From Fibrobacter sp. UWP2 (lineage in GTDB: Bacteria > Fibrobacterota > Fibrobacteria > Fibrobacterales > Fibrobacteraceae): 60,731 nt of DNA. Both the position numbers and the translations under genes were made by a program. Numbering within the stretch: position 1 is the stretch's first letter; each line of letters opens with the position of its first letter. The notes under the pieces are model-generated. The model did no database searches. It was not told where the DNA came from and saw nothing but the letters and a program-made list of their open reading frames with translations. The DNA lies in the NCBI RefSeq assembly GCF_900141705.1, contig NZ_FQYM01000020.1, forward strand, positions 1 through 60,731, read 5' to 3'. Positions 1 through 60,731 of this stretch are shown here, piece after piece.

Positions 1-95
1 TTGCTTGGTGTTTTTTTGCTGAACCAAATTTACAAGTTGGAGACCACCTTTTTCTTTTTGGTTGCAGAAATTTCAACTAACTTTGGGGCATCTTC
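1..95. repeat. Left arm of a 95-bp exact inverted terminal repeat
   Basis: Bases 1-95 are the exact reverse complement of the last 95 bases of the window (60637-60731). The first mismatch is at position 96. The repeat carries the 3' end of an AT-rich gene on the minus strand, including its stop codon at 30-32. Because it sits precisely at both ends, it most likely marks where assembly stopped in a multicopy sequence rather than a functional inverted repeat. Confidence 0.9.
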
Positions 96-140
96 AAAAA
101 AAACACTCCCATTCCAATTTGGAATACTATATTTTACATG
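30..140 (-). pseudogene. 3' remnant of a paralogue of the contig's last gene
   Basis: Read on the minus strand, this open stretch of 36 codons ends in the same 21 residues as the protein at 59854-60702 (from EDAPKL to VVSNL, stop at 30-32). Upstream of the shared 95 bp the sequence differs, but a weak resemblance continues (SIPN..NG..FFEDAPK against SIGN..NG.FEDAPK). An in-frame stop at 141-143 closes it, and the barrel gene begins at 166 on the other strand. It therefore looks like the tail of a truncated copy of a multicopy accessory gene. Its function is unknown. Confidence 0.55.
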
Positions 141-165
141 TTAACCTCTAATAAGGAGAACATCA

Positions 166-924
166 ATGTTCAAAAAAATCGCACTTGCTACAGCTCTCGT
201 AGCCACCGCTTCTTTCGCTACCTGGGACAAGTTCCCGGTTCTCGAAAACCACAAGGGTCAGGCCAAGGTCGGCTTCACCTACGGCATGCCGGCCGATAAG
301 GTCAGCACCGGTGATCTCTATGCCGGCGTCCGCTACACCGTGATTCCTAACTTGGAATTGGGAACTGTGTTCAACTACAAACTGTTCACCGACGTAGATG
401 GTAACGATGGTGTAGACGGCATGCACAACCTCCCCCTCATGGTCCGCTACCAGTTCATGCCCATCTTGAACGCCTTCTTGGATGTGGATCTCCCCATCGG
501 TGAAGAGGAATTCAACCGTGATGGTATCGGTTTCCACTTCGGCGTGCAGTTCTCCCAGGCCTTCGGCATGGTGAACCTTGGTACCGAAGCCGGTCTCCAG
601 ATTGAAACCGCCGGCGACGACAAGACCACTCCGCCCTGGACTCTCAACCTCGGTGTTGAAGGCGACTTCGCTGTGAACGAAATGTTCACCCCGTACGTCG
701 GTATCGACCTGCTTATGTTCCTCGGCAAGACCACCTTTGACGGTGACAATGTCGGTGATAGCCGTACCGGTGATATGGGCTTTGAACCCTATCTCGGTGT
801 TGCCATTGCATTCAACCCGATGTTCGCCCTCGATCTCTCTGCCCGTTTCAAGATGGGCGAAGACTACTACGGATATGATGACACCCAGATGTACTTCGAC
901 GCTCATCTGAACATCAACTTCTAA
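166..924 (+). CDS. Outer-membrane beta-barrel protein, paralogue 1
   Basis: This 252-residue protein begins with a signal peptide (MFKKIALATALVATASFA) and continues as alternating hydrophobic and polar strands typical of a small outer-membrane barrel. It ends in Phe (..LNINF), the usual C-terminal signature for barrel insertion. A clear Shine-Dalgarno (AAGGAG) precedes the ATG. It shares its first segment (signal, TWD.FPVL) and the motif AFLD..LPIG with the next gene, so the two are a tandem duplication. A strong terminator follows, so it is transcribed alone. Its cargo or role cannot be told from sequence. The subclass of barrel is a guess. Confidence 0.75.
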   Translation: MFKKIALATALVATASFATWDKFPVLENHKGQAKVGFTYGMPADKVSTGDLYAGVRYTVIPNLELGTVFNYKLFTDVDGNDGVDGMHNLPLMVRYQFMPILNAFLDVDLPIGEEEFNRDGIGFHFGVQFSQAFGMVNLGTEAGLQIETAGDDKTTPPWTLNLGVEGDFAVNEMFTPYVGIDLLMFLGKTTFDGDNVGDSRTGDMGFEPYLGVAIAFNPMFALDLSARFKMGEDYYGYDDTQMYFDAHLNINF

Positions 925-964
925 GATTTGACTTGGCGTAGCCAAGGATACTCTTGAAAAAGGG

Positions 965-991
965 CCCGCTTTCAAAGCGGGTCTTTTTTTT
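965..991 (+). terminator. Rho-independent terminator after barrel gene 1
   Basis: The stem CCCGCTT (965-971) pairs with AAGCGGG (975-981) over a 3-nt loop and is followed by eight T residues. Confidence 0.9.
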
Positions 992-1003
992 GTTTACAAA
1001 AGG

Positions 1004-1029
1004 GCATTTTATGTGTAAACATAAAATGC
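1004..1029. promoter_or_regulatory. Perfect 11-bp inverted repeat upstream of barrel gene 2
   Basis: GCATTTTATGT (1004-1014) is repeated inverted as ACATAAAATGC (1019-1029) around a 4-nt spacer. It lies 63 bp before the second barrel gene, just past the terminator of the first. The core ACATAAAATG is shared with the palindromes at 7523-7541 and 9756-9774, so it may be a divergent operator of the same regulator. This is inference from shape and sequence only. Confidence 0.5.
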
Positions 1030-1091
1030 ATTGCCACGGGCTCTGCATTTTTTAAATTTATAGGGTAATTCCCCATTTCAAGGAGTTTAGG

Positions 1092-1892
1092 ATGTTCAAA
1101 AAGATTATACTCGCTGCGGCACTGGCTGTGACCGCGAGCTTTGCCACCTGGGACTACTTCCCGGTTCTCCCTGCAGGCCAGGGCTCTGCCAAGGGTGGTC
1201 TCTACTATGACTGGGACGGCGATTGGAGCCAGGCCGGTCTCGAAATCGGCGCCCGTTTTTCACTGATCGAGAAGTTGGAGCTTTCTTTGCAAAGCTGGGG
1301 CTACCAGTTCTGGAGCGAAGAAGACTGCAAAGGCTGCGTCAACGGTGGCGACGGTCTGCGCGACTTGACTATCGGCGCACGCTTTGAAGTCGCCCCGATG
1401 ATTACCGCCTTCTTGGACTTTCACCTACCCATCGGAAACGACGATTACAGCAAAAACGGGCACGCCCCGTCCACTGACGAGATCGCCCTGTACTTGGGTG
1501 GACAGTTCTCCATGGAAGTGCCCAACGCACCCGGTTTCAAGTTCGGCACCGAAGCTGGCATTGACTGGGGCTTTGAACACAACCACTACGACCGTGGGCT
1601 CGAGTTGCATATCGCCGGCGAAGCCGACTACACCATCCAGAGCATCGGGCTCACCCCGCTCCTTGGCTTGAAGTTCAAGTTCAAGGTGTTTGAAGACGAA
1701 TGGGAAGACGGTGCTGGCAAGGAACACGGAGAGGACAACAGCGGCCACAACCAAATCCAAATTTGGCTGGGTGCACAATATGCGGTGGCACCGAATCTCT
1801 CTGTATTGGCAAAGCTCATTGTCCGTAGTGGCGATCCTGAAATGGGCGGAGACGCCTCGGGATTGTACGCTGGCGTCGAATTCTTCTTCTAA
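1092..1892 (+). CDS. Outer-membrane beta-barrel protein, paralogue 2
   Basis: This 266-residue protein has a signal peptide (MFKKIILAAALAVTASFA) followed by beta-strand-like alternation, and it ends ..GVEFFF with a terminal Phe as expected of an outer-membrane barrel. It is clearly related to the 166-924 product (TWDYFPVL, AFLDFHLPIG, FGTEAG). A Cys pair (CKGC near residue 77) in a probable loop is absent from the paralogue. An AAGGAG ribosome-binding site precedes the ATG, and it has its own terminator downstream. The family is common in Fibrobacter as far as I recall, but the substrate is unknown. Confidence 0.75.
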   Translation: MFKKIILAAALAVTASFATWDYFPVLPAGQGSAKGGLYYDWDGDWSQAGLEIGARFSLIEKLELSLQSWGYQFWSEEDCKGCVNGGDGLRDLTIGARFEVAPMITAFLDFHLPIGNDDYSKNGHAPSTDEIALYLGGQFSMEVPNAPGFKFGTEAGIDWGFEHNHYDRGLELHIAGEADYTIQSIGLTPLLGLKFKFKVFEDEWEDGAGKEHGEDNSGHNQIQIWLGAQYAVAPNLSVLAKLIVRSGDPEMGGDASGLYAGVEFFF

Positions 1893-1935
1893 AGAGACCG
1901 AGCCCTCCCACCTAAAGGTGGCCATGGCTACAATC

Positions 1936-1962
1936 GCCCCTGGTTAAAACCAGGGGCTTTTT
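1936..1962 (+). terminator. Rho-independent terminator after barrel gene 2
   Basis: A 10-bp stem (GCCCCTGGTT with AACCAGGGGC) is followed by TTTTT. It also separates this gene from the convergent peptide-binding gene. Confidence 0.9.
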
Positions 1963-2011
1963 GTTCACGGAGTCCGAGTTCTCAATGAAAGAAAGCCGAG
2001 CAAAGCGGCAA

Positions 2012-3805
2012 TCACTTCACGTCGTAGGCGGGCGGCGTAATGCTCTCGCCTGCTTTCATCGCCTTGTCAAGAGCCGCGGACTTCGCCGGGTCTAGCCACC
2101 AGTAAACGGGGATGGCGTCTTCGCGGTTAAAGTGGTCAAAAACCTTTTCGGGCGTCCCAAAGCGGTTCCAGTAGAGGATGCGGTGGTGGTCACATTGCCA
2201 CATGAGCACGTAAGGCACCAACTCCGCCAGGCGGTTGTCGAGCGCCTTCAAGATTTCGTTCCGCTTCGCAAGGTCAAATTCCGTCTTCTGCAAATCGATG
2301 AGGCTGTCGACGACTTTGTCCTGCACTCCCGCCAGGTTGTTCGTCCCCTTTTGCAAGGCGGTGGAAGAATGCCAGCTGGCCTCCGGGTCGCGAAGGCGGC
2401 CCGCACCCCAGTTCACCCAGTAGAGGTCAAAGTCCGCATCATCCAAGCGTTTGCGCAGCGTGCTCTGGCTCATTTGCTCGATTGTCGCAACCACGCCCAC
2501 CTTCTTGAGGTCTTCCTGGAACAGCGTGAGGTGACGCAGGTCCTCCATAGATGTAATGAAGTTGATGGCAAATGGCTTGCCGTCTTTTTCCAAAACGCCC
2601 TGGGCGTTCACCTTGTAGCCCGCCTCCGCAAACAGGGCACGGGCGCTGTCGGGATTAAAGTGGTACACCGGCGCCGTGGGATTCTGGTTGCCTTCCCACA
2701 GGTCGGGGTAGTAGCTGTTCAGCAAAAAGTACTGACCGTACATGTACTTCTCGTTCATCTGCTCGCGGTTCAGCAGCATGCTGAGGGCACGGCGCACGCG
2801 CACGTCCTGGAACGCGGGTTTGCGCAAGTTGATGGCCATGCCCTGGAAGCCTATGGGTTCCTTGTTAAAGATGCGCTGCTTCACAGCCCAGCCCTTCTGC
2901 ACGGCGTCAAAGTCCGTCTGCTTCATCCAAATGCTGCTCGTGTAAATGGCGTAGGCGTTAATGTCCTGCTTTTTGAAGGCCTCGAGCGCCTTGGTCTGGT
3001 CGTTCATAAAGCGGTAGCGGATCTTTTGGAAGTTGTACTTGCCGCGGTTCCAGTTCTTGTGGAAGCCCCACCAGTCGGCACGGCGCTTGAGTTCCACAAA
3101 ACGGTCCTCGCGGAAGGTCTTGATGATGTAGGGACCGCTCACCACGGGGAACTCGTAGCGGATCTGGTTGAAGTCCTTGCCAGCCCAAACGTGCTTGGGG
3201 AACGCGAGCATGCCCGCAGCTTCCCAGAAGTTGCCCCAGTGCACTTCCTTCGCCGTCATGCGGAGGGTGAGACTGTCCAAAATTTCCGGACGTTCAAAAC
3301 GGCTGAGCCCCACCTTGAATATTGGCGTGAGGTTTTTCTCGTCCATGATGACGTCGTAGTAAAACTGCACATCCTCGGCGGTAACGGGCTTGCCGTCGCT
3401 CCAACGCGCGCGTTCGTCCACGTGGAAGGTGAACGTCTTGCCGTCGTCGCCCACCTCCCAGCGGTCTGCGAGGATTCCCACTTCGCGGTCCTCGGTGCTG
3501 TGCAGGCTAACGAGCGGTTCGAACATCATGCCCATGAGCTCGGCGGAGAAGCTGTTGTAGTCTTCCCACATGTTGAACGACTTGGGCATCGCGGAACCCC
3601 AAAGAGTAATGGCGCCGCAGGGGCGTGCATCCTTGGAGGCGACGGGGTCAAACTCGCCCGTGGCGGTGGAATCAGCCGGCTGTTCGGGGCAGTTCAGTTC
3701 GCCACCCGCGGACTTCGCGGTCTTAGACGCATCCTGCTCGTTGCAGGCGGTAAGGGTCATCGCCGACACAATCAACGCGGCTATTACAATCTTTCTTTTC
3801 ATCAT
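2012..3805 (-). CDS. Family 5 extracellular solute-binding lipoprotein (peptide/oligopeptide ABC transporter)
   Basis: This 597-residue protein starts with a lipoprotein signal (lipobox LTAC, Cys near residue 21) and has the SBP_bac_5 architecture seen in OppA/DppA-like proteins: an N-terminal segment with DRWEVGDDGKTFTFHV.. and W.DG.PVTAEDV, then the PYII..F.ED stretch and the MLLNRE..N....G segment. It would bind peptides or similar solutes at the outer face of the inner membrane and hand them to an ABC permease. No permease or ATPase gene is adjacent, so it is an orphan binding protein here. It lies downstream of rnc on the same strand with a 117-bp gap. Confidence 0.88.
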   Translation of the reverse strand: MMKRKIVIAALIVSAMTLTACNEQDASKTAKSAGGELNCPEQPADSTATGEFDPVASKDARPCGAITLWGSAMPKSFNMWEDYNSFSAELMGMMFEPLVSLHSTEDREVGILADRWEVGDDGKTFTFHVDERARWSDGKPVTAEDVQFYYDVIMDEKNLTPIFKVGLSRFERPEILDSLTLRMTAKEVHWGNFWEAAGMLAFPKHVWAGKDFNQIRYEFPVVSGPYIIKTFREDRFVELKRRADWWGFHKNWNRGKYNFQKIRYRFMNDQTKALEAFKKQDINAYAIYTSSIWMKQTDFDAVQKGWAVKQRIFNKEPIGFQGMAINLRKPAFQDVRVRRALSMLLNREQMNEKYMYGQYFLLNSYYPDLWEGNQNPTAPVYHFNPDSARALFAEAGYKVNAQGVLEKDGKPFAINFITSMEDLRHLTLFQEDLKKVGVVATIEQMSQSTLRKRLDDADFDLYWVNWGAGRLRDPEASWHSSTALQKGTNNLAGVQDKVVDSLIDLQKTEFDLAKRNEILKALDNRLAELVPYVLMWQCDHHRILYWNRFGTPEKVFDHFNREDAIPVYWWLDPAKSAALDKAMKAGESITPPAYDVK

Positions 3806-3922
3806 TTTTTATTCCTCGGGTCTGGATCCTTCGGGGCTTGGTTCGGCAGGCTCACCAACCTTATCCCTCAGGATGACGCACTCTTTCGTCTGTAGGCGCC
3901 CGGCGCCGTTCTTTCGCCTAAT

Positions 3923-4741
3923 CTACGGTCTAAAAAATCTCTTGGGTTTGACGGGTTTCTCGGGGGCAGCTTCGGGCGGGGCGTTCTTCGCGTGTTCCAC
4001 GTCTTCGGCCTTGAGCGCCGCAAGCGCTACGCGGGCAGCCTCCTGTTCGGCCTTCTTTTTGTTTGGACCCTGACCCTTGCCATACACCTTCCCGTTCACA
4101 TGGACCTCGGCGGTAAACACCTTCTGGTGCTCCGGCCCATCCTCGCCAATAATCACGTACTCCGGGGCAGTATGGATTTTGCCTTGGGTGTATTCCAACA
4201 GGGCGCTCTTGAAATTCACAAAGTCATCGGCGGTCACAATGTCGGCGACCCGCGGGAAATGGAACTTGTTCAAAATGGCTCGGACTTCTTCCAGACCGCC
4301 GTCCAGGTACACGGCGCCAAGCACCGCCTCGTAGGCGTCCGCCAGAATGCTCTCCTTGCCGCGACCGCCCATCTTGGCCTCGCTCTTGCCTATCTTGATG
4401 TACTCACCCAGGTCCCATTCCTTGGACGACTGCGCACAGGCGTGGCCCGAGACAATCGCGCTCTTTTGCTTGGAGAGGTCGCCCTCCGAGGCGTCGGGGT
4501 AAGTCTTGTAAAGGAACTCGGTCGTGAGCATGTTCAAAACGGAATCGCCCAAGAACTCAAGGCGCTCGTTGTTGTTCTCGTAGGGCATGTCCTTGCCCGT
4601 CAAAAACGAGCGGTGCACCAGGGCGTGCGCCAGCAGTTCGGGGTCGCGGAACCTATACCCGAGCTTTGCCTCAAGCCCGTCACCGGACTTCTGGCGAAAC
4701 CAGAGTTTAAGCAATTTGTGGAGCATGTTCTTCTCTTCCAA
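3923..4741 (-). CDS. rnc: Ribonuclease III
   Basis: This 272-residue protein cuts double-stranded RNA in rRNA maturation and mRNA turnover. It has the RNase III signature NERLEFLGDSVL (about residues 58-69), the second acidic site ADAYEAVLGAVYLD, and a C-terminal double-stranded-RNA-binding domain ending near KKKAEQEAARVALAAL, followed by a Pro/Ala/Lys-rich tail. The start is TTG at 4739-4741: AAGGAG lies 6 nt before it, while the first ATG (codon 6) would be 21 nt away. It follows fabG and acpP, but a terminator separates it from acpP. The fabF gene often found between acpP and rnc in other bacteria is absent. Confidence 0.95.
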   Translation of the reverse strand: MEEKNMLHKLLKLWFRQKSGDGLEAKLGYRFRDPELLAHALVHRSFLTGKDMPYENNNERLEFLGDSVLNMLTTEFLYKTYPDASEGDLSKQKSAIVSGHACAQSSKEWDLGEYIKIGKSEAKMGGRGKESILADAYEAVLGAVYLDGGLEEVRAILNKFHFPRVADIVTADDFVNFKSALLEYTQGKIHTAPEYVIIGEDGPEHQKVFTAEVHVNGKVYGKGQGPNKKKAEQEAARVALAALKAEDVEHAKNAPPEAAPEKPVKPKRFFRP

Positions 4742-4801
4742 ATGATTCTCCTTATGATTTTCTAGCGCATTGTTTTCTATTCATTAAACAAGACTCAATA
4801 T

Positions 4802-4830
4802 AAAAATACCCCGGTCAAAGCCGGGGCATT
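4802..4830 (-). terminator. Terminator after acpP
   Basis: On the minus strand the stem CCCCGG-CTTTGA-CCGGGG is followed by TATTTTTA. The plus strand is also T-rich after the stem, so it may act in both directions. Confidence 0.8.
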
Positions 4831-4852
4831 TTATTTCTTTAGTCAAAGAGAA

Positions 4853-5095
4853 TTACTTCTTCTTCTCTTCGAGGAAGGCGACCACGTCGGCAACCTTCGT
4901 GAACTTTTCGGCGTCAGAGTCGAGGATTTCGACTTCGAATTCGTCTTCGAGAGCCATCACCACTTCAACGCGGTCGAGAGAGTCGGCACCGAGATCGTTA
5001 CCGAATTCGGATTCAGGCTTCACATCTTCAGCCTTGACTTCCAGCTTGGCAACGAGAACGTCGGTCACTTTCTTGAAAATTTCTTCTTTTGTCAT
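4853..5095 (-). CDS. acpP: Acyl carrier protein
   Basis: This 80-residue, very acidic protein has the phosphopantetheine attachment motif GADSLDRVE with Ser39 as the modified residue. It carries growing acyl chains in fatty-acid synthesis. The gene follows fabG with a 47-bp gap on the same strand and is closed by a terminator. The phosphopantetheinyl transferase at 51.2-51.8 kb is a candidate for its activation, although that enzyme is of the Sfp type and could serve other carriers. Confidence 0.97.
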   Translation of the reverse strand: MTKEEIFKKVTDVLVAKLEVKAEDVKPESEFGNDLGADSLDRVEVVMALEDEFEVEILDSDAEKFTKVADVVAFLEEKKK

Positions 5096-5142
5096 GTTTT
5101 ACTCCATTTGGAATTGTTTGGGTGCAAATTTAGAAAAATCCC

Positions 5143-5889
5143 CTAGGCATTCAAGCCCCCATCCACACCAATTATTTGCCCAGTGATGTATTTCGCATTG
5201 TCAGAGGCCAAAAAAGCCACCGTTTTTGCCACATCTTCGGGTTTTCCGAGGCGTCCGAGGGGGATTTGGGCCGCATACTGAGCCCGGACCTCGTCACTCA
5301 GTTTGGCCGTCATGTCGGTATCGATGAAGCCGGGGGCGACCGCGTTCACGGTAATGCCACGGCTGGCGAACTCCCTTGAATTGGACCGGGTGATGCCGAT
5401 GACCCCCGCCTTGGCGGCGGCGTAGTTGGTCTGGCCAGCCTGGCCACGGAGGGCGTTAATGCTAGAAATATTCACAATATGGCCGCTGCGGGCGCCCATC
5501 ATGGTACGCGTAACCGCCCTCGTGCAGAGGAAAACCGAGCGGAGGTTCGTCTGGATGACCGCATCAAAGTCCTCGTCCTTCATGCGCATCAAAAGGCCGT
5601 CGCGGGTGATGCCGGCGTTGTTGACCAGCACGTCCACCCCGCCCAGCTCCTTGATGGCGGCGGCAAAGACTTCCTGCACCTGGGCGGAATCGCTCACGTC
5701 GCAGGCAAACGAGAGGGCCTTGACCCCGTACTTGGCAGCGAGGTCTGCCGCCTGGGATTCACAACCGCTCCTAGAAATAAGCGCCACATCATGGCCCTGG
5801 GCAGCCAGTTCCTGCGCCACGGCAAAGCCGATACCGCGGGACGCGCCCGTAACAATAGCCTTTTTACGATTCAAAACTTCTTCACTCAT
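5143..5889 (-). CDS. fabG: 3-oxoacyl-[acyl-carrier-protein] reductase
   Basis: This 248-residue short-chain dehydrogenase catalyses the NADPH-dependent reduction step of fatty-acid elongation. It shows the nucleotide-binding motif TGASRGIG (residues 14-21), NNAG, the catalytic Tyr and Lys in YAAAK, and the C-terminal ITGQIIGVDGG typical of FabG. The adjacent acpP supports FabG rather than a generic dehydrogenase. An 8-bp inverted repeat lies just upstream (5903-5929). Confidence 0.95.
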   Translation of the reverse strand: MSEEVLNRKKAIVTGASRGIGFAVAQELAAQGHDVALISRSGCESQAADLAAKYGVKALSFACDVSDSAQVQEVFAAAIKELGGVDVLVNNAGITRDGLLMRMKDEDFDAVIQTNLRSVFLCTRAVTRTMMGARSGHIVNISSINALRGQAGQTNYAAAKAGVIGITRSNSREFASRGITVNAVAPGFIDTDMTAKLSDEVRAQYAAQIPLGRLGKPEDVAKTVAFLASDNAKYITGQIIGVDGGLNA

Positions 5890-5902
5890 ATTTGCTCCTT
5901 TT

Positions 5903-5929
5903 GCCTATATAAAAGCGGGACATATAGGC
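5903..5929. promoter_or_regulatory. Inverted repeat in the fabG promoter
   Basis: GCCTATAT (5903-5910) is repeated inverted as ATATAGGC (5922-5929) around an 11-nt spacer, 14 bp before the fabG start. The spacing could suit a dimeric repressor of the fatty-acid genes. The regulator is unknown and the call rests on symmetry alone. Confidence 0.45.
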
Positions 5930-5991
5930 CAAATATAAGTTTCTGAACGTCGGGGGGGAGGTCAGACCCTGCCCCCAGGTTCGGGGTCCAC

Positions 5992-7512
<1,521 letters not shown>

Positions 7513-7522
7513 AAATCGTACC

Positions 7523-7541
7523 TTTTACATAAAATGTAAAA
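7523..7541. promoter_or_regulatory. 19-bp palindrome TTTTACAT-AAA-ATGTAAAA
   Basis: This perfect 8-3-8 palindrome lies 11 bp upstream of the NifA-like gene, inside the 50-bp gap after dapL. The identical 19 bases recur, reverse-complemented, at 9756-9774. It is a likely operator, because its position would block initiation or ribosome access. Confidence 0.6.
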
Positions 7542-7562
7542 CTTTTGGTTGCTTTTGCGACC

Positions 7563-8771
7563 TTAAAGCCTTTCCTTGATCCTCTTGAGGGCAATTTTCG
7601 TTCTTTCGTGGTCGCCGAAGGCGGTCAGGCGGAAGTACCCCTCGCCCATGGGACCAAACCCGCTCCCCGGCGTACCCACCACCTCGCAGCGGGCCAGGAG
7701 CCGGTCAAAGAAGTCGAAGGACTTTTCCCCATCCGGCAGTTTCCACCAAATGTAGGGGGCGTGCTCGCCGCCAAAAACGGTGTAGCCCGCCGCCGTGAGT
7801 TCGCTGCGGATCAAGGCCGCGGTCGCCATGTAGCCGTCAATGACCTCGTTGGTCTGCCTCCAGCCCTCCTCGGTGTAAATGGCCTCGGCGGCACGCTGGG
7901 TCACGTAGCTCACCCCGTTGAACTTGGTCGTCTGCCGGCGATTCCACATGGAGTGCAGCTTGGCGAGGTCCTTGGGGATTACTGTGTAAGCGCAGCGGAT
8001 GCCCGTGAAGCCCGCCGTTTTGCTAAAACTGCGGAACTCGATGGCGCAGGTGCGCGCGCCCTCGATCTCGAAAATGGAATGCGGGAGGGCGTCATCGCGG
8101 ATGTAGCAGTTGTAGGCGCCGTCAAAGAGGATGAGCGCGCCATTGCGGTTTGCATAGTCCACGAACTTCTGGAGTGTCTCGCGAGTGAGCACCGTTCCTG
8201 TGGGGTTGTTCGGACTGCACAGGTAAATCAGCTGGACCGGGTTTTGGGGGAGCTCGGGCTGAAAGTTGTTCTGGGCGTTGGCCGCCAGGTAGGTGACGCC
8301 CTCAAAAAGGCCTACCTGATCCAGAGAGCCCGTCCGGCCTGCCATCACGTTACTGTCGAGGCACACCGGGTAGACCGGGTCGGGGATGGCGATTTTCACG
8401 TCGGCGGCAAAAAGCTCTTGGATGTTCGCCACGTCGCACTTGGAGCCGTCGCTCACAAAGATTTCGTCAGAGGCGACGTCAATACCGCGGGGCGCGTATT
8501 CGCCGCGGACAATGGCCTCGCGCAAAAAGTCATAGCCCTGCTCGGGACCGTAGCCGCGAAAACTCTGCTTGAGGGCCATTTCGTTTACCGCCTTGTGCAT
8601 GGCGTCAATGACCTCGGGGATAAGCGGGGACGTGACGTCGCCGATGCCCAGGCGGATGATGTCGGCGTTCTTGTGCGCCGACTCGTATTCGGCAATCTTT
8701 TTGGCGATGGTAGAGAACAGGTAACTGCCCGGAAGGCGGTCGTAGTAGGGATTGATGATGGAGGGATTCAT
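7563..8771 (-). CDS. dapL: LL-diaminopimelate aminotransferase
   Basis: This 402-residue fold-type I PLP enzyme converts tetrahydrodipicolinate directly to LL-diaminopimelate for lysine and peptidoglycan synthesis. DapL features include PGSYLFSTIAKK at the N-terminus, LGIGDVTSPL, SPNNPTGTV, FDGAY, and the PLP lysine in SFSKTAGFTGIRC. I chose the ATG at 8771 (MNPSIINPYYDRLPGSYLF). The frame stays open to a TTG at 8807, but neither start has a good ribosome-binding site. It follows dapF by 46 bp, which pairs the two last steps before meso-diaminopimelate. Confidence 0.92.
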   Translation of the reverse strand: MNPSIINPYYDRLPGSYLFSTIAKKIAEYESAHKNADIIRLGIGDVTSPLIPEVIDAMHKAVNEMALKQSFRGYGPEQGYDFLREAIVRGEYAPRGIDVASDEIFVSDGSKCDVANIQELFAADVKIAIPDPVYPVCLDSNVMAGRTGSLDQVGLFEGVTYLAANAQNNFQPELPQNPVQLIYLCSPNNPTGTVLTRETLQKFVDYANRNGALILFDGAYNCYIRDDALPHSIFEIEGARTCAIEFRSFSKTAGFTGIRCAYTVIPKDLAKLHSMWNRRQTTKFNGVSYVTQRAAEAIYTEEGWRQTNEVIDGYMATAALIRSELTAAGYTVFGGEHAPYIWWKLPDGEKSFDFFDRLLARCEVVGTPGSGFGPMGEGYFRLTAFGDHERTKIALKRIKERL

Positions 8772-8817
8772 AAGTTTTGCAGTTTGAGGAACGTTTTTAA
8801 TGAACAATGAACAATTA

Positions 8818-9630
8818 TTACGGTGAGAGAATGCAACCGCGGAACACCTCCTGAGCGGGGCCAGTCATAAATACGGATTCGCCGTCCACGTGGCTGTCGT
8901 GCAGAACGCCTCCGTCCAAAACGATGTCGGCTTCCTTGCCGATGCGCCCGGTCTTTTGCGCCGCCACGAGCGTCGCGCAGCTGCCCGTGCCGCAGGCGAG
9001 CGTGATGCCGCAACCGCGCTCCCACACGCGCATGCGGATTTCGCCGGGCGCACGAACCTCGGCGAACTCAATGTTGCAGCGGTCGGGGAACTGGGCGTCA
9101 TGTTCCAAAACCGGCCCCCACTTTTCGAGTGGGACATTCTCGATGTCGTCAACGAAGATGACCGCGTGGGGGTTCCCCATCGAGACCGTCACGGCATCGA
9201 ACTTGTTGCCGCACGCCTCAAGGGCGACATTCCCGAGGAACTCGCGCGGGAGTCCCATGTCGACACGAACAAGACCGCCCTCTAAAAGCTTGGGGCGCAC
9301 GACGCCACTCAGGGTGTGCAGGTTGTATTCGTGGGAGGGCGGCTCCATGCCTGCGACCTTGTCCAGTCCACGGTCATGGATAAACTTTGCCACGCAACGT
9401 GTAGCGTTCCCACACATGGCCGCCTCCGAACCGTCAGCGTTAAAGATCCGCATCTCGAAATCAAGTCCGCCCAGCGGACGCACCAGCACCACGCCGTCGC
9501 CGCCAATGCCAAAACGACGGTCGCACAGGCGCATGACACGCTCGGCGGTCCCGTCTCCCAAGTCAAAGTCTTCCCCCGGTTCCGGCAAAATGAAGTCGTT
9601 GCCCAGGCCTGTCCATTTTGAAAATTTCAT
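8818..9630 (-). CDS. dapF: Diaminopimelate epimerase
   Basis: This 270-residue enzyme interconverts LL- and meso-diaminopimelate. Both catalytic cysteines are present: Cys73 in MCGNATRC and Cys213 in ACGTGSCA. The N-terminus (KWTGLGNDF) and GGDG near residue 43 also match the family. It is followed by dapL on the same strand, so substrate supply and epimerisation are co-transcribed. The promoter lies in the 241-bp divergent region shared with the Rrf2 regulator, which holds two 19-bp palindromes. Confidence 0.96.
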   Translation of the reverse strand: MKFSKWTGLGNDFILPEPGEDFDLGDGTAERVMRLCDRRFGIGGDGVVLVRPLGGLDFEMRIFNADGSEAAMCGNATRCVAKFIHDRGLDKVAGMEPPSHEYNLHTLSGVVRPKLLEGGLVRVDMGLPREFLGNVALEACGNKFDAVTVSMGNPHAVIFVDDIENVPLEKWGPVLEHDAQFPDRCNIEFAEVRAPGEIRMRVWERGCGITLACGTGSCATLVAAQKTGRIGKEADIVLDGGVLHDSHVDGESVFMTGPAQEVFRGCILSP

Positions 9631-9755
9631 GCCAACTCATTCGCAAAAACCGTGCCACTTTTACAATTTTGGTAAAGAAGGTTTCTTTTTCGCTCAAAAA
9701 AGCCCATTTTTGATTAAATAAGCACAATTTTGGACGCCGATTCCGCTCTTGTAAA

Positions 9756-9805
9756 TTTTACATTTTATGTAAAAGACGTCATCTTGTTTTACATTAATTG
9801 TAAAA
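9756..9805. promoter_or_regulatory. Two tandem 19-bp palindromes between dapF and the Rrf2 gene
   Basis: Site 1 (9756-9774) is TTTTACAT-TTT-ATGTAAAA, perfect and identical to the reverse complement of the site at 7523. Site 2 (9787-9805) is TTTTACAT-TAA-TTGTAAAA with one mismatch between the arms. Their starts are 31 bp apart, about three helical turns. They could control dapF, the Rrf2 gene, or both. Confidence 0.65.
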
Positions 9806-9835
9806 CTTAAAAAGACCGTCGCCTTTCGCTTTTTG

Positions 9836-9860
9836 TTTTCCTATATTCCCTATAGAAAAA
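9836..9860. promoter_or_regulatory. Candidate Rrf2 operator in its own promoter
   Basis: A 10-5-10 inverted repeat has arms TTTTCCTATA and TATAGAAAAA with 9 of 10 positions symmetric. It ends 11 bp before the Rrf2 start codon. The same half-sites with the same geometry occur upstream of metY (10457-10481), which suggests autoregulation. Confidence 0.6.
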
Positions 9861-9871
9861 AAAGGAAAAAT

Positions 9872-10330
9872 ATGCGCATTTCTACAAAAGGACGATACGC
9901 CCTCCGCGTCATGATAGACCTCGCCAGGAACGGCAGGGAAAACTACTTGAAGTTGCAGGAGATTTCGGCAAGGCAGCAGATTTCCGAAAAATACCTGGAG
10001 GGAATCCTCGGCACCTTGGTCCGCGCCAAGATTCTCGAGGGAGTCCGCGGCAAGAACGGCGGCTATCGCCTCAAGAGCGATCCAAAGAATTGCAGCGTGT
10101 GGGACATCCTCTCGCTCACAGAAACCTCTGTCGCGCCCGTTGCCTGCCTCGACGACAAGGTCAACCAGTGCAAGCGCGCACGCCGCTGCGTCACGCTCCC
10201 CGTGTGGAAGGAGCTGGACACCATCATCCGCAACTACCTCGCCAGCATCAAGCTTGAACAGTTTTTGCGGAACACTCCCGACAGAGAGGGCGTCATTCCC
10301 GACGACAAGTTCTGGAATTGCGAACTATAA
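9872..10330 (+). CDS. Rrf2-family transcriptional regulator (IscR/CymR-like)
   Basis: This 152-residue protein has the N-terminal winged helix of the family (MRISTKGRYALRVMIDLA, then QISEKYLEGILGTLVRAKILEGVRGKNGGY). Three cysteines (Cys92, Cys100, Cys106, spacing C-x7-C-x5-C) lie where IscR binds its iron-sulfur cluster (C-x5-C-x5-C), so a cluster or thiol sensor is plausible. The ATG at 9872 is preferred because homologues start MRIST and an AAAGGA site precedes it; the frame is open upstream to 9833. It sits directly before metY-cysK, like CymR-type regulators of cysteine metabolism. The signal is inferred, not shown. Confidence 0.9.
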   Translation: MRISTKGRYALRVMIDLARNGRENYLKLQEISARQQISEKYLEGILGTLVRAKILEGVRGKNGGYRLKSDPKNCSVWDILSLTETSVAPVACLDDKVNQCKRARRCVTLPVWKELDTIIRNYLASIKLEQFLRNTPDREGVIPDDKFWNCEL

Positions 10331-10456
10331 AGCGATAGATAATTCCTATATCCAAACATAAGAGTAAACTATTTTATTTGCGAAATTTCAAGAATTTCAG
10401 CATTTTACTCGTTTTTGTAAGAAAATAATATTAAAAATCACCTTTTTTGAAAAGGC

Positions 10457-10481
10457 ATTCCCTATTGAAATTATAGGAAAA
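10457..10481. promoter_or_regulatory. Candidate Rrf2 operator upstream of metY-cysK
   Basis: The arms ATTCCCTATT and TATAGGAAAA are separated by 5 bp with 7 of 10 positions symmetric. The right arm is the exact reverse complement of the left arm of the site at 9836 (TTTTCCTATA). It lies about 60 bp before the leader hairpins and 211 bp before metY. Confidence 0.55.
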
Positions 10482-10503
10482 TAGTTTTAAATTATCGTCC
10501 GTC

Positions 10504-10666
10504 GCCGCGAAAGCGGCAAAACCTATCACAACGAGGTTCCAATGGCAAGCATACAGATTAACGAACACTGGCGAATGCGACTCGAAGCCAGAAGCACAAC
10601 AAACCGCTAGGTCGCACAGACCCGCGAGAATAAACAAACCAAAAACCTCTAATAGCCCGGTAGGGC
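10504..10666 (+). other. metY 5' leader with small hairpins and a 22-codon ORF
   Basis: The untranslated region before metY holds a GCCGC-GAAA-GCGGC hairpin with a GNRA tetraloop (10504-10517), the leader ORF (10542-10610), a GGTC/GACC hairpin overlapping its stop codon (10610-10622), and GCCC-GGTA-GGGC (10655-10666). No T tract follows the last hairpin, so it is not a plain terminator. I do not recognise a known riboswitch class. The rest of 10331-10541 is AT-rich promoter sequence. Confidence 0.4.
10542..10610 (+). CDS. 22-residue leader peptide upstream of metY-cysK
   Basis: This short ORF begins MASIQ, ends RSTTNR and has a good ribosome-binding site (GAGG, 5 nt before the ATG). The gene lies alone in the metY leader, between the candidate operator and metY. 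Its stop codon overlaps a small hairpin, which is the layout of a translation-coupled attenuator. It contains three Arg and no Cys, and its only internal Met is residue 12, so it does not look like a run-of-codons cysteine sensor. Translation is inferred from the start site only. Confidence 0.4.
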   Translation: MASIQINEHWRMRLEARSTTNR

Positions 10667-10692
10667 AAAAAAACAAAAAAGGAATTTCACAC

Positions 10693-11979
10693 ATGACTAC
10701 TCAGAACAAGCTCCACTTCGAAACTCTTCAGCTCCATGTTGGCCAGGAACAGGCAGACCCCGCAACCGATAGCCGCGCGGTTCCTATATACCAGACCACC
10801 TCCTATGTTTTCCACAGCGCTCAGCACGCGTCCGACCGTTTCCACCTGAAGGATGCGGGCAACATCTACGGCCGCCTCACCAACACGACGCAGGATGTTT
10901 TTGAAAAGCGCATCGCCGCTCTCGAAGGCGGTATCGCAGGTCTCGCCGTCGCTTCTGGCGCCGCAGCCCTCACCTACGCCATCACGGCTCTCGCCCGCAA
11001 GGGTGACCATGTGGTTGCCCAGCGCACCATCTACGGCGGTACCTACAACCTCCTGGAACATACGCTCCGTCCGTTCGGCATCGAGACGACCTTCGTGAAC
11101 ACCCGTGACCTGAAGGAAGTCGAATCTTCCATCAAGGAAAACACGAAGCTCGTGCTCATCGAGACGCTCGGCAACCCGCATTCCGATATCCCGGATATCG
11201 AGGCGATTTCTGAAATTGCGCACAAGCACAAGATTCCGGTGCTCATCGACAATACCTTCGGTACTCCTTACTTGATCCGTCCGCTGGAACACGGCGCCGA
11301 CATCGTGATCCATTCTGCCACCAAGTTCATCGGCGGTCACGGCACGACTCTCGGCGGTGTCATCGTTGACGGTGGCAAGTTCGACTGGGCTGCCAGCGGC
11401 AAGTTCCCGCAGTTCACCGAGACGAACCCGAGCTACGGCGTTCCGTTTACCGCTGCTGCAGGCGCTGCTGCTTATATCGTCTACATCCGCGCAATCCTCC
11501 TGCGTGACGAAGGTGCCGCGATTTCCCCGTTCAACGCTTTCCTGCTGCTCCAGGGTACGGAAACGCTTTCGCTCCGCCTCGACCGCCACGTGGAAAACAC
11601 CAAGAAGGTTCTCGAGTTCCTCGTGAAGCACCCGAAGGTCGCGAAAGTCAACCACCCGAGCTTCAAGGACCATCCGGACCACAAGCTTTACGAGCGCTAC
11701 TTCCCAAACGGTGGCGGTTCCATCTTCACGTTCGACGTGAAGGGCGGCCAGGAAGAAGCCTTCAAGTTCATTGACAGCCTCAAGATTTTCAGCCTGCTCG
11801 CTAACGTCGCCGACGTGAAGAGCCTGGTGGTGCACCCCTACACGACGACCCACTCCGAACTCACTCCGGAAGAACTCGCCGCAGCAGGCATCAGCCCCGC
11901 TACGATCCGCCTCTCCATCGGTACGGAACACTACGAGGACATCATCAACGACCTCGACCAGGCACTGAACAACATTTAA
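10693..11979 (+). CDS. metY: O-acetylhomoserine (thiol)-lyase
   Basis: This 428-residue Cys/Met-metabolism PLP enzyme probably forms homocysteine from O-acetylhomoserine and sulfide. It starts [10 protein letters not shown] and shows [22 protein letters not shown], the PLP lysine in [11 protein letters not shown], and the roughly 430-residue length typical of MetY rather than the roughly 390 of MetB/MetC. It is followed 23 bp later by cysK and preceded by the Rrf2 regulator and its candidate operator. Together these form a sulfide-assimilation operon. A cystathionine synthase activity is less likely given the length and neighbours. Confidence 0.93.
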
Positions 11980-12002
11980 CCTCTAAAATAAGGACTTCAA
12001 CC

Positions 12003-12935
12003 ATGTCTAAAATCTATACCTCTGCCGACCAGCTTGTCGGTCATACCCCCCTCCTCGAACTCACCCACATCGAAGCATCCAACAACCTCGAAGCCAAGAT
12101 CTTGGCGAAGCTCGAATACTTCAACCCTGCAGGTTCCGTGAAGGATCGTATCGCGAAGGCGATGCTCGACGACGCCGAGAAGAGCGGCAAGCTCAAGGCC
12201 GGCTCCGTCATCATCGAGCCGACTTCGGGTAATACCGGCATTGGCCTTGCTTCTGTTGCCGCCGCCCGCGGTTACCGCATCATCATCGTGATGCCCGAAA
12301 CCATGAGCGTGGAACGTCGCCAGCTGATGAAGGCCTACGGTGCCGAACTCGTGCTGACCGAAGGCGCGAAGGGCATGAAGGGCGCTATCGCCCGCGCCGA
12401 CGAACTGGCCAAGGAAATCCCGAACAGCTTCATCCCGGGCCAGTTCGTGAACCCCGCCAACCCGGCCGCACACAGGGCCACCACCGGTCCCGAAATCTGG
12501 GAAGATACCGACGGCAAGGTCGACATCTTCGTGGCGGGTGTTGGCACGGGCGGAACCGTGACCGGCGTGGGCGAATTCCTCAAGAGCAAGAACCCGAACG
12601 TGAAGGTCGTGGCCGTGGAGCCGGCCAGCTCTCCGGTGCTCAGCAAGGGCGTCGCGGGCTCCCACAAGATCCAGGGTATCGGTGCCGGGTTCGTGCCTGA
12701 CACGCTCAACACCAAGGTCTACGACGAGATCATCGCTGTCGAGAACGAGGCTGCTTTTGAAGCCGGCCGCGAAATCGGCAAGAAGGAAGGCGTGCTCGTG
12801 GGTATCTCTTCCGGCGCTGCTCTCTGGGCTGCAAAGGAACTCGCGAAGCGTCCCGAAAACAAGGGCAAGACGATTGTCGCTCTCCTTCCGGATACCGGCG
12901 ACCGCTACCTCTCTACGGCCTTGTTTGCTGAATAA
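12003..12935 (+). CDS. cysK: Cysteine synthase (O-acetylserine thiol-lyase)
   Basis: This 310-residue fold-type II PLP enzyme makes cysteine from O-acetylserine and sulfide. The PLP lysine is Lys47 in [10 protein letters not shown]. The substrate loop [10 protein letters not shown], the phosphate loop GTGGTVTG and the motif GISSGAA are all present. The length is normal for CysK. It is co-transcribed with metY (23-bp gap) and closed by a strong terminator, so sulfide is steered to both cysteine and homocysteine from one operon. Confidence 0.96.
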
Positions 12936-12965
12936 GAAAAAACGGCAAGACAAACATTCTTTTGA

Positions 12966-13002
12966 CACCTGGCAGGCTTACGCCCGCCAGGCGTTTTTTT
13001 TT
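12966..13002 (+). terminator. Terminator after cysK
   Basis: The stem CCTGGC/GCCAGG (12968-12973 with 12986-12991), extended by inner GC pairs, is followed by a run of nine T residues. Confidence 0.88.
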
Positions 13003-13013
13003 ACAGACAGCAA

Positions 13014-14963
13014 CTACTGGTACATGTAAACCAGGCCGTTGGGGAACTTGAATTCCTTCATTCCGTTTGTCTGCACCTCGCTCACGGAAGTCACACTGCC
13101 ACCATAAAGAATGGTATTGCCGTGGTACTGGGGCTTGAACGCCGCCTGGCTGGAACCGTAAAATTTTTCGTTGGTGTAAGTGACCGAGGCGCATTTGGGA
13201 ATATCGGTTGAGAAGTCGCCAAAGGCGAGAAGTACACCCCCGGCAATCTCGAAACCGGTGTCGGTATCGATAAGGCCACCCGCCATGTTCGAGGAACAGC
13301 CTCCGCTGCCGCCACCATTCCAGCCGCCCATGCCGCCACCATTCCAGCCGCCAAAACCGCCGCCCATGCCGTTCTCGTAGCTTTCGCCCGTGATTTCAAG
13401 AATCAGCACGCCACCGGTCTGCTTTGCAGAACCATTCGCGTCCAGCACGTCAATCATGCTGCCTTTGGCGCTAATGTAATGGTAGCCTCCGCTAATGACG
13501 ATGTGGCCACTGCTCTCGCTGAACATGGAGTAACCGCCACTGTTCTCCTTGGCGCCGCCGGCACCGTTCCAGCCGTCGTTGGTGGCGTAGACGGAGGACA
13601 CTCCGCCCTCGGCAAAAATCCTGTAGGCTTCCAAGCCTTCGGAAGCCGTGACTACGTTCACCGTGGAGCCTTTCAGGTACAGCGCCGAATCCGCATGGAT
13701 GCCGTCATCCTTCGAGGAAACCGTCACCTCGCCCGCGTTCATAATCGCCTGGTAACGGGAGTGGAACGCGTCGTCTTCGGCGTCCACGTTAACGTTGCCG
13801 CCGTTGACGTAAATGTATTTTCCGGCCAAGAGGCCCTTGCCGGTAGACGTAACTTTGACCATAGAGGGCTCAACGGAATCACTAACCATCACGTAATTCG
13901 CCGCCTCAACGCCATCGTCTCCCGCCTCGATGGTAATGTTTCCGCCGCTGATTTCAACAAAGCCCTTGCCTTCCACTATATTTTTGCAGGTGCCGTCGGC
14001 CGCCTCTTCGCATTCGTCGCTTTCGAGACCGTCGCCCGCCTTGGCGGTAACATTCAAGGAGCCTCCCGAAATCTGGAGGCTGCCCTTGCCCTTGACGCCA
14101 TTTTCGGTCGCGATGACCGTGATGTTGCCGTTCTTGATTTTGAGGTCGTTGCTAGACTGGATGCCGTTCTTGAAGTTGCCCTTAACGGTCAACGTCCCGG
14201 CGCCCTTGATGTTCAAATCATCCTTGGAATAGATGGCCGCCTTGGCGGTATCCTGCTTGCCATTGACCGTTGTGAACAAATGATTGCCATTGCCGTCTTC
14301 TATAATGTTTGTGGTGCCTTTCACCAGGTGCAGCACCGTCTTGTCGGCATTCTTTACGAGGATTGGGGCATTGGAACTTCTCAAAGTGGCGTTATGGAGG
14401 TAAATACCGGTATTGCCCTCGTTCTCGGCCGCCGGAGTGTTCACAACCACCTGGAAATCCGAAGCTTCGCCCGTCACGTAATAGGCGCCCGGGCAGGTGA
14501 TGGTAGCGCCGTTTCCTTCAACCGTAATGCAGCCATTGTTGTTCTCTACCGTAGCCGTCGTTCCGGCAAGTTTCAAGAGGATCTGGGATCCGTCCAAAGT
14601 TCTCGCATCTTCCATGTCGTTCTCGTCGTCACCGGAAGCCGCGCTGACCAGAACGGCGACACTCGAGCTAGAAAGAGAAACGCCGGGATTCACGCTGCTG
14701 GAGCCAGGAATTTCAATACCAGGAACCGTGGCGCTTGAGCTGGAGAGTTCGATGCCGGGGTCCGTGGTACTGGAACCGGGGGCAACCCCCTCCGGAGCCA
14801 CACCACTGGAACTAAACACCCCGATAATTTGGATTGTGTCGCCAGGAACGGCAACCTCGTCAACGGGGACCGCCACCGAAGCCACGTCGTCAGAACAGGC
14901 CACAAGGCCCCAAACCGCAGCAACAGTAAGGGCGGCAACCACAGGCAAATTCATATACTTCAT
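13014..14963 (-). CDS. Secreted lipoprotein with DUF4353-type carbohydrate-binding repeats
   Basis: This 649-residue protein starts with a lipoprotein signal (MKYMNLPVVAALTVAAVWG, lipobox LVAC), then a Ser/Pro-rich spacer with several SSS clusters. The body is made of short beta-helix-like turns (SKDDLNIKGAGTL.., SSNDLKIKNG.., GDDGVEAANYVMV) that match the DUF4353 carbohydrate-binding family. A Gly/Trp-rich stretch (GGFGGWNGGG) lies near residue 560. The ATG at 14963 is chosen because GGAGG lies 5 nt upstream and the signal peptide starts there; the frame is open to 15128. CotH-family proteins often accompany DUF4353 proteins, and one lies at 17687. Confidence 0.8.
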   Translation of the reverse strand: MKYMNLPVVAALTVAAVWGLVACSDDVASVAVPVDEVAVPGDTIQIIGVFSSSGVAPEGVAPGSSTTDPGIELSSSSATVPGIEIPGSSSVNPGVSLSSSSVAVLVSAASGDDENDMEDARTLDGSQILLKLAGTTATVENNNGCITVEGNGATITCPGAYYVTGEASDFQVVVNTPAAENEGNTGIYLHNATLRSSNAPILVKNADKTVLHLVKGTTNIIEDGNGNHLFTTVNGKQDTAKAAIYSKDDLNIKGAGTLTVKGNFKNGIQSSNDLKIKNGNITVIATENGVKGKGSLQISGGSLNVTAKAGDGLESDECEEAADGTCKNIVEGKGFVEISGGNITIEAGDDGVEAANYVMVSDSVEPSMVKVTSTGKGLLAGKYIYVNGGNVNVDAEDDAFHSRYQAIMNAGEVTVSSKDDGIHADSALYLKGSTVNVVTASEGLEAYRIFAEGGVSSVYATNDGWNGAGGAKENSGGYSMFSESSGHIVISGGYHYISAKGSMIDVLDANGSAKQTGGVLILEITGESYENGMGGGFGGWNGGGMGGWNGGGSGGCSSNMAGGLIDTDTGFEIAGGVLLAFGDFSTDIPKCASVTYTNEKFYGSSQAAFKPQYHGNTILYGGSVTSVSEVQTNGMKEFKFPNGLVYMYQ

Positions 14964-15184
14964 CGAAGCCTCCATTTTTTTGCAAAATAAATACTCCCCA
15001 AATAAAAGCACGCTTTTTTTTAGATTTTTGTTGAAATAAAAAACAACAAGCTTGACACGCTCAGTAGAAATAATTTTTACACACTTTTGAAACGGAATTT
15101 GATAACTTTCAGCACTTTTTACGTGCAAAAAGCTCTCCCAAAACCTATTTATATAGCATAAAATCGGTGAAAATGGAGTGATTT

Positions 15185-17611
15185 ATGAAAAATAGCCACC
15201 TTATTCCTTCTCTGCTTGCCACTTGCGCCTTCGGGCTCGTTTCGGCAGGATTTCTTACACAAGCAAATGCCGCCGAGGGCGACGCCTACACATGGCCCGG
15301 CTACCGCAGCGACCTGGATTACGACACCAGGTCGAACATCGGCGAAATCAAGCCGCCCACCAAGTTCAACAACAACTGCAGCGGCGTCACCGGCAAAAAG
15401 GCCGGCAAGTGGTGGGCCATTTACTGGGGCGACAAGCGCGACAGTCGCATTACCGACGTGACCATCGACAGCATCCTCAAAAAGTACGACACCGACTTTG
15501 GCTACCTCTACGACACCTTGGGCTGGGCTCCCGACGCCCAGGCACAGGCGGGGCAGTACAGCGCCATCTACTACCTGGGTTCCGGGACCTGCGCAGGCGA
15601 AGCCGACTACGACTCCAACGTGGGCGAATACGTAGGCGGCTACCAGAGCTGGGTGGCGGGCTATACCGCCGTGGCGGCTTCGTTCTACCCGCTCTACAGT
15701 TTCAACACAAGTTGCCCCTTCCGAGACCGCGTGGCGCAAATGGACGCCATGATCCACGAGGGCATCCACTCCATGACGAACGGCTACCCCGGCGCGAAGG
15801 AAGCGCACTGGTTCCAGGAGGCGGGCAATACCTGGATTCAGCAGGACATGTTCTCCCACAGGAACGCCGTGTATAGCGGCATGGGATTCTTGAACGCGGC
15901 AACAGTGATAGCTCCCTTCATGCCCATTGAATGCTACTCTGGGTGGCTCACCGACGGGAGCTTTGGCGGCCCGGGCGCCCAGGGCGTGAACAACAACTGG
16001 CGCTACCTCATCGGCGGTTCCCAGTACAGCAACATCTTCCCCACCTTCATGGGCACATGGCTCGGCACAGGTTCAGTCCGCTGGATTTACGGTCACGCCT
16101 ACGGCAAAACCAAGTACCTCCTCGAAACCTACGGCACAAGCGCAGGGCTCGGCGACGAGGGAACGCGCAGGCTCATCATGGAATTCCGCGCCAGGCTCGC
16201 CATGCTCGATATGAAAGAATGGTCCAAGGAAATCAAGAACCTCTTGAACCAAAACTTTGGAGGCAACTCCTATGACGAAGTGAACCGCAACAGTAAATAC
16301 GACTGGAAAATGACGCCCTACCAAAAAATGACCGAAAGCAACGGCTGGCTCGTGCCCGACGCCGCAACGACTCCGGGCTGGTCCGGCGCCAACATCGTGC
16401 CCTTGAAGGTTCAATCGGGCGCGACGCAGGTCTCCGTAACCATGAAGGCCCTGGGCAAGAACATGAGCCTCCAACTCGCCTACCGCGCCACCGACGGCAC
16501 TCCAGTCTATAGCGTTCCCATGCAGACGCAAAATGCAAATGACGAAGTGACCGCGGTACTCAACCTAAACAAAACTCCGGGCACCTCGAACGGTTCGCAA
16601 ATGGTCTTTGCTATCGTTTGCAATACCGACTACCAGTTCACCGGCAACGAGAACATCCGCAAGGAGCACTTCAACTACAACTTAAAGCTGAACAAGGGCC
16701 TGAGCGGTGCGGGCGATGCCTACACCAAGTGGTACAACGACTTCAAGCTCGATTACGCCTGGCCGACCCTCGAAGAATCCCAGTCTATTTCCTCTAGTTC
16801 CAACGGCGGTACCGCCTCCTCTTCCAGCTCTGTGGTGGCAGGCTCCAGCTCTTCTCAAGAACCCGCCAGTTCCAGCAGCGTCGAAGTCGTGGGCAAAACC
16901 ACCACCATCACCGTCAACGTGACCCTCCCCATCGACGACAACTACGCAGGCGTCGACTTTGACCTGCAACTCGCCAGCGCGGCGAAGGCTCTGGGCGTTT
17001 CCGAAAACGAAATCGCCAGCAAGGCCACCTACTTTGCCATGGACGGCAACGTCGAAAACACGAACTCCACCGCAAACGATCCAGGCCACTGGTTTGCAGG
17101 CGACGGAACTGTCGCCGCATACACTGACACCGACGCCATTGTTTACAGCGAATTCAGCATTGCCACCGGGAAAGCCACCGTGGGCCACTATCCCAACCGC
17201 GTGCAGAACGGCGAAACCTACAGCTTTACGCAGGGACTCAAGTACAACGGCAATAAAGTGTTGTACAAAGTAACAGTCACCCTCACCAACGAATCCAGCG
17301 GAAGTTCCACCGAGGGCACGACGCCCCTGAACTACGGCCTTGACAAAAACCCGGCCAGCCACCTTTCCCTTTACAGCAATGGCGGGCGTCTGATCGTAGC
17401 CTACAAGCTGGACCGCGCCGACAACGCCAAAGTTTCCCTCTACACCGCCTACGGCGCCCTCATCGGAAGTTCCATTACCGGGATTCAGTCGGCAGGGAGC
17501 CACACCATGACCTTGGATCTCGATGCCATGGGAGCCCCGCGCGGCACCTACATCATCAAGGTCGTCACCGGCAGCTACCGTGAAGCACGCAGCATCTCGG
17601 TCGCCAAGTAA
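15185..17611 (+). CDS. Secreted zincin-like protein with DUF6055 and DUF4859-type domains and a sorting tail
   Basis: This 808-residue protein has a signal peptide, then a domain with a metalloprotease-like HEGIH motif (MIHEGIHSM) and a downstream Glu in WFQEAGNTW, as in DUF6055 proteins. A beta-rich segment follows, then a poly-Ser linker (about residues 536-567) and a DUF4859-like module (TITVNVTLP..., DPGHWF). The last 75 or so residues resemble a type IX secretion sorting domain (GTYIIKVVTG). It is therefore probably displayed or released outside the cell. Whether it cleaves protein or modifies polysaccharide cannot be told. A long hairpin terminator follows. Confidence 0.72.
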   Translation: MKNSHLIPSLLATCAFGLVSAGFLTQANAAEGDAYTWPGYRSDLDYDTRSNIGEIKPPTKFNNNCSGVTGKKAGKWWAIYWGDKRDSRITDVTIDSILKKYDTDFGYLYDTLGWAPDAQAQAGQYSAIYYLGSGTCAGEADYDSNVGEYVGGYQSWVAGYTAVAASFYPLYSFNTSCPFRDRVAQMDAMIHEGIHSMTNGYPGAKEAHWFQEAGNTWIQQDMFSHRNAVYSGMGFLNAATVIAPFMPIECYSGWLTDGSFGGPGAQGVNNNWRYLIGGSQYSNIFPTFMGTWLGTGSVRWIYGHAYGKTKYLLETYGTSAGLGDEGTRRLIMEFRARLAMLDMKEWSKEIKNLLNQNFGGNSYDEVNRNSKYDWKMTPYQKMTESNGWLVPDAATTPGWSGANIVPLKVQSGATQVSVTMKALGKNMSLQLAYRATDGTPVYSVPMQTQNANDEVTAVLNLNKTPGTSNGSQMVFAIVCNTDYQFTGNENIRKEHFNYNLKLNKGLSGAGDAYTKWYNDFKLDYAWPTLEESQSISSSSNGGTASSSSSVVAGSSSSQEPASSSSVEVVGKTTTITVNVTLPIDDNYAGVDFDLQLASAAKALGVSENEIASKATYFAMDGNVENTNSTANDPGHWFAGDGTVAAYTDTDAIVYSEFSIATGKATVGHYPNRVQNGETYSFTQGLKYNGNKVLYKVTVTLTNESSGSSTEGTTPLNYGLDKNPASHLSLYSNGGRLIVAYKLDRADNAKVSLYTAYGALIGSSITGIQSAGSHTMTLDLDAMGAPRGTYIIKVVTGSYREARSISVAK

Positions 17612-17629
17612 TACATCCTCCATACCCTC

Positions 17630-17665
17630 GCGCCCCGCAGCATCTCATTGCGGGGCGCGTTTTTA
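17630..17665 (+). terminator. Terminator between the DUF6055 and CotH genes
   Basis: The 10-bp stem GCGCCCCGCA/TGCGGGGCGC is followed by GTTTTT. It lies over the upstream TTG of the CotH frame and argues for the later ATG start. Confidence 0.88.
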
Positions 17666-17686
17666 AACCCAGTTTTTTGCGGATCC

Positions 17687-19468
17687 ATGATGTTCCCTAC
17701 TTTAAAAAAAATGTTCGTCCTTACGGCAACCTTGGCTACAGCCTGCCTTTTTTCGGCATGCGGAAATTCCGCTGTAGGGGCTAGTGAGGACCTCGTTTCG
17801 CCAAGCTCCATGCCCGTTGCGCCCAGTTCAAGTGCAGCTTCCACGACGTCCCTGTCTAGTGATGCGGTCATTACACCCACATCCAGTGCCGTTCCCGGCT
17901 CCAGTGCCACAACCGTTCCAAATTCCAGCGCAGCAACCATTCCAATTTCCAGTGCCGCAGCTGTTCCAAATTCCAGTGCCGCAGTTGTTCCAAATTCCAG
18001 CGCCGTGGTTATTACCAGCTCCAATGCTGCGGTTGTTACCAGTTCCAGCGCCGAGATTGCTCCTAGTTCCAGCGCTGCAGCCGTTCCCGCATCAAGCAGC
18101 AATATAGCCCCCGCTTCCAGCGCCGCAACGACTCCCACTTCGCCCATGCCCAACAACGGGATTCCCTATATCCGCATCACCATGGCAGACACCTCGGCAC
18201 TGGCGCTGGTCGATGCCGACAGCAGCCCCGTCTTTAGCGATTGTATGATCGAGGTTGCCGGCAACGGCAAGTACAGCGACCTGGCGACCCGCGCGGCCCA
18301 AATCAGGCTCCGGGGGAATTCCACCCGCCTTTGGTATGACAAAAAACCTTACCGCATCAAGTTTAATGTCAAAACCGAGGTTCTCGGGCTCCCTGCGAAC
18401 AGGGACTGGGTCCTGCTCGCCAACTTCCGCGACCCCACGCACCTCATGAACGCCGTCGCCTTCGACATGGCGCGCCACATGGGGAGTTTCAATTTTGTCA
18501 ACGCGAACCGTTTTGTAGAAGTCGAAATCAACGGCGATTACAAGGGGATGTACCAGCTCACAGAACAAATCGAGCAAGCTACGAGCCGCGTGAACGTGGA
18601 CGTGAACACAGGCACGTTATTGAGCCTGGACGCCGACGACGGCCCTGAACTCTCGCCTAACGCCTCGAACAACTTTTGGAGCAGCACCTACAAACTCCCC
18701 GTCGCCGTCAAGTACCCAAAGTCCCCCTCCACCGGCACCCTTGAACTCATCAAGGCCGACTTCAACAAACTGGAGCAGGCCATTGCCGCCGCCGATTATG
18801 CCACCGTTCAAGCCCTCCTCGACGTGAACAGTTTTATTGACTTCCTGATTTTGCAGGAAGTCACCCGCAATGTGGAACTGGAGGCGCCCCGCAGCATGTA
18901 CCTGCACAAGGCAAGCGATCAAGGCAAATACGTTTTTGGCCCTGTATGGGACTTTGACGGGGGCTTCAACTACAGCTGGGACGAAGACACCAAGCAATAT
19001 TTCAAGAGCACAAGCTACACCTGGATACTGGGCAACGCCAACCCCAGCACGAGCCCGTACAACTGCACTGCCGAAAGTCGAAACGACTGGGGCTTGTGCA
19101 GCACGAGCAGTTCCGGAGGCAACGGCGGGTTCGGCGGTTGGGGCAGCAATGGCGGTTTTGGGGGCAACTCTTGGGAAGGCTCGGGAGCCTCGGGATTCTT
19201 CACGAACCTCTTCTCAAACGCCGAATTTTTGAATGCTTTCAAAACCCGGTGGAGCGCCCTTGCCCAAGGCCTCCTAGAAAGTGCATTGAAATCCATCGAC
19301 ACCTACGCCACCGAGTGCAGCGCCGCCATGGCCAACGACAGTGTCCGCTGGCCATGGCCAAACGAAAAGCACAATACGGGCAAGAACCCCTCGGCGGCCA
19401 TCGTCGATCTCAAAAACTGGCTCACCCAGCGCTTTAATGCCTATTCCCAGGTCATAGAAAGCTATTAA
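17687..19468 (+). CDS. CotH-family lipoprotein with long Ser-rich spacer
   Basis: This protein of about 593 residues has a lipoprotein signal (lipobox FSAC) and a spacer of about 110 residues of repeated SSAA/NSSA units. The CotH kinase-like domain follows: RLRGNSTRLWYDKKPYRIKF, NFRDPTHLMN, EINGDYKGMYQLTEQIE and the signature GPVWDFDGGFNYSW. CotH proteins are atypical protein kinases in spore coats; in bacteria like this one the substrate is unknown. A Gly-rich stretch with GGFGGWG lies near residue 490 and echoes the DUF4353 protein. The start is ATG 17687 or 17690, because upstream sequence forms a terminator. Confidence 0.85.
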   Translation: MMFPTLKKMFVLTATLATACLFSACGNSAVGASEDLVSPSSMPVAPSSSAASTTSLSSDAVITPTSSAVPGSSATTVPNSSAATIPISSAAAVPNSSAAVVPNSSAVVITSSNAAVVTSSSAEIAPSSSAAAVPASSSNIAPASSAATTPTSPMPNNGIPYIRITMADTSALALVDADSSPVFSDCMIEVAGNGKYSDLATRAAQIRLRGNSTRLWYDKKPYRIKFNVKTEVLGLPANRDWVLLANFRDPTHLMNAVAFDMARHMGSFNFVNANRFVEVEINGDYKGMYQLTEQIEQATSRVNVDVNTGTLLSLDADDGPELSPNASNNFWSSTYKLPVAVKYPKSPSTGTLELIKADFNKLEQAIAAADYATVQALLDVNSFIDFLILQEVTRNVELEAPRSMYLHKASDQGKYVFGPVWDFDGGFNYSWDEDTKQYFKSTSYTWILGNANPSTSPYNCTAESRNDWGLCSTSSSGGNGGFGGWGSNGGFGGNSWEGSGASGFFTNLFSNAEFLNAFKTRWSALAQGLLESALKSIDTYATECSAAMANDSVRWPWPNEKHNTGKNPSAAIVDLKNWLTQRFNAYSQVIESY

Positions 19469-19484
19469 ATACCTCTCTTCAAAT

Positions 19485-19522
19485 AAAAGGTTTTTTTCAG
19501 CGAAAAAAACCTTTTATTTTTT
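19485..19522 (+). terminator. Terminator after the CotH gene
   Basis: The 14-bp AT-rich stem AAAAGGTTTTTTTC/GAAAAAAACCTTTT has a 3-nt loop, with a T-rich stretch after it. Confidence 0.85.
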
Positions 19523-19533
19523 GCTTTTTTCTA

Positions 19534-19594
19534 TTGACTCATAGTACATCTTGTAGTATATTTACTTGTAGTTATAGTACATAATATAGTACAT
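19534..19594 (+). promoter_or_regulatory. Promoter with repeated ATAGTACAT sites before the PL11 gene
   Basis: TTGACT (19534-19539) and TATATT (19557-19562) are separated by 17 bp and form a near-consensus promoter. ATAGTACAT occurs three times (19541, 19574, 19586), and TTGTAGT twice (19551, 19566). The repeats overlap and follow the promoter, so they look like direct-repeat binding sites for a regulator of pectin use. The regulator is unknown. Confidence 0.55.
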
Positions 19595-19625
19595 ACTTTT
19601 CACGGAGTAACCCAAGGAGTCAAAA

Positions 19626-21728
19626 ATGAGGTGTTTGAATTTTGCGCTTATCGGCGCTGTAACCATCGGAAGCTTGGTCTGCCAATCGTTTGCAGCCAGG
19701 CAAATGGAATACTTGGACCGCGGCGTGGTGGCCGTGCGTCAAAACAACACAAATGCACTCGTCAGCTGGCGAAGCCTTGCCACCGACAACGCAAAGCTCG
19801 CCTTCAACGTGTACCGTGAAACCGACGGCAAGGCGACGAAGTTGAACAAGGACCCACTCACCGCCGGCACCAACTACGTGGACGGCACCGCCGACTTCAC
19901 CAAGGCGAACACCTACTACGTCAAGAAAGTGCTCAACGGCCAAGAAGTGGAGACCAAGGGGAGCTACACCATGCCCGCCAACAAGGGCGTGGGGCCTTAC
20001 GTGACCGTGCCGATCAAGGCCGGTTCCACCGTGCACTTCGTGTGGGTGGGTGATTTGGACGGCGACGGCGCCTACGACTACCTGCTTGACCGCCCTACCG
20101 ACAACTATCAAAAACTGGAAGCCTACTCCAGCAAGGGCAAGTTCCTGTGGCAGGTGGACTTGGGCGCAAACAGCGAAAACAAGAACAACATTTCCCCGGG
20201 CGCATCCACCATCGACGTAGGCATGTGGGACGGCGCCACCGTTTACGACATGGACGAAGACGGCTACGCCGACGTGCTGTTGCGCGTGGCTGACGGCGTC
20301 ACCTTTGGCGACGGCAAAAAATTCACCCTCTCCGGCACCAATGCCCAGGCTATCGCCGTACTGGACGGCCGCACGGGCGCACTCAAGGATTACACCCTTT
20401 TGCCCACGGACTACATTAACGTGGGGCCGCTTGCCTGCATGATGGAAATCGCCTACCTGGACGGAGTGCACCCGAGCGTTGTCACCTGGGTCAAGAACCG
20501 CAATCCGGACAAAAGTTTTAACAGCATGACGATGGCCTTCGGCTACGAAGGCAAGGCCTTCAAGATGCGCTGGAAATACGACAACAAAAAAGGCAACGCC
20601 GAAGCCCACCAGATTCGCGTGGCCGACGTGGATTACGACGGCAAGGACGAAGTGCTGCACATGGGGTACGCCCTGAACGGCGACGGCACCCTGCGTTACA
20701 CGGTCCCTGACGTTGTCCATGGGGACCGCTGGTACGTGGGCGCATTCAACAAGGACGACAAGGTGATGATGGGCTACGGAATTCAGCAAGACCACCCGGG
20801 AAACCTTCTGGAATACTACTACAACGCCTCCACAGGCAAAATGGTCTGGGAGCACTGGGGTGACGAATCCTGCGCTGGACAGTGCGACGTGGCCCGCGGC
20901 AACATCGGAGACATTGACCCCGATTATGACGGCTACGAAGTCTGGAGCTTCCAGGGAACGTACAATGCCGCAACCAATAAGCAAGTGGCTCCCAACTACC
21001 TCTACCCCGTGATCCGCATGTGGTGGGACAGCGACGTGGCCTCCGAAAGCTATAATGATGGCAAAATTGAGAAGTGGAATTACAAGGACAAGAGCGTGGG
21101 CCGCGTGGTGACCACCTGGAAGGTTTACGGCAGCAGCGGAAGTGAACGCGGGGCCTCCATGTTCCACGGGGATGTTTTCGGCGACTGGCGCGAAGAGGCC
21201 ATCTTAGTGAACTACGAGACCAATGAATTGGTCATCTTCACAACGGACGTAGCGACCGAAATTAGGCTCTATTCATTAATGCAAAACCCGTGCTACCGCA
21301 ACGGCACCACCACCAAGGGGTATGTGCAGGCAAGCATGCTCGACTATTACCTCGGCTACGGCATGGAGGCGCCAAAGATGCCGGACATCGAAATCATTGG
21401 CGGAGACCGCGAACCAGGATTCTCCGCCACGCCGGAATCCTCGTCAAGCATAGCCTCGCCGGAATCTTCTTCTAGCGATGTCCCGCAAATCACCGAAGCC
21501 TACACAGAACTGGCTGTCCAGTGGAATTTGCATCGCACCGGCGGTCTCCTGCTCTTTGACGCCGGTAGCGCAGCCGCACAAATTCGCCTGTTCGACATGA
21601 ACGGCAAGCTGCTCCATAGCGCGAGCGTGGCCGCCGGCGAGACCCACGCCCTCCCGAGAGTGACGGGCGCCACCCTACTCCGCGTACAGCAAGGCAGCAA
21701 GGAGAGCATTCTGCAGGTTAAACCCTAG
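19626..21728 (+). CDS. Rhamnogalacturonan lyase, polysaccharide lyase family 11-like
   Basis: This 700-residue exported protein cleaves the rhamnogalacturonan I backbone of pectin if the PL11 call is right. It starts with a signal peptide and the PL11 opening MEYLDRGVVAVR..N...VSWR, and contains repeated calcium-binding-like Asp motifs of the beta-propeller (DLDGDGAYDYLL, DMDEDGYADVLL, DVDYDGKDEVLH, DIDPDYDGYEVW) and GDWREEAIL. Two SSSS clusters (about residues 603-618) join it to a C-terminal domain of about 75 residues that resembles a secretion or anchoring tail. AAGGAG precedes the start. It has its own promoter and terminator. Confidence 0.92.
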   Translation: MRCLNFALIGAVTIGSLVCQSFAARQMEYLDRGVVAVRQNNTNALVSWRSLATDNAKLAFNVYRETDGKATKLNKDPLTAGTNYVDGTADFTKANTYYVKKVLNGQEVETKGSYTMPANKGVGPYVTVPIKAGSTVHFVWVGDLDGDGAYDYLLDRPTDNYQKLEAYSSKGKFLWQVDLGANSENKNNISPGASTIDVGMWDGATVYDMDEDGYADVLLRVADGVTFGDGKKFTLSGTNAQAIAVLDGRTGALKDYTLLPTDYINVGPLACMMEIAYLDGVHPSVVTWVKNRNPDKSFNSMTMAFGYEGKAFKMRWKYDNKKGNAEAHQIRVADVDYDGKDEVLHMGYALNGDGTLRYTVPDVVHGDRWYVGAFNKDDKVMMGYGIQQDHPGNLLEYYYNASTGKMVWEHWGDESCAGQCDVARGNIGDIDPDYDGYEVWSFQGTYNAATNKQVAPNYLYPVIRMWWDSDVASESYNDGKIEKWNYKDKSVGRVVTTWKVYGSSGSERGASMFHGDVFGDWREEAILVNYETNELVIFTTDVATEIRLYSLMQNPCYRNGTTTKGYVQASMLDYYLGYGMEAPKMPDIEIIGGDREPGFSATPESSSSIASPESSSSDVPQITEAYTELAVQWNLHRTGGLLLFDAGSAAAQIRLFDMNGKLLHSASVAAGETHALPRVTGATLLRVQQGSKESILQVKP

Positions 21729-21751
21729 CCAGATACGCACCGACTATACAA

Positions 21752-21781
21752 AAAGTCCGGCCACAAAGGGTCGGACTTTTA
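21752..21781. terminator. Bidirectional terminator between the PL11 gene and plsX
   Basis: AAAAGTCCG..../..CGGACTTTT forms a hairpin with A/T tracts on both sides. It serves the two convergent genes. Confidence 0.85.
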
Positions 21782-21805
21782 AATTCGTTTTTTAGCGAAT
21801 AAGAG

Positions 21806-22792
21806 CTAGGCCTGAGCCGGGGCGTCGTCGTCCTTGATGGCCGAAAGACGTTCGTTCACCTTCTTGGCGACGCCCATCTCGGCATACTTGGCGGCGACTT
21901 CAACGGCCTTCTCGATAGCGAGGGCGTCAGAACGGCCGTGAGCGATAATGCCCGTACCATTGAGGCCCAAAAGGAGGGCTCCACCAGTAGCGCGGTAGTC
22001 CCACATCTCGGCAAAGCGCTTGCCTGCCGGGGTGTCGATGGTACCGAACATCTCTTGGTGCAGTTCAAAGAAGCCTTCCAAAAGCTTGAGAACAACGTTG
22101 CCAGTATAGCCAGAGCAGGCAACCACATCGGCCTTGCCCGCAATGAGGTCGCGGCCTTCGATGTTGCCAATAAAGTTCACCGGGGCGGACTTCAAAAGCT
22201 GGTGCGCTTCCTGAAGCACAGCCGGGCCCTTGTGTTCTTCTTCGCCCATGTTGAGGAGGCCAACCGTCGGGTTCGAATAGCCGAGATAGGTCTCGGCAAA
22301 GGCGGAACCGGCAATGGCAAAATCCACGATCGTAGAAGCACGTTCATCGACATTGGCGCCGGCGTCCACCAGCACAATGCGACGATCCTTGGTCGGGAGA
22401 GCGCAACCAATAGGCGGACGACCAAAGCGTTCGGTCGACTTGCCGAGGAGCATGAGGCAGCTAGCCATCATAGCACCTGAGTTGCCGGCGCTGACGCTCG
22501 CATCGACCAGGCCCTTCTTTTGCAGTGCAACGCACATCACAAGGCCGGACTTCTGCTTCTTTTTCACGACCATCACGGGGTGTTCATCCATCGCCACCAG
22601 GTCAGGTGCATCGACAACAGAAATGCCATTGCCGGCATAGCCGAACTTTTCCAAGCCAGCCTTGACCTGAGCCTCCGGTCCGCAGAGAACAACGTGAATG
22701 TCGGAATGTTTTTTGACGACGTTTACAGCGCCTTCGATACATACGTCCGGAGCGTAATCGCCACCAAAGGCATCCAGTGCAACTTTAATCAC
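21806..22792 (-). CDS. plsX: Phosphate acyltransferase PlsX
   Basis: This 328-residue enzyme makes acyl-phosphate from acyl-ACP, the first step of phospholipid synthesis with PlsY. The family opening is clear (IKVALDAFGGDYAPDVCIEGAV), and GNSGAMMASCLMLLG, NVGEE-like GLLNMGEEEHKG and CSGYTGNVVLKLLEG follow. It is the last gene of yceD-rpmF-plsX, the arrangement found in many bacteria, with a 21-bp gap after rpmF. Confidence 0.96.
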   Translation of the reverse strand: MIKVALDAFGGDYAPDVCIEGAVNVVKKHSDIHVVLCGPEAQVKAGLEKFGYAGNGISVVDAPDLVAMDEHPVMVVKKKQKSGLVMCVALQKKGLVDASVSAGNSGAMMASCLMLLGKSTERFGRPPIGCALPTKDRRIVLVDAGANVDERASTIVDFAIAGSAFAETYLGYSNPTVGLLNMGEEEHKGPAVLQEAHQLLKSAPVNFIGNIEGRDLIAGKADVVACSGYTGNVVLKLLEGFFELHQEMFGTIDTPAGKRFAEMWDYRATGGALLLGLNGTGIIAHGRSDALAIEKAVEVAAKYAEMGVAKKVNERLSAIKDDDAPAQA

Positions 22793-22813
22793 GGATTCCT
22801 CCTTCTGCTAAAA

Positions 22814-23002
22814 CTAGGCTTCGGCACCCTTCATGTCTACAACTTCTACACCATTGTAGTAGCCGCAAACCGGGCAAACGCGATGCGGGCGCTTGACGCT
22901 ACCGCAGTGATCGCAAGTAGCCATGGCCGGCACATCCATCTTCCAATGGGTGCGGCGCTTGTCGCGACGGGCGGTCGAAGTTTTTCTTTTAGGTACTGCC
23001 AT
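22814..23002 (-). CDS. rpmF: 50S ribosomal protein L32
   Basis: This 62-residue basic protein has the L32 opening [15 protein letters not shown] and two Cys pairs (CDHC and CPVC) that can hold zinc, so this is the zinc-binding form of L32. It starts 2 bp after yceD and is followed by plsX. Confidence 0.97.
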
Positions 23003-23004
23003 TT

Positions 23005-23535
23005 TTAACTCCTGTGTTCCATTTTGCTCTTAAGAGCTTTGAGTTTGTCCCAGCGCGGGTCCATGGGCTTTTCGGCACTTTCGGACTCTTCGCCGGTTTG
23101 ATTGTTTGATACAAAGATAAAATCTTCGTCGGGATTTTTCACGGGTGCTTGCGGTTCTTGCAGCAGAACCAGCTGTCGGACGCACTCACGAAGGTCGACA
23201 AAGCCCTGCGTCTGCGGGATTTTGTAGGCGAAGATTTCTTCATCCTCGTCATCCAGCTCCTGCGATGCCACCTGGACGCGTTCCACTTCGACCGTCATTT
23301 CGGTTTCGAACGGGCGGTCAAAAGGCTCCAGGGAGCGGACGCAAGTCAGAGTTTGCACTCCGGAGATAGTACCGGTCACAAGACACTTATTCGTGCCTTC
23401 GGGGCTAACCAGCACCTGGGCTACCAGATCGCCCTTTAGGTGCAGTTCGTCAAAGACTTCAGGAGCGTCGGCATGGGACCAGACCACTCGGCGGTCTTCG
23501 GGTTCAATAAGTTTTTGTGCGATATCTAATCTCAA
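23005..23535 (-). CDS. YceD family (DUF177) protein
   Basis: This 176-residue protein has the DUF177 pattern: [27 protein letters not shown], an acidic middle and [17 protein letters not shown] near the C-terminus. Family members precede rpmF in most bacteria and have been linked to 23S rRNA accumulation. Gene order yceD-rpmF-plsX is conserved here, which supports the call. The start codon is the only in-frame ATG near the N-terminal homology. Confidence 0.88.
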
Positions 23536-23677
23536 AGTGGCACCAAATGTAGTAAAAAGTCCTTGAACATTAAAGGTTTAGACAATAGATATATAATATG
23601 TCTCAAAATTCCCGACCTTTTTGCCCGACCTCGCCCTTCACTCCACCCAAACCTTTGATTAAATTTGCCCTTGAAAA

Positions 23678-24814
23678 ATGGTTTTGACCGTCCTGACATA
23701 CGTCGTCATCGGCCTCCTGGCTGTGTTCTGCGTCTTCTACCTGTGGTTGGAGGTGCGGTTCTACCGTGCTCTCGGGACAGTCCGCGTTGGGGAATCCGAC
23801 GTCGAACCCAAGCCCGACGTCAGCGTCTTGATTGCCGCGAGGAACGAATCCGAGGGCATCCGAGCGACCCTGGACTCTGTTTTGGCACAGGACTACGCAG
23901 GCAAGTGGGAGGTTTGGGTCGCCGACGACCGCAGTACCGACGACACCCCGAAGATCCTTGCCGAGTATGCCCAAAGGCACCCCGACAAATTCCACGTCTT
24001 GACCATCACAGACCTCCCCGAGGGGGTCAGCCCCAAAAAACAGGCCATCAGCAAGATGATCGAGGCCTGCAACGGCGAAATCCTCTGCCTCACGGACGCC
24101 GACTGCATTGTCCAGCCGTCCTGGATCTCGGGCATTGTCCGTGAATTTGAACCGGGCATTGAGCTCGTGGCCGGGCACTCGTACATCCCGACCGAACCGG
24201 GCAAGTCCAAGGTCATCATCTGCATGCAGGCTATCGAGACGCTCATTTACCGTGTAGCGGGCACCGCCGGTCTCGCCATGCACCTGCCGCTCACCAGCAC
24301 AGGCAACAACCTCGCCTACCGCAAAAGTTTCTTCAAAAGCGTGAACGGTTTTGACAACGTCATCAAAATCCAAAGCGGCGACGATGACCTGCTCATGCAA
24401 AAACTCGCCGCCGACCGCCCATGGGCCATGCGCTACTGCATCGCCCCCAGCACCTTTGTGACCACGAACGGCAAGGAGACCCTCAAGGAGCTTTGGGAAC
24501 AGCGCAAGCGCTGGGCCTCCAAGACCATTTACTATACCCCCAAGATTGTTTTTGTGCTCAGCATGGTGTTCCTGTTTTTGACCATGCTATGCATTACCGA
24601 GATCCTCTCTCCGTTCAGTTTCAACATATTTGTCGCCACGCTCATTGCGTTTGTGCTCAAGTGCGTGGGTGACCTCGTTTTAATTCTTCGCGGGCTCAAG
24701 ATCTTTAAGCAGGAGCACCTCATCAAGTGGTGCATCCCCGTCGAAATCATCCATGCCCCGTTTACCGTGCTCGCCGTCCTGTTCGGTCTGTTCGGGCGTT
24801 TCAAGTGGAAGTAA
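23678..24814 (+). CDS. Membrane glycosyltransferase, family 2
   Basis: This 378-residue enzyme has one N-terminal membrane segment, a GT-A domain with VLIAARNES, DDRSTDDT, the DxD-type motif DADC, GDDDLL and the processive-type QRKRW, and two or three membrane segments near the C-terminus (about 285-345). It would transfer a sugar to a lipid or polymer at the inner membrane. The substrate cannot be told. Its stop is 1 bp before the topB ATG, so the two are translationally coupled, which is an odd functional pairing. Confidence 0.87.
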   Translation: MVLTVLTYVVIGLLAVFCVFYLWLEVRFYRALGTVRVGESDVEPKPDVSVLIAARNESEGIRATLDSVLAQDYAGKWEVWVADDRSTDDTPKILAEYAQRHPDKFHVLTITDLPEGVSPKKQAISKMIEACNGEILCLTDADCIVQPSWISGIVREFEPGIELVAGHSYIPTEPGKSKVIICMQAIETLIYRVAGTAGLAMHLPLTSTGNNLAYRKSFFKSVNGFDNVIKIQSGDDDLLMQKLAADRPWAMRYCIAPSTFVTTNGKETLKELWEQRKRWASKTIYYTPKIVFVLSMVFLFLTMLCITEILSPFSFNIFVATLIAFVLKCVGDLVLILRGLKIFKQEHLIKWCIPVEIIHAPFTVLAVLFGLFGRFKWK

Positions 24815-24815
24815 T

Positions 24816-27320
24816 ATGGCAACCAAGACTACTAAAGCAGCAACTGAAAAAAAAGCAAAAACCGCAACTAAGGCAACAAAGACTGCAAAAGCGCCCGCCG
24901 AGGGCAAAACCCTCATCATCGCCGAAAAGCCCAGTGTCGCAGCCGACCTGGTGAAGGTCCTCGGGAGCAAGAACTTTAAAAAAAGCGCCGGCGCCTACGA
25001 AAGCGACAAAATCATTGTAAGCCACGCCATAGGCCACTTGGTGACCATCGCCGACCCCAAGGATATTGACGAACGCTACAAGAACTGGGACATGAAGAAC
25101 CTCCCCATGCTCCCCGAAAAGTTCCCGCTCGTCGCAAGCCCCACAACCAAGTCACAACTTTCCATTTTAAGTAAGTTCATCAAAAAGAAAGACGTCACCA
25201 CCATCATCAACGCCTGCGATGCGGGCCGCGAAGGTGAACTGATCTTTTTCTACATCGTCGACTACGTACTCAAGGGGAACTTCAAGGGCAAGACCTTCAA
25301 GCGCCTGTGGATGCAAAGCATGACGCCCGCCGCCATCAAGGAAGCCTTCGAAAACCTGAGAAGCGAAGAGGACATGCAGAACTTGCGCGCAGCCGCCCTC
25401 TGCCGTAGCGAGGCCGACTGGCTCGTGGGCATGAATGGCAGCCGCGGCCTTACCGCGTACAACAGCAGCATGGGCGGTTTCCAAATCACGCCGTGCGGCC
25501 GCGTACAAACCCCGACACTCGCCATCATCGTAAAACGCGAAGAAGAACGCCACCAGTTTGTCCCCAAAAAGTTCTGGACCATCGAGGCCGACTTCAATAA
25601 CGGCGGCAACGCCTACCAGGGCAAATGGTTCACCGGCGACGGCAAGGATCGCGTAAAGCAAATCTACGACGAAAAAAAAGCGAAAGAAGTTGTCGAAAAG
25701 TGCAAGGGCAAGGACGGCAAAATCGAAGAGACGACCGCCCCGAGCCAACAAAAGTGCGGCCAGCTCTATGACCTCACCACGCTCCAGCGCGAAGCAAACA
25801 ATCGCTTTGGCTTTAGCGCAAAAACAACGCTCAGCATTGCGCAAAGCCTGTACGAACATTACAAGGTCACCACGTACCCGCGTACCGACAGCCGTTGCCT
25901 CCCCGAAGACTACGTGGCTCCGGTCAAGTCGACCCTGGGCAAAATCACAGGCCCGCTCGCCAAGTTCGCCCAGGAGGCCATCGAAAAGAATTACGTGAAA
26001 CGCACCCCGAAGGTCTTTGACAACAGCAAGATCTCGGACCACTTCGCCATCATCCCCACGGGAGTCGTGCCCAAGGGGCTCTCCGAAGCCGAAGAAAAAG
26101 TCTACACCATGATTTGCCAGCGCTTCATTGCGGTATTCTTCCCACCGGCGCAGTATTTGAACACGACCCGCATCACCACAGTCGAGGGCGAGACTTTCAT
26201 TACCGAGGGCAAAATCCTTGTGGACCCGGGTTTCAAGGCAGTCTACGGCAAAGATGGCGACGACGAATCCAACGTGCCCAAACTCAAGGGCGAATCTGCA
26301 AAAACGATTTCGATCGATGCCACCGAAGACTTTACCAAGCCTCCTGCACACTACACTGAAAGTACCCTCCTCTCCATGATGGAAAGCGCCGGCAAGCTGG
26401 TCGAAGATGACGAACTCCGCGACGCCATGAAGGAACGCGGCCTCGGCACCCCCGCCACACGCGCGGCCATCATCGAAAAACTGGTGAGCGACAAGTACGT
26501 GGTGCGCGACGGCAAGGAGATGATCCCGACCGCCAAGGCTTTCGACCTCATCAAGGTTTTGAGCGCCATGAACTGCGACGCCCTCACAAGCCCCGAACTC
26601 ACCGGCGAATGGGAATACAAGATGGACCTGATCTCGAAAGGCAAGGAATCCCGCGAAGCCTTTATGCAGGGCATTGTCGAGATGACCAAGAGCATGGTGA
26701 AGAACATCAAGGGCTTCAAAGAAGAAAGCACTACAGGTGAAGCCAAGTTCAGCCCGGTGAACGGCAAAAAGGTCTTTGAGACCGTGAGCCGCTACACCAC
26801 CGAAGACGGCATTGTAATCCGCAAGATGATTGGCGGCAAGCACCTCAGCGACGAAGAAATCGTGGAGCTTCTCACCAAGCGAAAGATTGGCCCGCTCACG
26901 GGTTTCCGCAGCAAAAAGGGAGCCGAGTTCTCGGCGGTGCTCACCATCAACGCCCAAAACAAGATTGAATTCGTGTTTGACGAAAAGCCCGAAGAAATTG
27001 AAATAGGCGCAAAGATCGGCGTTTCCCCTGTGGACGGCACCGACGTGTTCGAGACGCTCACCGGCTATGTTTCGCAGAGCTACATCGACAAGCAACCCTC
27101 AGGCCTGAGCCTGCCAAAGATTTTGCTGGGCAAGGAAATCCCGCTCAAAGAAATCCAGAACCTGCTCGCCGGCAAAAAGACGGCGCTCATCAAGGGTTTC
27201 CGCAGCAACAAGACGCACCGCCTTTTCGACGCCTTCTTGATGCTCGAAAAGGGCAAGCTCAAATTCGACTTCCCTCCGCGTGATTTTACCAAACGCCGTT
27301 TTACAAAGAAAAGTGCCTAA
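24816..27320 (+). CDS. topB: DNA topoisomerase III (type IA)
   Basis: This 834-residue type IA topoisomerase has a Lys/Thr/Ala-rich N-terminal extension of about 28 residues, the Toprim start TLIIAEKPSVAADL, the Toprim acidic motif DAGREGELIF, RLWMQSMTPAAI, and the catalytic Tyr354 in TYPRTDSR. The C-terminus carries two repeats (FSPVNGKKVFETVSRY.., VSPVDGTDVFETLTGY..), each ending FRS.K, of the cysteine-free kind seen in topoisomerase C-termini. No zinc fingers are present. I chose ATG 24816 because the upstream frame lies inside the glycosyltransferase gene. Confidence 0.93.
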   Translation: MATKTTKAATEKKAKTATKATKTAKAPAEGKTLIIAEKPSVAADLVKVLGSKNFKKSAGAYESDKIIVSHAIGHLVTIADPKDIDERYKNWDMKNLPMLPEKFPLVASPTTKSQLSILSKFIKKKDVTTIINACDAGREGELIFFYIVDYVLKGNFKGKTFKRLWMQSMTPAAIKEAFENLRSEEDMQNLRAAALCRSEADWLVGMNGSRGLTAYNSSMGGFQITPCGRVQTPTLAIIVKREEERHQFVPKKFWTIEADFNNGGNAYQGKWFTGDGKDRVKQIYDEKKAKEVVEKCKGKDGKIEETTAPSQQKCGQLYDLTTLQREANNRFGFSAKTTLSIAQSLYEHYKVTTYPRTDSRCLPEDYVAPVKSTLGKITGPLAKFAQEAIEKNYVKRTPKVFDNSKISDHFAIIPTGVVPKGLSEAEEKVYTMICQRFIAVFFPPAQYLNTTRITTVEGETFITEGKILVDPGFKAVYGKDGDDESNVPKLKGESAKTISIDATEDFTKPPAHYTESTLLSMMESAGKLVEDDELRDAMKERGLGTPATRAAIIEKLVSDKYVVRDGKEMIPTAKAFDLIKVLSAMNCDALTSPELTGEWEYKMDLISKGKESREAFMQGIVEMTKSMVKNIKGFKEESTTGEAKFSPVNGKKVFETVSRYTTEDGIVIRKMIGGKHLSDEEIVELLTKRKIGPLTGFRSKKGAEFSAVLTINAQNKIEFVFDEKPEEIEIGAKIGVSPVDGTDVFETLTGYVSQSYIDKQPSGLSLPKILLGKEIPLKEIQNLLAGKKTALIKGFRSNKTHRLFDAFLMLEKGKLKFDFPPRDFTKRRFTKKSA

Positions 27321-28536
27321 AAAGAACGCAGTCAAAGCTCTATTTTGCGTGACGCTCCTGGGCGTCGTGTTTGCGTTCGCCCAGACCGATACAGCGACCG
27401 TCGGCTCCAACGCACCCACCATCCGCGACACGGTCCAGGTCTCTGCACAGGCAGCACCCGATTCTGCGCAGCCCGACACAGCGGCCAACCCCTACGACCT
27501 TCCCGACGCTTTGATGCCGCTGTGGGATTCCCTGACCATCAAGCAAAAGGCGGCGCAAATGGTCATGGTCTACCTCTCCCCGGCAGACTTCCTTATCGAG
27601 CACGAATTCGGCGCCGTCCTCGTGATGAAAAACCACCTCAAGGACACCGCCGCCTTCAAGGAACGCATCCACCGCGCCAACGACAGCCTACGCATCCCGC
27701 TCCTCGTCGCCAGCGACCAGGAGGGCGGCCTCGTCAACCGCATTGGAGGCATCTCCGAAAAATGGAAGCACGCCCCTAGCGCCAAAGAAATGCGCGACAT
27801 GGAACTCGACAGCATCGAGTCGATTGCCCAAAGCATTGGCGCCGAGCTCCGCGATCTCGGCATCAACCTGAACCTCGCCCCGGTCCTTGACCCGGCCTAC
27901 GACCACCGCAACAAAAAATCCTTTATGGAAGTCAGCAACCGCTCGTGGCAAAAAGACAGCACCAGCGAAAGCAAGGTGCGCGCCTTTGTGCGCGGCATGC
28001 GGAACAGCGGGATCTCTTGCGTGTCCAAGCACTTCCCCGGCTACGACTCCTGGACCAACAGCGACCACCAAATCGCCATCAGCTCCAGCCCCAAAGCAAG
28101 GATGAGCGAGAACTACGAATTTTTCAAGGCGCTCGCCAACGACATTCCCTTTACCATGATGAGCAGCGTGCGCTTTGTGCGCATTTCGCACAGGCCCGCG
28201 GTCTTTGAGCCCAAGATTGTAAAAATGGCACGCAAAATGAACCCCGAGACCGTCATATTGACCGACGACCTGTGGGGCGTCTCGCTACGCGCCTGGGTCA
28301 GTGGCACCGAGCGCGTCACCAGCAAGGGCTACCCACGCAAGGACTTCCGCAAGCTCATCCGCACCGCCCTCATGGCAGGGAACGACATGTTCATGATCAC
28401 CTACCCCGCCAAGGCGGTCGAAATGATAGGCTATTTGGAATCCCTTTCCAAACAAAGTAAAACGTACAAGGACCGCATCGAGGAGTCGGCCGCACGCATC
28501 CTTAAAATGAAGTACAATGCGGGCCTGCTCAAATAG
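27313..28536 (+). CDS. Exported glycoside hydrolase family 3 protein (NagZ-like)
   Basis: This protein of about 407 residues has a signal peptide (KALFCVTLLGVVFAFA) and a GH3 barrel: VASDQEGGLVNRI, LNLAPVLDPAYD, CVSKHFPGYDSW and VILTDDLWGV, where the second Asp aligns with the nucleophile. In NagZ enzymes the KHFPGHG loop ends in D-S-H; here it reads NSDHQ, so the general-acid dyad is shifted or lost. A GTG at 27313 gives a clean signal peptide; the frame extends to a GTG at 27280. It overlaps the end of topB by 8 bp. A cell-wall hexosaminidase role is likely but activity is uncertain. Confidence 0.8.
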   Translation: MPKKNAVKALFCVTLLGVVFAFAQTDTATVGSNAPTIRDTVQVSAQAAPDSAQPDTAANPYDLPDALMPLWDSLTIKQKAAQMVMVYLSPADFLIEHEFGAVLVMKNHLKDTAAFKERIHRANDSLRIPLLVASDQEGGLVNRIGGISEKWKHAPSAKEMRDMELDSIESIAQSIGAELRDLGINLNLAPVLDPAYDHRNKKSFMEVSNRSWQKDSTSESKVRAFVRGMRNSGISCVSKHFPGYDSWTNSDHQIAISSSPKARMSENYEFFKALANDIPFTMMSSVRFVRISHRPAVFEPKIVKMARKMNPETVILTDDLWGVSLRAWVSGTERVTSKGYPRKDFRKLIRTALMAGNDMFMITYPAKAVEMIGYLESLSKQSKTYKDRIEESAARILKMKYNAGLLK

Positions 28537-28548
28537 GTTCCCCGCGTC

Positions 28549-29094
28549 CTATTTCTTTTTTAGATTCCTGACCAGCTTCATCACAGTCTCCTCGCCGGCC
28601 TTGTTCAGGGCGAGTTTTAAAATTTCGGCGGCAGCCATGGTATCGTCCAGCGCCCTATGGTGATGGAAGTCGGGCAGTTCCAACGATTTCGTCAAATTGT
28701 GCAGGCTATAGCTCGGGAAACCCGGAAATACTTTTCTGGCAAGCTTTACTGTACAGAGCCGTGGTGCATCAAACATAATCGCGCAGCGCTTAAGTTCTTG
28801 CTTGATCATCTTGTAGTCGAACTGCACGTTGTGCGCCACAAAAATGCGGCCATGCAAAAGGGAGTCAATCTCGTCGGCAACGCCCCTGAACTGCGGGGCC
28901 CCGCTCACCATCTCGTCGGTTATGCCGGTCAATTTTACAACAAACGGGGTTATAGGCGCGCCGGGGTCCACCAAACTGTGGAACGTCTTGACCACCTCGG
29001 TTCCATCCAAAAGCACAATACCGACTTCAGTAATGCGGTTCATTTCAGCCGCACCACCAGTCGTTTCAACATCAACAACCGCAAACTTCATCAA
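28549..29094 (-). CDS. DnaQ-like 3'-5' exonuclease
   Basis: This 181-residue stand-alone DEDD exonuclease has ExoI DVETTG (residues 8-13), ExoII HNVQFDY and ExoIIIe HHRALDD. Such proteins proofread as the epsilon subunit of DNA polymerase III or act in RNA or repair degradation. The length fits a DnaQ/PolC-exonuclease-like protein. It lies 1 bp after the secreted-protein gene at 29096 on the same strand, so they form an operon. Confidence 0.88.
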   Translation of the reverse strand: MMKFAVVDVETTGGAAEMNRITEVGIVLLDGTEVVKTFHSLVDPGAPITPFVVKLTGITDEMVSGAPQFRGVADEIDSLLHGRIFVAHNVQFDYKMIKQELKRCAIMFDAPRLCTVKLARKVFPGFPSYSLHNLTKSLELPDFHHHRALDDTMAAAEILKLALNKAGEETVMKLVRNLKKK

Positions 29095-29095
29095 T

Positions 29096-29680
29096 TTATC
29101 TTATGGGGATGTCTATGTCGAGCGTGGCCTGGCCGTTGGTCGTCTGGATTCTAGCCTTCATCACTTTGGACTTGGGCTTGCCATAAACAGGCACCACCAG
29201 CAAGTTGCTCACGCCATGGTCTTCACTCGGGGTCGCCTCGGTATCCGAGACGGTCTTTGTGAAAATCGGTTTTTTGCCCTTGTCGTAAATGGAGTACGTC
29301 AAAGTGCGGCTCATGCCCTTCTTGATTTGGTTGGTCGCCACCTGGAAATAAATGAGGCCGCCTTTGGGCACCTTGCGAAGGCTGTCCTTGATCTCTTCCT
29401 CGGTGGCAAAATCGGCTTCCATGGCCATGCGCACGTTTTTCTTGAGTTTGTCGGCGCTCTCGTACAAAACCGACACGTTGAACTTGGCATCTTCGGGAAT
29501 GGCGTCGGGGCGCACATCGCGAATACGGGCATTATTCTGATAATACTCCCAGCGCCCATTGTCGTGCAAAATCACAGTAGACCCGTTAGAGGTGGTCGCC
29601 ACAATATCTTCGGCAAAAGAAAAAGATACCAAGGTAAATGCGCAAAAAAAAGCAACCTTGATCAAAGAACAAAAATTCAT
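29096..29680 (-). CDS. Exported protein of unknown function
   Basis: This 194-residue protein has a signal peptide (about 23 residues, ending FSFA) and opens the mature part with STVILHDNGRWEYY, a motif seen in small periplasmic proteins. The rest is mixed alpha/beta with a conserved-looking KGGLIYFQVATNQIKKG segment and no Cys in the mature part. I do not recognise a catalytic motif. It is immediately upstream of the exonuclease gene (1-bp gap). Confidence 0.7.
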   Translation of the reverse strand: MNFCSLIKVAFFCAFTLVSFSFAEDIVATTSNGSTVILHDNGRWEYYQNNARIRDVRPDAIPEDAKFNVSVLYESADKLKKNVRMAMEADFATEEEIKDSLRKVPKGGLIYFQVATNQIKKGMSRTLTYSIYDKGKKPIFTKTVSDTEATPSEDHGVSNLLVVPVYGKPKSKVMKARIQTTNGQATLDIDIPIR

Positions 29681-29859
29681 ATCCTTACTCCAATGGGTTT
29701 TCCAGCCCCACTTTCATTTCGTAATATACATCGGTTTTTTACCAAAAATTTCGCCTTTTTCAAAAAAAATTCCTCCAATCCGTTCTATTATCCGCATTGC
29801 CCGTCAGGCACGAGGCAAAAAGTTTCATTATTGCTAATTTCTACGCAGTTAGAGGCAAA

Positions 29860-30726
29860 ATGAACGGCAAAATTCGATTCGCACCCAGCCCCACCGGCTA
29901 CCTTCACGAAGGGCACCTCCTTTCGGCGCTTTACGTGTGGGCCGCTGCCCAAAAATGGGGTCTCCACATCCATTTGCGAATCGAGGACCACGACCAGAGT
30001 CGAGCCCGCCCCGAGTATATACAAAGCATTTACGAGGACCTCTCCTGGTTCGGCTTTAGCTGGGATTCACAAAGCATTCAAAGCGAGCGGGGTCGCATTT
30101 ACGAGGCAGCCCTTCAAAAGTTGAAGGCACAAAACCTAGTCTACCCGTGTTACTGCAGCCGAAAGCAGCTCGAAAACGAGAACCCCAAAAGCGAGACCGG
30201 AGAAATCGTATACAAAGGCAAGTGCCGTGAACAAGGCTCAGCATCAGCCATTGACACCCCGCACAACCTCCGCGTCAAAATAGCAGACAAAGTAATAGAG
30301 TGGCACGACCTTCGCTTAGGCGATTTTAGCGAGAATCCCAAATTCCAATGCGGCGACTTCCCCATCAAGGACCGCGACAACCAATGGACATACCAGTTCG
30401 CCGTTTGCGTAGACGATATAGACGAGGGGATTACGCATGTGGTCCGCGGCGAAGACATCCGCAGTTCCACCGCACGGCAAATCGAATTGATGGGGCTCCT
30501 GGGCAGGACTAGCCCCCCGGTCTACTACCACCATCCCCTCATCGTGGACACCAGTGGGAAAAAGCTCTCCAAGCGTGAAATGGCCCACAGCCTGCGGCAA
30601 GACAAAAACGCAGGCATCTCGCCCAAATCCCTCCTTGGAAAGGTCTGTTTTGAGGCCCATTTGCAGCCGCAAAACACCCCCATTACGCTACAACAGGCAT
30701 TAAACCTAGCCGCCGACCGATTGTAA
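29860..30726 (+). CDS. gluQ: Glutamyl-Q tRNA(Asp) synthetase
   Basis: This 288-residue protein is a short paralogue of glutamyl-tRNA synthetase lacking the anticodon-binding half. It has the HIGH-type motif in FAPSPTGYLHEGHL, a zinc site (C-Y-C at about 96-98 with Y..KC downstream) and the GKKLSKRE motif. GluQ attaches glutamate to queuosine at the wobble base of tRNA(Asp). I chose ATG 29860; the track-length frame upstream lacks homology. It is transcribed alone, 36 bp before the large helicase-like gene. Confidence 0.9.
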   Translation: MNGKIRFAPSPTGYLHEGHLLSALYVWAAAQKWGLHIHLRIEDHDQSRARPEYIQSIYEDLSWFGFSWDSQSIQSERGRIYEAALQKLKAQNLVYPCYCSRKQLENENPKSETGEIVYKGKCREQGSASAIDTPHNLRVKIADKVIEWHDLRLGDFSENPKFQCGDFPIKDRDNQWTYQFAVCVDDIDEGITHVVRGEDIRSSTARQIELMGLLGRTSPPVYYHHPLIVDTSGKKLSKREMAHSLRQDKNAGISPKSLLGKVCFEAHLQPQNTPITLQQALNLAADRL

Positions 30727-30762
30727 AGTTTGTAAACGCCTAAAAAATTTATATTGACAGCC

Positions 30763-33700
30763 ATGCCGCAAGCTAGCCCCTTTGAAATTCTCAATAAGAT
30801 TTGCAAAGAATCTGAACTCTTTGATTCCAAGGATCGTCTTTTGAATTTTTCTACCAAGGGGGATTTCCAAACTCCCTTGAGGCTTGAATCCGGCGACACC
30901 TTTTACGAAAAATGGCTCCAGGGCAAAAACCAGCCTACGCTGGAATCGTTTATGCCCGTAAGCCAGAACTTCTCGGCACAGCAAAAAATCGAGATGGAGG
31001 AACAGTTCAAGGCTGTCCTCAAGACCAAGGCCGAGGACTTCTTGTGCTCCGACCTGTACCTCATCCTCGGCTTCCTCAAATGGGACGGCAACGCGCTCGC
31101 CCCGAGCCTCCTGGTCCCGCTGGACGTAGCCCCGGATCAGCAAACGCTTACCCTGGGCAAGCAGGGACCTATCGAGAACGTCATCCTCAGGGACAGGCTC
31201 ATCAACACGGTGACACTTCCCACGGTCGAGGACGCGACCCTCCAGGGCAAGTTCAGCATCCTCTTGTATTTCTCGCTTTTCGAGAAAGCCATCGCCCAAG
31301 AAAAGACTTGGAAGTTCACGCGGCACGGTCTATGCCTCGCGTTCTTCAACACCAACCGCCTCAGGCTCAAAAAGCGCCTCAAAAAAGGATTCGACGAAAA
31401 GGAAGCCAACTCCCCGTTCCTCCAATCGCTACTGGGCGACGAGGGTTTCCAATTCAAGGAATCCGTTTTTGAAGAAGCCGACTTTGACCAAGTTTTCAAC
31501 CCGGCGGACCACCACTTTTTGTACCCCACGGATTCGCACACTAACAAGGTAACCATCGACGCCCTCGACGAGAAGTCCTCCGCCTACGCCGTGCAGTCGC
31601 TGCCAGGCACCTCCAAGTACAAGGTAGCAGCCAACATCGTCGCCGAGTCGCTCTCCAAGAACAAACGTACCCTGGTCGTTGCCCGCCGTTCCATTTCAAT
31701 GCAGAACTTCCGTGCGGCGTTCGCCCCCATGTTCCGCTCGTTCAGCGGTCCAGAACGCGACACCATCGAAAAGGACCTGAGAGACACACGCGAGTATTTC
31801 TCGAGCTACTACAGCATCGTAAACAACGACCTCCCTGTGGCAAAAGCGCCCCTCTCCGACATACTGGACGAGTTCATCCGCAATCCCGCCGTCAAGGCAA
31901 AGATCCCGGACGCAGTGTTCCAAGGCGTGGCTGAACTCCCCTACGACAAGTACATGTCGATCAAGGCGACCCTCGAAGAAATAGTTTCCCTGTACTTCAA
32001 GAACAACGGTATCGAGGCGCGCAACGCATTCAAAAAAATCAAGGTCTCGTCGCTGGACGCCAAGACTAAGGCAAAGGTAGCCGAGGACCTCAACGCCGCA
32101 GCAGCCCAGGTCGAGAGCCTAAAGCCGCTCATCTCCATCTTTGAAGAATCCGGTCTTTTGCCCACAGGCATCTACCTGTCCGCCTTTGCCGAACTGCTCA
32201 ACCTCATCCAGGTGACATTCAACCAGGACACTCCCGAATTCGAGGAATGGGAACTGCGTTCCAACAACTGGTCCGCTTACCAGGATACCCTCAAGGCTCT
32301 CCCCGAAGCCGGGGACAAGTGGGTCCGCTACCGCCGCCAGGCATCGGACATTTACACCGACGACGCGGTAGACACCAACGTTCTTGCCACACGCGAAGAA
32401 TTCGCCGAGAGCCTGAAGGCGACTCTCAAGGGCCTATCTGACCACTACCGCAATTCGCGCAAGCGCTTGCTCAAGGTCATCAAGAACCCAAAGTCCGTTT
32501 CTTCGGATATGCAACTTTTGGACCTCATCGACTCGCTCATCGAGTTGCAAGAGGACAAGCGTGCCTACAAGGACACCTCCGTACTGGGCAACCACCTGTT
32601 GGGCAAGGACTGGCTCTACGAAAAATCCAACTGGGTTGAACTCAACCAAAAAATCCAGTACCTATACGACTTCCGCGAAACGCACAAAAACGACCCGCAC
32701 CTGGATTTGCTCTTACTCGTTCTCGAAAACTGGCACAAGCTAAAGCCCGAACTCGAGAACTTTGAAAAATACAGTGAAATTTTGCAGGCATTGACGTACT
32801 CGGTACGCAGCGTCAGCAACAATCTCGCCCTTGAGACGCCGCTCGAATCCTTGAGCATCGACAAGTGGCTCGACGAAATCCAGGCCTGGAACCAGAACTG
32901 GGACAATCTCGACATTCACATTAAAATCTCGGCGCTCATCAATAGCTTGGAAGCTGAAGGTTGTACAGAACTCGCCAAGTACGCGAGCAACACCAGCACC
33001 ATCCACAAGGATTTCGCCAAGGCTTTCGCGCACCACTGGGCAGCCTCGCAAGTGCACGCCGTTACCAAAAAGAACCCGCAAATGTTCTCGCTGGATCCCA
33101 AGGCACGGCACGCCAAGGGCAAACTCTACCGCGCGCAAATGGACCAGTTCAGCAACGCGAACTTCCGCGAGGTACATGCCCTGGTCGAAGCAAAACCCGA
33201 CATGCTGACTATCGCCTCCCTCGAGGAGACCTTTAGTTTGGTGGCCCAGCATTACGATGTCGCCGTGATTCTCGACGCCGACTGCATCTCGGTTGCCGAG
33301 TCGTTTGCGTCGATTTGCACTGCACACAAAGTCATTTTGATTGGCGACCCGCACATGCCCTCTATCGAGGCGCAACCGTTCGACGCCTTCCGCAATATTT
33401 TGCCGCGCCAAAGCGCCTTCTTCCAAGAGAACATCCTGGCGGCGGCACTCCGCAAGGGCATCCCGACCCGCGAAATCTGGTTCTGCAGCCTTTACAACGA
33501 CATTTCGCTGGTCAACTTCGCCAACGACAAAATTTACAACCACGGCATCAAGCAACTGCCCATGCCGAACCGCGAAAAGCCTCGGTGCGAAAACCTCATG
33601 GTTGTGCCAGACAAAGTCATGGCCATTGCCAAGGCGGCAGTGCAGCACGCCGAAAAGCACCCTGGTCAAACGCTAGGCATCATCGCCTTCCACCAGGCGC

Positions 33701-34866
33701 GCTGTTTCGAAATCGAGGCCGCCATCAAGGCGCTCGTCGCCAAGGACTCTCCGGCGGCACGTTACTTTGGTCAAACCAACCCGCTAATTAGCTATTACAT
33801 CAAAACGCCGGATCGCGTCATCGACAAGTACCGCGACGTGGTGATGGTGTGCGTGGAAGTCGACAACAGCGACAAGATTTCTGCCGACCGCAAGCTCTCT
33901 GTTTGCACCACCTTGGCAAAGCAGGAGCTGATGGTATTCGTCTCTTCGAACGACCTCGAAAAGCAAAAGGCAGCCAAGTCGAACCTTTTTTGGGAATGGA
34001 TTAACCACCTTCAAAAGAAAACCGAAATTGAGCTCCCCGTTGTGGAGCAAACCGAATCCAAGATTCGTCCGCAAATCATTGACGCACTCAAAGAAGCAGG
34101 TGTCATTGTCGAGAATTCCTTTGCCCCGGGCGGCATCGCCGTGGGGCCGGTCGTCGTGGACGCCAACTACTCCAAGCGTTTCCTCGCCGTGGTCGAGGAT
34201 GACTGCACCACCGAACGTTTCCGCGAATCGGTCGAGGACCGCGAATACGTACGCCCGTCCCTGTTGCGCCAGCTGGGCTGGAAGGTCCTGGACATTTGGC
34301 AACCCCTGTGGTTCCTTTCGAACCAGGCCGAAAAAGAGCATCTGATAACGACTATCGCCATCGAGCAAAGCGTTGCCCCACCGCCACCCGAAGATGATGT
34401 CGAGGGCGGCAGTGAAGAATTCTTTAACCAGGAACCAGAACTCGACATTAAGCAATACCAGGTGGTGAACCCGAAAATCGAAGGTACAGCACACGCCAAG
34501 CCCATTGCCGAGTTGCCCGCCATTTCGATTATTGCTCAGCTCAAGTTCTATGTGGACCACGAGGCTCCCATCCACGAAGAGATCCTTATGCGGCGCCTGC
34601 TTGAATTGCACGGCGTGGACCGCGCTGGCCCCATGATTTTGCAAGCTTTGAACGACGCCGTCAAGCTCGGCTTCCAAAAGAAGAAATTCATTAAAACTGG
34701 CAAGTTCTTCTACTCTACAAAAGACCTGCCCGTCGCTTTACGCGATCGCAGCACCCGCCCCGAGTACGAGCGCAAAATGGCTTACGTCTCTCCCGAAGAG
34801 AGGGCGCTTTTGCCCGCCTCCATGGACGAGCGCACCATCAAGCAGACCCTTGGCCTGCTTGAGTAA
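30763..34866 (+). CDS. Giant degenerate superfamily-1 helicase/Vsr-like nuclease
   Basis: This 1367-residue protein aligns by eye with large DUF4011/DUF3320-type helicases that carry an MTES_1575/Vsr-like nuclease domain. The Walker A region reads VQSLPGTSKYK (277-287) where active members have PGTGKS/T. Walker B reads ILDADC (836-841) instead of DEAS, and motif VI reads LSVCTTLAK (1045-1053) without its Arg. The nuclease core (1127-1147, VVVDAN...LAVVEDD) also lacks the usual acidic pattern. A DUF3320-like winged helix ends the protein. The frame is intact and codon use matches neighbours, so it seems retained for a non-catalytic role. The start is ATG 30763, or TTG 30754. Confidence 0.7.
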   Translation: MPQASPFEILNKICKESELFDSKDRLLNFSTKGDFQTPLRLESGDTFYEKWLQGKNQPTLESFMPVSQNFSAQQKIEMEEQFKAVLKTKAEDFLCSDLYLILGFLKWDGNALAPSLLVPLDVAPDQQTLTLGKQGPIENVILRDRLINTVTLPTVEDATLQGKFSILLYFSLFEKAIAQEKTWKFTRHGLCLAFFNTNRLRLKKRLKKGFDEKEANSPFLQSLLGDEGFQFKESVFEEADFDQVFNPADHHFLYPTDSHTNKVTIDALDEKSSAYAVQSLPGTSKYKVAANIVAESLSKNKRTLVVARRSISMQNFRAAFAPMFRSFSGPERDTIEKDLRDTREYFSSYYSIVNNDLPVAKAPLSDILDEFIRNPAVKAKIPDAVFQGVAELPYDKYMSIKATLEEIVSLYFKNNGIEARNAFKKIKVSSLDAKTKAKVAEDLNAAAAQVESLKPLISIFEESGLLPTGIYLSAFAELLNLIQVTFNQDTPEFEEWELRSNNWSAYQDTLKALPEAGDKWVRYRRQASDIYTDDAVDTNVLATREEFAESLKATLKGLSDHYRNSRKRLLKVIKNPKSVSSDMQLLDLIDSLIELQEDKRAYKDTSVLGNHLLGKDWLYEKSNWVELNQKIQYLYDFRETHKNDPHLDLLLLVLENWHKLKPELENFEKYSEILQALTYSVRSVSNNLALETPLESLSIDKWLDEIQAWNQNWDNLDIHIKISALINSLEAEGCTELAKYASNTSTIHKDFAKAFAHHWAASQVHAVTKKNPQMFSLDPKARHAKGKLYRAQMDQFSNANFREVHALVEAKPDMLTIASLEETFSLVAQHYDVAVILDADCISVAESFASICTAHKVILIGDPHMPSIEAQPFDAFRNILPRQSAFFQENILAAALRKGIPTREIWFCSLYNDISLVNFANDKIYNHGIKQLPMPNREKPRCENLMVVPDKVMAIAKAAVQHAEKHPGQTLGIIAFHQARCFEIEAAIKALVAKDSPAARYFGQTNPLISYYIKTPDRVIDKYRDVVMVCVEVDNSDKISADRKLSVCTTLAKQELMVFVSSNDLEKQKAAKSNLFWEWINHLQKKTEIELPVVEQTESKIRPQIIDALKEAGVIVENSFAPGGIAVGPVVVDANYSKRFLAVVEDDCTTERFRESVEDREYVRPSLLRQLGWKVLDIWQPLWFLSNQAEKEHLITTIAIEQSVAPPPPEDDVEGGSEEFFNQEPELDIKQYQVVNPKIEGTAHAKPIAELPAISIIAQLKFYVDHEAPIHEEILMRRLLELHGVDRAGPMILQALNDAVKLGFQKKKFIKTGKFFYSTKDLPVALRDRSTRPEYERKMAYVSPEERALLPASMDERTIKQTLGLLE

Positions 34867-34897
34867 AAAACTCTATTGCGATTTATTCCGGTAACGT

Positions 34898-35302
34898 TTA
34901 TCGAATCTTCACGACAAACGCGTTGATGTTGTACGCCGAAAGCTCGCGCGCCTTGTCGTCGGCGGCTTTCTTAGACGTCCATCCACCGCCACGGAGCTTA
35001 TAGAAGGGGGCGTCAAACACTACCTGGATAGCGTAGCCGGTGCTTGCCGAGATCTGAGCCCTACGGCGTTGGGCAGCGTCAAAATCAGCCACAGCCTCGA
35101 ACTGAAGCATATAGTAACCGTCCGAAACCTTGCCCTTAGCAGCGGCCTTGTTGCCCACCGCATTCTGCGACATGGTGGTATCCCTCAAGGAGGATTTAAG
35201 CTCAGGCTTGTATTCCTTACCGCGGAAAAGAGAATCCAGGTCGGTCGGTTCGCCGGCCCAGGCAAAGGCAATCATCGATAGGGCGATCAAAATCTTACGC
35301 AT
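34898..35302 (-). CDS. Exported SPOR-domain protein
   Basis: This 134-residue protein has a signal peptide (about 16 residues, ending AWA) and a C-terminal SPOR-like repeat (GYYMLQFEAVADFDAAQRRRAQIS... FYKLRGGGWTSKKAADDKARELS). SPOR domains bind denuded septal peptidoglycan, so a role near cell division is plausible. No enzymatic domain is attached. It lies downstream of the fibro-slime gene but beyond that gene's terminator, and no good ribosome-binding site is visible. Confidence 0.82.
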   Translation of the reverse strand: MRKILIALSMIAFAWAGEPTDLDSLFRGKEYKPELKSSLRDTTMSQNAVGNKAAAKGKVSDGYYMLQFEAVADFDAAQRRRAQISASTGYAIQVVFDAPFYKLRGGGWTSKKAADDKARELSAYNINAFVVKIR

Positions 35303-35313
35303 GGTTCAAATTT

Positions 35314-35347
35314 AAAAAAAAAGAAGGCTGCCTTGCAGGCAGCCTTC
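35314..35347 (-). terminator. Terminator after the fibro-slime gene
   Basis: The stem GAAGGCTGCC/GGCAGCCTTC (35323-35332 with 35338-35347) is followed, on the minus strand, by nine T residues. Confidence 0.9.
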
Positions 35348-35367
35348 TATAAAATCACGTTTTAAAA

Positions 35368-38300
35368 CTACTTCTTGGTCTTGCCGTGACGAACACCCCA
35401 GACTTCGGCCGAGGAGCCGGAAGACTGCTTGTTCTGCTTGCCGAAGGCACCTAGATTGACATAGGAGCTCCACTTCACAATGTAAGCGCCGGAACCCACC
35501 ATACGGTTATTCTGAGCCGTCATGTTCCAAGAAATGTATACGTTCTTGTTTTCGTCAAAGCAGGTCTTGCCCTCACCAAAGTACTTCTCGTCGGTGCAAA
35601 GGATCTTTTCGTCCTTGTGGACCACGAAGGCACCCAGGTTGGTGAACACATCCATTTCGTAGTAGAAGTACACGTCCTGAGGCTTCACATTGGCATAGAT
35701 TTCCTTGGACTTCCACAAGGACTTCATGTCCATCTTAAGGAACTTGCCCAAAGTATTGGGGAAGTTGACCTTCACAGAGTCCAGGTTCCACTTGGCCGGA
35801 ATGAAGGTCGCTTCAAACGACGGTCCCTTCGCCTTTTCAGGGTCAGACATGGCGATGTTGATGGAGGCGTCGTTAAGTTCTGCGGCACCTTCAATAAGCA
35901 CCCACGGGCTCGGCAAGCGATTGCCCCTGTTGAGTTGCGGGTCGTAATCCGTCGGAGAGTTCCAGGTATAAGAGGCATCCGCAGTGGGACGGAGAACTGC
36001 AGTCTCGGCGATACTTACGGTATCGGACCACAGGACCTCATCAGCAGCAACGCGGAAGCGGACATAGTCACCTACGTGCGGAGAAGGTCTCTGAACATCA
36101 TTGTTCGTAAAGAGGATCTTCACCGTATCCTTTGCGGTCGTAAAGCCGGTCTTGGAAACTGCAGCCCTGTAGCGAGCCGAAGCGCCGAGTTCCGTTGCCG
36201 TGTTCAGGTAGAACTGGAAGCCTTCCATACTATAGCTGCTGTTCAAAACTGCCGGTTCAGAGAGCACCACAGTCATCACGTCAAGGTCGCTACCATCAGC
36301 AGAAGGCATCACCTGGGCAGAAAGGATAATCGGAGCAATACGGTCAGTCATGTTCTGTCCGAACGAAGCCTTGACTTCCTTGCCCTTCCACTTATACTGC
36401 GTGAACGAAGCCACCTTATTGGGAGTAGCACCGCCCTTCACTTTCGTTTTGACCTTAGAAGAGAACGCTTCATTTTCACCCAAGCTAAAGCCAATGGAAA
36501 CATGGTCCAAGCTCTTGGCATAGGCGGCCTGCACGGCGGCAGCATCAAATGTATGAGAGCAGAACAGCACAGAATCCTTCGGGTTAGACGAAAGTCCCAT
36601 CGCAAACGGGTTGATCTTTTTGAGGTTATCGTCATCGAAGTTAATGCAAACGAAGCTGGGCACAGAGTCAGGATCAATGGGACGGTCATAGGTAATGGCG
36701 ATGGAGTCGCCAAAGCCATCCAGGTACTTTTGTTCCTTGGCATAGTACGGGCTCGGGATTTCCATTTCCTTTTCGGAGACCTTGCCGTAAACGTCAAAGA
36801 TGTCGGCCACAACCGGCATAGGTGCCGGAGGCGGATAGAAGTGCATGTTGCCATAGGCATCGGCAATGCTCGCATTATCCAAGCTGGCCACCGTAATCAC
36901 GCCTGCATCGGGGGAGGCAATTTTCTTGTTGGAGCGAATTGTCGCAACTGCCACACCATTCGCGAATACCGGGTCACCGTAAGGCGTTACAATGCCATCC
37001 GATTTCGCGACAATCGCAATCGGGAAGTTGCAATCCACGCAAAGGCTATTGGTAATCGGGTCAGTCGCAATGAGGTAGAGGTCCACATCGGAGCCCACCC
37101 AGTGGAAGTATTCTTCACCAGACTCATCCACGTCCGGGTCCCCAATAGACGGATTCCAAGTCAGCACCTCGCCCGTTGTCGGGTCGGTCGAAGCCGGGGT
37201 GGCGAACTGGATTGTCGGGGCATAGAAGCTGAACACGGCCTTGGTTGCCGGGGCAACAGACAAGGTACAAGTCTTTACCGGTTCCGTACCCAAAGTGGCA
37301 AGCGGAATCGTTACCCAGAGGGTATCGATACCCGTGGCATTAATCACTCGGGACAAGCTGGCAATTTGCGTCGTGCCCGTTTCAGAATCAAATATGTTCA
37401 CACCGGCGGTAGCCGAGAGCGTATAAGGCTGACCTGCCGCAGAGAACAAGTCGACGTCTCCATCCATGGGAGCCGAGATGTACAGCGGGATGCGATTGCC
37501 AGCAAGGGCCTTGTCTTTATATTCCCACTTGGTGCCCGTCGGGTACGCCGCTTCTTCGTTATCGGTATTGACGAACACCACGTCTTCGGTAATCACATTA
37601 GTGCTACCCTTGACCTTGAAGTTGTAATAAGTCGTCTTGCCGTTCACCTCGACGTACAAGCGATAGGAGCCCGGAGGCAGGGTAATCTTGTCGGGGTAAA
37701 CCACCGGAGCCTTCGGATTTGTGAGGTCGATGCCGCCCTTGTTAACAACACCCGGGGTCAAAACACCACCGCCCGGAATGTCGTCGCCGTTACGCTTCTT
37801 GATGGTGTAATTGACGGTTGCCGAAATCTTGTCACCGCATTCAATGGTCGACTGTTCGCCAACAGAACCACTCTGGCCGAGTGCGATCGAGGCGCAGTCG
37901 CCACCACCGGTAGTTTCAACGCAAAGGTTCATCTTCAAGCCGTCATTAGCCACTTTCTCCATATCAAAATCAAGACCGGTGGATTGCTTGATGTACATGT
38001 TCGTCTTGATAATGACGTTACTCATCGTAGTACGGCGGTCGCAGAAGAAGATGTCAATCGGGTAATCCTGTCCAGGAACCAGGAAGCCATCACCATAGGT
38101 CCTGTTCAAGTTCTTGAGCACCACGTGACCCGGTGCGGCAAGGTGGGCGCCACCGTTGTCCACAGCAATCTTCTTGTTAATGAACACCCAAATGTCGTCG
38201 TCACCGCGGAAGGTGAATTCCTGGCTTTCGTTGTAAGTAAACGTGGCATGGGATTCAAAGCAGAAATGCTGGTTGCGCTTCTCGTCGGTCGCATAGTCGG

Positions 38301-39780
38301 AGCGGGCGCCCCAACGCATAAAGTTGGGGTCGCAGTAGCGTCCCCAGCACCAGATCTTGCCCACGGGGACTTCGTCGCCATTCGCGAACAAGCCTTCGCA
38401 GTCACTCTTGGCGCCATCGGTCACAGACCAGCCCGGAGTGGAGCAATAATAATCGAGGGGCGTGCCGAGAGTCGTTTCGGCAGTGTTCGGCACAGGACCC
38501 GCAGCAGGTCTCTTGGTACGGGCAACCGCAAGGGGGCCCCAGCCATTGACCACACCGGCATCGGTGCTGTTTTCAAGCGGAGAGAAGCCGCCAATCAAAT
38601 CGTTGGTAATCATGGAGTCGGAGTCAAAGCCCCAACGAGTATCGGTACCGTAGCGGCGGAAGGGCATGTCGTAGCACTGCACTTCGTTCTTGCCCTGCGT
38701 GTAGTTGAAGAGGGTAGCAAAGTTCGTCGCATTGCCAAAGCACTTGATGGCGTAGGCGTTGGAAGCATTGAACTGGGGCTTGCCGTCGGCACCCAAGTCC
38801 GTCATCACAATACCGTGACGCACACCCGTGCAAGAACCAAAGCCAGTATCGTCGCCATCGTCCGTGAACAACGGGTTCACGCTGCCGTCGGTATCGTAAA
38901 TCACAGCGGCAAGGTTGAATGTGCATCGAGAATTGTCACCAGGTTCAGGAACACCCGGGTCGATTGTATACCAACCCTGGCTCTGGTCGTCAATCCAGTC
39001 GTTGTCGTCGGGGATAAAATAAAGCTTGTCGGTGGAGAACGCATCGTAGAGCATCTTGAGGTTCACCGGCGTAGCGACTTCTTCGGCGCCCCATAGGCCG
39101 TTGCGACCCAGCTGCACCTCGGGCTTGTTCTTGAGGTAGAGAACCACATCCTCAGGAGCTTCTTCGAAGACCATGCCCACCCAGCCGCACATTTCTTGCG
39201 AGGGAGTCATAGCGGTATCCTTCTTAACGCCCCTAGCATTCGTGTAGCTAATCATGACTTCATCAGACTGCCATTCCTTTTCGTCGGGAACGAGGGCATA
39301 GAAGAACTTCGAATCGGGCGGAGTCGAACCAGTATAGGTAGTACCCGGATTAAGTGCGTTGTCTGTGATATAAACCGTTGCTCCGGCACCCGGGCATGCA
39401 ATGCCTATATCGGGAGATCCACCGGGACGACCCGCGACAATCTTGTCGTAAGTAGTCTTGTTGATGCTTCGCACGCCAGGGTAGTCAATAGCGACACTGT
39501 CCGAGGTCGTATAAACAATGAACGAAGCCGATGCGTTACCCGTAATGGTTTCGAGGTTTACTATGTAGTAACCAGTTTCCGCATCCAACGCGGAAGCAAG
39601 GATTTTGTTTTCTGTGTTACCATAGTAAATGTTTACATCTGGCCAAGTGGACGGCACGCGAATATAGGCCATACCTTCACACTGAGCCCAGACTCCTTGC
39701 ACCCCTGCAAGGAGAATCATCATACCCAAAACAAACCCCAGAAGGGATGTTCTCTTTTTCTTCATATGTGTTCTATCCAT
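35368..39780 (-). CDS. Giant exported protein with fibro-slime domain
   Basis: This 1470-residue protein has a signal peptide (about 33 residues), a starch-binding-like opening (MAYIRVPSTWPDVNIYYG), and a fibro-slime-type domain around residues 430-620 with CFESHATFTYNESQEF, GDDDIWVFIN, the Gly-Gly-His core DNGGAH, and DIFFCDRR. The rest is beta-rich repeats with YDRPIDPDSV-type segments resembling Big/IPT-like domains. Fibro-slime proteins are known in Fibrobacter and slime moulds and have been proposed to bind surfaces. A GGAG site lies 7 nt before the ATG. It is monocistronic. Confidence 0.85.
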   Translation of the reverse strand: MDRTHMKKKRTSLLGFVLGMMILLAGVQGVWAQCEGMAYIRVPSTWPDVNIYYGNTENKILASALDAETGYYIVNLETITGNASASFIVYTTSDSVAIDYPGVRSINKTTYDKIVAGRPGGSPDIGIACPGAGATVYITDNALNPGTTYTGSTPPDSKFFYALVPDEKEWQSDEVMISYTNARGVKKDTAMTPSQEMCGWVGMVFEEAPEDVVLYLKNKPEVQLGRNGLWGAEEVATPVNLKMLYDAFSTDKLYFIPDDNDWIDDQSQGWYTIDPGVPEPGDNSRCTFNLAAVIYDTDGSVNPLFTDDGDDTGFGSCTGVRHGIVMTDLGADGKPQFNASNAYAIKCFGNATNFATLFNYTQGKNEVQCYDMPFRRYGTDTRWGFDSDSMITNDLIGGFSPLENSTDAGVVNGWGPLAVARTKRPAAGPVPNTAETTLGTPLDYYCSTPGWSVTDGAKSDCEGLFANGDEVPVGKIWCWGRYCDPNFMRWGARSDYATDEKRNQHFCFESHATFTYNESQEFTFRGDDDIWVFINKKIAVDNGGAHLAAPGHVVLKNLNRTYGDGFLVPGQDYPIDIFFCDRRTTMSNVIIKTNMYIKQSTGLDFDMEKVANDGLKMNLCVETTGGGDCASIALGQSGSVGEQSTIECGDKISATVNYTIKKRNGDDIPGGGVLTPGVVNKGGIDLTNPKAPVVYPDKITLPPGSYRLYVEVNGKTTYYNFKVKGSTNVITEDVVFVNTDNEEAAYPTGTKWEYKDKALAGNRIPLYISAPMDGDVDLFSAAGQPYTLSATAGVNIFDSETGTTQIASLSRVINATGIDTLWVTIPLATLGTEPVKTCTLSVAPATKAVFSFYAPTIQFATPASTDPTTGEVLTWNPSIGDPDVDESGEEYFHWVGSDVDLYLIATDPITNSLCVDCNFPIAIVAKSDGIVTPYGDPVFANGVAVATIRSNKKIASPDAGVITVASLDNASIADAYGNMHFYPPPAPMPVVADIFDVYGKVSEKEMEIPSPYYAKEQKYLDGFGDSIAITYDRPIDPDSVPSFVCINFDDDNLKKINPFAMGLSSNPKDSVLFCSHTFDAAAVQAAYAKSLDHVSIGFSLGENEAFSSKVKTKVKGGATPNKVASFTQYKWKGKEVKASFGQNMTDRIAPIILSAQVMPSADGSDLDVMTVVLSEPAVLNSSYSMEGFQFYLNTATELGASARYRAAVSKTGFTTAKDTVKILFTNNDVQRPSPHVGDYVRFRVAADEVLWSDTVSIAETAVLRPTADASYTWNSPTDYDPQLNRGNRLPSPWVLIEGAAELNDASINIAMSDPEKAKGPSFEATFIPAKWNLDSVKVNFPNTLGKFLKMDMKSLWKSKEIYANVKPQDVYFYYEMDVFTNLGAFVVHKDEKILCTDEKYFGEGKTCFDENKNVYISWNMTAQNNRMVGSGAYIVKWSSYVNLGAFGKQNKQSSGSSAEVWGVRHGKTKK

Positions 39781-40068
39781 TTTGGTTCTCCAGCCAATAG
39801 CACAACAAAAAGACCGGCTTCTTGCGATGCCACACCGCCTTGAAATTTACCCTTTTCTTTTGGAAAACGGCACATTTTTTTTCAATTTATTAAATAAATA
39901 TCGTTTACAAAAGTGCACATTGTGATTCTGTATACAATTCGGCTTGTTTAATCACACATTTTTGCAAAATGGCCGTAAAATCTTGTTTACAAGCCTTGAC
40001 AAAAGCGAGGCGCCCGATGTAAAGTGCGTCATTTTTAATTAGATTTCCTTGTGTAATTGGAGACGCAA

Positions 40069-40953
40069 ATGCAGGACATTGACCAGACCATCGCCACGCC
40101 GGGCAAAACGCTACAGTTCAAGAAATTCGAGCTCCGCCCGCACTTGATAGTCTTGTACCCCCAGACGCAGTTCAAGCAGATTCCGCTCGAGAACGGGACC
40201 GTTGTTTTGGGTCGCGGGCAGGATGCCGACATCAAGCTCGACGATGAACTAATCAGCCGCAAACACTGTTCTTTGTCCTTTGACGGTAAGTCGGTGACAG
40301 TCAATGACTTAGGGAGCACCAACGGAACTTTTGTGGATGGGCAGCAGGTACAAAAATGCACCCTGGAAACAGACAACCGGTTGCAAATTGGCAAGATGGT
40401 CCTGAAAATCGACTTCAAGGACCGCGCCGAAGAGGAATTCGACCGAGAGCTGTTCGAGGCGGCCACCATGGACCCGCTCACCAAGATCTCGAACCGCCGC
40501 ACGTTCTTTGACCGCGCCCTCGGCGAACTCGCGCTTGCCCGCCGCAACAACTTTTATGTACACACCATCATGGTGGACGCCGACCACTTTAAGCACGTGA
40601 ACGACACCTGGGGCCACCAGGCGGGCGACATGGTGCTCAAGCAAATCGCACACATCCTCAAAGAAGAAAAGCGCGAATCCGACCTGCTGGCACGCTACGG
40701 CGGCGAGGAATTCGTACTGCTCTTGGCGGGGGTCGGCCCCGAGGACGCCAAAAAAAGCGCCGAGCGCCTGCGCATGGCCGTGGAACGTCACCGCTTTTGC
40801 TGGAACGACGTCATTGTTCCGGTGACCATTTCCCTTGGGCTTGCAAGCAAACTCGGAGCCGAAGTCCCGACCGTCGAGGAGATGATCGCCGAGAGCGACA
40901 AGCTGCTCTACATCGCCAAGGAAGGCGGCCGCAATCAGGTCGCCACCACCTAA
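40069..40953 (+). CDS. Diguanylate cyclase with N-terminal FHA domain
   Basis: This 294-residue protein has an FHA domain (about 30-115) with GRGQDADIKLDD, ISRKHC and NDLGSTNGTF, then a GGDEF domain with the active site GGEEF and an upstream RESD matching the RxxD inhibitory site. It probably makes cyclic di-GMP in response to a phosphothreonine partner recognised by the FHA domain. ATG 40069 is chosen because GGAG lies 6 nt before it. The 288-bp region before it (39781-40068) holds only AT-rich promoter sequence. Confidence 0.92.
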   Translation: MQDIDQTIATPGKTLQFKKFELRPHLIVLYPQTQFKQIPLENGTVVLGRGQDADIKLDDELISRKHCSLSFDGKSVTVNDLGSTNGTFVDGQQVQKCTLETDNRLQIGKMVLKIDFKDRAEEEFDRELFEAATMDPLTKISNRRTFFDRALGELALARRNNFYVHTIMVDADHFKHVNDTWGHQAGDMVLKQIAHILKEEKRESDLLARYGGEEFVLLLAGVGPEDAKKSAERLRMAVERHRFCWNDVIVPVTISLGLASKLGAEVPTVEEMIAESDKLLYIAKEGGRNQVATT

Positions 40954-41024
40954 ATTTCTCTATTTCATGTAGTTTTCGCCCCAGGGCGGCTCTTGACTGA
41001 GGCCCCAAAGGAGCGTTTTCCCTC

Positions 41025-41088
41025 CACTTTTAGCCCGAGCGGTCACAGGGCTTAACAGAGTGTTTTAGATCACTTTTAGCCCGAGCGG
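41025..41088. repeat. 18-bp direct repeat upstream of the TIGR02147 gene
   Basis: CACTTTTAGCCCGAGCGG occurs at 41025-41042 and again at 41071-41088, a period of 46 bp, in the 166-bp gap between the cyclase and the TIGR02147 gene. Both copies are exact. The position is suitable for regulatory binding sites of the adjacent regulator. Confidence 0.7.
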
Positions 41089-41119
41089 GCGCTTCTGTTC
41101 TCAAAAAAGTTCTCACTTA

Positions 41120-41983
41120 ATGGAAAAATTTGTTATATTAGGGAACGTGGAAAACTATATAGACATCTACCAGTTCACGCACTTCCGCAAATACCTGGAA
41201 GAGTACCAGGCGGCGCGAGTCCAAAAGGACCCCGAATTCACGCGCACCGGAATCTGCAACATGCTCGGGCTCCCCAAGACCCGCAGCTACTTTGCCGACG
41301 TACTCCGCGGCAAAAAGGTCTCGCCCCGCATGGTGGCGAAGTTCATCGAGATTCTGGGGCTCGACCGCAAGGCCGCCAAATACTTCGAGACCATGGTCCA
41401 ACTGGACCAGGCCAAGACGGACACCGCCCGCAAGGCCGCCATGGACGAGCTTCTGGCGCAGCACCCAAACCCACAGCACATTTTAAACACCGACGCCTAC
41501 GACTATTACAACCACTGGTACAACAGCGCCCTCTTTGCCATCCTCGACGCCATGGACGTGGCCGATGACTTGGCGCCCGTTCAAAAGCGCATTTTCCCGA
41601 AGGTTCCCATAGGCAAACTCAAGGATTCCCTCGCCCTGCTCGAGAGGCTAGGGCTTGCCCGCAAAAACGAAGAAGGTTTTTGGAAACCCACCAAGGAGAG
41701 CATCAGCAGCGGGCCGTACAACAACGCGGAACTTGTAAAGCAGTACCAACTGCAATGCTTTGAGCTCTCGAAGCAGGCGCTCATTACACCGCCCAAGCAG
41801 CCGACAGTGATGTCCACCCTCACCTTCAGCATCTCCAGCGAGGCGTACAAAAAACTGGAAGAAGAGCTGCAGCGGTTCAAGGCGAACGCAAGGCGCATCA
41901 TCGGCGAGGACAAGCAAAAGGCCGACGGAGTCTACCAAATGAATCTGCACCTGTTCTCGAATTTGGACCCGGAGGGGAAGTAA
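41120..41983 (+). CDS. TIGR02147-family DNA-binding regulator
   Basis: This protein of up to 287 residues matches the TIGR02147/DUF4423 family, which as I recall is expanded in Fibrobacter: YIDIYQFTHFRKYLEEYQ at the start, a helix-turn-helix-like region ICNMLGLPKTRSYFADVLRGKK, and a C-terminal domain with TFSISSEAYKKLEEELQRF. The start may be GTG at 41147, because family members begin close to that point. The last base of its stop codon region overlaps the next ATG (TAATG), so it is coupled to the lipoprotein gene. The DNA target is unknown. Confidence 0.82.
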   Translation: MEKFVILGNVENYIDIYQFTHFRKYLEEYQAARVQKDPEFTRTGICNMLGLPKTRSYFADVLRGKKVSPRMVAKFIEILGLDRKAAKYFETMVQLDQAKTDTARKAAMDELLAQHPNPQHILNTDAYDYYNHWYNSALFAILDAMDVADDLAPVQKRIFPKVPIGKLKDSLALLERLGLARKNEEGFWKPTKESISSGPYNNAELVKQYQLQCFELSKQALITPPKQPTVMSTLTFSISSEAYKKLEEELQRFKANARRIIGEDKQKADGVYQMNLHLFSNLDPEGK

Positions 41984-43542
41984 TGTTTGGATGTGAGAAA
42001 AAAAATGTGAAATGGGCGCTGACCCTGACGGCTGCAGGACTCCTTGCGGGGTGCAGCGACAACACGAGCACCGCAGGCGTCATCAGCGAGACAGAATCGG
42101 GCAAGACCATCGCGGGCATCGTGACGGACTTTGACGGCAACACCATCAAGGGCGCCAAAGTCGCCCTCATGCGGAGTGACTTCATCGCCGTGAGAGGCAA
42201 TCCCGAAATGGAGACGACCACCGACGATTCCGGGAAATTCTCTTTTGAAGATATAAAAAGCGACTCCTTCAACATCCAGGTCTCATCCGACGGATTGCTG
42301 GACTTCAGGAATATTCTCGACATCACGAAGCTTGAGGATTCCGTCTATCGCTTTGAGGTCTCCGAAGGCTCGAACCTGAAGCTGGAACTGAACGCCTACG
42401 ACCTCGCTCTTGGCGACACGATATGCATCGACGGCTCGCTGAACTGCTTCATCGTAAATTCCGAAGACGTGGACCGTGGCTACATACTGGCCGATGGCAT
42501 TCCCAGTGCTTATTTTGAAAAAATCACCATCATGACTGCAGAAGGCGAAACGGAGACGGATTCCGTCTACTGGAGCTTCCGCTCTGAAGACACCCTCCTT
42601 GTGACCAGGGACAAGCCCGGCTATTTGGTGGGACTCCGCAAAATGACATTCAACGACAGTGTCGTGGCAACCCTCAAGGCCATGGATTCAAGCATCACGC
42701 TGAAGCACATTCCCATCTTGGTGGAAAGCAAGTCCGAAACAGTCCCAACCCTGATCGATGCCAACGGCTACGAAATCGATTACCTGCTGGATGCAAAATC
42801 CGTCAAGGGAAAAGAAGTGTTGCTGATGGACCTTCCCGAAATTTCAGCAAACATGCTGGACGGAAACGTATTAAGCCTGCGCGAAATCGAGCCCACCTAC
42901 CTTTCCCTCGGGCCCCACCCCTACACCTTTTACAACCTGGACGCATACGACAGCGAAGGCTACTACGGAACCGGCCTGCACCTGGATTCAACAAAAAAGG
43001 ACCTTACGCTCCATAAATATGCCGATGGATTCCCGCTGTTCGAAGACGGAAGTCTAGGATTCAGTTTTTGGATCAAGGGAGAAGCCCCTGCCGACACCGG
43101 GTTCACTATCTTTTCATCTACACCCTCCGTCAACGGAGGCTTTGAAATCAGGCAATGTTCAAAGGACCCCGCCACCATCTGCACAAGAATCTATAGTGGA
43201 CTTGAATCCGCATCCACCGACACGACCCTCTACGGAAGCGCCAAAATTCTCGATGGTTCCTGGCACCACTACTTTGTCGTTTTTGTGCAAAAGCACCTGA
43301 CCATTGCCGTTGACGGGAAAACCATCCGCAACACCGATATCAAAATTAGCGACGATTTTTCTGAATCGCAGTTCAACATTGATATCGGAGGGAAAAACGC
43401 CTTCAATGGAGAAATCGACGAAATCTTCCTCACGTCTTTCGACGATTCCATCCGGGCCAAAGGCGACACCACCTGGCAGCAACTGCAAAGCTGGCTCAGC
43501 GTTTTTTACGGGTTGCAAAAAGAACCCGCCATCCTAGACTAG
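41983..43542 (+). CDS. Lipoprotein with carboxypeptidase-like regulatory and LamG-like domains
   Basis: This 519-residue protein has a lipoprotein signal (lipobox LAGC at about residue 23), a transthyretin-like fold starting GIVTDFDGNTIKGAKVAL and ending near residue 110, an undefined middle, and a C-terminal concanavalin/LamG-like jelly roll (LGFSFWIKG.., DGSWHHYFVVFV, GEIDEIFLTSF). It probably sits on the cell surface and binds glycan. The gene overlaps its TIGR02147 partner by one base, so the pair is translationally coupled. Confidence 0.78.
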   Translation: MFGCEKKNVKWALTLTAAGLLAGCSDNTSTAGVISETESGKTIAGIVTDFDGNTIKGAKVALMRSDFIAVRGNPEMETTTDDSGKFSFEDIKSDSFNIQVSSDGLLDFRNILDITKLEDSVYRFEVSEGSNLKLELNAYDLALGDTICIDGSLNCFIVNSEDVDRGYILADGIPSAYFEKITIMTAEGETETDSVYWSFRSEDTLLVTRDKPGYLVGLRKMTFNDSVVATLKAMDSSITLKHIPILVESKSETVPTLIDANGYEIDYLLDAKSVKGKEVLLMDLPEISANMLDGNVLSLREIEPTYLSLGPHPYTFYNLDAYDSEGYYGTGLHLDSTKKDLTLHKYADGFPLFEDGSLGFSFWIKGEAPADTGFTIFSSTPSVNGGFEIRQCSKDPATICTRIYSGLESASTDTTLYGSAKILDGSWHHYFVVFVQKHLTIAVDGKTIRNTDIKISDDFSESQFNIDIGGKNAFNGEIDEIFLTSFDDSIRAKGDTTWQQLQSWLSVFYGLQKEPAILD

Positions 43543-43572
43543 AATCTGTTTATTCCTGATTCTTTGTGATTG

Positions 43573-43605
43573 TCGCCGCACTCTTGCGGCGATATCTTTG
43601 TATAT
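43573..43605 (+). terminator. Probable terminator after the lipoprotein gene
   Basis: The stem TCGCCGCA/TGCGGCGA (43573-43580 with 43585-43592) has a 4-nt loop and is followed by a T-rich but interrupted tract. It lies just before the ferredoxin gene. Confidence 0.6.
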
Positions 43606-43613
43606 TTTCCTTT

Positions 43614-43808
43614 ATGAAACGTCTCGTTCACGACAAAAGCAAATGCCTGCAGTGCGCCGGCTGTGTGGGCTTGTGCCCGCAAATGGCACTCGACATGTAC
43701 AATCTGGACTTGCAGATTGACCAGGGGAAATGCATCCGCTGTGGCTTGTGCACCAGGGCATGCCCCGTAGGCGCCCTCACCATCAGGGAGGTGGACGATG
43801 CTCAGTAA
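43614..43808 (+). CDS. Small 2[4Fe-4S] ferredoxin
   Basis: This 64-residue protein has two clusters of the form C-x2-C-x2-C-x3-C-P: CLQCAGCVGLCP and CIRCGLCTRACP. It is therefore an 8Fe ferredoxin. It overlaps the next flavoprotein gene by 11 bp and is most likely its electron donor. The ATG at 43614 is the only start that avoids the hydrophobic upstream frame. Confidence 0.93.
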   Translation: MKRLVHDKSKCLQCAGCVGLCPQMALDMYNLDLQIDQGKCIRCGLCTRACPVGALTIREVDDAQ

Positions 43809-44997
43809 CCATTACGACGTGATTGTGATTGGTGCGGGGCCAGGAGGCTCCGTGGCGGCTCGCAACCTGGCCCGTTTTGGCCACAAGGTGTTGCTCATCG
43901 AAAAACGCGAACGCATTGGCTATCCCGTGCGCTGCGGAGAGGCGAGCACCAACCTCGAGGATTTGCAAACCTACGGTCCTGTGGACGAAGACTGCATCGA
44001 GTCAATTATCAACGGGCTTTTCATTTACGGACCCGACGGCGTGAACATCGAAGTTCCCAAGCCGAATACGGGCATTATGCTCAACCGCCTCAAGTTTGAC
44101 CCCTGCCTTGCCAAGCTTGCCGAGAACGACGGCGCCGAACTGGTGACGCTCGCCCGGGCAACGTACGTTTCGGATGTCGAGAACGGCGTGCGCAAAATGC
44201 GCATCGCCTGTGGGCAGGGCGCAGGGGAACGCATCGAAGAAGTCACCGCCAAAATGGTCATTGCCGCCGACGGCGTCGAGAGCCTTGTCGGTCGCATGGT
44301 CGGTTTAAAATGCGGCCAGCTACCGGGCAGCACCTGCACCGGCGTCGACATCGAGGTCCAGGGGCTTTTGACCAAGCCCGACTACCTCACCTTTTGGCAG
44401 GGCCACGACTTTATCAACGACGGTTACATCTGGAGCTTCCCCAAGCAAAAGAGCAACGTCACGAACTTTGGCGCAGGCTTTTTGGTGCCCAAGGCGGGCC
44501 AGCCGAACATCCTCGACGTGACGATGGAATGGCTGAACAAGCTTTACCCGGGGGCAAAAATCAACCACGTGGTCGGAGGGCTCGTGCCTGTATCGAGCAC
44601 GCTCAAGAGCTACACGCTCGACCGCTTTGCCCTCGTCGGCGACGCCGCCCACCACACGAACCCGCTCACCGGGGGCGGCATCGCGGCCGCCATGCGGGCC
44701 GGACGGTTCTGCGCGCAGACCGTCCACGAGGGCCTCACCACGGGCAGCGGCGACGCAGGCAACCTCACCGCCAAGTACCTCAAGACCTACGAAAAGCGCT
44801 GTTACAACTACTTTGGCAAAACGCACGACTTTGAGTTCAAGTTCCGCAGGTTCCTTTTGGCACTAAACAAGCAGGAACAGGTCGGGCTCTACAAGGTCCT
44901 GCAGGGATTCGCCCTGAGCGGGTACAAAAAGAGCGCCTTCCTCAAAACTCCCATGCAGACCGCCAAATACCTTTACAAGTTCTGGAAGTTCAAATAA
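43798..44997 (+). CDS. Geranylgeranyl-reductase-family flavoprotein
   Basis: This 399-residue FAD enzyme has the nucleotide-binding motif GAGPGGS (residues 12-18), the PVRCGEA motif containing the family cysteine, YIWSFPK, and ALVGDAAHHTNPLTGGGI. These fit the geranylgeranyl reductase family, which saturates isoprenoid double bonds in lipids or quinones. The overlapping ferredoxin gene suggests ferredoxin as reductant. In a bacterium of this kind the target could be the menaquinone side chain or a carrier lipid, which is inference. Confidence 0.88.
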   Translation: MLSNHYDVIVIGAGPGGSVAARNLARFGHKVLLIEKRERIGYPVRCGEASTNLEDLQTYGPVDEDCIESIINGLFIYGPDGVNIEVPKPNTGIMLNRLKFDPCLAKLAENDGAELVTLARATYVSDVENGVRKMRIACGQGAGERIEEVTAKMVIAADGVESLVGRMVGLKCGQLPGSTCTGVDIEVQGLLTKPDYLTFWQGHDFINDGYIWSFPKQKSNVTNFGAGFLVPKAGQPNILDVTMEWLNKLYPGAKINHVVGGLVPVSSTLKSYTLDRFALVGDAAHHTNPLTGGGIAAAMRAGRFCAQTVHEGLTTGSGDAGNLTAKYLKTYEKRCYNYFGKTHDFEFKFRRFLLALNKQEQVGLYKVLQGFALSGYKKSAFLKTPMQTAKYLYKFWKFK

Positions 44998-45034
44998 GCC
45001 GTTTTCGGCGGCATCCCGTGCCCCAAGTGAACGA

Positions 45035-45763
45035 TCAGGCATCGAACGACAGCTCGTCAACCTTAGTTTGAGCCAGCACGCGGTTATAAACGATCCGCTT
45101 GCCCTTGACACCGTCAGTCGCACAAGTCACGCCTTTGGGCGGTTTTAAAAGGCTCGCCACCAAATGGGCGGCAACAGTCTCGGCATGGACTGGGCGTATG
45201 TGCGCCGGGATCCATTCGGGATGACGCCCCAATGTTTTTTGCAAAAGGTCTTCGCCAAAGCGTTTGTCCTTGTGCTTGCCGAGCAAAAGCGACGGGCGCA
45301 CCAACGTAAGGCACTCGAAGCCCATCATCGTGAGCCCCTCCTCTAGCATACCTTTGAGACGATTGTAGAAGAACGGCGAATGCGAATTCGCGCCCTGGGC
45401 GCTTACACACTCAAAGTGCGGCACGCCCGCACGTTTCGCGATGGCGGCAAGCGTGAGCGGCAGCCTTAAATCGATTTTTTCTTGTGCAGGTTTGCTTCCC
45501 GCCTGCTTAATGGTAGTCCCTAGGCAACAGATGACAGCGTCGCAGCCAGCAAAGCCCGACCGTACACTTTCGTTATTATTAATTTGTTCAAAGTCAACTG
45601 CATCAAACGTGATTTTAGAAGACCCCTCGATAATTCCCAGGTCCATAAATGCAGGAGCCTTCCGTACGGGGCAATAAACAGAAACAACCTGGTCCAGCCG
45701 GGCCAGGAGTTTTAAAACGTTCTTGCCCACCAAACCGGTGGATCCCAAAAGAGCGACTTTCAT
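45035..45763 (-). CDS. NAD(P)-binding atypical short-chain dehydrogenase-like protein
   Basis: This 242-residue protein opens with MKVALLGSTGLVGKNVL, a Rossmann motif of the GxxGxxG type, and continues with AVICCLGTT and FECVSAQGAN, as in the HTATIP2/TIP30-like and YwnB-like NAD(P)-binding proteins. It lacks the YxxxK pair of classical dehydrogenases, so a catalytic role is uncertain. It starts 9 bp after the phosphatase-like lipoprotein gene on the same strand. Confidence 0.82.
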   Translation of the reverse strand: MKVALLGSTGLVGKNVLKLLARLDQVVSVYCPVRKAPAFMDLGIIEGSSKITFDAVDFEQINNNESVRSGFAGCDAVICCLGTTIKQAGSKPAQEKIDLRLPLTLAAIAKRAGVPHFECVSAQGANSHSPFFYNRLKGMLEEGLTMMGFECLTLVRPSLLLGKHKDKRFGEDLLQKTLGRHPEWIPAHIRPVHAETVAAHLVASLLKPPKGVTCATDGVKGKRIVYNRVLAQTKVDELSFDA

Positions 45764-45772
45764 GAAACCGGA

Positions 45773-46774
45773 TTATTCTTCCATGGGGACGTAGACCATC
45801 CAGCCCACGTCGTAGCTGCGTACCGGCAACAAAATGTATTCGTTGGCGGGGTTCACGATAACGGCAATGCCCGTCATATAGTTGACCCAACGGCCGCTCA
45901 CCGAGAAGTTCACGTCAACTTGCCTGTTGGAGGCGTAAACCACCAGAGGTTCAATCAGCACGTCGTGGGTCGCCAAGAAGCTCACGCGCTTCCAGCTGCC
46001 CATATTCGCCAGCACTACTTCGTTCACAAACTGGGCTCCCCTCTCAAAGAGGTCGTAGAAGAGGCCGTCGGCCAACCTCGCCACATAGGCGTTGGAGATT
46101 TTCAACCCGTACGCCCACTGGGAAATGTTCTTCCAGGAACCGCCACGGCTCTTGATGACAGCGTCAAGGGAGTCCGTGGTTACACGGAAAAAGTAGTCGC
46201 CGTTAATACCGTTCCAGGTCACGACCTCGGCAGACTCGCCGCGGCCAATGGCAATGTTGTTGCAAGTCTCGCGCGTGCGAATAAAATCGGTGGATGCATA
46301 GTAGAACGCTTCCCCCGGACCAATCCTCTGTCCCAAGGCCTGGGCTTGAGCCACGCCGTCCTCGGTCAGCAGGGATTCCTGCCCTTCACTTTTCTGACGT
46401 TCGGCATGGCGAATCACAAACACAATCTTGTGGTCGTCGGGCACAGCCTTGTACACTTCGCTAATTTCGTAGAACCCATTGGAATCGGGGGTCGCCGTAA
46501 TGGTGAATGCCCCCGGTGTAAAACCACCGACCTCCACCGGAGTGGACGAACTCTGATCCACGGGCGTCGTGACGCTAGACGAACTGCCCTCGACCGAGGT
46601 CGTTTGCGCATCGCTGGACGTGGCAGGGACATCGGGGACCGTAGCCGCCGAAGACAAGATGGCCGAAGACGGCGTTTCGGCAACGGGAGCGTCCGTTCCC
46701 GACGAAGAATCCTCGCTACAGCCAATGAGCAGGCCCACAATCGAAAAACCCAGTAAACCAAATTTTTTTAGCAT
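45773..46774 (-). CDS. Lipoprotein with histidine-phosphatase domain
   Basis: This 333-residue lipoprotein (lipobox LIGC, residues 16-19) has a Ser/Thr/Pro-rich spacer of about 65 residues and then a histidine phosphatase fold. The catalytic motif is RHAERQ with LTEDGVAQAQALG after it, followed by STDFIRTRETC. The second His is likely in SFLATHDVLIEP. It is predicted to face outward from the membrane, where the substrate is unknown. Its operon partner is the Rossmann protein downstream. Confidence 0.83.
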   Translation of the reverse strand: MLKKFGLLGFSIVGLLIGCSEDSSSGTDAPVAETPSSAILSSAATVPDVPATSSDAQTTSVEGSSSSVTTPVDQSSSTPVEVGGFTPGAFTITATPDSNGFYEISEVYKAVPDDHKIVFVIRHAERQKSEGQESLLTEDGVAQAQALGQRIGPGEAFYYASTDFIRTRETCNNIAIGRGESAEVVTWNGINGDYFFRVTTDSLDAVIKSRGGSWKNISQWAYGLKISNAYVARLADGLFYDLFERGAQFVNEVVLANMGSWKRVSFLATHDVLIEPLVVYASNRQVDVNFSVSGRWVNYMTGIAVIVNPANEYILLPVRSYDVGWMVYVPMEE

Positions 46775-46905
46775 CGTTTTGCCCTATGTTGGAGTTCATT
46801 CTTCAAATTAACTTTTTATACGTGAATTCCCTATAGATGTTTAGCCAAAGAGGGTAAAAATTTCTAAACTTGCTCATGAAATTTTAACCTTAACGTAGGT
46901 GTATC

Positions 46906-49380
46906 ATGGCAAAAGCAATCAAGAAAGCAGAAGAAGTCGAAGTGCTCGGCACCGACGCGGAATCGTTCCGCAAGGCGTTTACCGACCACATCCACCACAC
47001 GCTCGCCCGTAACAAGGTGACCGTGACCGACCACGAGAAGTTCCTCGCGGTCGCATACGCCGTCCGCGACCGTCTCGTGGACCGCTGGATCAAGACCCAG
47101 GAGACCTACTACAAGCAGGACGTGAAGCGCGTCTACTACCTCTCCCTCGAATTCTTGATTGGCCGCACGCTCGGCAACTCCGTGCTGAACCTCGACGTCG
47201 AAAGCGCCGTCACCGAAGCGCTCGACGAAATCGGCATGACCCTCGAAGAACTCCGCGAACAGGAAGTTGACGCTGGTCTCGGTAACGGTGGCCTCGGCCG
47301 CCTCGCCGCCTGCTTCCTCGACTCCATGGCAACTCTCGAACTCCCGGCCACCGGCATGGGCATCCGCTACGAATACGGCATGTTCAGCCAGAAGATCGTG
47401 AACGGCGAGCAGGAAGAACAGCCGGATAACTGGCTGCGCCTCCCGAACCCCTGGGAAATCGCCCGCCCGGCCAACGCCATCAAGGTGCCGTTCTACGGCT
47501 ACGTGGTGAGCTGGATGGACGACAACGGCAAGCTCCGCAACCGCTGGGAAACAAAGGACTACGTGCTCGCCCTCCCGTACGACACCCCGATTCCGGGCTA
47601 CAAGAACAACACCGTGAACAACCTGCGCCTCTGGAGCGCGAAGTCCACCGACGACTTCGGCCTCAGCTACTTCAACAACGGCGACTACATTGCCGCCGTG
47701 CAGGACATGGAACTCTCCGAGACCATCTCCAAGGTGCTGTACCCGAACGACTCCTCCATGAACGGTAAGGAACTGCGCCTCAAGCAGCAGTACTTCCTGT
47801 GCTCCGCCTCCCTGCAGGATATCATCAAGCGCTTCAAGAAGCTCCATGACGGCGATTGGAAGAAGTTCCCCGAGAAGGTCGCCATCCAGCTGAATGATAC
47901 GCACCCGGCAATCTCCATCGCCGAAATGATGCGCATCCTCCTCGACATCGAGAACATGGAATGGGACGAAGCCTGGGACATCGTCACCAAGACGTTCGCC
48001 TACACGAACCACACCCTGATGCCGGAAGCCCTCGAGAAGTGGCCCGTCAGCCTCTTCGAGAAGCTCCTCCCGCGTCACCTCCAGATCATTTACGAAATCA
48101 ACGCACGCTTCCTGCGCATGGTCAGCATGAAGTGGCCCGGCGACAACGCCCGCCTCGCCCGCATGAGCCTCATCGAAGAAGGCAACTGCAAGATGGTCCG
48201 CATGGCCTACCTCTCCATCGTGGGTTCGTTCGCCGTGAACGGCGTGGCCGCTCTCCACTCCGACCTCCTGAAGACCACCCTCTTCAAGGACTTCTACGAA
48301 CTGTGGCCTGAAAAGTTCAACAACAAGACGAACGGCGTGACGCCGCGTCGCTGGGTCCGCAAGGCCAACCCCGCCATGTCCGAGCTCATCACCAAGAAGA
48401 TTGGTGACAGCTGGGTCAAGGACCTCGATGACTTGCGCAAGCTCGAAAAGTTCACTAAGGACGCCGCATTCCAGAAGGAATTCATGGCAGTCAAGAAGCA
48501 GAACAAGGAACGCCTCGCCAAGTACCTCAAGGCAACGCAGGGCGTCGATGTCGATACCGATACGTTCTTCGACGTGCAGGTGAAGCGCATCCACGAATAC
48601 AAGCGCCAGCTGCTGAACATCCTCCACGCCATCCACCTGTACATCCAGGTGAAGGACGGCAAGGAAATCATGCCGCGCACCATCATGATCGGTGGTAAGT
48701 CCGCTCCGGGTTACTGGATGGCCAAGCAGATCATCCGCCTCGCGAACGCCGTGGCCGCCATCATCGACGCCGACCCGGTCTGCAAGGGCAAGCTCAAGAT
48801 GGTGTTCCTCGAGAACTACCGCGTTTCCTTCGCCGAGAAGATTATCCCGGCGGCTGACCTCTCCGAACAGATTTCTACTGCGGGCACCGAAGCCTCGGGT
48901 ACCGGCAACATGAAGTTCGCCCTCAACGGCGCACTCACCATCGGTACGCTCGATGGCGCCAACGTGGAAATGAAGGAAGAAGTCGGCGACGAGAACATCT
49001 TCATCTTCGGCCTCACCGTGGAAGAAGTCACCGACCTGCTCGCCAAGGGCTACCGTCCGCGCGACTTCTACGAGAAGGACGACGACCTGCGCCGCGTTAT
49101 CGACCTCATCGGTTCCGGCTTCTTCAGCCCCGACCGTCCGGACCTGTTCAAGCACATTGCAGACAAACTCCTCACCCACGACCCGTACATGCTCTGCGCC
49201 GACTTCCGCAGCTACGTGGACATGCAGGCCAAGGTGGCGAAGGAATACCAGAACAAGAAGGCTTGGGCCGAAAAGGCAATCCTCAACGTGGCTCGCATGG
49301 GCAAGTTCAGTTCCGACCGTACCATCAAGCAGTACGCCGAAGAAATCTGGAACGCCAAGCCCTGCAGCATCAAGTTGTAA
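46906..49380 (+). CDS. glgP: Glycogen/starch phosphorylase
   Basis: This 824-residue PLP enzyme releases glucose-1-phosphate from glycogen. It shows YYLSLEFLIGRTLGN, GNGGLGRLAACFLDSMATL, VAIQLNDTHP and the PLP motif EASGTGNMKFALNGALTIGTLDGANVE with the conserved lysine (about residue 671). The length is normal for the family. It is monocistronic with a strong terminator. Fibrobacter is known to store glycogen, which fits. Confidence 0.97.
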   Translation: MAKAIKKAEEVEVLGTDAESFRKAFTDHIHHTLARNKVTVTDHEKFLAVAYAVRDRLVDRWIKTQETYYKQDVKRVYYLSLEFLIGRTLGNSVLNLDVESAVTEALDEIGMTLEELREQEVDAGLGNGGLGRLAACFLDSMATLELPATGMGIRYEYGMFSQKIVNGEQEEQPDNWLRLPNPWEIARPANAIKVPFYGYVVSWMDDNGKLRNRWETKDYVLALPYDTPIPGYKNNTVNNLRLWSAKSTDDFGLSYFNNGDYIAAVQDMELSETISKVLYPNDSSMNGKELRLKQQYFLCSASLQDIIKRFKKLHDGDWKKFPEKVAIQLNDTHPAISIAEMMRILLDIENMEWDEAWDIVTKTFAYTNHTLMPEALEKWPVSLFEKLLPRHLQIIYEINARFLRMVSMKWPGDNARLARMSLIEEGNCKMVRMAYLSIVGSFAVNGVAALHSDLLKTTLFKDFYELWPEKFNNKTNGVTPRRWVRKANPAMSELITKKIGDSWVKDLDDLRKLEKFTKDAAFQKEFMAVKKQNKERLAKYLKATQGVDVDTDTFFDVQVKRIHEYKRQLLNILHAIHLYIQVKDGKEIMPRTIMIGGKSAPGYWMAKQIIRLANAVAAIIDADPVCKGKLKMVFLENYRVSFAEKIIPAADLSEQISTAGTEASGTGNMKFALNGALTIGTLDGANVEMKEEVGDENIFIFGLTVEEVTDLLAKGYRPRDFYEKDDDLRRVIDLIGSGFFSPDRPDLFKHIADKLLTHDPYMLCADFRSYVDMQAKVAKEYQNKKAWAEKAILNVARMGKFSSDRTIKQYAEEIWNAKPCSIKL

Positions 49381-49408
49381 TCGGCCACGCGACACGCCAT
49401 TAAAAAGT

Positions 49409-49434
49409 CCCGCGAGAAATCGCGGGATTTTTTT
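49409..49434 (+). terminator. Terminator after glgP
   Basis: CCCGCGA-GAAA-TCGCGGG is a stem with a GNRA tetraloop, followed by seven T residues. Confidence 0.93.
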
Positions 49435-49451
49435 ACAGGGGCACATGCAAG

Positions 49452-50246
49452 TCAGTTGCCCGTCAAGGCCTCGTATTCATTCGCCTTACGTTTGAGCATC
49501 CCGCCGAGAGCGATATGGGTGGCCCCCAGCCCAATCAGGGGAACAGCGATTATCACTGATGACATTGCATCTTTTTGGGTAACGGCATAGGCTGTACCAA
49601 GAGTTACTAATAAACCACCCAAAGAAAAGCCCCATAAGGAAGCATTGTTATAGAGGCCAACCACACATTGGTTAAAATCCGAAATGTTTGTTTTTTCGCG
49701 ACACTGGGCTTTTTTCTTAAGGCCTCTAAACATTTCGTCATTTAAAAGTTCAGTGTATGCCAGATTCACAGAACTTGAATCTTGTTCATATTCTTGTTCA
49801 TATTTGAGCTTGATTTCGTCATAACGCTCCGTAAAAAATGCTTTTCGATTCTTATACTCTTCAAGTCGTTCTGGCAGCTTGCGTTGTGCTGACAACGAGG
49901 TCCATCCGGCCATAAACAAGGTCACGCCCCCTAAGATAAGTACAGGAGGAATCACTCCCGCACCAATGGCATAGCCAGCGCCACCAGCTCCCGCAATATC
50001 ACTCAAAAAATAGATGCCATAACCAAGGCTGAGTCCGCCAAGGCCTATCCCCAAAATGCCCCACGATATATCTCCAACTTCAGCCTCCGTATCTTCAATT
50101 AGATTTTGATAGTGATCAATGCTATCCAAGAGAACAGCCGGGTCTACATCCTGAACTTCCAGTGAATCATTCTTTTGTGCAAAAGCATTCAACGAAAGCA
50201 AAAGGCAAAGTACAAGAAACAATTTGTTAACACGAGAATTCTGCAT
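49452..50246 (-). CDS. Exported membrane protein of unknown function
   Basis: This 264-residue protein has a signal peptide (LLLSLNAFA), a short acidic N-terminal region, a pair of glycine-rich hydrophobic helices at about 62-118, a charged coiled-coil-like stretch (about 120-155) and another hydrophobic pair near 205-245. It resembles small proteins of unknown function common in this phylum. I recognise no enzymatic motif. Its codon use is more AT-rich than the adjacent glgP. Confidence 0.6.
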   Translation of the reverse strand: MQNSRVNKLFLVLCLLLSLNAFAQKNDSLEVQDVDPAVLLDSIDHYQNLIEDTEAEVGDISWGILGIGLGGLSLGYGIYFLSDIAGAGGAGYAIGAGVIPPVLILGGVTLFMAGWTSLSAQRKLPERLEEYKNRKAFFTERYDEIKLKYEQEYEQDSSSVNLAYTELLNDEMFRGLKKKAQCREKTNISDFNQCVVGLYNNASLWGFSLGGLLVTLGTAYAVTQKDAMSSVIIAVPLIGLGATHIALGGMLKRKANEYEALTGN

Positions 50247-50317
50247 ACCTTTTCACAAAATAAAAAAGTCAAATCTGCCAACTTTTTATACAAGGTTCCA
50301 TTACTCGGCAGTACGGA

Positions 50318-51178
50318 TTAACCGGCTGCGATTTTCACTGCATTGGCGGCGTTTTGCGCGGCGCGGCGGCCCCAGTCCTTGCAGGCGCCATGCAGCAGCC
50401 TCAAAAAGAACCGGTGTTCGTTATCGAGGGAGTCGGACACATGCTCGACTTCGCCGTTGCCCCTGTACTTGGCAAGGCTCACAATGTATTCGGCATCATC
50501 GAAACTCGCCGAAATCATGCGCACGTCCTTGTTGCTATTGCGGTTGACCTTGATGCAGGCCTCGACTCCGGCGTACTCGCCCGAGACCACCCGCAAAAAA
50601 GCCCAAGACTCGTCGTCACCGCTGTTCACAAAGTTCTCCAGCTGCACGTTCTCGTACTTGAACATCGTGAGGAACATGCTCAGGTCGTGGACCATCAAAT
50701 CGAGGGCGACATTCACATCACGGCAACGTTCCGAATAGCCGTGCTCGCGGCGGAATTCCAGCTTCAGGTTGATTTTGCCGTCGGCATCGCGTTTCGCCAT
50801 CTTGAGTTCCGCGACCATTTGCTTGCGGAAGTTCAAAAAAATGGGATTGAAGCACTCCGACTGCGCCACAAAGAGAGGGACCTCTTTGCTCAGGGCCAAG
50901 TCCACCAACTCCTGCGCCTCGGCGGCGGTCGTCGCGAGCGGTTTTTCGACGAACACGGGAATTCCGCGATTCAAAAAATCCTTCACATAGTTGTAATGGG
51001 TCGACGCAGGCGAAGCAATCACAACAAAGTCCGCATCCAAGGACTCAAGCGGCGATTTGACCGTACACTCCTTGGAATCGTAAATCGCAACAAATTCAAC
51101 ACCACAAGACTCAAACCGCGCACGGTGGCGCTTGCCCATAGTCCCATTGCCTATCAAAATCGCGTTGTACTTCTTCAT
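50318..51178 (-). CDS. Gfo/Idh/MocA-family oxidoreductase
   Basis: This 286-residue NAD(P)-dependent enzyme has the Rossmann start AILIGNGTMGKRH, VVIASPASTHYNYV and the family motif VFVEKPLATT. The C-terminal domain contains DLMVHDLSMF with the usual His. The substrate is probably a sugar or sugar-derived acid but cannot be read from sequence. Its ATG overlaps the stop of the phosphopantetheinyl transferase gene by 4 bp, so the two are coupled. Confidence 0.9.
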   Translation of the reverse strand: MKKYNAILIGNGTMGKRHRARFESCGVEFVAIYDSKECTVKSPLESLDADFVVIASPASTHYNYVKDFLNRGIPVFVEKPLATTAAEAQELVDLALSKEVPLFVAQSECFNPIFLNFRKQMVAELKMAKRDADGKINLKLEFRREHGYSERCRDVNVALDLMVHDLSMFLTMFKYENVQLENFVNSGDDESWAFLRVVSGEYAGVEACIKVNRNSNKDVRMISASFDDAEYIVSLAKYRGNGEVEHVSDSLDNEHRFFLRLLHGACKDWGRRAAQNAANAVKIAAG

Positions 51179-51849
51179 CGGTAAAGTCGTTTTTCTACAT
51201 CAATAATACAATCCACCGGCGCGTTTTTAAGGCAGCAGGCATATTTGTAGCCATCCTGGCAATCCAATTCGCGGAACAGGACCTCGGGCTTGGCGCCTTC
51301 GTGGTCCAACACAATACGGTCCCCGTCCATACGGAAACCAAATTTCTCGGGGCTCAGCACAAAACCGAGACCCGTCAATTTCATATAGCTTTCCTTGAGT
51401 GTCCAAATCCTGTAAAAGCCCTCGTTCTGGGCATCTTCGCCCTCCAGGCCCTTAATCCACTCGAACTCCTCCGGCGTATAAAACCGCTCGGCGAGTTTCA
51501 ACTTGTTACCCCGCACCTTCTCCACGTCGCAACCCACCTCGTAGGTCGACATCACACACATGGCGCGCTCGTACGAATGCGAGAGGCTAAAGTGGATCTT
51601 GGAATACTTTTCAAAGTAAGGCTTGCCCGACTCGGTATAAAGGATATGCTCGTCGGCACCGACAATACCAAAATCCTCGCAGGCGCCCTTGAGCAAAAGG
51701 CCAACGCCCAAAGAGAGGCACTTGCCAGCCTCGTTCTTGATCCGGTCAATTTTTTGCCGGCGATACTCGGGAACAAACGAATACAAGCGGTCAAATGTCG
51801 CCTTGTGACTCAACGTCGAAACGTCCGCTATGTAAACACGCGTATTCAA
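51175..51849 (-). CDS. 4'-phosphopantetheinyl transferase (Sfp-type)
   Basis: This enzyme of about 224 residues attaches phosphopantetheine to carrier-protein serines. Sfp-family motifs are IHFSLSHS, EVGCDVE and IWTLKESYMKLTG. The frame is open to a TTG at 51915, but that region looks like the promoter between this gene and the divergent ybaK-like gene. I prefer TTG 51849 (MNTRVYIADVS), with a weak ribosome-binding site. It could modify AcpP or a secondary-metabolite carrier. It is the first gene of a two-gene operon with the Gfo/Idh/MocA protein. Confidence 0.8.
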   Translation of the reverse strand: MNTRVYIADVSTLSHKATFDRLYSFVPEYRRQKIDRIKNEAGKCLSLGVGLLLKGACEDFGIVGADEHILYTESGKPYFEKYSKIHFSLSHSYERAMCVMSTYEVGCDVEKVRGNKLKLAERFYTPEEFEWIKGLEGEDAQNEGFYRIWTLKESYMKLTGLGFVLSPEKFGFRMDGDRIVLDHEGAKPEVLFRELDCQDGYKYACCLKNAPVDCIIDVEKRLYR

Positions 51850-51924
51850 AACCCAATCGCCTTGTTTTTCTCTATAAGATTTATATTTGAAGTTAGAAAA
51901 AAGGATGTTGTACAAGGTAAATTT

Positions 51925-52422
51925 ATGGAAATAAAGAAGACCAACGCTGCCAGAATCCTTGACAGACAGAAGATTTCGTACGAATTAATACCCTATGTTG
52001 TAGACGAAAACGACCTGGGGGCACAACATGTAGCAGATTCCCTCGGCGAAGACATCAACCAGGTGTTCAAGACGATCCTTGTTCACGGCGACAAAATCGG
52101 TTACTTAATTTGCGTGGTCCCCGGGAATTTGGAAGTCGATTTGAAGGGCGCCGCCAAGGTCTCGGGCAACAAAAAAATCGAGACCGTCCCCCTCAAGGAC
52201 CTGACCCCGCTCACGGGCTACATCCGCGGCGGTTGCAGCCCGCTGGGGCTCAAAAAAAACTTCCCCATCTTTATCCACGAAACCGCCCTGCAGTTCGACT
52301 ATATTTACGTGAGCGCGGGCGAGCGCGGCCTGCAGCTGAAAATCGCCCCCGCCGACCTGGTGAAGGCGACCCGCGCGACCGTCGGGATCATCGCGAGAAT
52401 CCACCCCGAGGAACCCTCGTAA
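51925..52422 (+). CDS. ybaK: Cys-tRNA(Pro) deacylase, YbaK/EbsC family
   Basis: This 165-residue protein has the YbaK/EbsC fold: TNAARILDRQKISYELIPY, the conserved Lys in QVFKTILV, the PGNLEVDLK segment, and GYIRGGCSPLGLKK. YbaK hydrolyses cysteine mischarged onto tRNA(Pro). The ATG at 51925 starts the homology. The neighbouring GH16 gene begins 10 bp after its stop, so they may share a transcript although their functions differ. Confidence 0.92.
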   Translation: MEIKKTNAARILDRQKISYELIPYVVDENDLGAQHVADSLGEDINQVFKTILVHGDKIGYLICVVPGNLEVDLKGAAKVSGNKKIETVPLKDLTPLTGYIRGGCSPLGLKKNFPIFIHETALQFDYIYVSAGERGLQLKIAPADLVKATRATVGIIARIHPEEPS

Positions 52423-52432
52423 GTCCAGGTAG

Positions 52433-53437
52433 ATGGAGATGATTGTGAAATTACCGATTTTTGCCACAGCGCTGGCGACAACCTTCGGGCTCACAGCCCT
52501 TCTCGCCGCATGCTCCGACGACGCGTCGAGCGGGCCCGACAACAGCCCGCAGTTAGAGTCTACCAGTTGCTCGTCCGAGACTCCCGAGAGCTACTCCGAA
52601 CAAGACCTCGCGAGCAGCTCCAGCGCCGAGCCTACAAGCAGTTCAACGGAGAACGTCGCGAGCAGCTCCAGCGCCGTGCCTGCAAGCAGTTCCGAAGACG
52701 CCTGCATTGGCGAAGAACTGGACCCCGCACCCATTTGGAATGACGAATTCAACTGCGACAGCCTTGACGAATCCAGCTGGAGCTACGAAATAGGCAACGG
52801 TGAATGGGGCTGGGGCAACAACGAAAAGCAGTATTACACCGACCGTCCCGAAAATATCTACGTCAAGGACGGCTACTTGCACATCCGCGCCCTCAAGGAG
52901 GCATACCAAGGGAGCGATTACACCTCGGCGCGCATCATCACCAAGCACAAAAAGAGTTTCACCTACGGAACCGTGGAAGCGCGAATCGCCCTCCCCAAGG
53001 GCAAAGGGATATGGCCCGCCTTCTGGATGCTGGGCGAGAACATCGACGAAGTCAGCTGGCCCAAGTGCGGCGAGATCGACATCATCGAGGCGGTGAACGA
53101 GGAAAGCGTCGTTTATGGCACACACCACTGGTATGCCGACGGCCAGGCCGATTACGGCAACAGCACCAAGGAGTACTACGGCACCCATTACGACCTCGAC
53201 ATCACCGAATTCCACAACTACAAAATGACCTGGGATTCCAAGATGATGACCATGTACGTGGACGACTTCAAGTACCAAGAAATCGCCATCGACGGCGACG
53301 GCGGCATCGAAGCGTTCCGCAAGCCGTTCTTCTTTGTTTTGAACGTCGCCGTAGGCGGTCAATGGCCCGGCTTTGACATCGACGATTCGCAATTCCCCAA
53401 CGAAATGCTGGTCGATTATATCAGGGTGTACAAATAA
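52433..53437 (+). CDS. Glycoside hydrolase family 16 laminarinase-type lipoprotein
   Basis: This 334-residue enzyme hydrolyses beta-1,3(4)-glucan. It has a lipoprotein signal (lipobox LAAC), a Ser-rich spacer with three SSSS-like blocks, and a GH16 domain (about 95-334). The catalytic motif GEIDIIE places the nucleophile at Glu214, the helper Asp216 and the acid/base Glu219. YTDRPENIYVKDGYLHI and WPAFWMLG are family landmarks. The order of the fold is normal, not circularly permuted like the known Fibrobacter lichenase. It is probably exposed on the outer membrane. Confidence 0.94.
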   Translation: MEMIVKLPIFATALATTFGLTALLAACSDDASSGPDNSPQLESTSCSSETPESYSEQDLASSSSAEPTSSSTENVASSSSAVPASSSEDACIGEELDPAPIWNDEFNCDSLDESSWSYEIGNGEWGWGNNEKQYYTDRPENIYVKDGYLHIRALKEAYQGSDYTSARIITKHKKSFTYGTVEARIALPKGKGIWPAFWMLGENIDEVSWPKCGEIDIIEAVNEESVVYGTHHWYADGQADYGNSTKEYYGTHYDLDITEFHNYKMTWDSKMMTMYVDDFKYQEIAIDGDGGIEAFRKPFFFVLNVAVGGQWPGFDIDDSQFPNEMLVDYIRVYK

Positions 53438-53489
53438 ACTAAACGAACTTTACCAGTTGATTTTTAGCTTTCCTGTTTAAAAAAGGTAT

Positions 53490-53981
53490 TCATTCCTCGT
53501 AGATTTCCACCTGCTTGCCACGGAGCATGGCGCGCTCGCATATAGGCGTCAAAAAGTCGCTCTCGTATCCAAACCAGTAGGCGTGCCGGTCGGTGGCCAT
53601 GGCAGCTAACTGGGCGCAGTAACGGGCGGTCTCGATGTTGTGATGCTTGCGCTTGAAGCACGAAACTACAAGAAGGCGGTTCTCGGCAAACGCCCGGTAG
53701 CAAACGTCTTGCGGATACTGGAACGGCAGGCGGCAACCGCGGATCCAAATGGCCATGCCGCCGTTGGCAAGCGTCACGTAAAGCAGGTGCAGCTCCGCCG
53801 CCGAGTGGAACGTGCCCACAATGCAGTGCCGGAGTCTTCCCTCTTCGGCAGCCCACGACTCCAACGAGAACCTATCCGGCGAAACAGTCCGCGAAGCGAA
53901 CACGCTCACGCGCTTCATGGGCCCCGTCCAGAGCTTGACATTCCCTTCCCATTTCATCCCGACCATCTTTATCCTTTTCAT
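53490..53981 (-). CDS. Conserved-looking protein with DprA-like fold (weak)
   Basis: This 163-residue protein has a segment AIWIRGCRLPFQYP followed by LLVVSCFKRKHHNIETARYCAQLAAMATDRHAYWFGYESDFLTPICERAM. The pattern of a beta strand, a Ser turn and a helix recalls the Rossmann core of DprA/Smf-like proteins, but the glycines are not conserved. It may be a short DprA-like relative or something else. No membrane segments or signal are seen. It is transcribed alone, divergent from a 214-bp gap in which I see nothing else. Confidence 0.5.
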   Translation of the reverse strand: MKRIKMVGMKWEGNVKLWTGPMKRVSVFASRTVSPDRFSLESWAAEEGRLRHCIVGTFHSAAELHLLYVTLANGGMAIWIRGCRLPFQYPQDVCYRAFAENRLLVVSCFKRKHHNIETARYCAQLAAMATDRHAYWFGYESDFLTPICERAMLRGKQVEIYEE

Positions 53982-54195
53982 GATTTCTCCTATGGTAAAA
54001 AATAAAAGGACCGCCCGCGCCTTCGCGCAAGCGATCCATAAATACGGTCGGCAGTGTTAAGTGCCTATGACGATAATATACAAAAATTTATCGCCAAGAT
54101 TCTCGACCTGCACAGTGAATACATGCCAATGTTGTAAATGGTCATGCAAGAAATATAGTTATATTCCATATTATATTACCATTAAGAGAAAAAAT

Positions 54196-54600
54196 ATGAG
54201 CATTACATACAAAGACACTCACGATTTTTCTGAACAGGATTTAAAGGACTTATTTCTCTCTGTCGAATGGTCCTCGGGACATTTCCCCGACAAACTCGTC
54301 GTCGCGATGAAGAATTTCAAGACCGTCATCTCGGCCTGGGACGGAGGCAAGCTCATCGGCATGATCTGTGCGATGGACGATGGCATCATGAACGCCTACG
54401 TGCATTACCTGCTCGTGCGCCCCGAATATCAAGGCCAAAGCATCGGCAAAGTCCTCGTCGACAAGGTCCATGAGAAATACAAGGATTACCTCCGCATCGT
54501 CGTGGTCGCCTACAACGAAGAACTCGCCTTCTACGAGCATTGCGGCTTCAAGAAAGCAGATGATGCGAGCCCGATGTTTATTACCAGTTTGTGGACGTAG
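54196..54600 (+). CDS. GNAT-family N-acetyltransferase
   Basis: This 134-residue protein has the acetyl-CoA-binding motif A, YLLVRPEYQGQSIGKVLVDKVHEKY, and the C-terminal NEELAFYEHCGFKK. The acceptor cannot be predicted. ATG 54196 is chosen; a possible AGAGAAA site lies before it. Its last 20 bp overlap the 3' end of the convergent AlbA_2-type gene. The upstream sequence is AT-rich and differs from the preceding region. Confidence 0.87.
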   Translation: MSITYKDTHDFSEQDLKDLFLSVEWSSGHFPDKLVVAMKNFKTVISAWDGGKLIGMICAMDDGIMNAYVHYLLVRPEYQGQSIGKVLVDKVHEKYKDYLRIVVVAYNEELAFYEHCGFKKADDASPMFITSLWT

Positions 54601-56017
54601 GTTCCTTTTTTACCCAACGACCATTTTTCGATGCGCCTTCCCAAGCGTAACCAAGTTTTTTGAGGTCCCTCAAAATAGTCTTACTTGAAACATTGAACCT
54701 TTTAGCTAAATCATCCTTTGATATCATGGAATTTTCCACAACAACCTGCTCCACTTTTTCTGCTCTCGGAATGTCATTTTGAGTGACATTTTGAGTGACA
54801 TTTTGGGTGACATTTTGAGGTTCATTTGGGGTGACAATCCTACCGTTCAGCTTGTTCATCGGGAACGTCACCACGGTATAGCCACCCTCTTCACTCCAAA
54901 AGGGTTGCGGGGAATTTTCCGCCTTGCAAGCATCCATTATGCGCTTTATTCCCGAGCCCCATTTTTCTAAGTATGTTATTTGATAGAGAACCGTCGCAAC
55001 AATCTCGTTTCGTGGATACGACTTATGCGACCGCTTAATAGTTTTGGGAGTTAATTCGCGGGGTAACAAGCCCGGGCTTTCAATTTCTATACGGTCGTCA
55101 TATATGGCAATGCCGATAGAGCACTGGTGAATGTCATAATCCCTATGGCAAAGGGCGTTAATCAGTGCCTCGCGCAATGCCGTTGCAGGAACATCAAGGT
55201 GTTCTTCCCTTTTAAACCCCTTGATTTCTCCGCTAAGAGAAAGATGCTTGAAAAAGAACGACATGCCCGCATCAAGCAGTTCAAAGAAATTGCCATGAGC
55301 CTGCTGGTTGTCGATAAAGTAATTTTTGTCCGTTCCTCTAAAACGAGCCATTCGAATTTCATAATCATACGAAAATCTCTTAGAAAAAAGAAACACAGCG
55401 GCGTTCCGCAAATTGTCGCCATCCAACAGGTTCCATTTTTTCAATATTACTTTAATTGACTCATTGAGTGACCCCACCGGAATTCGTTTTTCTTCGACTC
55501 CGAGACGGACTACGCCACGAATTGTGCTGACATCAAGGTCTTTTATAGAATACCCCTCAGCCACCCTCATTTCCCACGAATATTTGTGCGGCATGTTGAT
55601 CCGAATTCTAGCATCAAACATATCCCTAGGCATTGCTTTAGTGACACTTTCCAGTCTATAGTATGGTCTTCCATGAAATGTGTACGGGTCATTCCCATAG
55701 ACCCACGGATTGAACCTCAGTACGATTACTTGATGGTTGTCCTTGTCGGGAATGTCTACATATTCAATAACAGGGGTGACCGCAGGTTCTATTCCCGCTA
55801 ACGCTTGCGCGATATCGCGACGGGTAGATTCAGAAACGATTTGCCCAACAATACTCAAGGAAGGCGTGACACCGAAAACGAGAACGCCGCCATCGGAATT
55901 CAGGAAGGCGCATGCCGTATGCATGCCTTCTCGAAGTTCGCCGGTAGATTTTTTCAGTTCAATATTCTTCGTTTCATCTTTAGAAATCAGTTTTTTGAGT
56001 TCTTCCAAAGTCATCAA
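54581..56017 (-). CDS. AlbA_2 (Schlafen-like) regulator with ATPase-like and winged-helix domains
   Basis: This 478-residue protein has an AlbA_2/divergent AAA-4 domain (residues 10-130: ETKNIELKKSTGELREGM.., GGVLVFGVT), a second part with ALREALINALCHRDYDI and IEIESPGLLP typical of the COG2865 group, and a C-terminal helix-turn-helix (SKDDLAKRFNVSSKTILRDLKKLGY). A linker made of repeated NVTQ units separates them. These proteins act as transcription regulators or in phage defence. It overlaps the GNAT gene by 20 bp at the 3' end. No partner gene is adjacent. Confidence 0.85.
   Translation of the reverse strand: MMTLEELKKLISKDETKNIELKKSTGELREGMHTACAFLNSDGGVLVFGVTPSLSIVGQIVSESTRRDIAQALAGIEPAVTPVIEYVDIPDKDNHQVIVLRFNPWVYGNDPYTFHGRPYYRLESVTKAMPRDMFDARIRINMPHKYSWEMRVAEGYSIKDLDVSTIRGVVRLGVEEKRIPVGSLNESIKVILKKWNLLDGDNLRNAAVFLFSKRFSYDYEIRMARFRGTDKNYFIDNQQAHGNFFELLDAGMSFFFKHLSLSGEIKGFKREEHLDVPATALREALINALCHRDYDIHQCSIGIAIYDDRIEIESPGLLPRELTPKTIKRSHKSYPRNEIVATVLYQITYLEKWGSGIKRIMDACKAENSPQPFWSEEGGYTVVTFPMNKLNGRIVTPNEPQNVTQNVTQNVTQNDIPRAEKVEQVVVENSMISKDDLAKRFNVSSKTILRDLKKLGYAWEGASKNGRWVKKEPTSTNW
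54771..54818. repeat. 12-bp tandem repeat inside the AlbA_2 gene
   Basis: Three near-identical copies of GTGACATTTTGA (54783-54818) plus a degenerate copy before them encode NVTQ repeats on the minus strand. The number of copies can change by slippage without breaking the frame. Confidence 0.85.
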
Positions 56018-56119
56018 ATAGCCTCGCTATTAAAACCGTCGCCATTGGGCGACAATTTGACTGGCTGTTGCAATTATGCTGAAAAACAGCGCACAACATG
56101 CCCTTGCTTATTTGTTATG

Positions 56120-56330
56120 TATTGAGATTTTCCACGCCTTGCGCGGAATGGGATGATCTTGCAATCCTGTTGGCGGGGGCTTTCCCCGGCGTTACTTGTC
56201 ACTCTTTCGAGTGAACTCGAGTAGGTCGTGTTCCTACCAGCTATCCAACAGAACCATCAAGAAGGTTGATGGGCCCCGCCGCGAATGCACGTACGGACCC
56301 GAAGGTCTATGTCGACTGTCACGAGGATTA
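56120..56330 (+). ncRNA. Hairpin-rich region, candidate structured RNA (class unknown)
   Basis: No credible gene lies in 56018-56462. Hairpins seen are GGGG-CTTT-CCCC (56176-56187), CACTC-TTTC-GAGTG (56200-56213), GTAGG...CCTAC (56221-56237), the 7-bp CCATCAA-GAAGG-TTGATGG (56254-56272), and GACC-CGAA-GGTC (56296-56307). A GC-rich tract (56271-56283) precedes the last one. The upstream part has GTCGCC-ATTG-GGCGAC (56038-56053) and GCTGTT/AACAGC (56064-56090). I could not match RNase P, tmRNA, SRP, 6S, T-box or group II domain V. It may be a non-coding RNA or a decayed element. The strand is a guess. Confidence 0.35.
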
Positions 56331-56426
56331 TCGAATATCAGCTACAATATATACAAATAGATTGGCTACGTCAAGGGGCTTTCAAATTATTGAAAGATTC
56401 TCATCTATCAAAACTTTTTTTGCCTC

Positions 56427-56455
56427 TTGACAACATGTATCCGATTAGATACATT
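56427..56455 (+). promoter_or_regulatory. Antitoxin promoter with internal operator
   Basis: TTGACA (56427-56432) and TACATT (56450-56455) are 17 bp apart. Inside lies a perfect 7-6-7 palindrome, ATGTATC-N6-GATACAT (56435-56454). Transcription would begin about 7 bp after -10, at or next to the ATG at 56463, so the message is nearly leaderless. The palindrome is well placed for autorepression by the HigA-like product. Confidence 0.65.
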
Positions 56456-56462
56456 GTTATGT

Positions 56463-56807
56463 ATGCACAAACGCTTAGATATTGCCGAATACCTCGACAG
56501 CGAAGAAATCGTCGCCGAATATTTGAATTTGGTCAGTGAATCGGATGATCCCGCGCTGTTTCTCCGAGCCATCGGACACATCGCCAAAAGCAAGGGAATG
56601 TCGCAGATAGCTGAAAAGACAGGACTCGGCCGTGAAAGTCTTTACAAGGCTTTAGACGAAAAAGCGCACCCACGTTTCGAAACCATTTTCAAGGTGCTGA
56701 ACGCCATGGGAATCCAAATGACGCTTGTCCCTAAAATGAGGCTCAAAAAACGCAGCAAACAAACTGCACTTTGCGTCGCAGAGAAAAGAGCGCGTTATAA
56801 AGTGTAG
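56463..56807 (+). CDS. Orphan HigA-like antitoxin (addiction module antidote family)
   Basis: This 114-residue protein has YLDSEEIVAEYLNLV, then a helix-turn-helix with MSQIAEKTGLGRESLYKALDEKAHPRFETIFKVLNAMGIQMTL, matching the putative addiction module antidote family (TIGR02684-like). Members normally follow a Gp49/RelE-type toxin gene; here no toxin ORF is present upstream or downstream. It therefore is either a solitary regulator or the remains of a toxin-antitoxin pair. The ATG at 56463 starts the homology; there is no ribosome-binding site, consistent with a leaderless message. Confidence 0.85.
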   Translation: MHKRLDIAEYLDSEEIVAEYLNLVSESDDPALFLRAIGHIAKSKGMSQIAEKTGLGRESLYKALDEKAHPRFETIFKVLNAMGIQMTLVPKMRLKKRSKQTALCVAEKRARYKV

Positions 56808-57179
56808 AGCGTTTTCGGGGTCTTAGGGGCTAAGCCCCTAGGAGAAGGGGTGGGGAGCAACGCAGTGCGACCCAGGGGAAGGCGTTCCCCTTTGTATAAT
56901 CAGGACTAGATTCTTCGACTTCGCCCTACGGGCTCCGCTCAGAATGACACGTTTAGCCCCTAACGCTGTACTCCAGGGTGACAAACGGGGCATTTTTATT
57001 TGCCGAAACGCAAGCCAAATTCTACTTGGCACGCTTCGCGTGCATTTAGCACGGCTCGGTCATGTCAACTCGTGCAAGCACGGTTGCCGCGACACTCGCC
57101 TTTAGCTAAATTTGCGCGCACCGCCAGATGTCGTATTTCTGGGGAACCGGGCGAGAACCGCCCATAAAAAGGATTATTT
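56808..57179. other. Non-coding region with dispersed repeats before thrS
   Basis: 372 bp without a gene. It holds hairpins near 56830-56855 (TAGGGGC-TAA-GCCCCTA) and 56873-56892, a repeat-type segment at 56909-56950 (TTCTTCGACTTCG..GCTCAGAATGAC), an inverted element at 57055-57098, and thrS promoter sequence at the end. The segment at 56909 matches in style the short dispersed repeats common in Fibrobacter genomes. Confidence 0.5.
57055..57098 (-). repeat. Hairpin element upstream of thrS
   Basis: Read on the minus strand, this 44-bp element has CGAGTGTCGCGGCAA at one end, CATGACCGAG at the other and a CGTGC-TT-GCACG hairpin between. A second copy in the opposite orientation lies at 59211-59251 with different but complementary stem bases. 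Confidence 0.65.
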
Positions 57180-59117
57180 ATGTCTCAAATCGAACTCACC
57201 TTCCCCGATGGCTCCGTACGTTCCGTAGCATCGGGCACCACCGGCCTCGAAATTGCGAAGGGCATTTCCGAAGGTCTTGCACGCAAGGCGCTTGGCGTCA
57301 AACTCGGCGATAAGGTCCTCGACCTCACGCGCCCGCTCACCGAGAGCGGCACCATCAAGATTATCACGCCGAGCAACGACGACCCGGATGCTCTGATGCT
57401 CCTGCGTCACAGCTGCAGCCACGTGCTCGCCGAAGCCATCTGCGACCTGTTCCCGGGCACCAAGCTCGCTTACGGTCCGGCTATCGAAAAGGGTTTCTAC
57501 TACGATTTGATGACACCGACCCCGATCCAGCAGTCGGATTTCGAGCGCATCGAAAAGCGCATGAAGGAAATCATCAAGGAAGACCGTCCGTTTACCCGTT
57601 GCGAAGTCAGCGCCGCCGATGGCCTGAAGCGCACCGAGGGCGACAAGTACAAGACGGATAACGCGCAGCGCGCTCTCGCCCGCGAGGGTAGCGACGGTAC
57701 GCTCAGCTTCTACGTGACTGGCGAACCGGGCAAGAACTTTGAAGACCTCTGCGCCGGCCCCCACGTGCCTTCTACTGGCAAGCTCAAGAATTTCAAGGTG
57801 CTCTCGATGTCGGGCGCCTACTGGCACGGCGACCAGAACAGCGACCAGCTGACCCGCGTCTATGGCACCTGCTTTGCCGACAAGGAAGGCCTCGAAACCT
57901 ACCTGAAGTTCCTGGAAGAGGCCGAAAAGCGCGACCACCGCAAGATCGGCAAGGAAATGGACCTCTACCACATCGAAGACCACTCCCCGGGCATGGTGTT
58001 CTGGCACCCGAAGGGCACCAAGATGGTGAACGCCCTGAAGGACTACATCCGCGGGAAGATTGACCGTCGCGGCTACCTCGAAGTGATTACGCCGGAAATC
58101 GTGAACAAGACTTTGTGGATCAAGTCCGGCCACGCCGACAAGTACAACGAGAACATGTTCAAGACGCTCGCTGGCGACGTGGAAATGGCCGTGAAGCCGA
58201 TGAACTGCCCCTGCCACATTCAGATTTTCAACACCGGGCTGCGCAGCTGGCGCGACCTTCCGATGCGCCTTGCCGAATTCGGTAAGTGCCACCGTTACGA
58301 ACCTGCCGGTACGATGCACGGCCTGATGCGCGTGCGCGGCTTTGTGCAGGACGACGCCCACATCTTCTGTACCGAAGATCAGATTGCAAGCGAAGTGGCT
58401 GACTTCTGCGCCCTCGTGAAGGAAATCTACCACGACTTCGGTTTCGACGATATCGTGGTGAAGTTCTCCACCCGCCCGGAAAAGCGCGTGGGTTCCGACG
58501 AAATCTGGGACAAGGCTGAAGCCGCCCTCGCCGAAGCCACGAAGCTCGCTGGCCTCGACTACATTTTGAACCCGGGTGAAGGTGCCTTCTATGGCCCGAA
58601 GCTCGAATTCACGCTGAAGGACAGCCTCGGTCGTGACTGGCAGTGCGGTACCATCCAGGTTGACTTCAACCTCCCGCAGCGCCTTGGTGCTGAATATGTC
58701 GGTAAGGACAACCAGAAGCACATTCCGGTGATGCTGCACCGTGCGGCCGTGGGTTCCATCGAACGCTTCCTCGGCATTTTGATTGAAGAATTCATGGGCG
58801 ATTTCCCGCTGTGGCTCGCTCCGGTTCAGGCCCGCGTGCTCCCGATTTCCGAGAAGTTCGTTGACTACGCGAAGCAGGTCGAGAAGGAACTCGTGAACGC
58901 CGGAATTAGGGTCGAAACTGACGAGTCCAATGAAAAGTTGGGATATAAAATTCGTCAGTGTGAAATTCAAAAGATCCCCTACATTCTTATTGTAGGCGAA
59001 AAGGAAGCCTCTGACAACTTGGTTGCCGTTCGCAAACGTAAGGACGGAGACAAGGGTCAGATGAGTGTTCAGGCCTTTATTGACATGACTGCTGATGACA
59101 GAAGAGTCGTCCGTTAA
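57180..59117 (+). CDS. thrS: Threonyl-tRNA synthetase (with replaced 3' end)
   Basis: This 645-residue class II synthetase has an N-terminal TGS domain (TFPDGSVRSVASG), the editing domain (LLRHSCSHVLAEAI), the class II motifs with MNCPCHIQIF (zinc Cys and His), MLHRAAVGSIERFLGILIEE (motif 3) and a C-terminal anticodon-binding domain. From about base 58900 the codon use changes from GC-rich third positions (AAG, CTC, GGC) to AT-rich (TTG GGA TAT AAA ATT). A native-looking GC-rich copy of the last 60 codons lies at 59280-59462. The ORF is intact. Confidence 0.96.
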   Translation: MSQIELTFPDGSVRSVASGTTGLEIAKGISEGLARKALGVKLGDKVLDLTRPLTESGTIKIITPSNDDPDALMLLRHSCSHVLAEAICDLFPGTKLAYGPAIEKGFYYDLMTPTPIQQSDFERIEKRMKEIIKEDRPFTRCEVSAADGLKRTEGDKYKTDNAQRALAREGSDGTLSFYVTGEPGKNFEDLCAGPHVPSTGKLKNFKVLSMSGAYWHGDQNSDQLTRVYGTCFADKEGLETYLKFLEEAEKRDHRKIGKEMDLYHIEDHSPGMVFWHPKGTKMVNALKDYIRGKIDRRGYLEVITPEIVNKTLWIKSGHADKYNENMFKTLAGDVEMAVKPMNCPCHIQIFNTGLRSWRDLPMRLAEFGKCHRYEPAGTMHGLMRVRGFVQDDAHIFCTEDQIASEVADFCALVKEIYHDFGFDDIVVKFSTRPEKRVGSDEIWDKAEAALAEATKLAGLDYILNPGEGAFYGPKLEFTLKDSLGRDWQCGTIQVDFNLPQRLGAEYVGKDNQKHIPVMLHRAAVGSIERFLGILIEEFMGDFPLWLAPVQARVLPISEKFVDYAKQVEKELVNAGIRVETDESNEKLGYKIRQCEIQKIPYILIVGEKEASDNLVAVRKRKDGDKGQMSVQAFIDMTADDRRVVR

Positions 59118-59140
59118 TCAATAAGGAAATAACATCCGCA

Positions 59141-59172
59141 AACGTAGGCTTCCTTTGAGCCTACGTTTTTTT
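59141..59172 (+). terminator. Terminator after thrS
   Basis: AACGTAGGCT/AGCCTACGTT (59141-59150 with 59158-59167) is followed by seven T residues. It probably came with the replaced 3' end. Confidence 0.9.
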
Positions 59173-59210
59173 GCGTGGAAGTCGATGAATGCAACGAGTA
59201 GCGTGCAAGC

Positions 59211-59251
59211 CGAGCGTCGCGACAAAATGCTTGCATTTTGGCATGACCGAG
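59211..59251 (+). repeat. Hairpin element downstream of thrS
   Basis: This 41-bp element has CGAGCGTCGCGACAA, a CAAAATGC-TT-GCATTTTG hairpin (59223-59240) and CATGACCGAG. It is a diverged copy, in opposite orientation, of the element at 57055-57098. The flanks are conserved while the stem differs in sequence yet stays paired. Confidence 0.65.
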
Positions 59252-59279
59252 GCGCCGCCGCTGACGCCGAAGGCGTCAA

Positions 59280-59462
59280 AAGCTCGGCTACAAGATCCGC
59301 CAGTGCGAACTCCAGAAGGTGCCGTACCTCCTCATCGTCGGTGAGAAGGAAGTGGCCGATGGTGTTGTCTCTGTGCGTAAGCGCAAGGACGGGGATAAGG
59401 GTTCCATGAAGGTTGCCGACTTCCTCAAGATGACCGAAGACGACAGAAAAGTCGTTCGCTAG
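59280..59462 (+). pseudogene. thrS: Displaced 3' fragment of thrS
   Basis: Sixty in-frame codons ending in a stop encode [10 protein letters not shown]...DDRKVVR and align without gaps with residues 586-645 of the intact ThrRS at about 73% identity (44 of 60 by my count). The codons are GC-rich like the body of thrS. There is no start codon and no upstream part, so it is a remnant, most likely the original end of the gene. Confidence 0.93.
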
Positions 59463-59472
59463 TCAATCATTT

Positions 59473-59853
59473 GTCATTGCGAGGGGCGAGCAACCCCGAA
59501 GCAATCTCTGAAAATTTCAAACATCCGTCTTATTAGGCGGATGTTTTTTGGTAAAAGGGGAAAGCCTTCCCCTCGCTTCAGCCCCGATCCCGCCCTTATT
59601 GTCATGCCCGCATAGGCGGGCATCTTCTGTCGAACCCGCCCGACCGGGTTTTTCGCTACCCTTTCTGCGAGCCCTCAGTCGCCGACCCGCAACGCCCCGG
59701 CTAATCCCGCTGTTGACCCTCTTTTTTTCAAAAAATGTGAGCTAGATGAGTTTTTATCCCCAAATTTTGATTTCAACTGTAAAATGACAGATTATGACAT
59801 TGGATTGAATATATATTTGTAATGACTAAGGTTAATTTGATGAGAAACGTCCT
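59473..59853. other. Non-coding region with short dispersed repeats
   Basis: 381 bp with no credible gene. It holds GTCATTGCGAGG..GAAGCAATCTC (59473-59507) and an ATGCCCGC-ATAG-GCGGGCAT hairpin (59604-59623), both of the kind scattered through many bacterial genomes. The last 100 bp are AT-rich, as is the gene that follows. Confidence 0.5.
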
Positions 59854-60702
59854 ATGTTTATAGATAAGGAATATCCTGCAACTCACTCAATGTCCACGGG
59901 TTGGTTCATTGCTGATAAAGACGGCAATATCGCCATTTTTGATTTTAATGAAAACGGCCCTATTCCGTGTGACATTCCTGAAAGCAGTGCTAACGGAGTC
60001 TTGGAAGAAGATTTTGTTTTACCAGATGAAAAAGGCATTCGTAATTTTAATTTTGATGATAATCAAGCCGACATCATTATTGAAAAATTAAAAACGCCTA
60101 GTGAATTTGATGAATATGGTGAATATATCGTTTTAATTGATGTGGCGCAAACGGAAGAATTTCTGAAGTCGGCCTTAAAAAATAAGTATCTACATGCCTG
60201 TTATTCCAAATCAAAAGGACTTTATCTCATTGAACCTTATGAAGCGAAGACTACAGCAAATGAGTTGATTCAAAGAAAAATCATTTTAAAGTCAAAGATT
60301 TTTTTCTTTGATATAAATAATGATGTGTATGATGAAAAAACAGGGTCGTATAATTATGTTCACGATGATTTATTTGAAATTTTCCCATTTTATCTTTATC
60401 AGCAACCGTATTGGACTGCTCATTTAACGGAACGTACCTTTGTTCCTAAATGTAAGTTTAAGATAACTCAATTCAATCCAGATGATCAAAAAAGGGTTTT
60501 GCGGCTACCCATAAGTTTTGACGAATGTTCAAAACTTCAAATAGCAGAATTTTTACCTTCTTACAGTTGTGGCAATGATTATGTTAGTATAGGTAATCAT
60601 GGCTTTGATTTGTTGCCATTGACTAATGGAAATTTCGAAGATGCCCCAAAGTTAGTTGAAATTTCTGCAACCAAAAAGAAAAAGGTGGTCTCCAACTTGT
60701 AA
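59854..60702 (+). CDS. AT-rich accessory gene of unknown function, end shared with the contig start
   Basis: This 282-residue protein starts MFIDKEYPATHSMSTGWF, with IADKDGNIAIFDFNENGPIP, a pattern I associate with uncharacterised proteins in variable loci of related phyla. It has no signal peptide or membrane segment and is rich in acidic and aromatic residues. The codon use is far more AT-rich than the rest of the window, which suggests transfer. Its last 95 bp are repeated inverted at 1-95, so it belongs to a multicopy family. I cannot assign a function; an immunity or defence role is only a guess. Confidence 0.7.
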   Translation: MFIDKEYPATHSMSTGWFIADKDGNIAIFDFNENGPIPCDIPESSANGVLEEDFVLPDEKGIRNFNFDDNQADIIIEKLKTPSEFDEYGEYIVLIDVAQTEEFLKSALKNKYLHACYSKSKGLYLIEPYEAKTTANELIQRKIILKSKIFFFDINNDVYDEKTGSYNYVHDDLFEIFPFYLYQQPYWTAHLTERTFVPKCKFKITQFNPDDQKRVLRLPISFDECSKLQIAEFLPSYSCGNDYVSIGNHGFDLLPLTNGNFEDAPKLVEISATKKKKVVSNL

Positions 60703-60731
60703 ATTTGGTTCAGCAAAAAAACACCAAGCAA
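60637..60731. repeat. Right arm of the 95-bp inverted terminal repeat
   Basis: The exact reverse complement of bases 1-95. It covers the last 21 codons and the stop of the gene at 59854-60702 and 29 bp after it. Confidence 0.9.

Follow-up and report, generated by a model that had tools for sequence, protein, structure and literature searches.

The window, a 60,731-nucleotide stretch of the genome of Fibrobacter sp. UWP2, contains a long plus-strand open reading frame that begins with an ATG at position 30763 (with an alternative TTG at 30754) and encodes a protein of 1367 amino acids. In a preliminary description this had been read as a DUF4011/DUF3320-type superfamily-1 helicase joined to a Vsr-like nuclease domain, with every catalytic motif altered and a frame that is open over 4.1 kb with codon use like that of its neighbours. 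The frame is indeed open throughout, and its codon use correlates with that of the neighbouring genes at r=0.94. Elsewhere in the window, an 860-residue minus-strand frame (46864-49446) differs in codon use from the other genes (r=0.33), and an 824-residue plus-strand frame overlaps it. Across the genera that carry the degenerate helicase gene, it lies in a housekeeping block whose order is, with small variations, topB - bglX-like - dnaQ-like - unknown - gluQ - degenerate helicase gene - SPOR - fibro-slime. In the window, the topoisomerase gene (24753-27320) matches the PADLOC model DpdF with 348 bits and the dnaQ-like gene (28549-29094) matches PDC-S48; both look like housekeeping domains cross-matching defence models.

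Features of the degenerate helicase gene and of the gene directly upstream (positions in the window)
Feature	Residues	Position	Strand	Basis or remark
gluQ-type tRNA synthetase paralogue (PF00749)		29797..30726	+	directly upstream, order conserved; stop 36 nt before the ATG
Degenerate DUF4011 / SF1B helicase / MTES_1575 nuclease / DUF3320 protein	1367 aa	30763..34866	+	open reading frame, profile searches and profile-profile alignment
Degraded Walker A, PGTSKYK	281-287	31603..31623	+	GxGKS invariant in intact relatives; second Gly lost in all orthologues
Central helical module	481-650	32203..32712	+	strongest purifying selection, median omega 0.029
Degraded Walker B, VILDADC	835-841	33265..33285	+	DE replaced by LD; ungapped alignment with intact relatives
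Degraded motif VI, LSVCTTLAK	1045-1053	33895..33921	+	alignment
MTES_1575 Vsr-like nuclease domain	1104-1198	34072..34356	+	profile and alignment; first Asp and His missing, E1145 and D1147 present
Clade-specific conserved motif TIAIEQSVAPPP	1197-1208	34351..34386	+	not seen in intact relatives
DUF3320 match	1264-1292	34552..34638	+	profile search; inside highly conserved C-terminal region

In profile searches, the UWP2 protein exceeded the Pfam cut-offs for MTES_1575 and DUF3320. Among 26 members of the degenerate family, the cut-offs were reached by all 26 for MTES_1575, by 21 for DUF4011 and by 20 for DUF3320, while none of the 26 reached those of the AAA/helicase models; the intact relatives, unlike the degenerate family, match AAA_11/AAA_12. 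When the family was aligned profile to profile with eight intact members (hhalign), the match extended end to end over 1318 columns with a probability of 100, so that the layout proposed in the preliminary description is correct. The protein thus has the full-length homology and domain order of the DUF4011/MTES_1575/DUF3320 superfamily, but not its intact SF1 motifs I, II and VI; of the Vsr-like catalytic Asp ... CDG ... His, the first Asp and the His are gone and the second Asp is present. A search of PDB sequences with the protein returned no matches. Among the closest known systems is the defence candidate PDC-S37, one of the DUF4011-DUF3320 helicase-nucleases, with which the protein shares domain order and homology along its whole length, and whose profile it matches strongly but partially (355 bits). 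It differs in being shorter by about 150 residues or more, in having lost its helicase motifs and some of its nuclease site, and in being core and vertically inherited rather than accessory. Matches to the curated NCBIfam families ProA (NF058533; 242 bits against a cut-off of 1500) and Hhe (NF042953; 66 bits against a cut-off of 2000) are likewise partial, and the motifs of both are lost in the Fibrobacter protein.

To describe the loss of motifs, we used as reference 13 intact relatives, three of them accessory genes from the genus and the other ten carried on bacterial and archaeal plasmids; a plasmid sequence with a garbled and probably frameshifted middle (L198) was left out from the invariant-column comparison onwards. 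This revealed 117 columns that are invariant in the intact relatives, 24 of which are kept at 90% in the degenerate clade. The lost invariant residues include Q260, G279, G284, S286, D837, E838, Q865, the YRS of motif IV, Q1020, R1051 and D1128. Gone in essentially all orthologues are the Gln of the Q-motif, the Gly and Ser of Walker A, the DE of Walker B, the Gln of motif III, the YRS of motif IV, the Gln of motif V and the Arg of motif VI; retained in the clade are the PG of Walker A, the GD of motif III (mostly), the RD of motif V and the second nuclease Asp. The degraded strings quoted in the preliminary description for Walker A, Walker B (ILDADC) and motif VI are all present as given, although in Walker B, which aligns without gaps between 'FD' and 'GD', the change is not a simple loss of the Glu but a replacement of DE by LD (D837L in 27 and E838D in 28 of 28 orthologues). 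The arginine-finger position 1051 is Leu in the UWP2 protein and His in some other genera.

The motif loss is common to the 71 orthologues checked, down to an identity of about 30%, and the non-catalytic replacements are common to all, as the preliminary description had predicted. There is no intact motif at another place in the protein: none of the 71 contains G.GK[ST], YRS or QGDE, and scattered matches to other motifs sit off-site. We also looked for orthologues that retain the motifs, both within the clade and at its margin, and found none. In the nuclease domain, the proposed loss of acidic residues holds for the first Asp (position 1128), which is gone in all orthologues together with the YH histidine, but not for E1145 and D1147, which are invariant in 26 orthologues and lie beside a newly conserved SVEDREYxRP stretch. 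The Walker A Lys is present in 49 of 56 sequences of the genus and lost in several other genera. Given these retained residues, some nucleotide or metal binding may persist. The protein could also have remained an enzyme by rebuilding its active site, acting as a nuclease through E1145/D1147 or as an ATPase through the remaining Lys; as the first catalytic Asp and the His are lost throughout, as the Walker A Gly, Walker B Asp and motif VI Arg are lost in essentially all orthologues, and as the Lys itself is missing in other genera, we regard this as unlikely. A partial change at the nuclease site was also seen in three ProA-like relatives, L062 and L063 (G006, G046) and L193, whose helicase motifs are intact and in which ECDGxxYH has become LCDG or ICDG, with Y-R or Y-K replacing Y-H.

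An AlphaFold 2 model of residues 171-1367 (pLDDT 84.5, pTM 0.63) was compared with the PDB using Foldseek, which returned Dna2, Upf1, Aquarius, Sen1, Ighmbp2 and AddAB with E-values of 2e-9 to 4e-7, providing the helicase-fold match that the preliminary description had called for. Since these matches are local and their TM-scores low (0.15-0.37), they support an SF1B fold but not its detailed arrangement, and with a pTM of 0.63 the predicted arrangement of the domains is uncertain. The degenerate protein is therefore predicted to keep a fold like that of the SF1B helicases Dna2 and Upf1, from which it differs in having lost the ATPase motifs.

Selection on the gene was estimated from pairwise comparisons (Nei-Gojobori). 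Omega was 0.03-0.09 in the 25 closest pairs, the low dN/dS, far from 1, that had been proposed as a mark of a retained role, and its median stayed below 0.1 in every domain (0.03-0.08), with the lowest value in the central module. Over 79 pairs the median for the whole gene was 0.092, compared with 0.15 for gluQ next to it. Together with the neighbour-like codon use, this implies that the degenerate gene is functional. The constraint has, moreover, shifted. In the intact relatives the most conserved parts are the blocks of the ATP site and the nuclease, and in the degenerate clade conservation peaks in the central module and over the final 180 residues. The clade has 65 newly fixed positions, of which 23 fall within the C-terminal 182 residues (binomial P 6e-6), several of them in the motif TIAIEQSVAPPP. 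In motif Ia, the acidic E308 has become Arg or Lys in 25 of 28 clade members, and the helicase parts of the clade are more positively charged than those of the intact relatives; both changes would fit contact with nucleic acid.

A search with the family alignment found the gene in 78 of 80 genomes of Fibrobacter, the two genomes without it being 65% and 71% complete, as well as in all sampled genomes of the sister genera g28, g29, g30, g32 and g33 and in two of three of g34. The same search did not find it in g25, g26, g27 and g31 or in any other family of the phylum, where weak matches were taken as cross-matches to other helicases. A scan of 84,980 species genomes, which relied on two C-terminal peptide patterns, returned 66 loci, all from Fibrobacter/Fibrobacteraceae. 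The gene is a single-copy core gene of the genus. In a midpoint-rooted tree, all 28 members sampled from the clade group together (support 0.95), and a long stem separates them from the 13 intact relatives. Taken together, this monophyly, the common motif loss and the synteny point to one inactivation event that preceded the separation of the genera, and to vertical inheritance since then. We infer the direction, from intact to dead, because the intact relatives are so widely spread. No intact version was seen behind gluQ in the lineages that lack the degenerate gene, where the locus is rearranged.

The absence of the gene from some genera and from one genome of g34 (G165; 94% complete, with a rearranged gluQ neighbourhood, while two congeners have the gene) could be read as decay on the way to loss, as could two damaged copies: one orthologue (L046, G058:C9:52437-56548) appears broken into two reading frames at about residue 220, and another (L025, G027:C128) carries a TAG codon. 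Either could reflect a faulty assembly or a genuine loss. A gene in decay is nevertheless contradicted by omega values far below 1 in every domain, by full length in nearly all genomes and by a motif loss that predates the genera, and has in our judgement next to no chance of being the explanation.

The position of the gene directly behind gluQ, with a gap of 16-76 nt in 55 genomes, suggests that the two may be cotranscribed. This constant order, and the RNA helicases Upf1, Sen1 and Aquarius among the nearest predicted folds, could indicate an RNA-binding scaffold that works together with gluQ in translation or tRNA biology. On the other hand, gluQ is found without the degenerate gene in genera 25-27 and in G165, and so does not need the helicase-like protein, and the adjacency may be passive synteny; a role of this kind has only a slim chance of being correct.

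The missing ATP-site residues and the incomplete set of nuclease residues make catalysis unlikely, and the strong selection argues for binding. In the reading we favour, and consider probable, a single ancient inactivation gave rise to a vertically inherited core protein with a non-catalytic binding or scaffold role. A DUF4011-type helicase-nuclease would have lost its activity a single time, before the divergence of the seven Fibrobacteraceae genera that carry it, and then been retained as a core gene passed on vertically. The helicase fold, the central helical module and the nuclease/DUF3320 end would bind nucleic acid, a partner protein or both, so that the protein would serve as a scaffold or specificity subunit in the fashion of RecC and AddB, with neither ATP turnover nor DNA cleavage. 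Judged from sequence, it most likely lacks ATPase and nuclease activity, and may bind nucleic acid and have a partner. The structural or binding role suggested in the preliminary description is accordingly supported by the kept fold, the common non-catalytic replacements and the low dN/dS.

RecC and AddB offer the closest functional parallel, since in each a dead SF1 helicase fold is combined with a domain of nuclease type and maintained by selection (PMC1185551, PMC4824097, PMC9836394). Their dead helicase domains recognise DNA sequence (PMC4824097, PMC9836394), and the dead nuclease domain of RecC guides DNA (PMC1185551). The Fibrobacter protein likewise combines helicase and nuclease folds, lost catalytic residues and purifying selection, but whereas RecC and AddB have a UvrD-like helicase and a PD-(D/E)xK nuclease, it has a UPF1/Dna2-like SF1B helicase and a Vsr-like nuclease, and a profile search found no match to Exonuc_V_gamma (PF04257) in it. 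We also considered a replacement for a missing RecC and rejected it, as the genome has a RecC match (contig C33) near a RecB-like match; with RecB and RecC both encoded, the degenerate protein must do something else or join another complex. Another parallel is the eukaryotic pseudohelicase Utp25, which has a non-catalytic, structural role in ribosome biogenesis (PMC9539457); it too is helicase-like without catalysis, but is eukaryotic and of an unrelated family. A more specific version of our reading, which we put forward tentatively, is that a phage-defence-type helicase-nuclease became a non-catalytic DNA- or RNA-handling subunit and is now part of the core machinery of Fibrobacteraceae. The route taken by RecC and AddB would then have been followed a second time, independently, starting from UPF1-like helicases with a Vsr-like nuclease.

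The homology to PADLOC PDC-S37 and to the anti-phage families ProA and Hhe raises the alternative that the protein still acts in phage defence, whether as the decoy or sensor of the preliminary description or as a regulatory partner of an active helicase-nuclease. Its distribution is not that of an accessory defence-island gene, as in PDC-S37: it is a single-copy core gene, syntenic across the sister genera beside topB, the dnaQ-like gene, gluQ and the SPOR-domain gene, and most of its near neighbours have no defence match. Only three Fibrobacter genomes, furthermore, were seen to have full-length intact relatives, so that in most of them the protein would have no active paralogue under its control. 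We therefore consider a defence role quite unlikely; as a decoy it is not supported, whereas the idea of a pseudoenzyme is, and the observation of a conserved full-length helicase-nuclease with degraded motifs is confirmed as real. Literature searches on PDC-S37 and DUF4011/DUF3320 found no functional work on such a protein. Most genes of the helicase-nuclease group have been described only as accessory defence candidates, and in Fibrobacter one of them turned core while losing its catalytic motifs. The 71 orthologues across seven genera form a natural record of the parts that matter without catalysis. In a phylum that includes important degraders of fibre, they offer a case, open to testing, in which a protein of defence type would have been domesticated as a scaffold. 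In Pseudomonas aeruginosa, a DUF4011 gene has been reported as a core flank of a defence hotspot (PMC10250203). Around one of the intact accessory relatives (L238 188-628, G032), a 20-kb stretch inspected by eye also contains a frame for a Vsr-like short-patch endonuclease.
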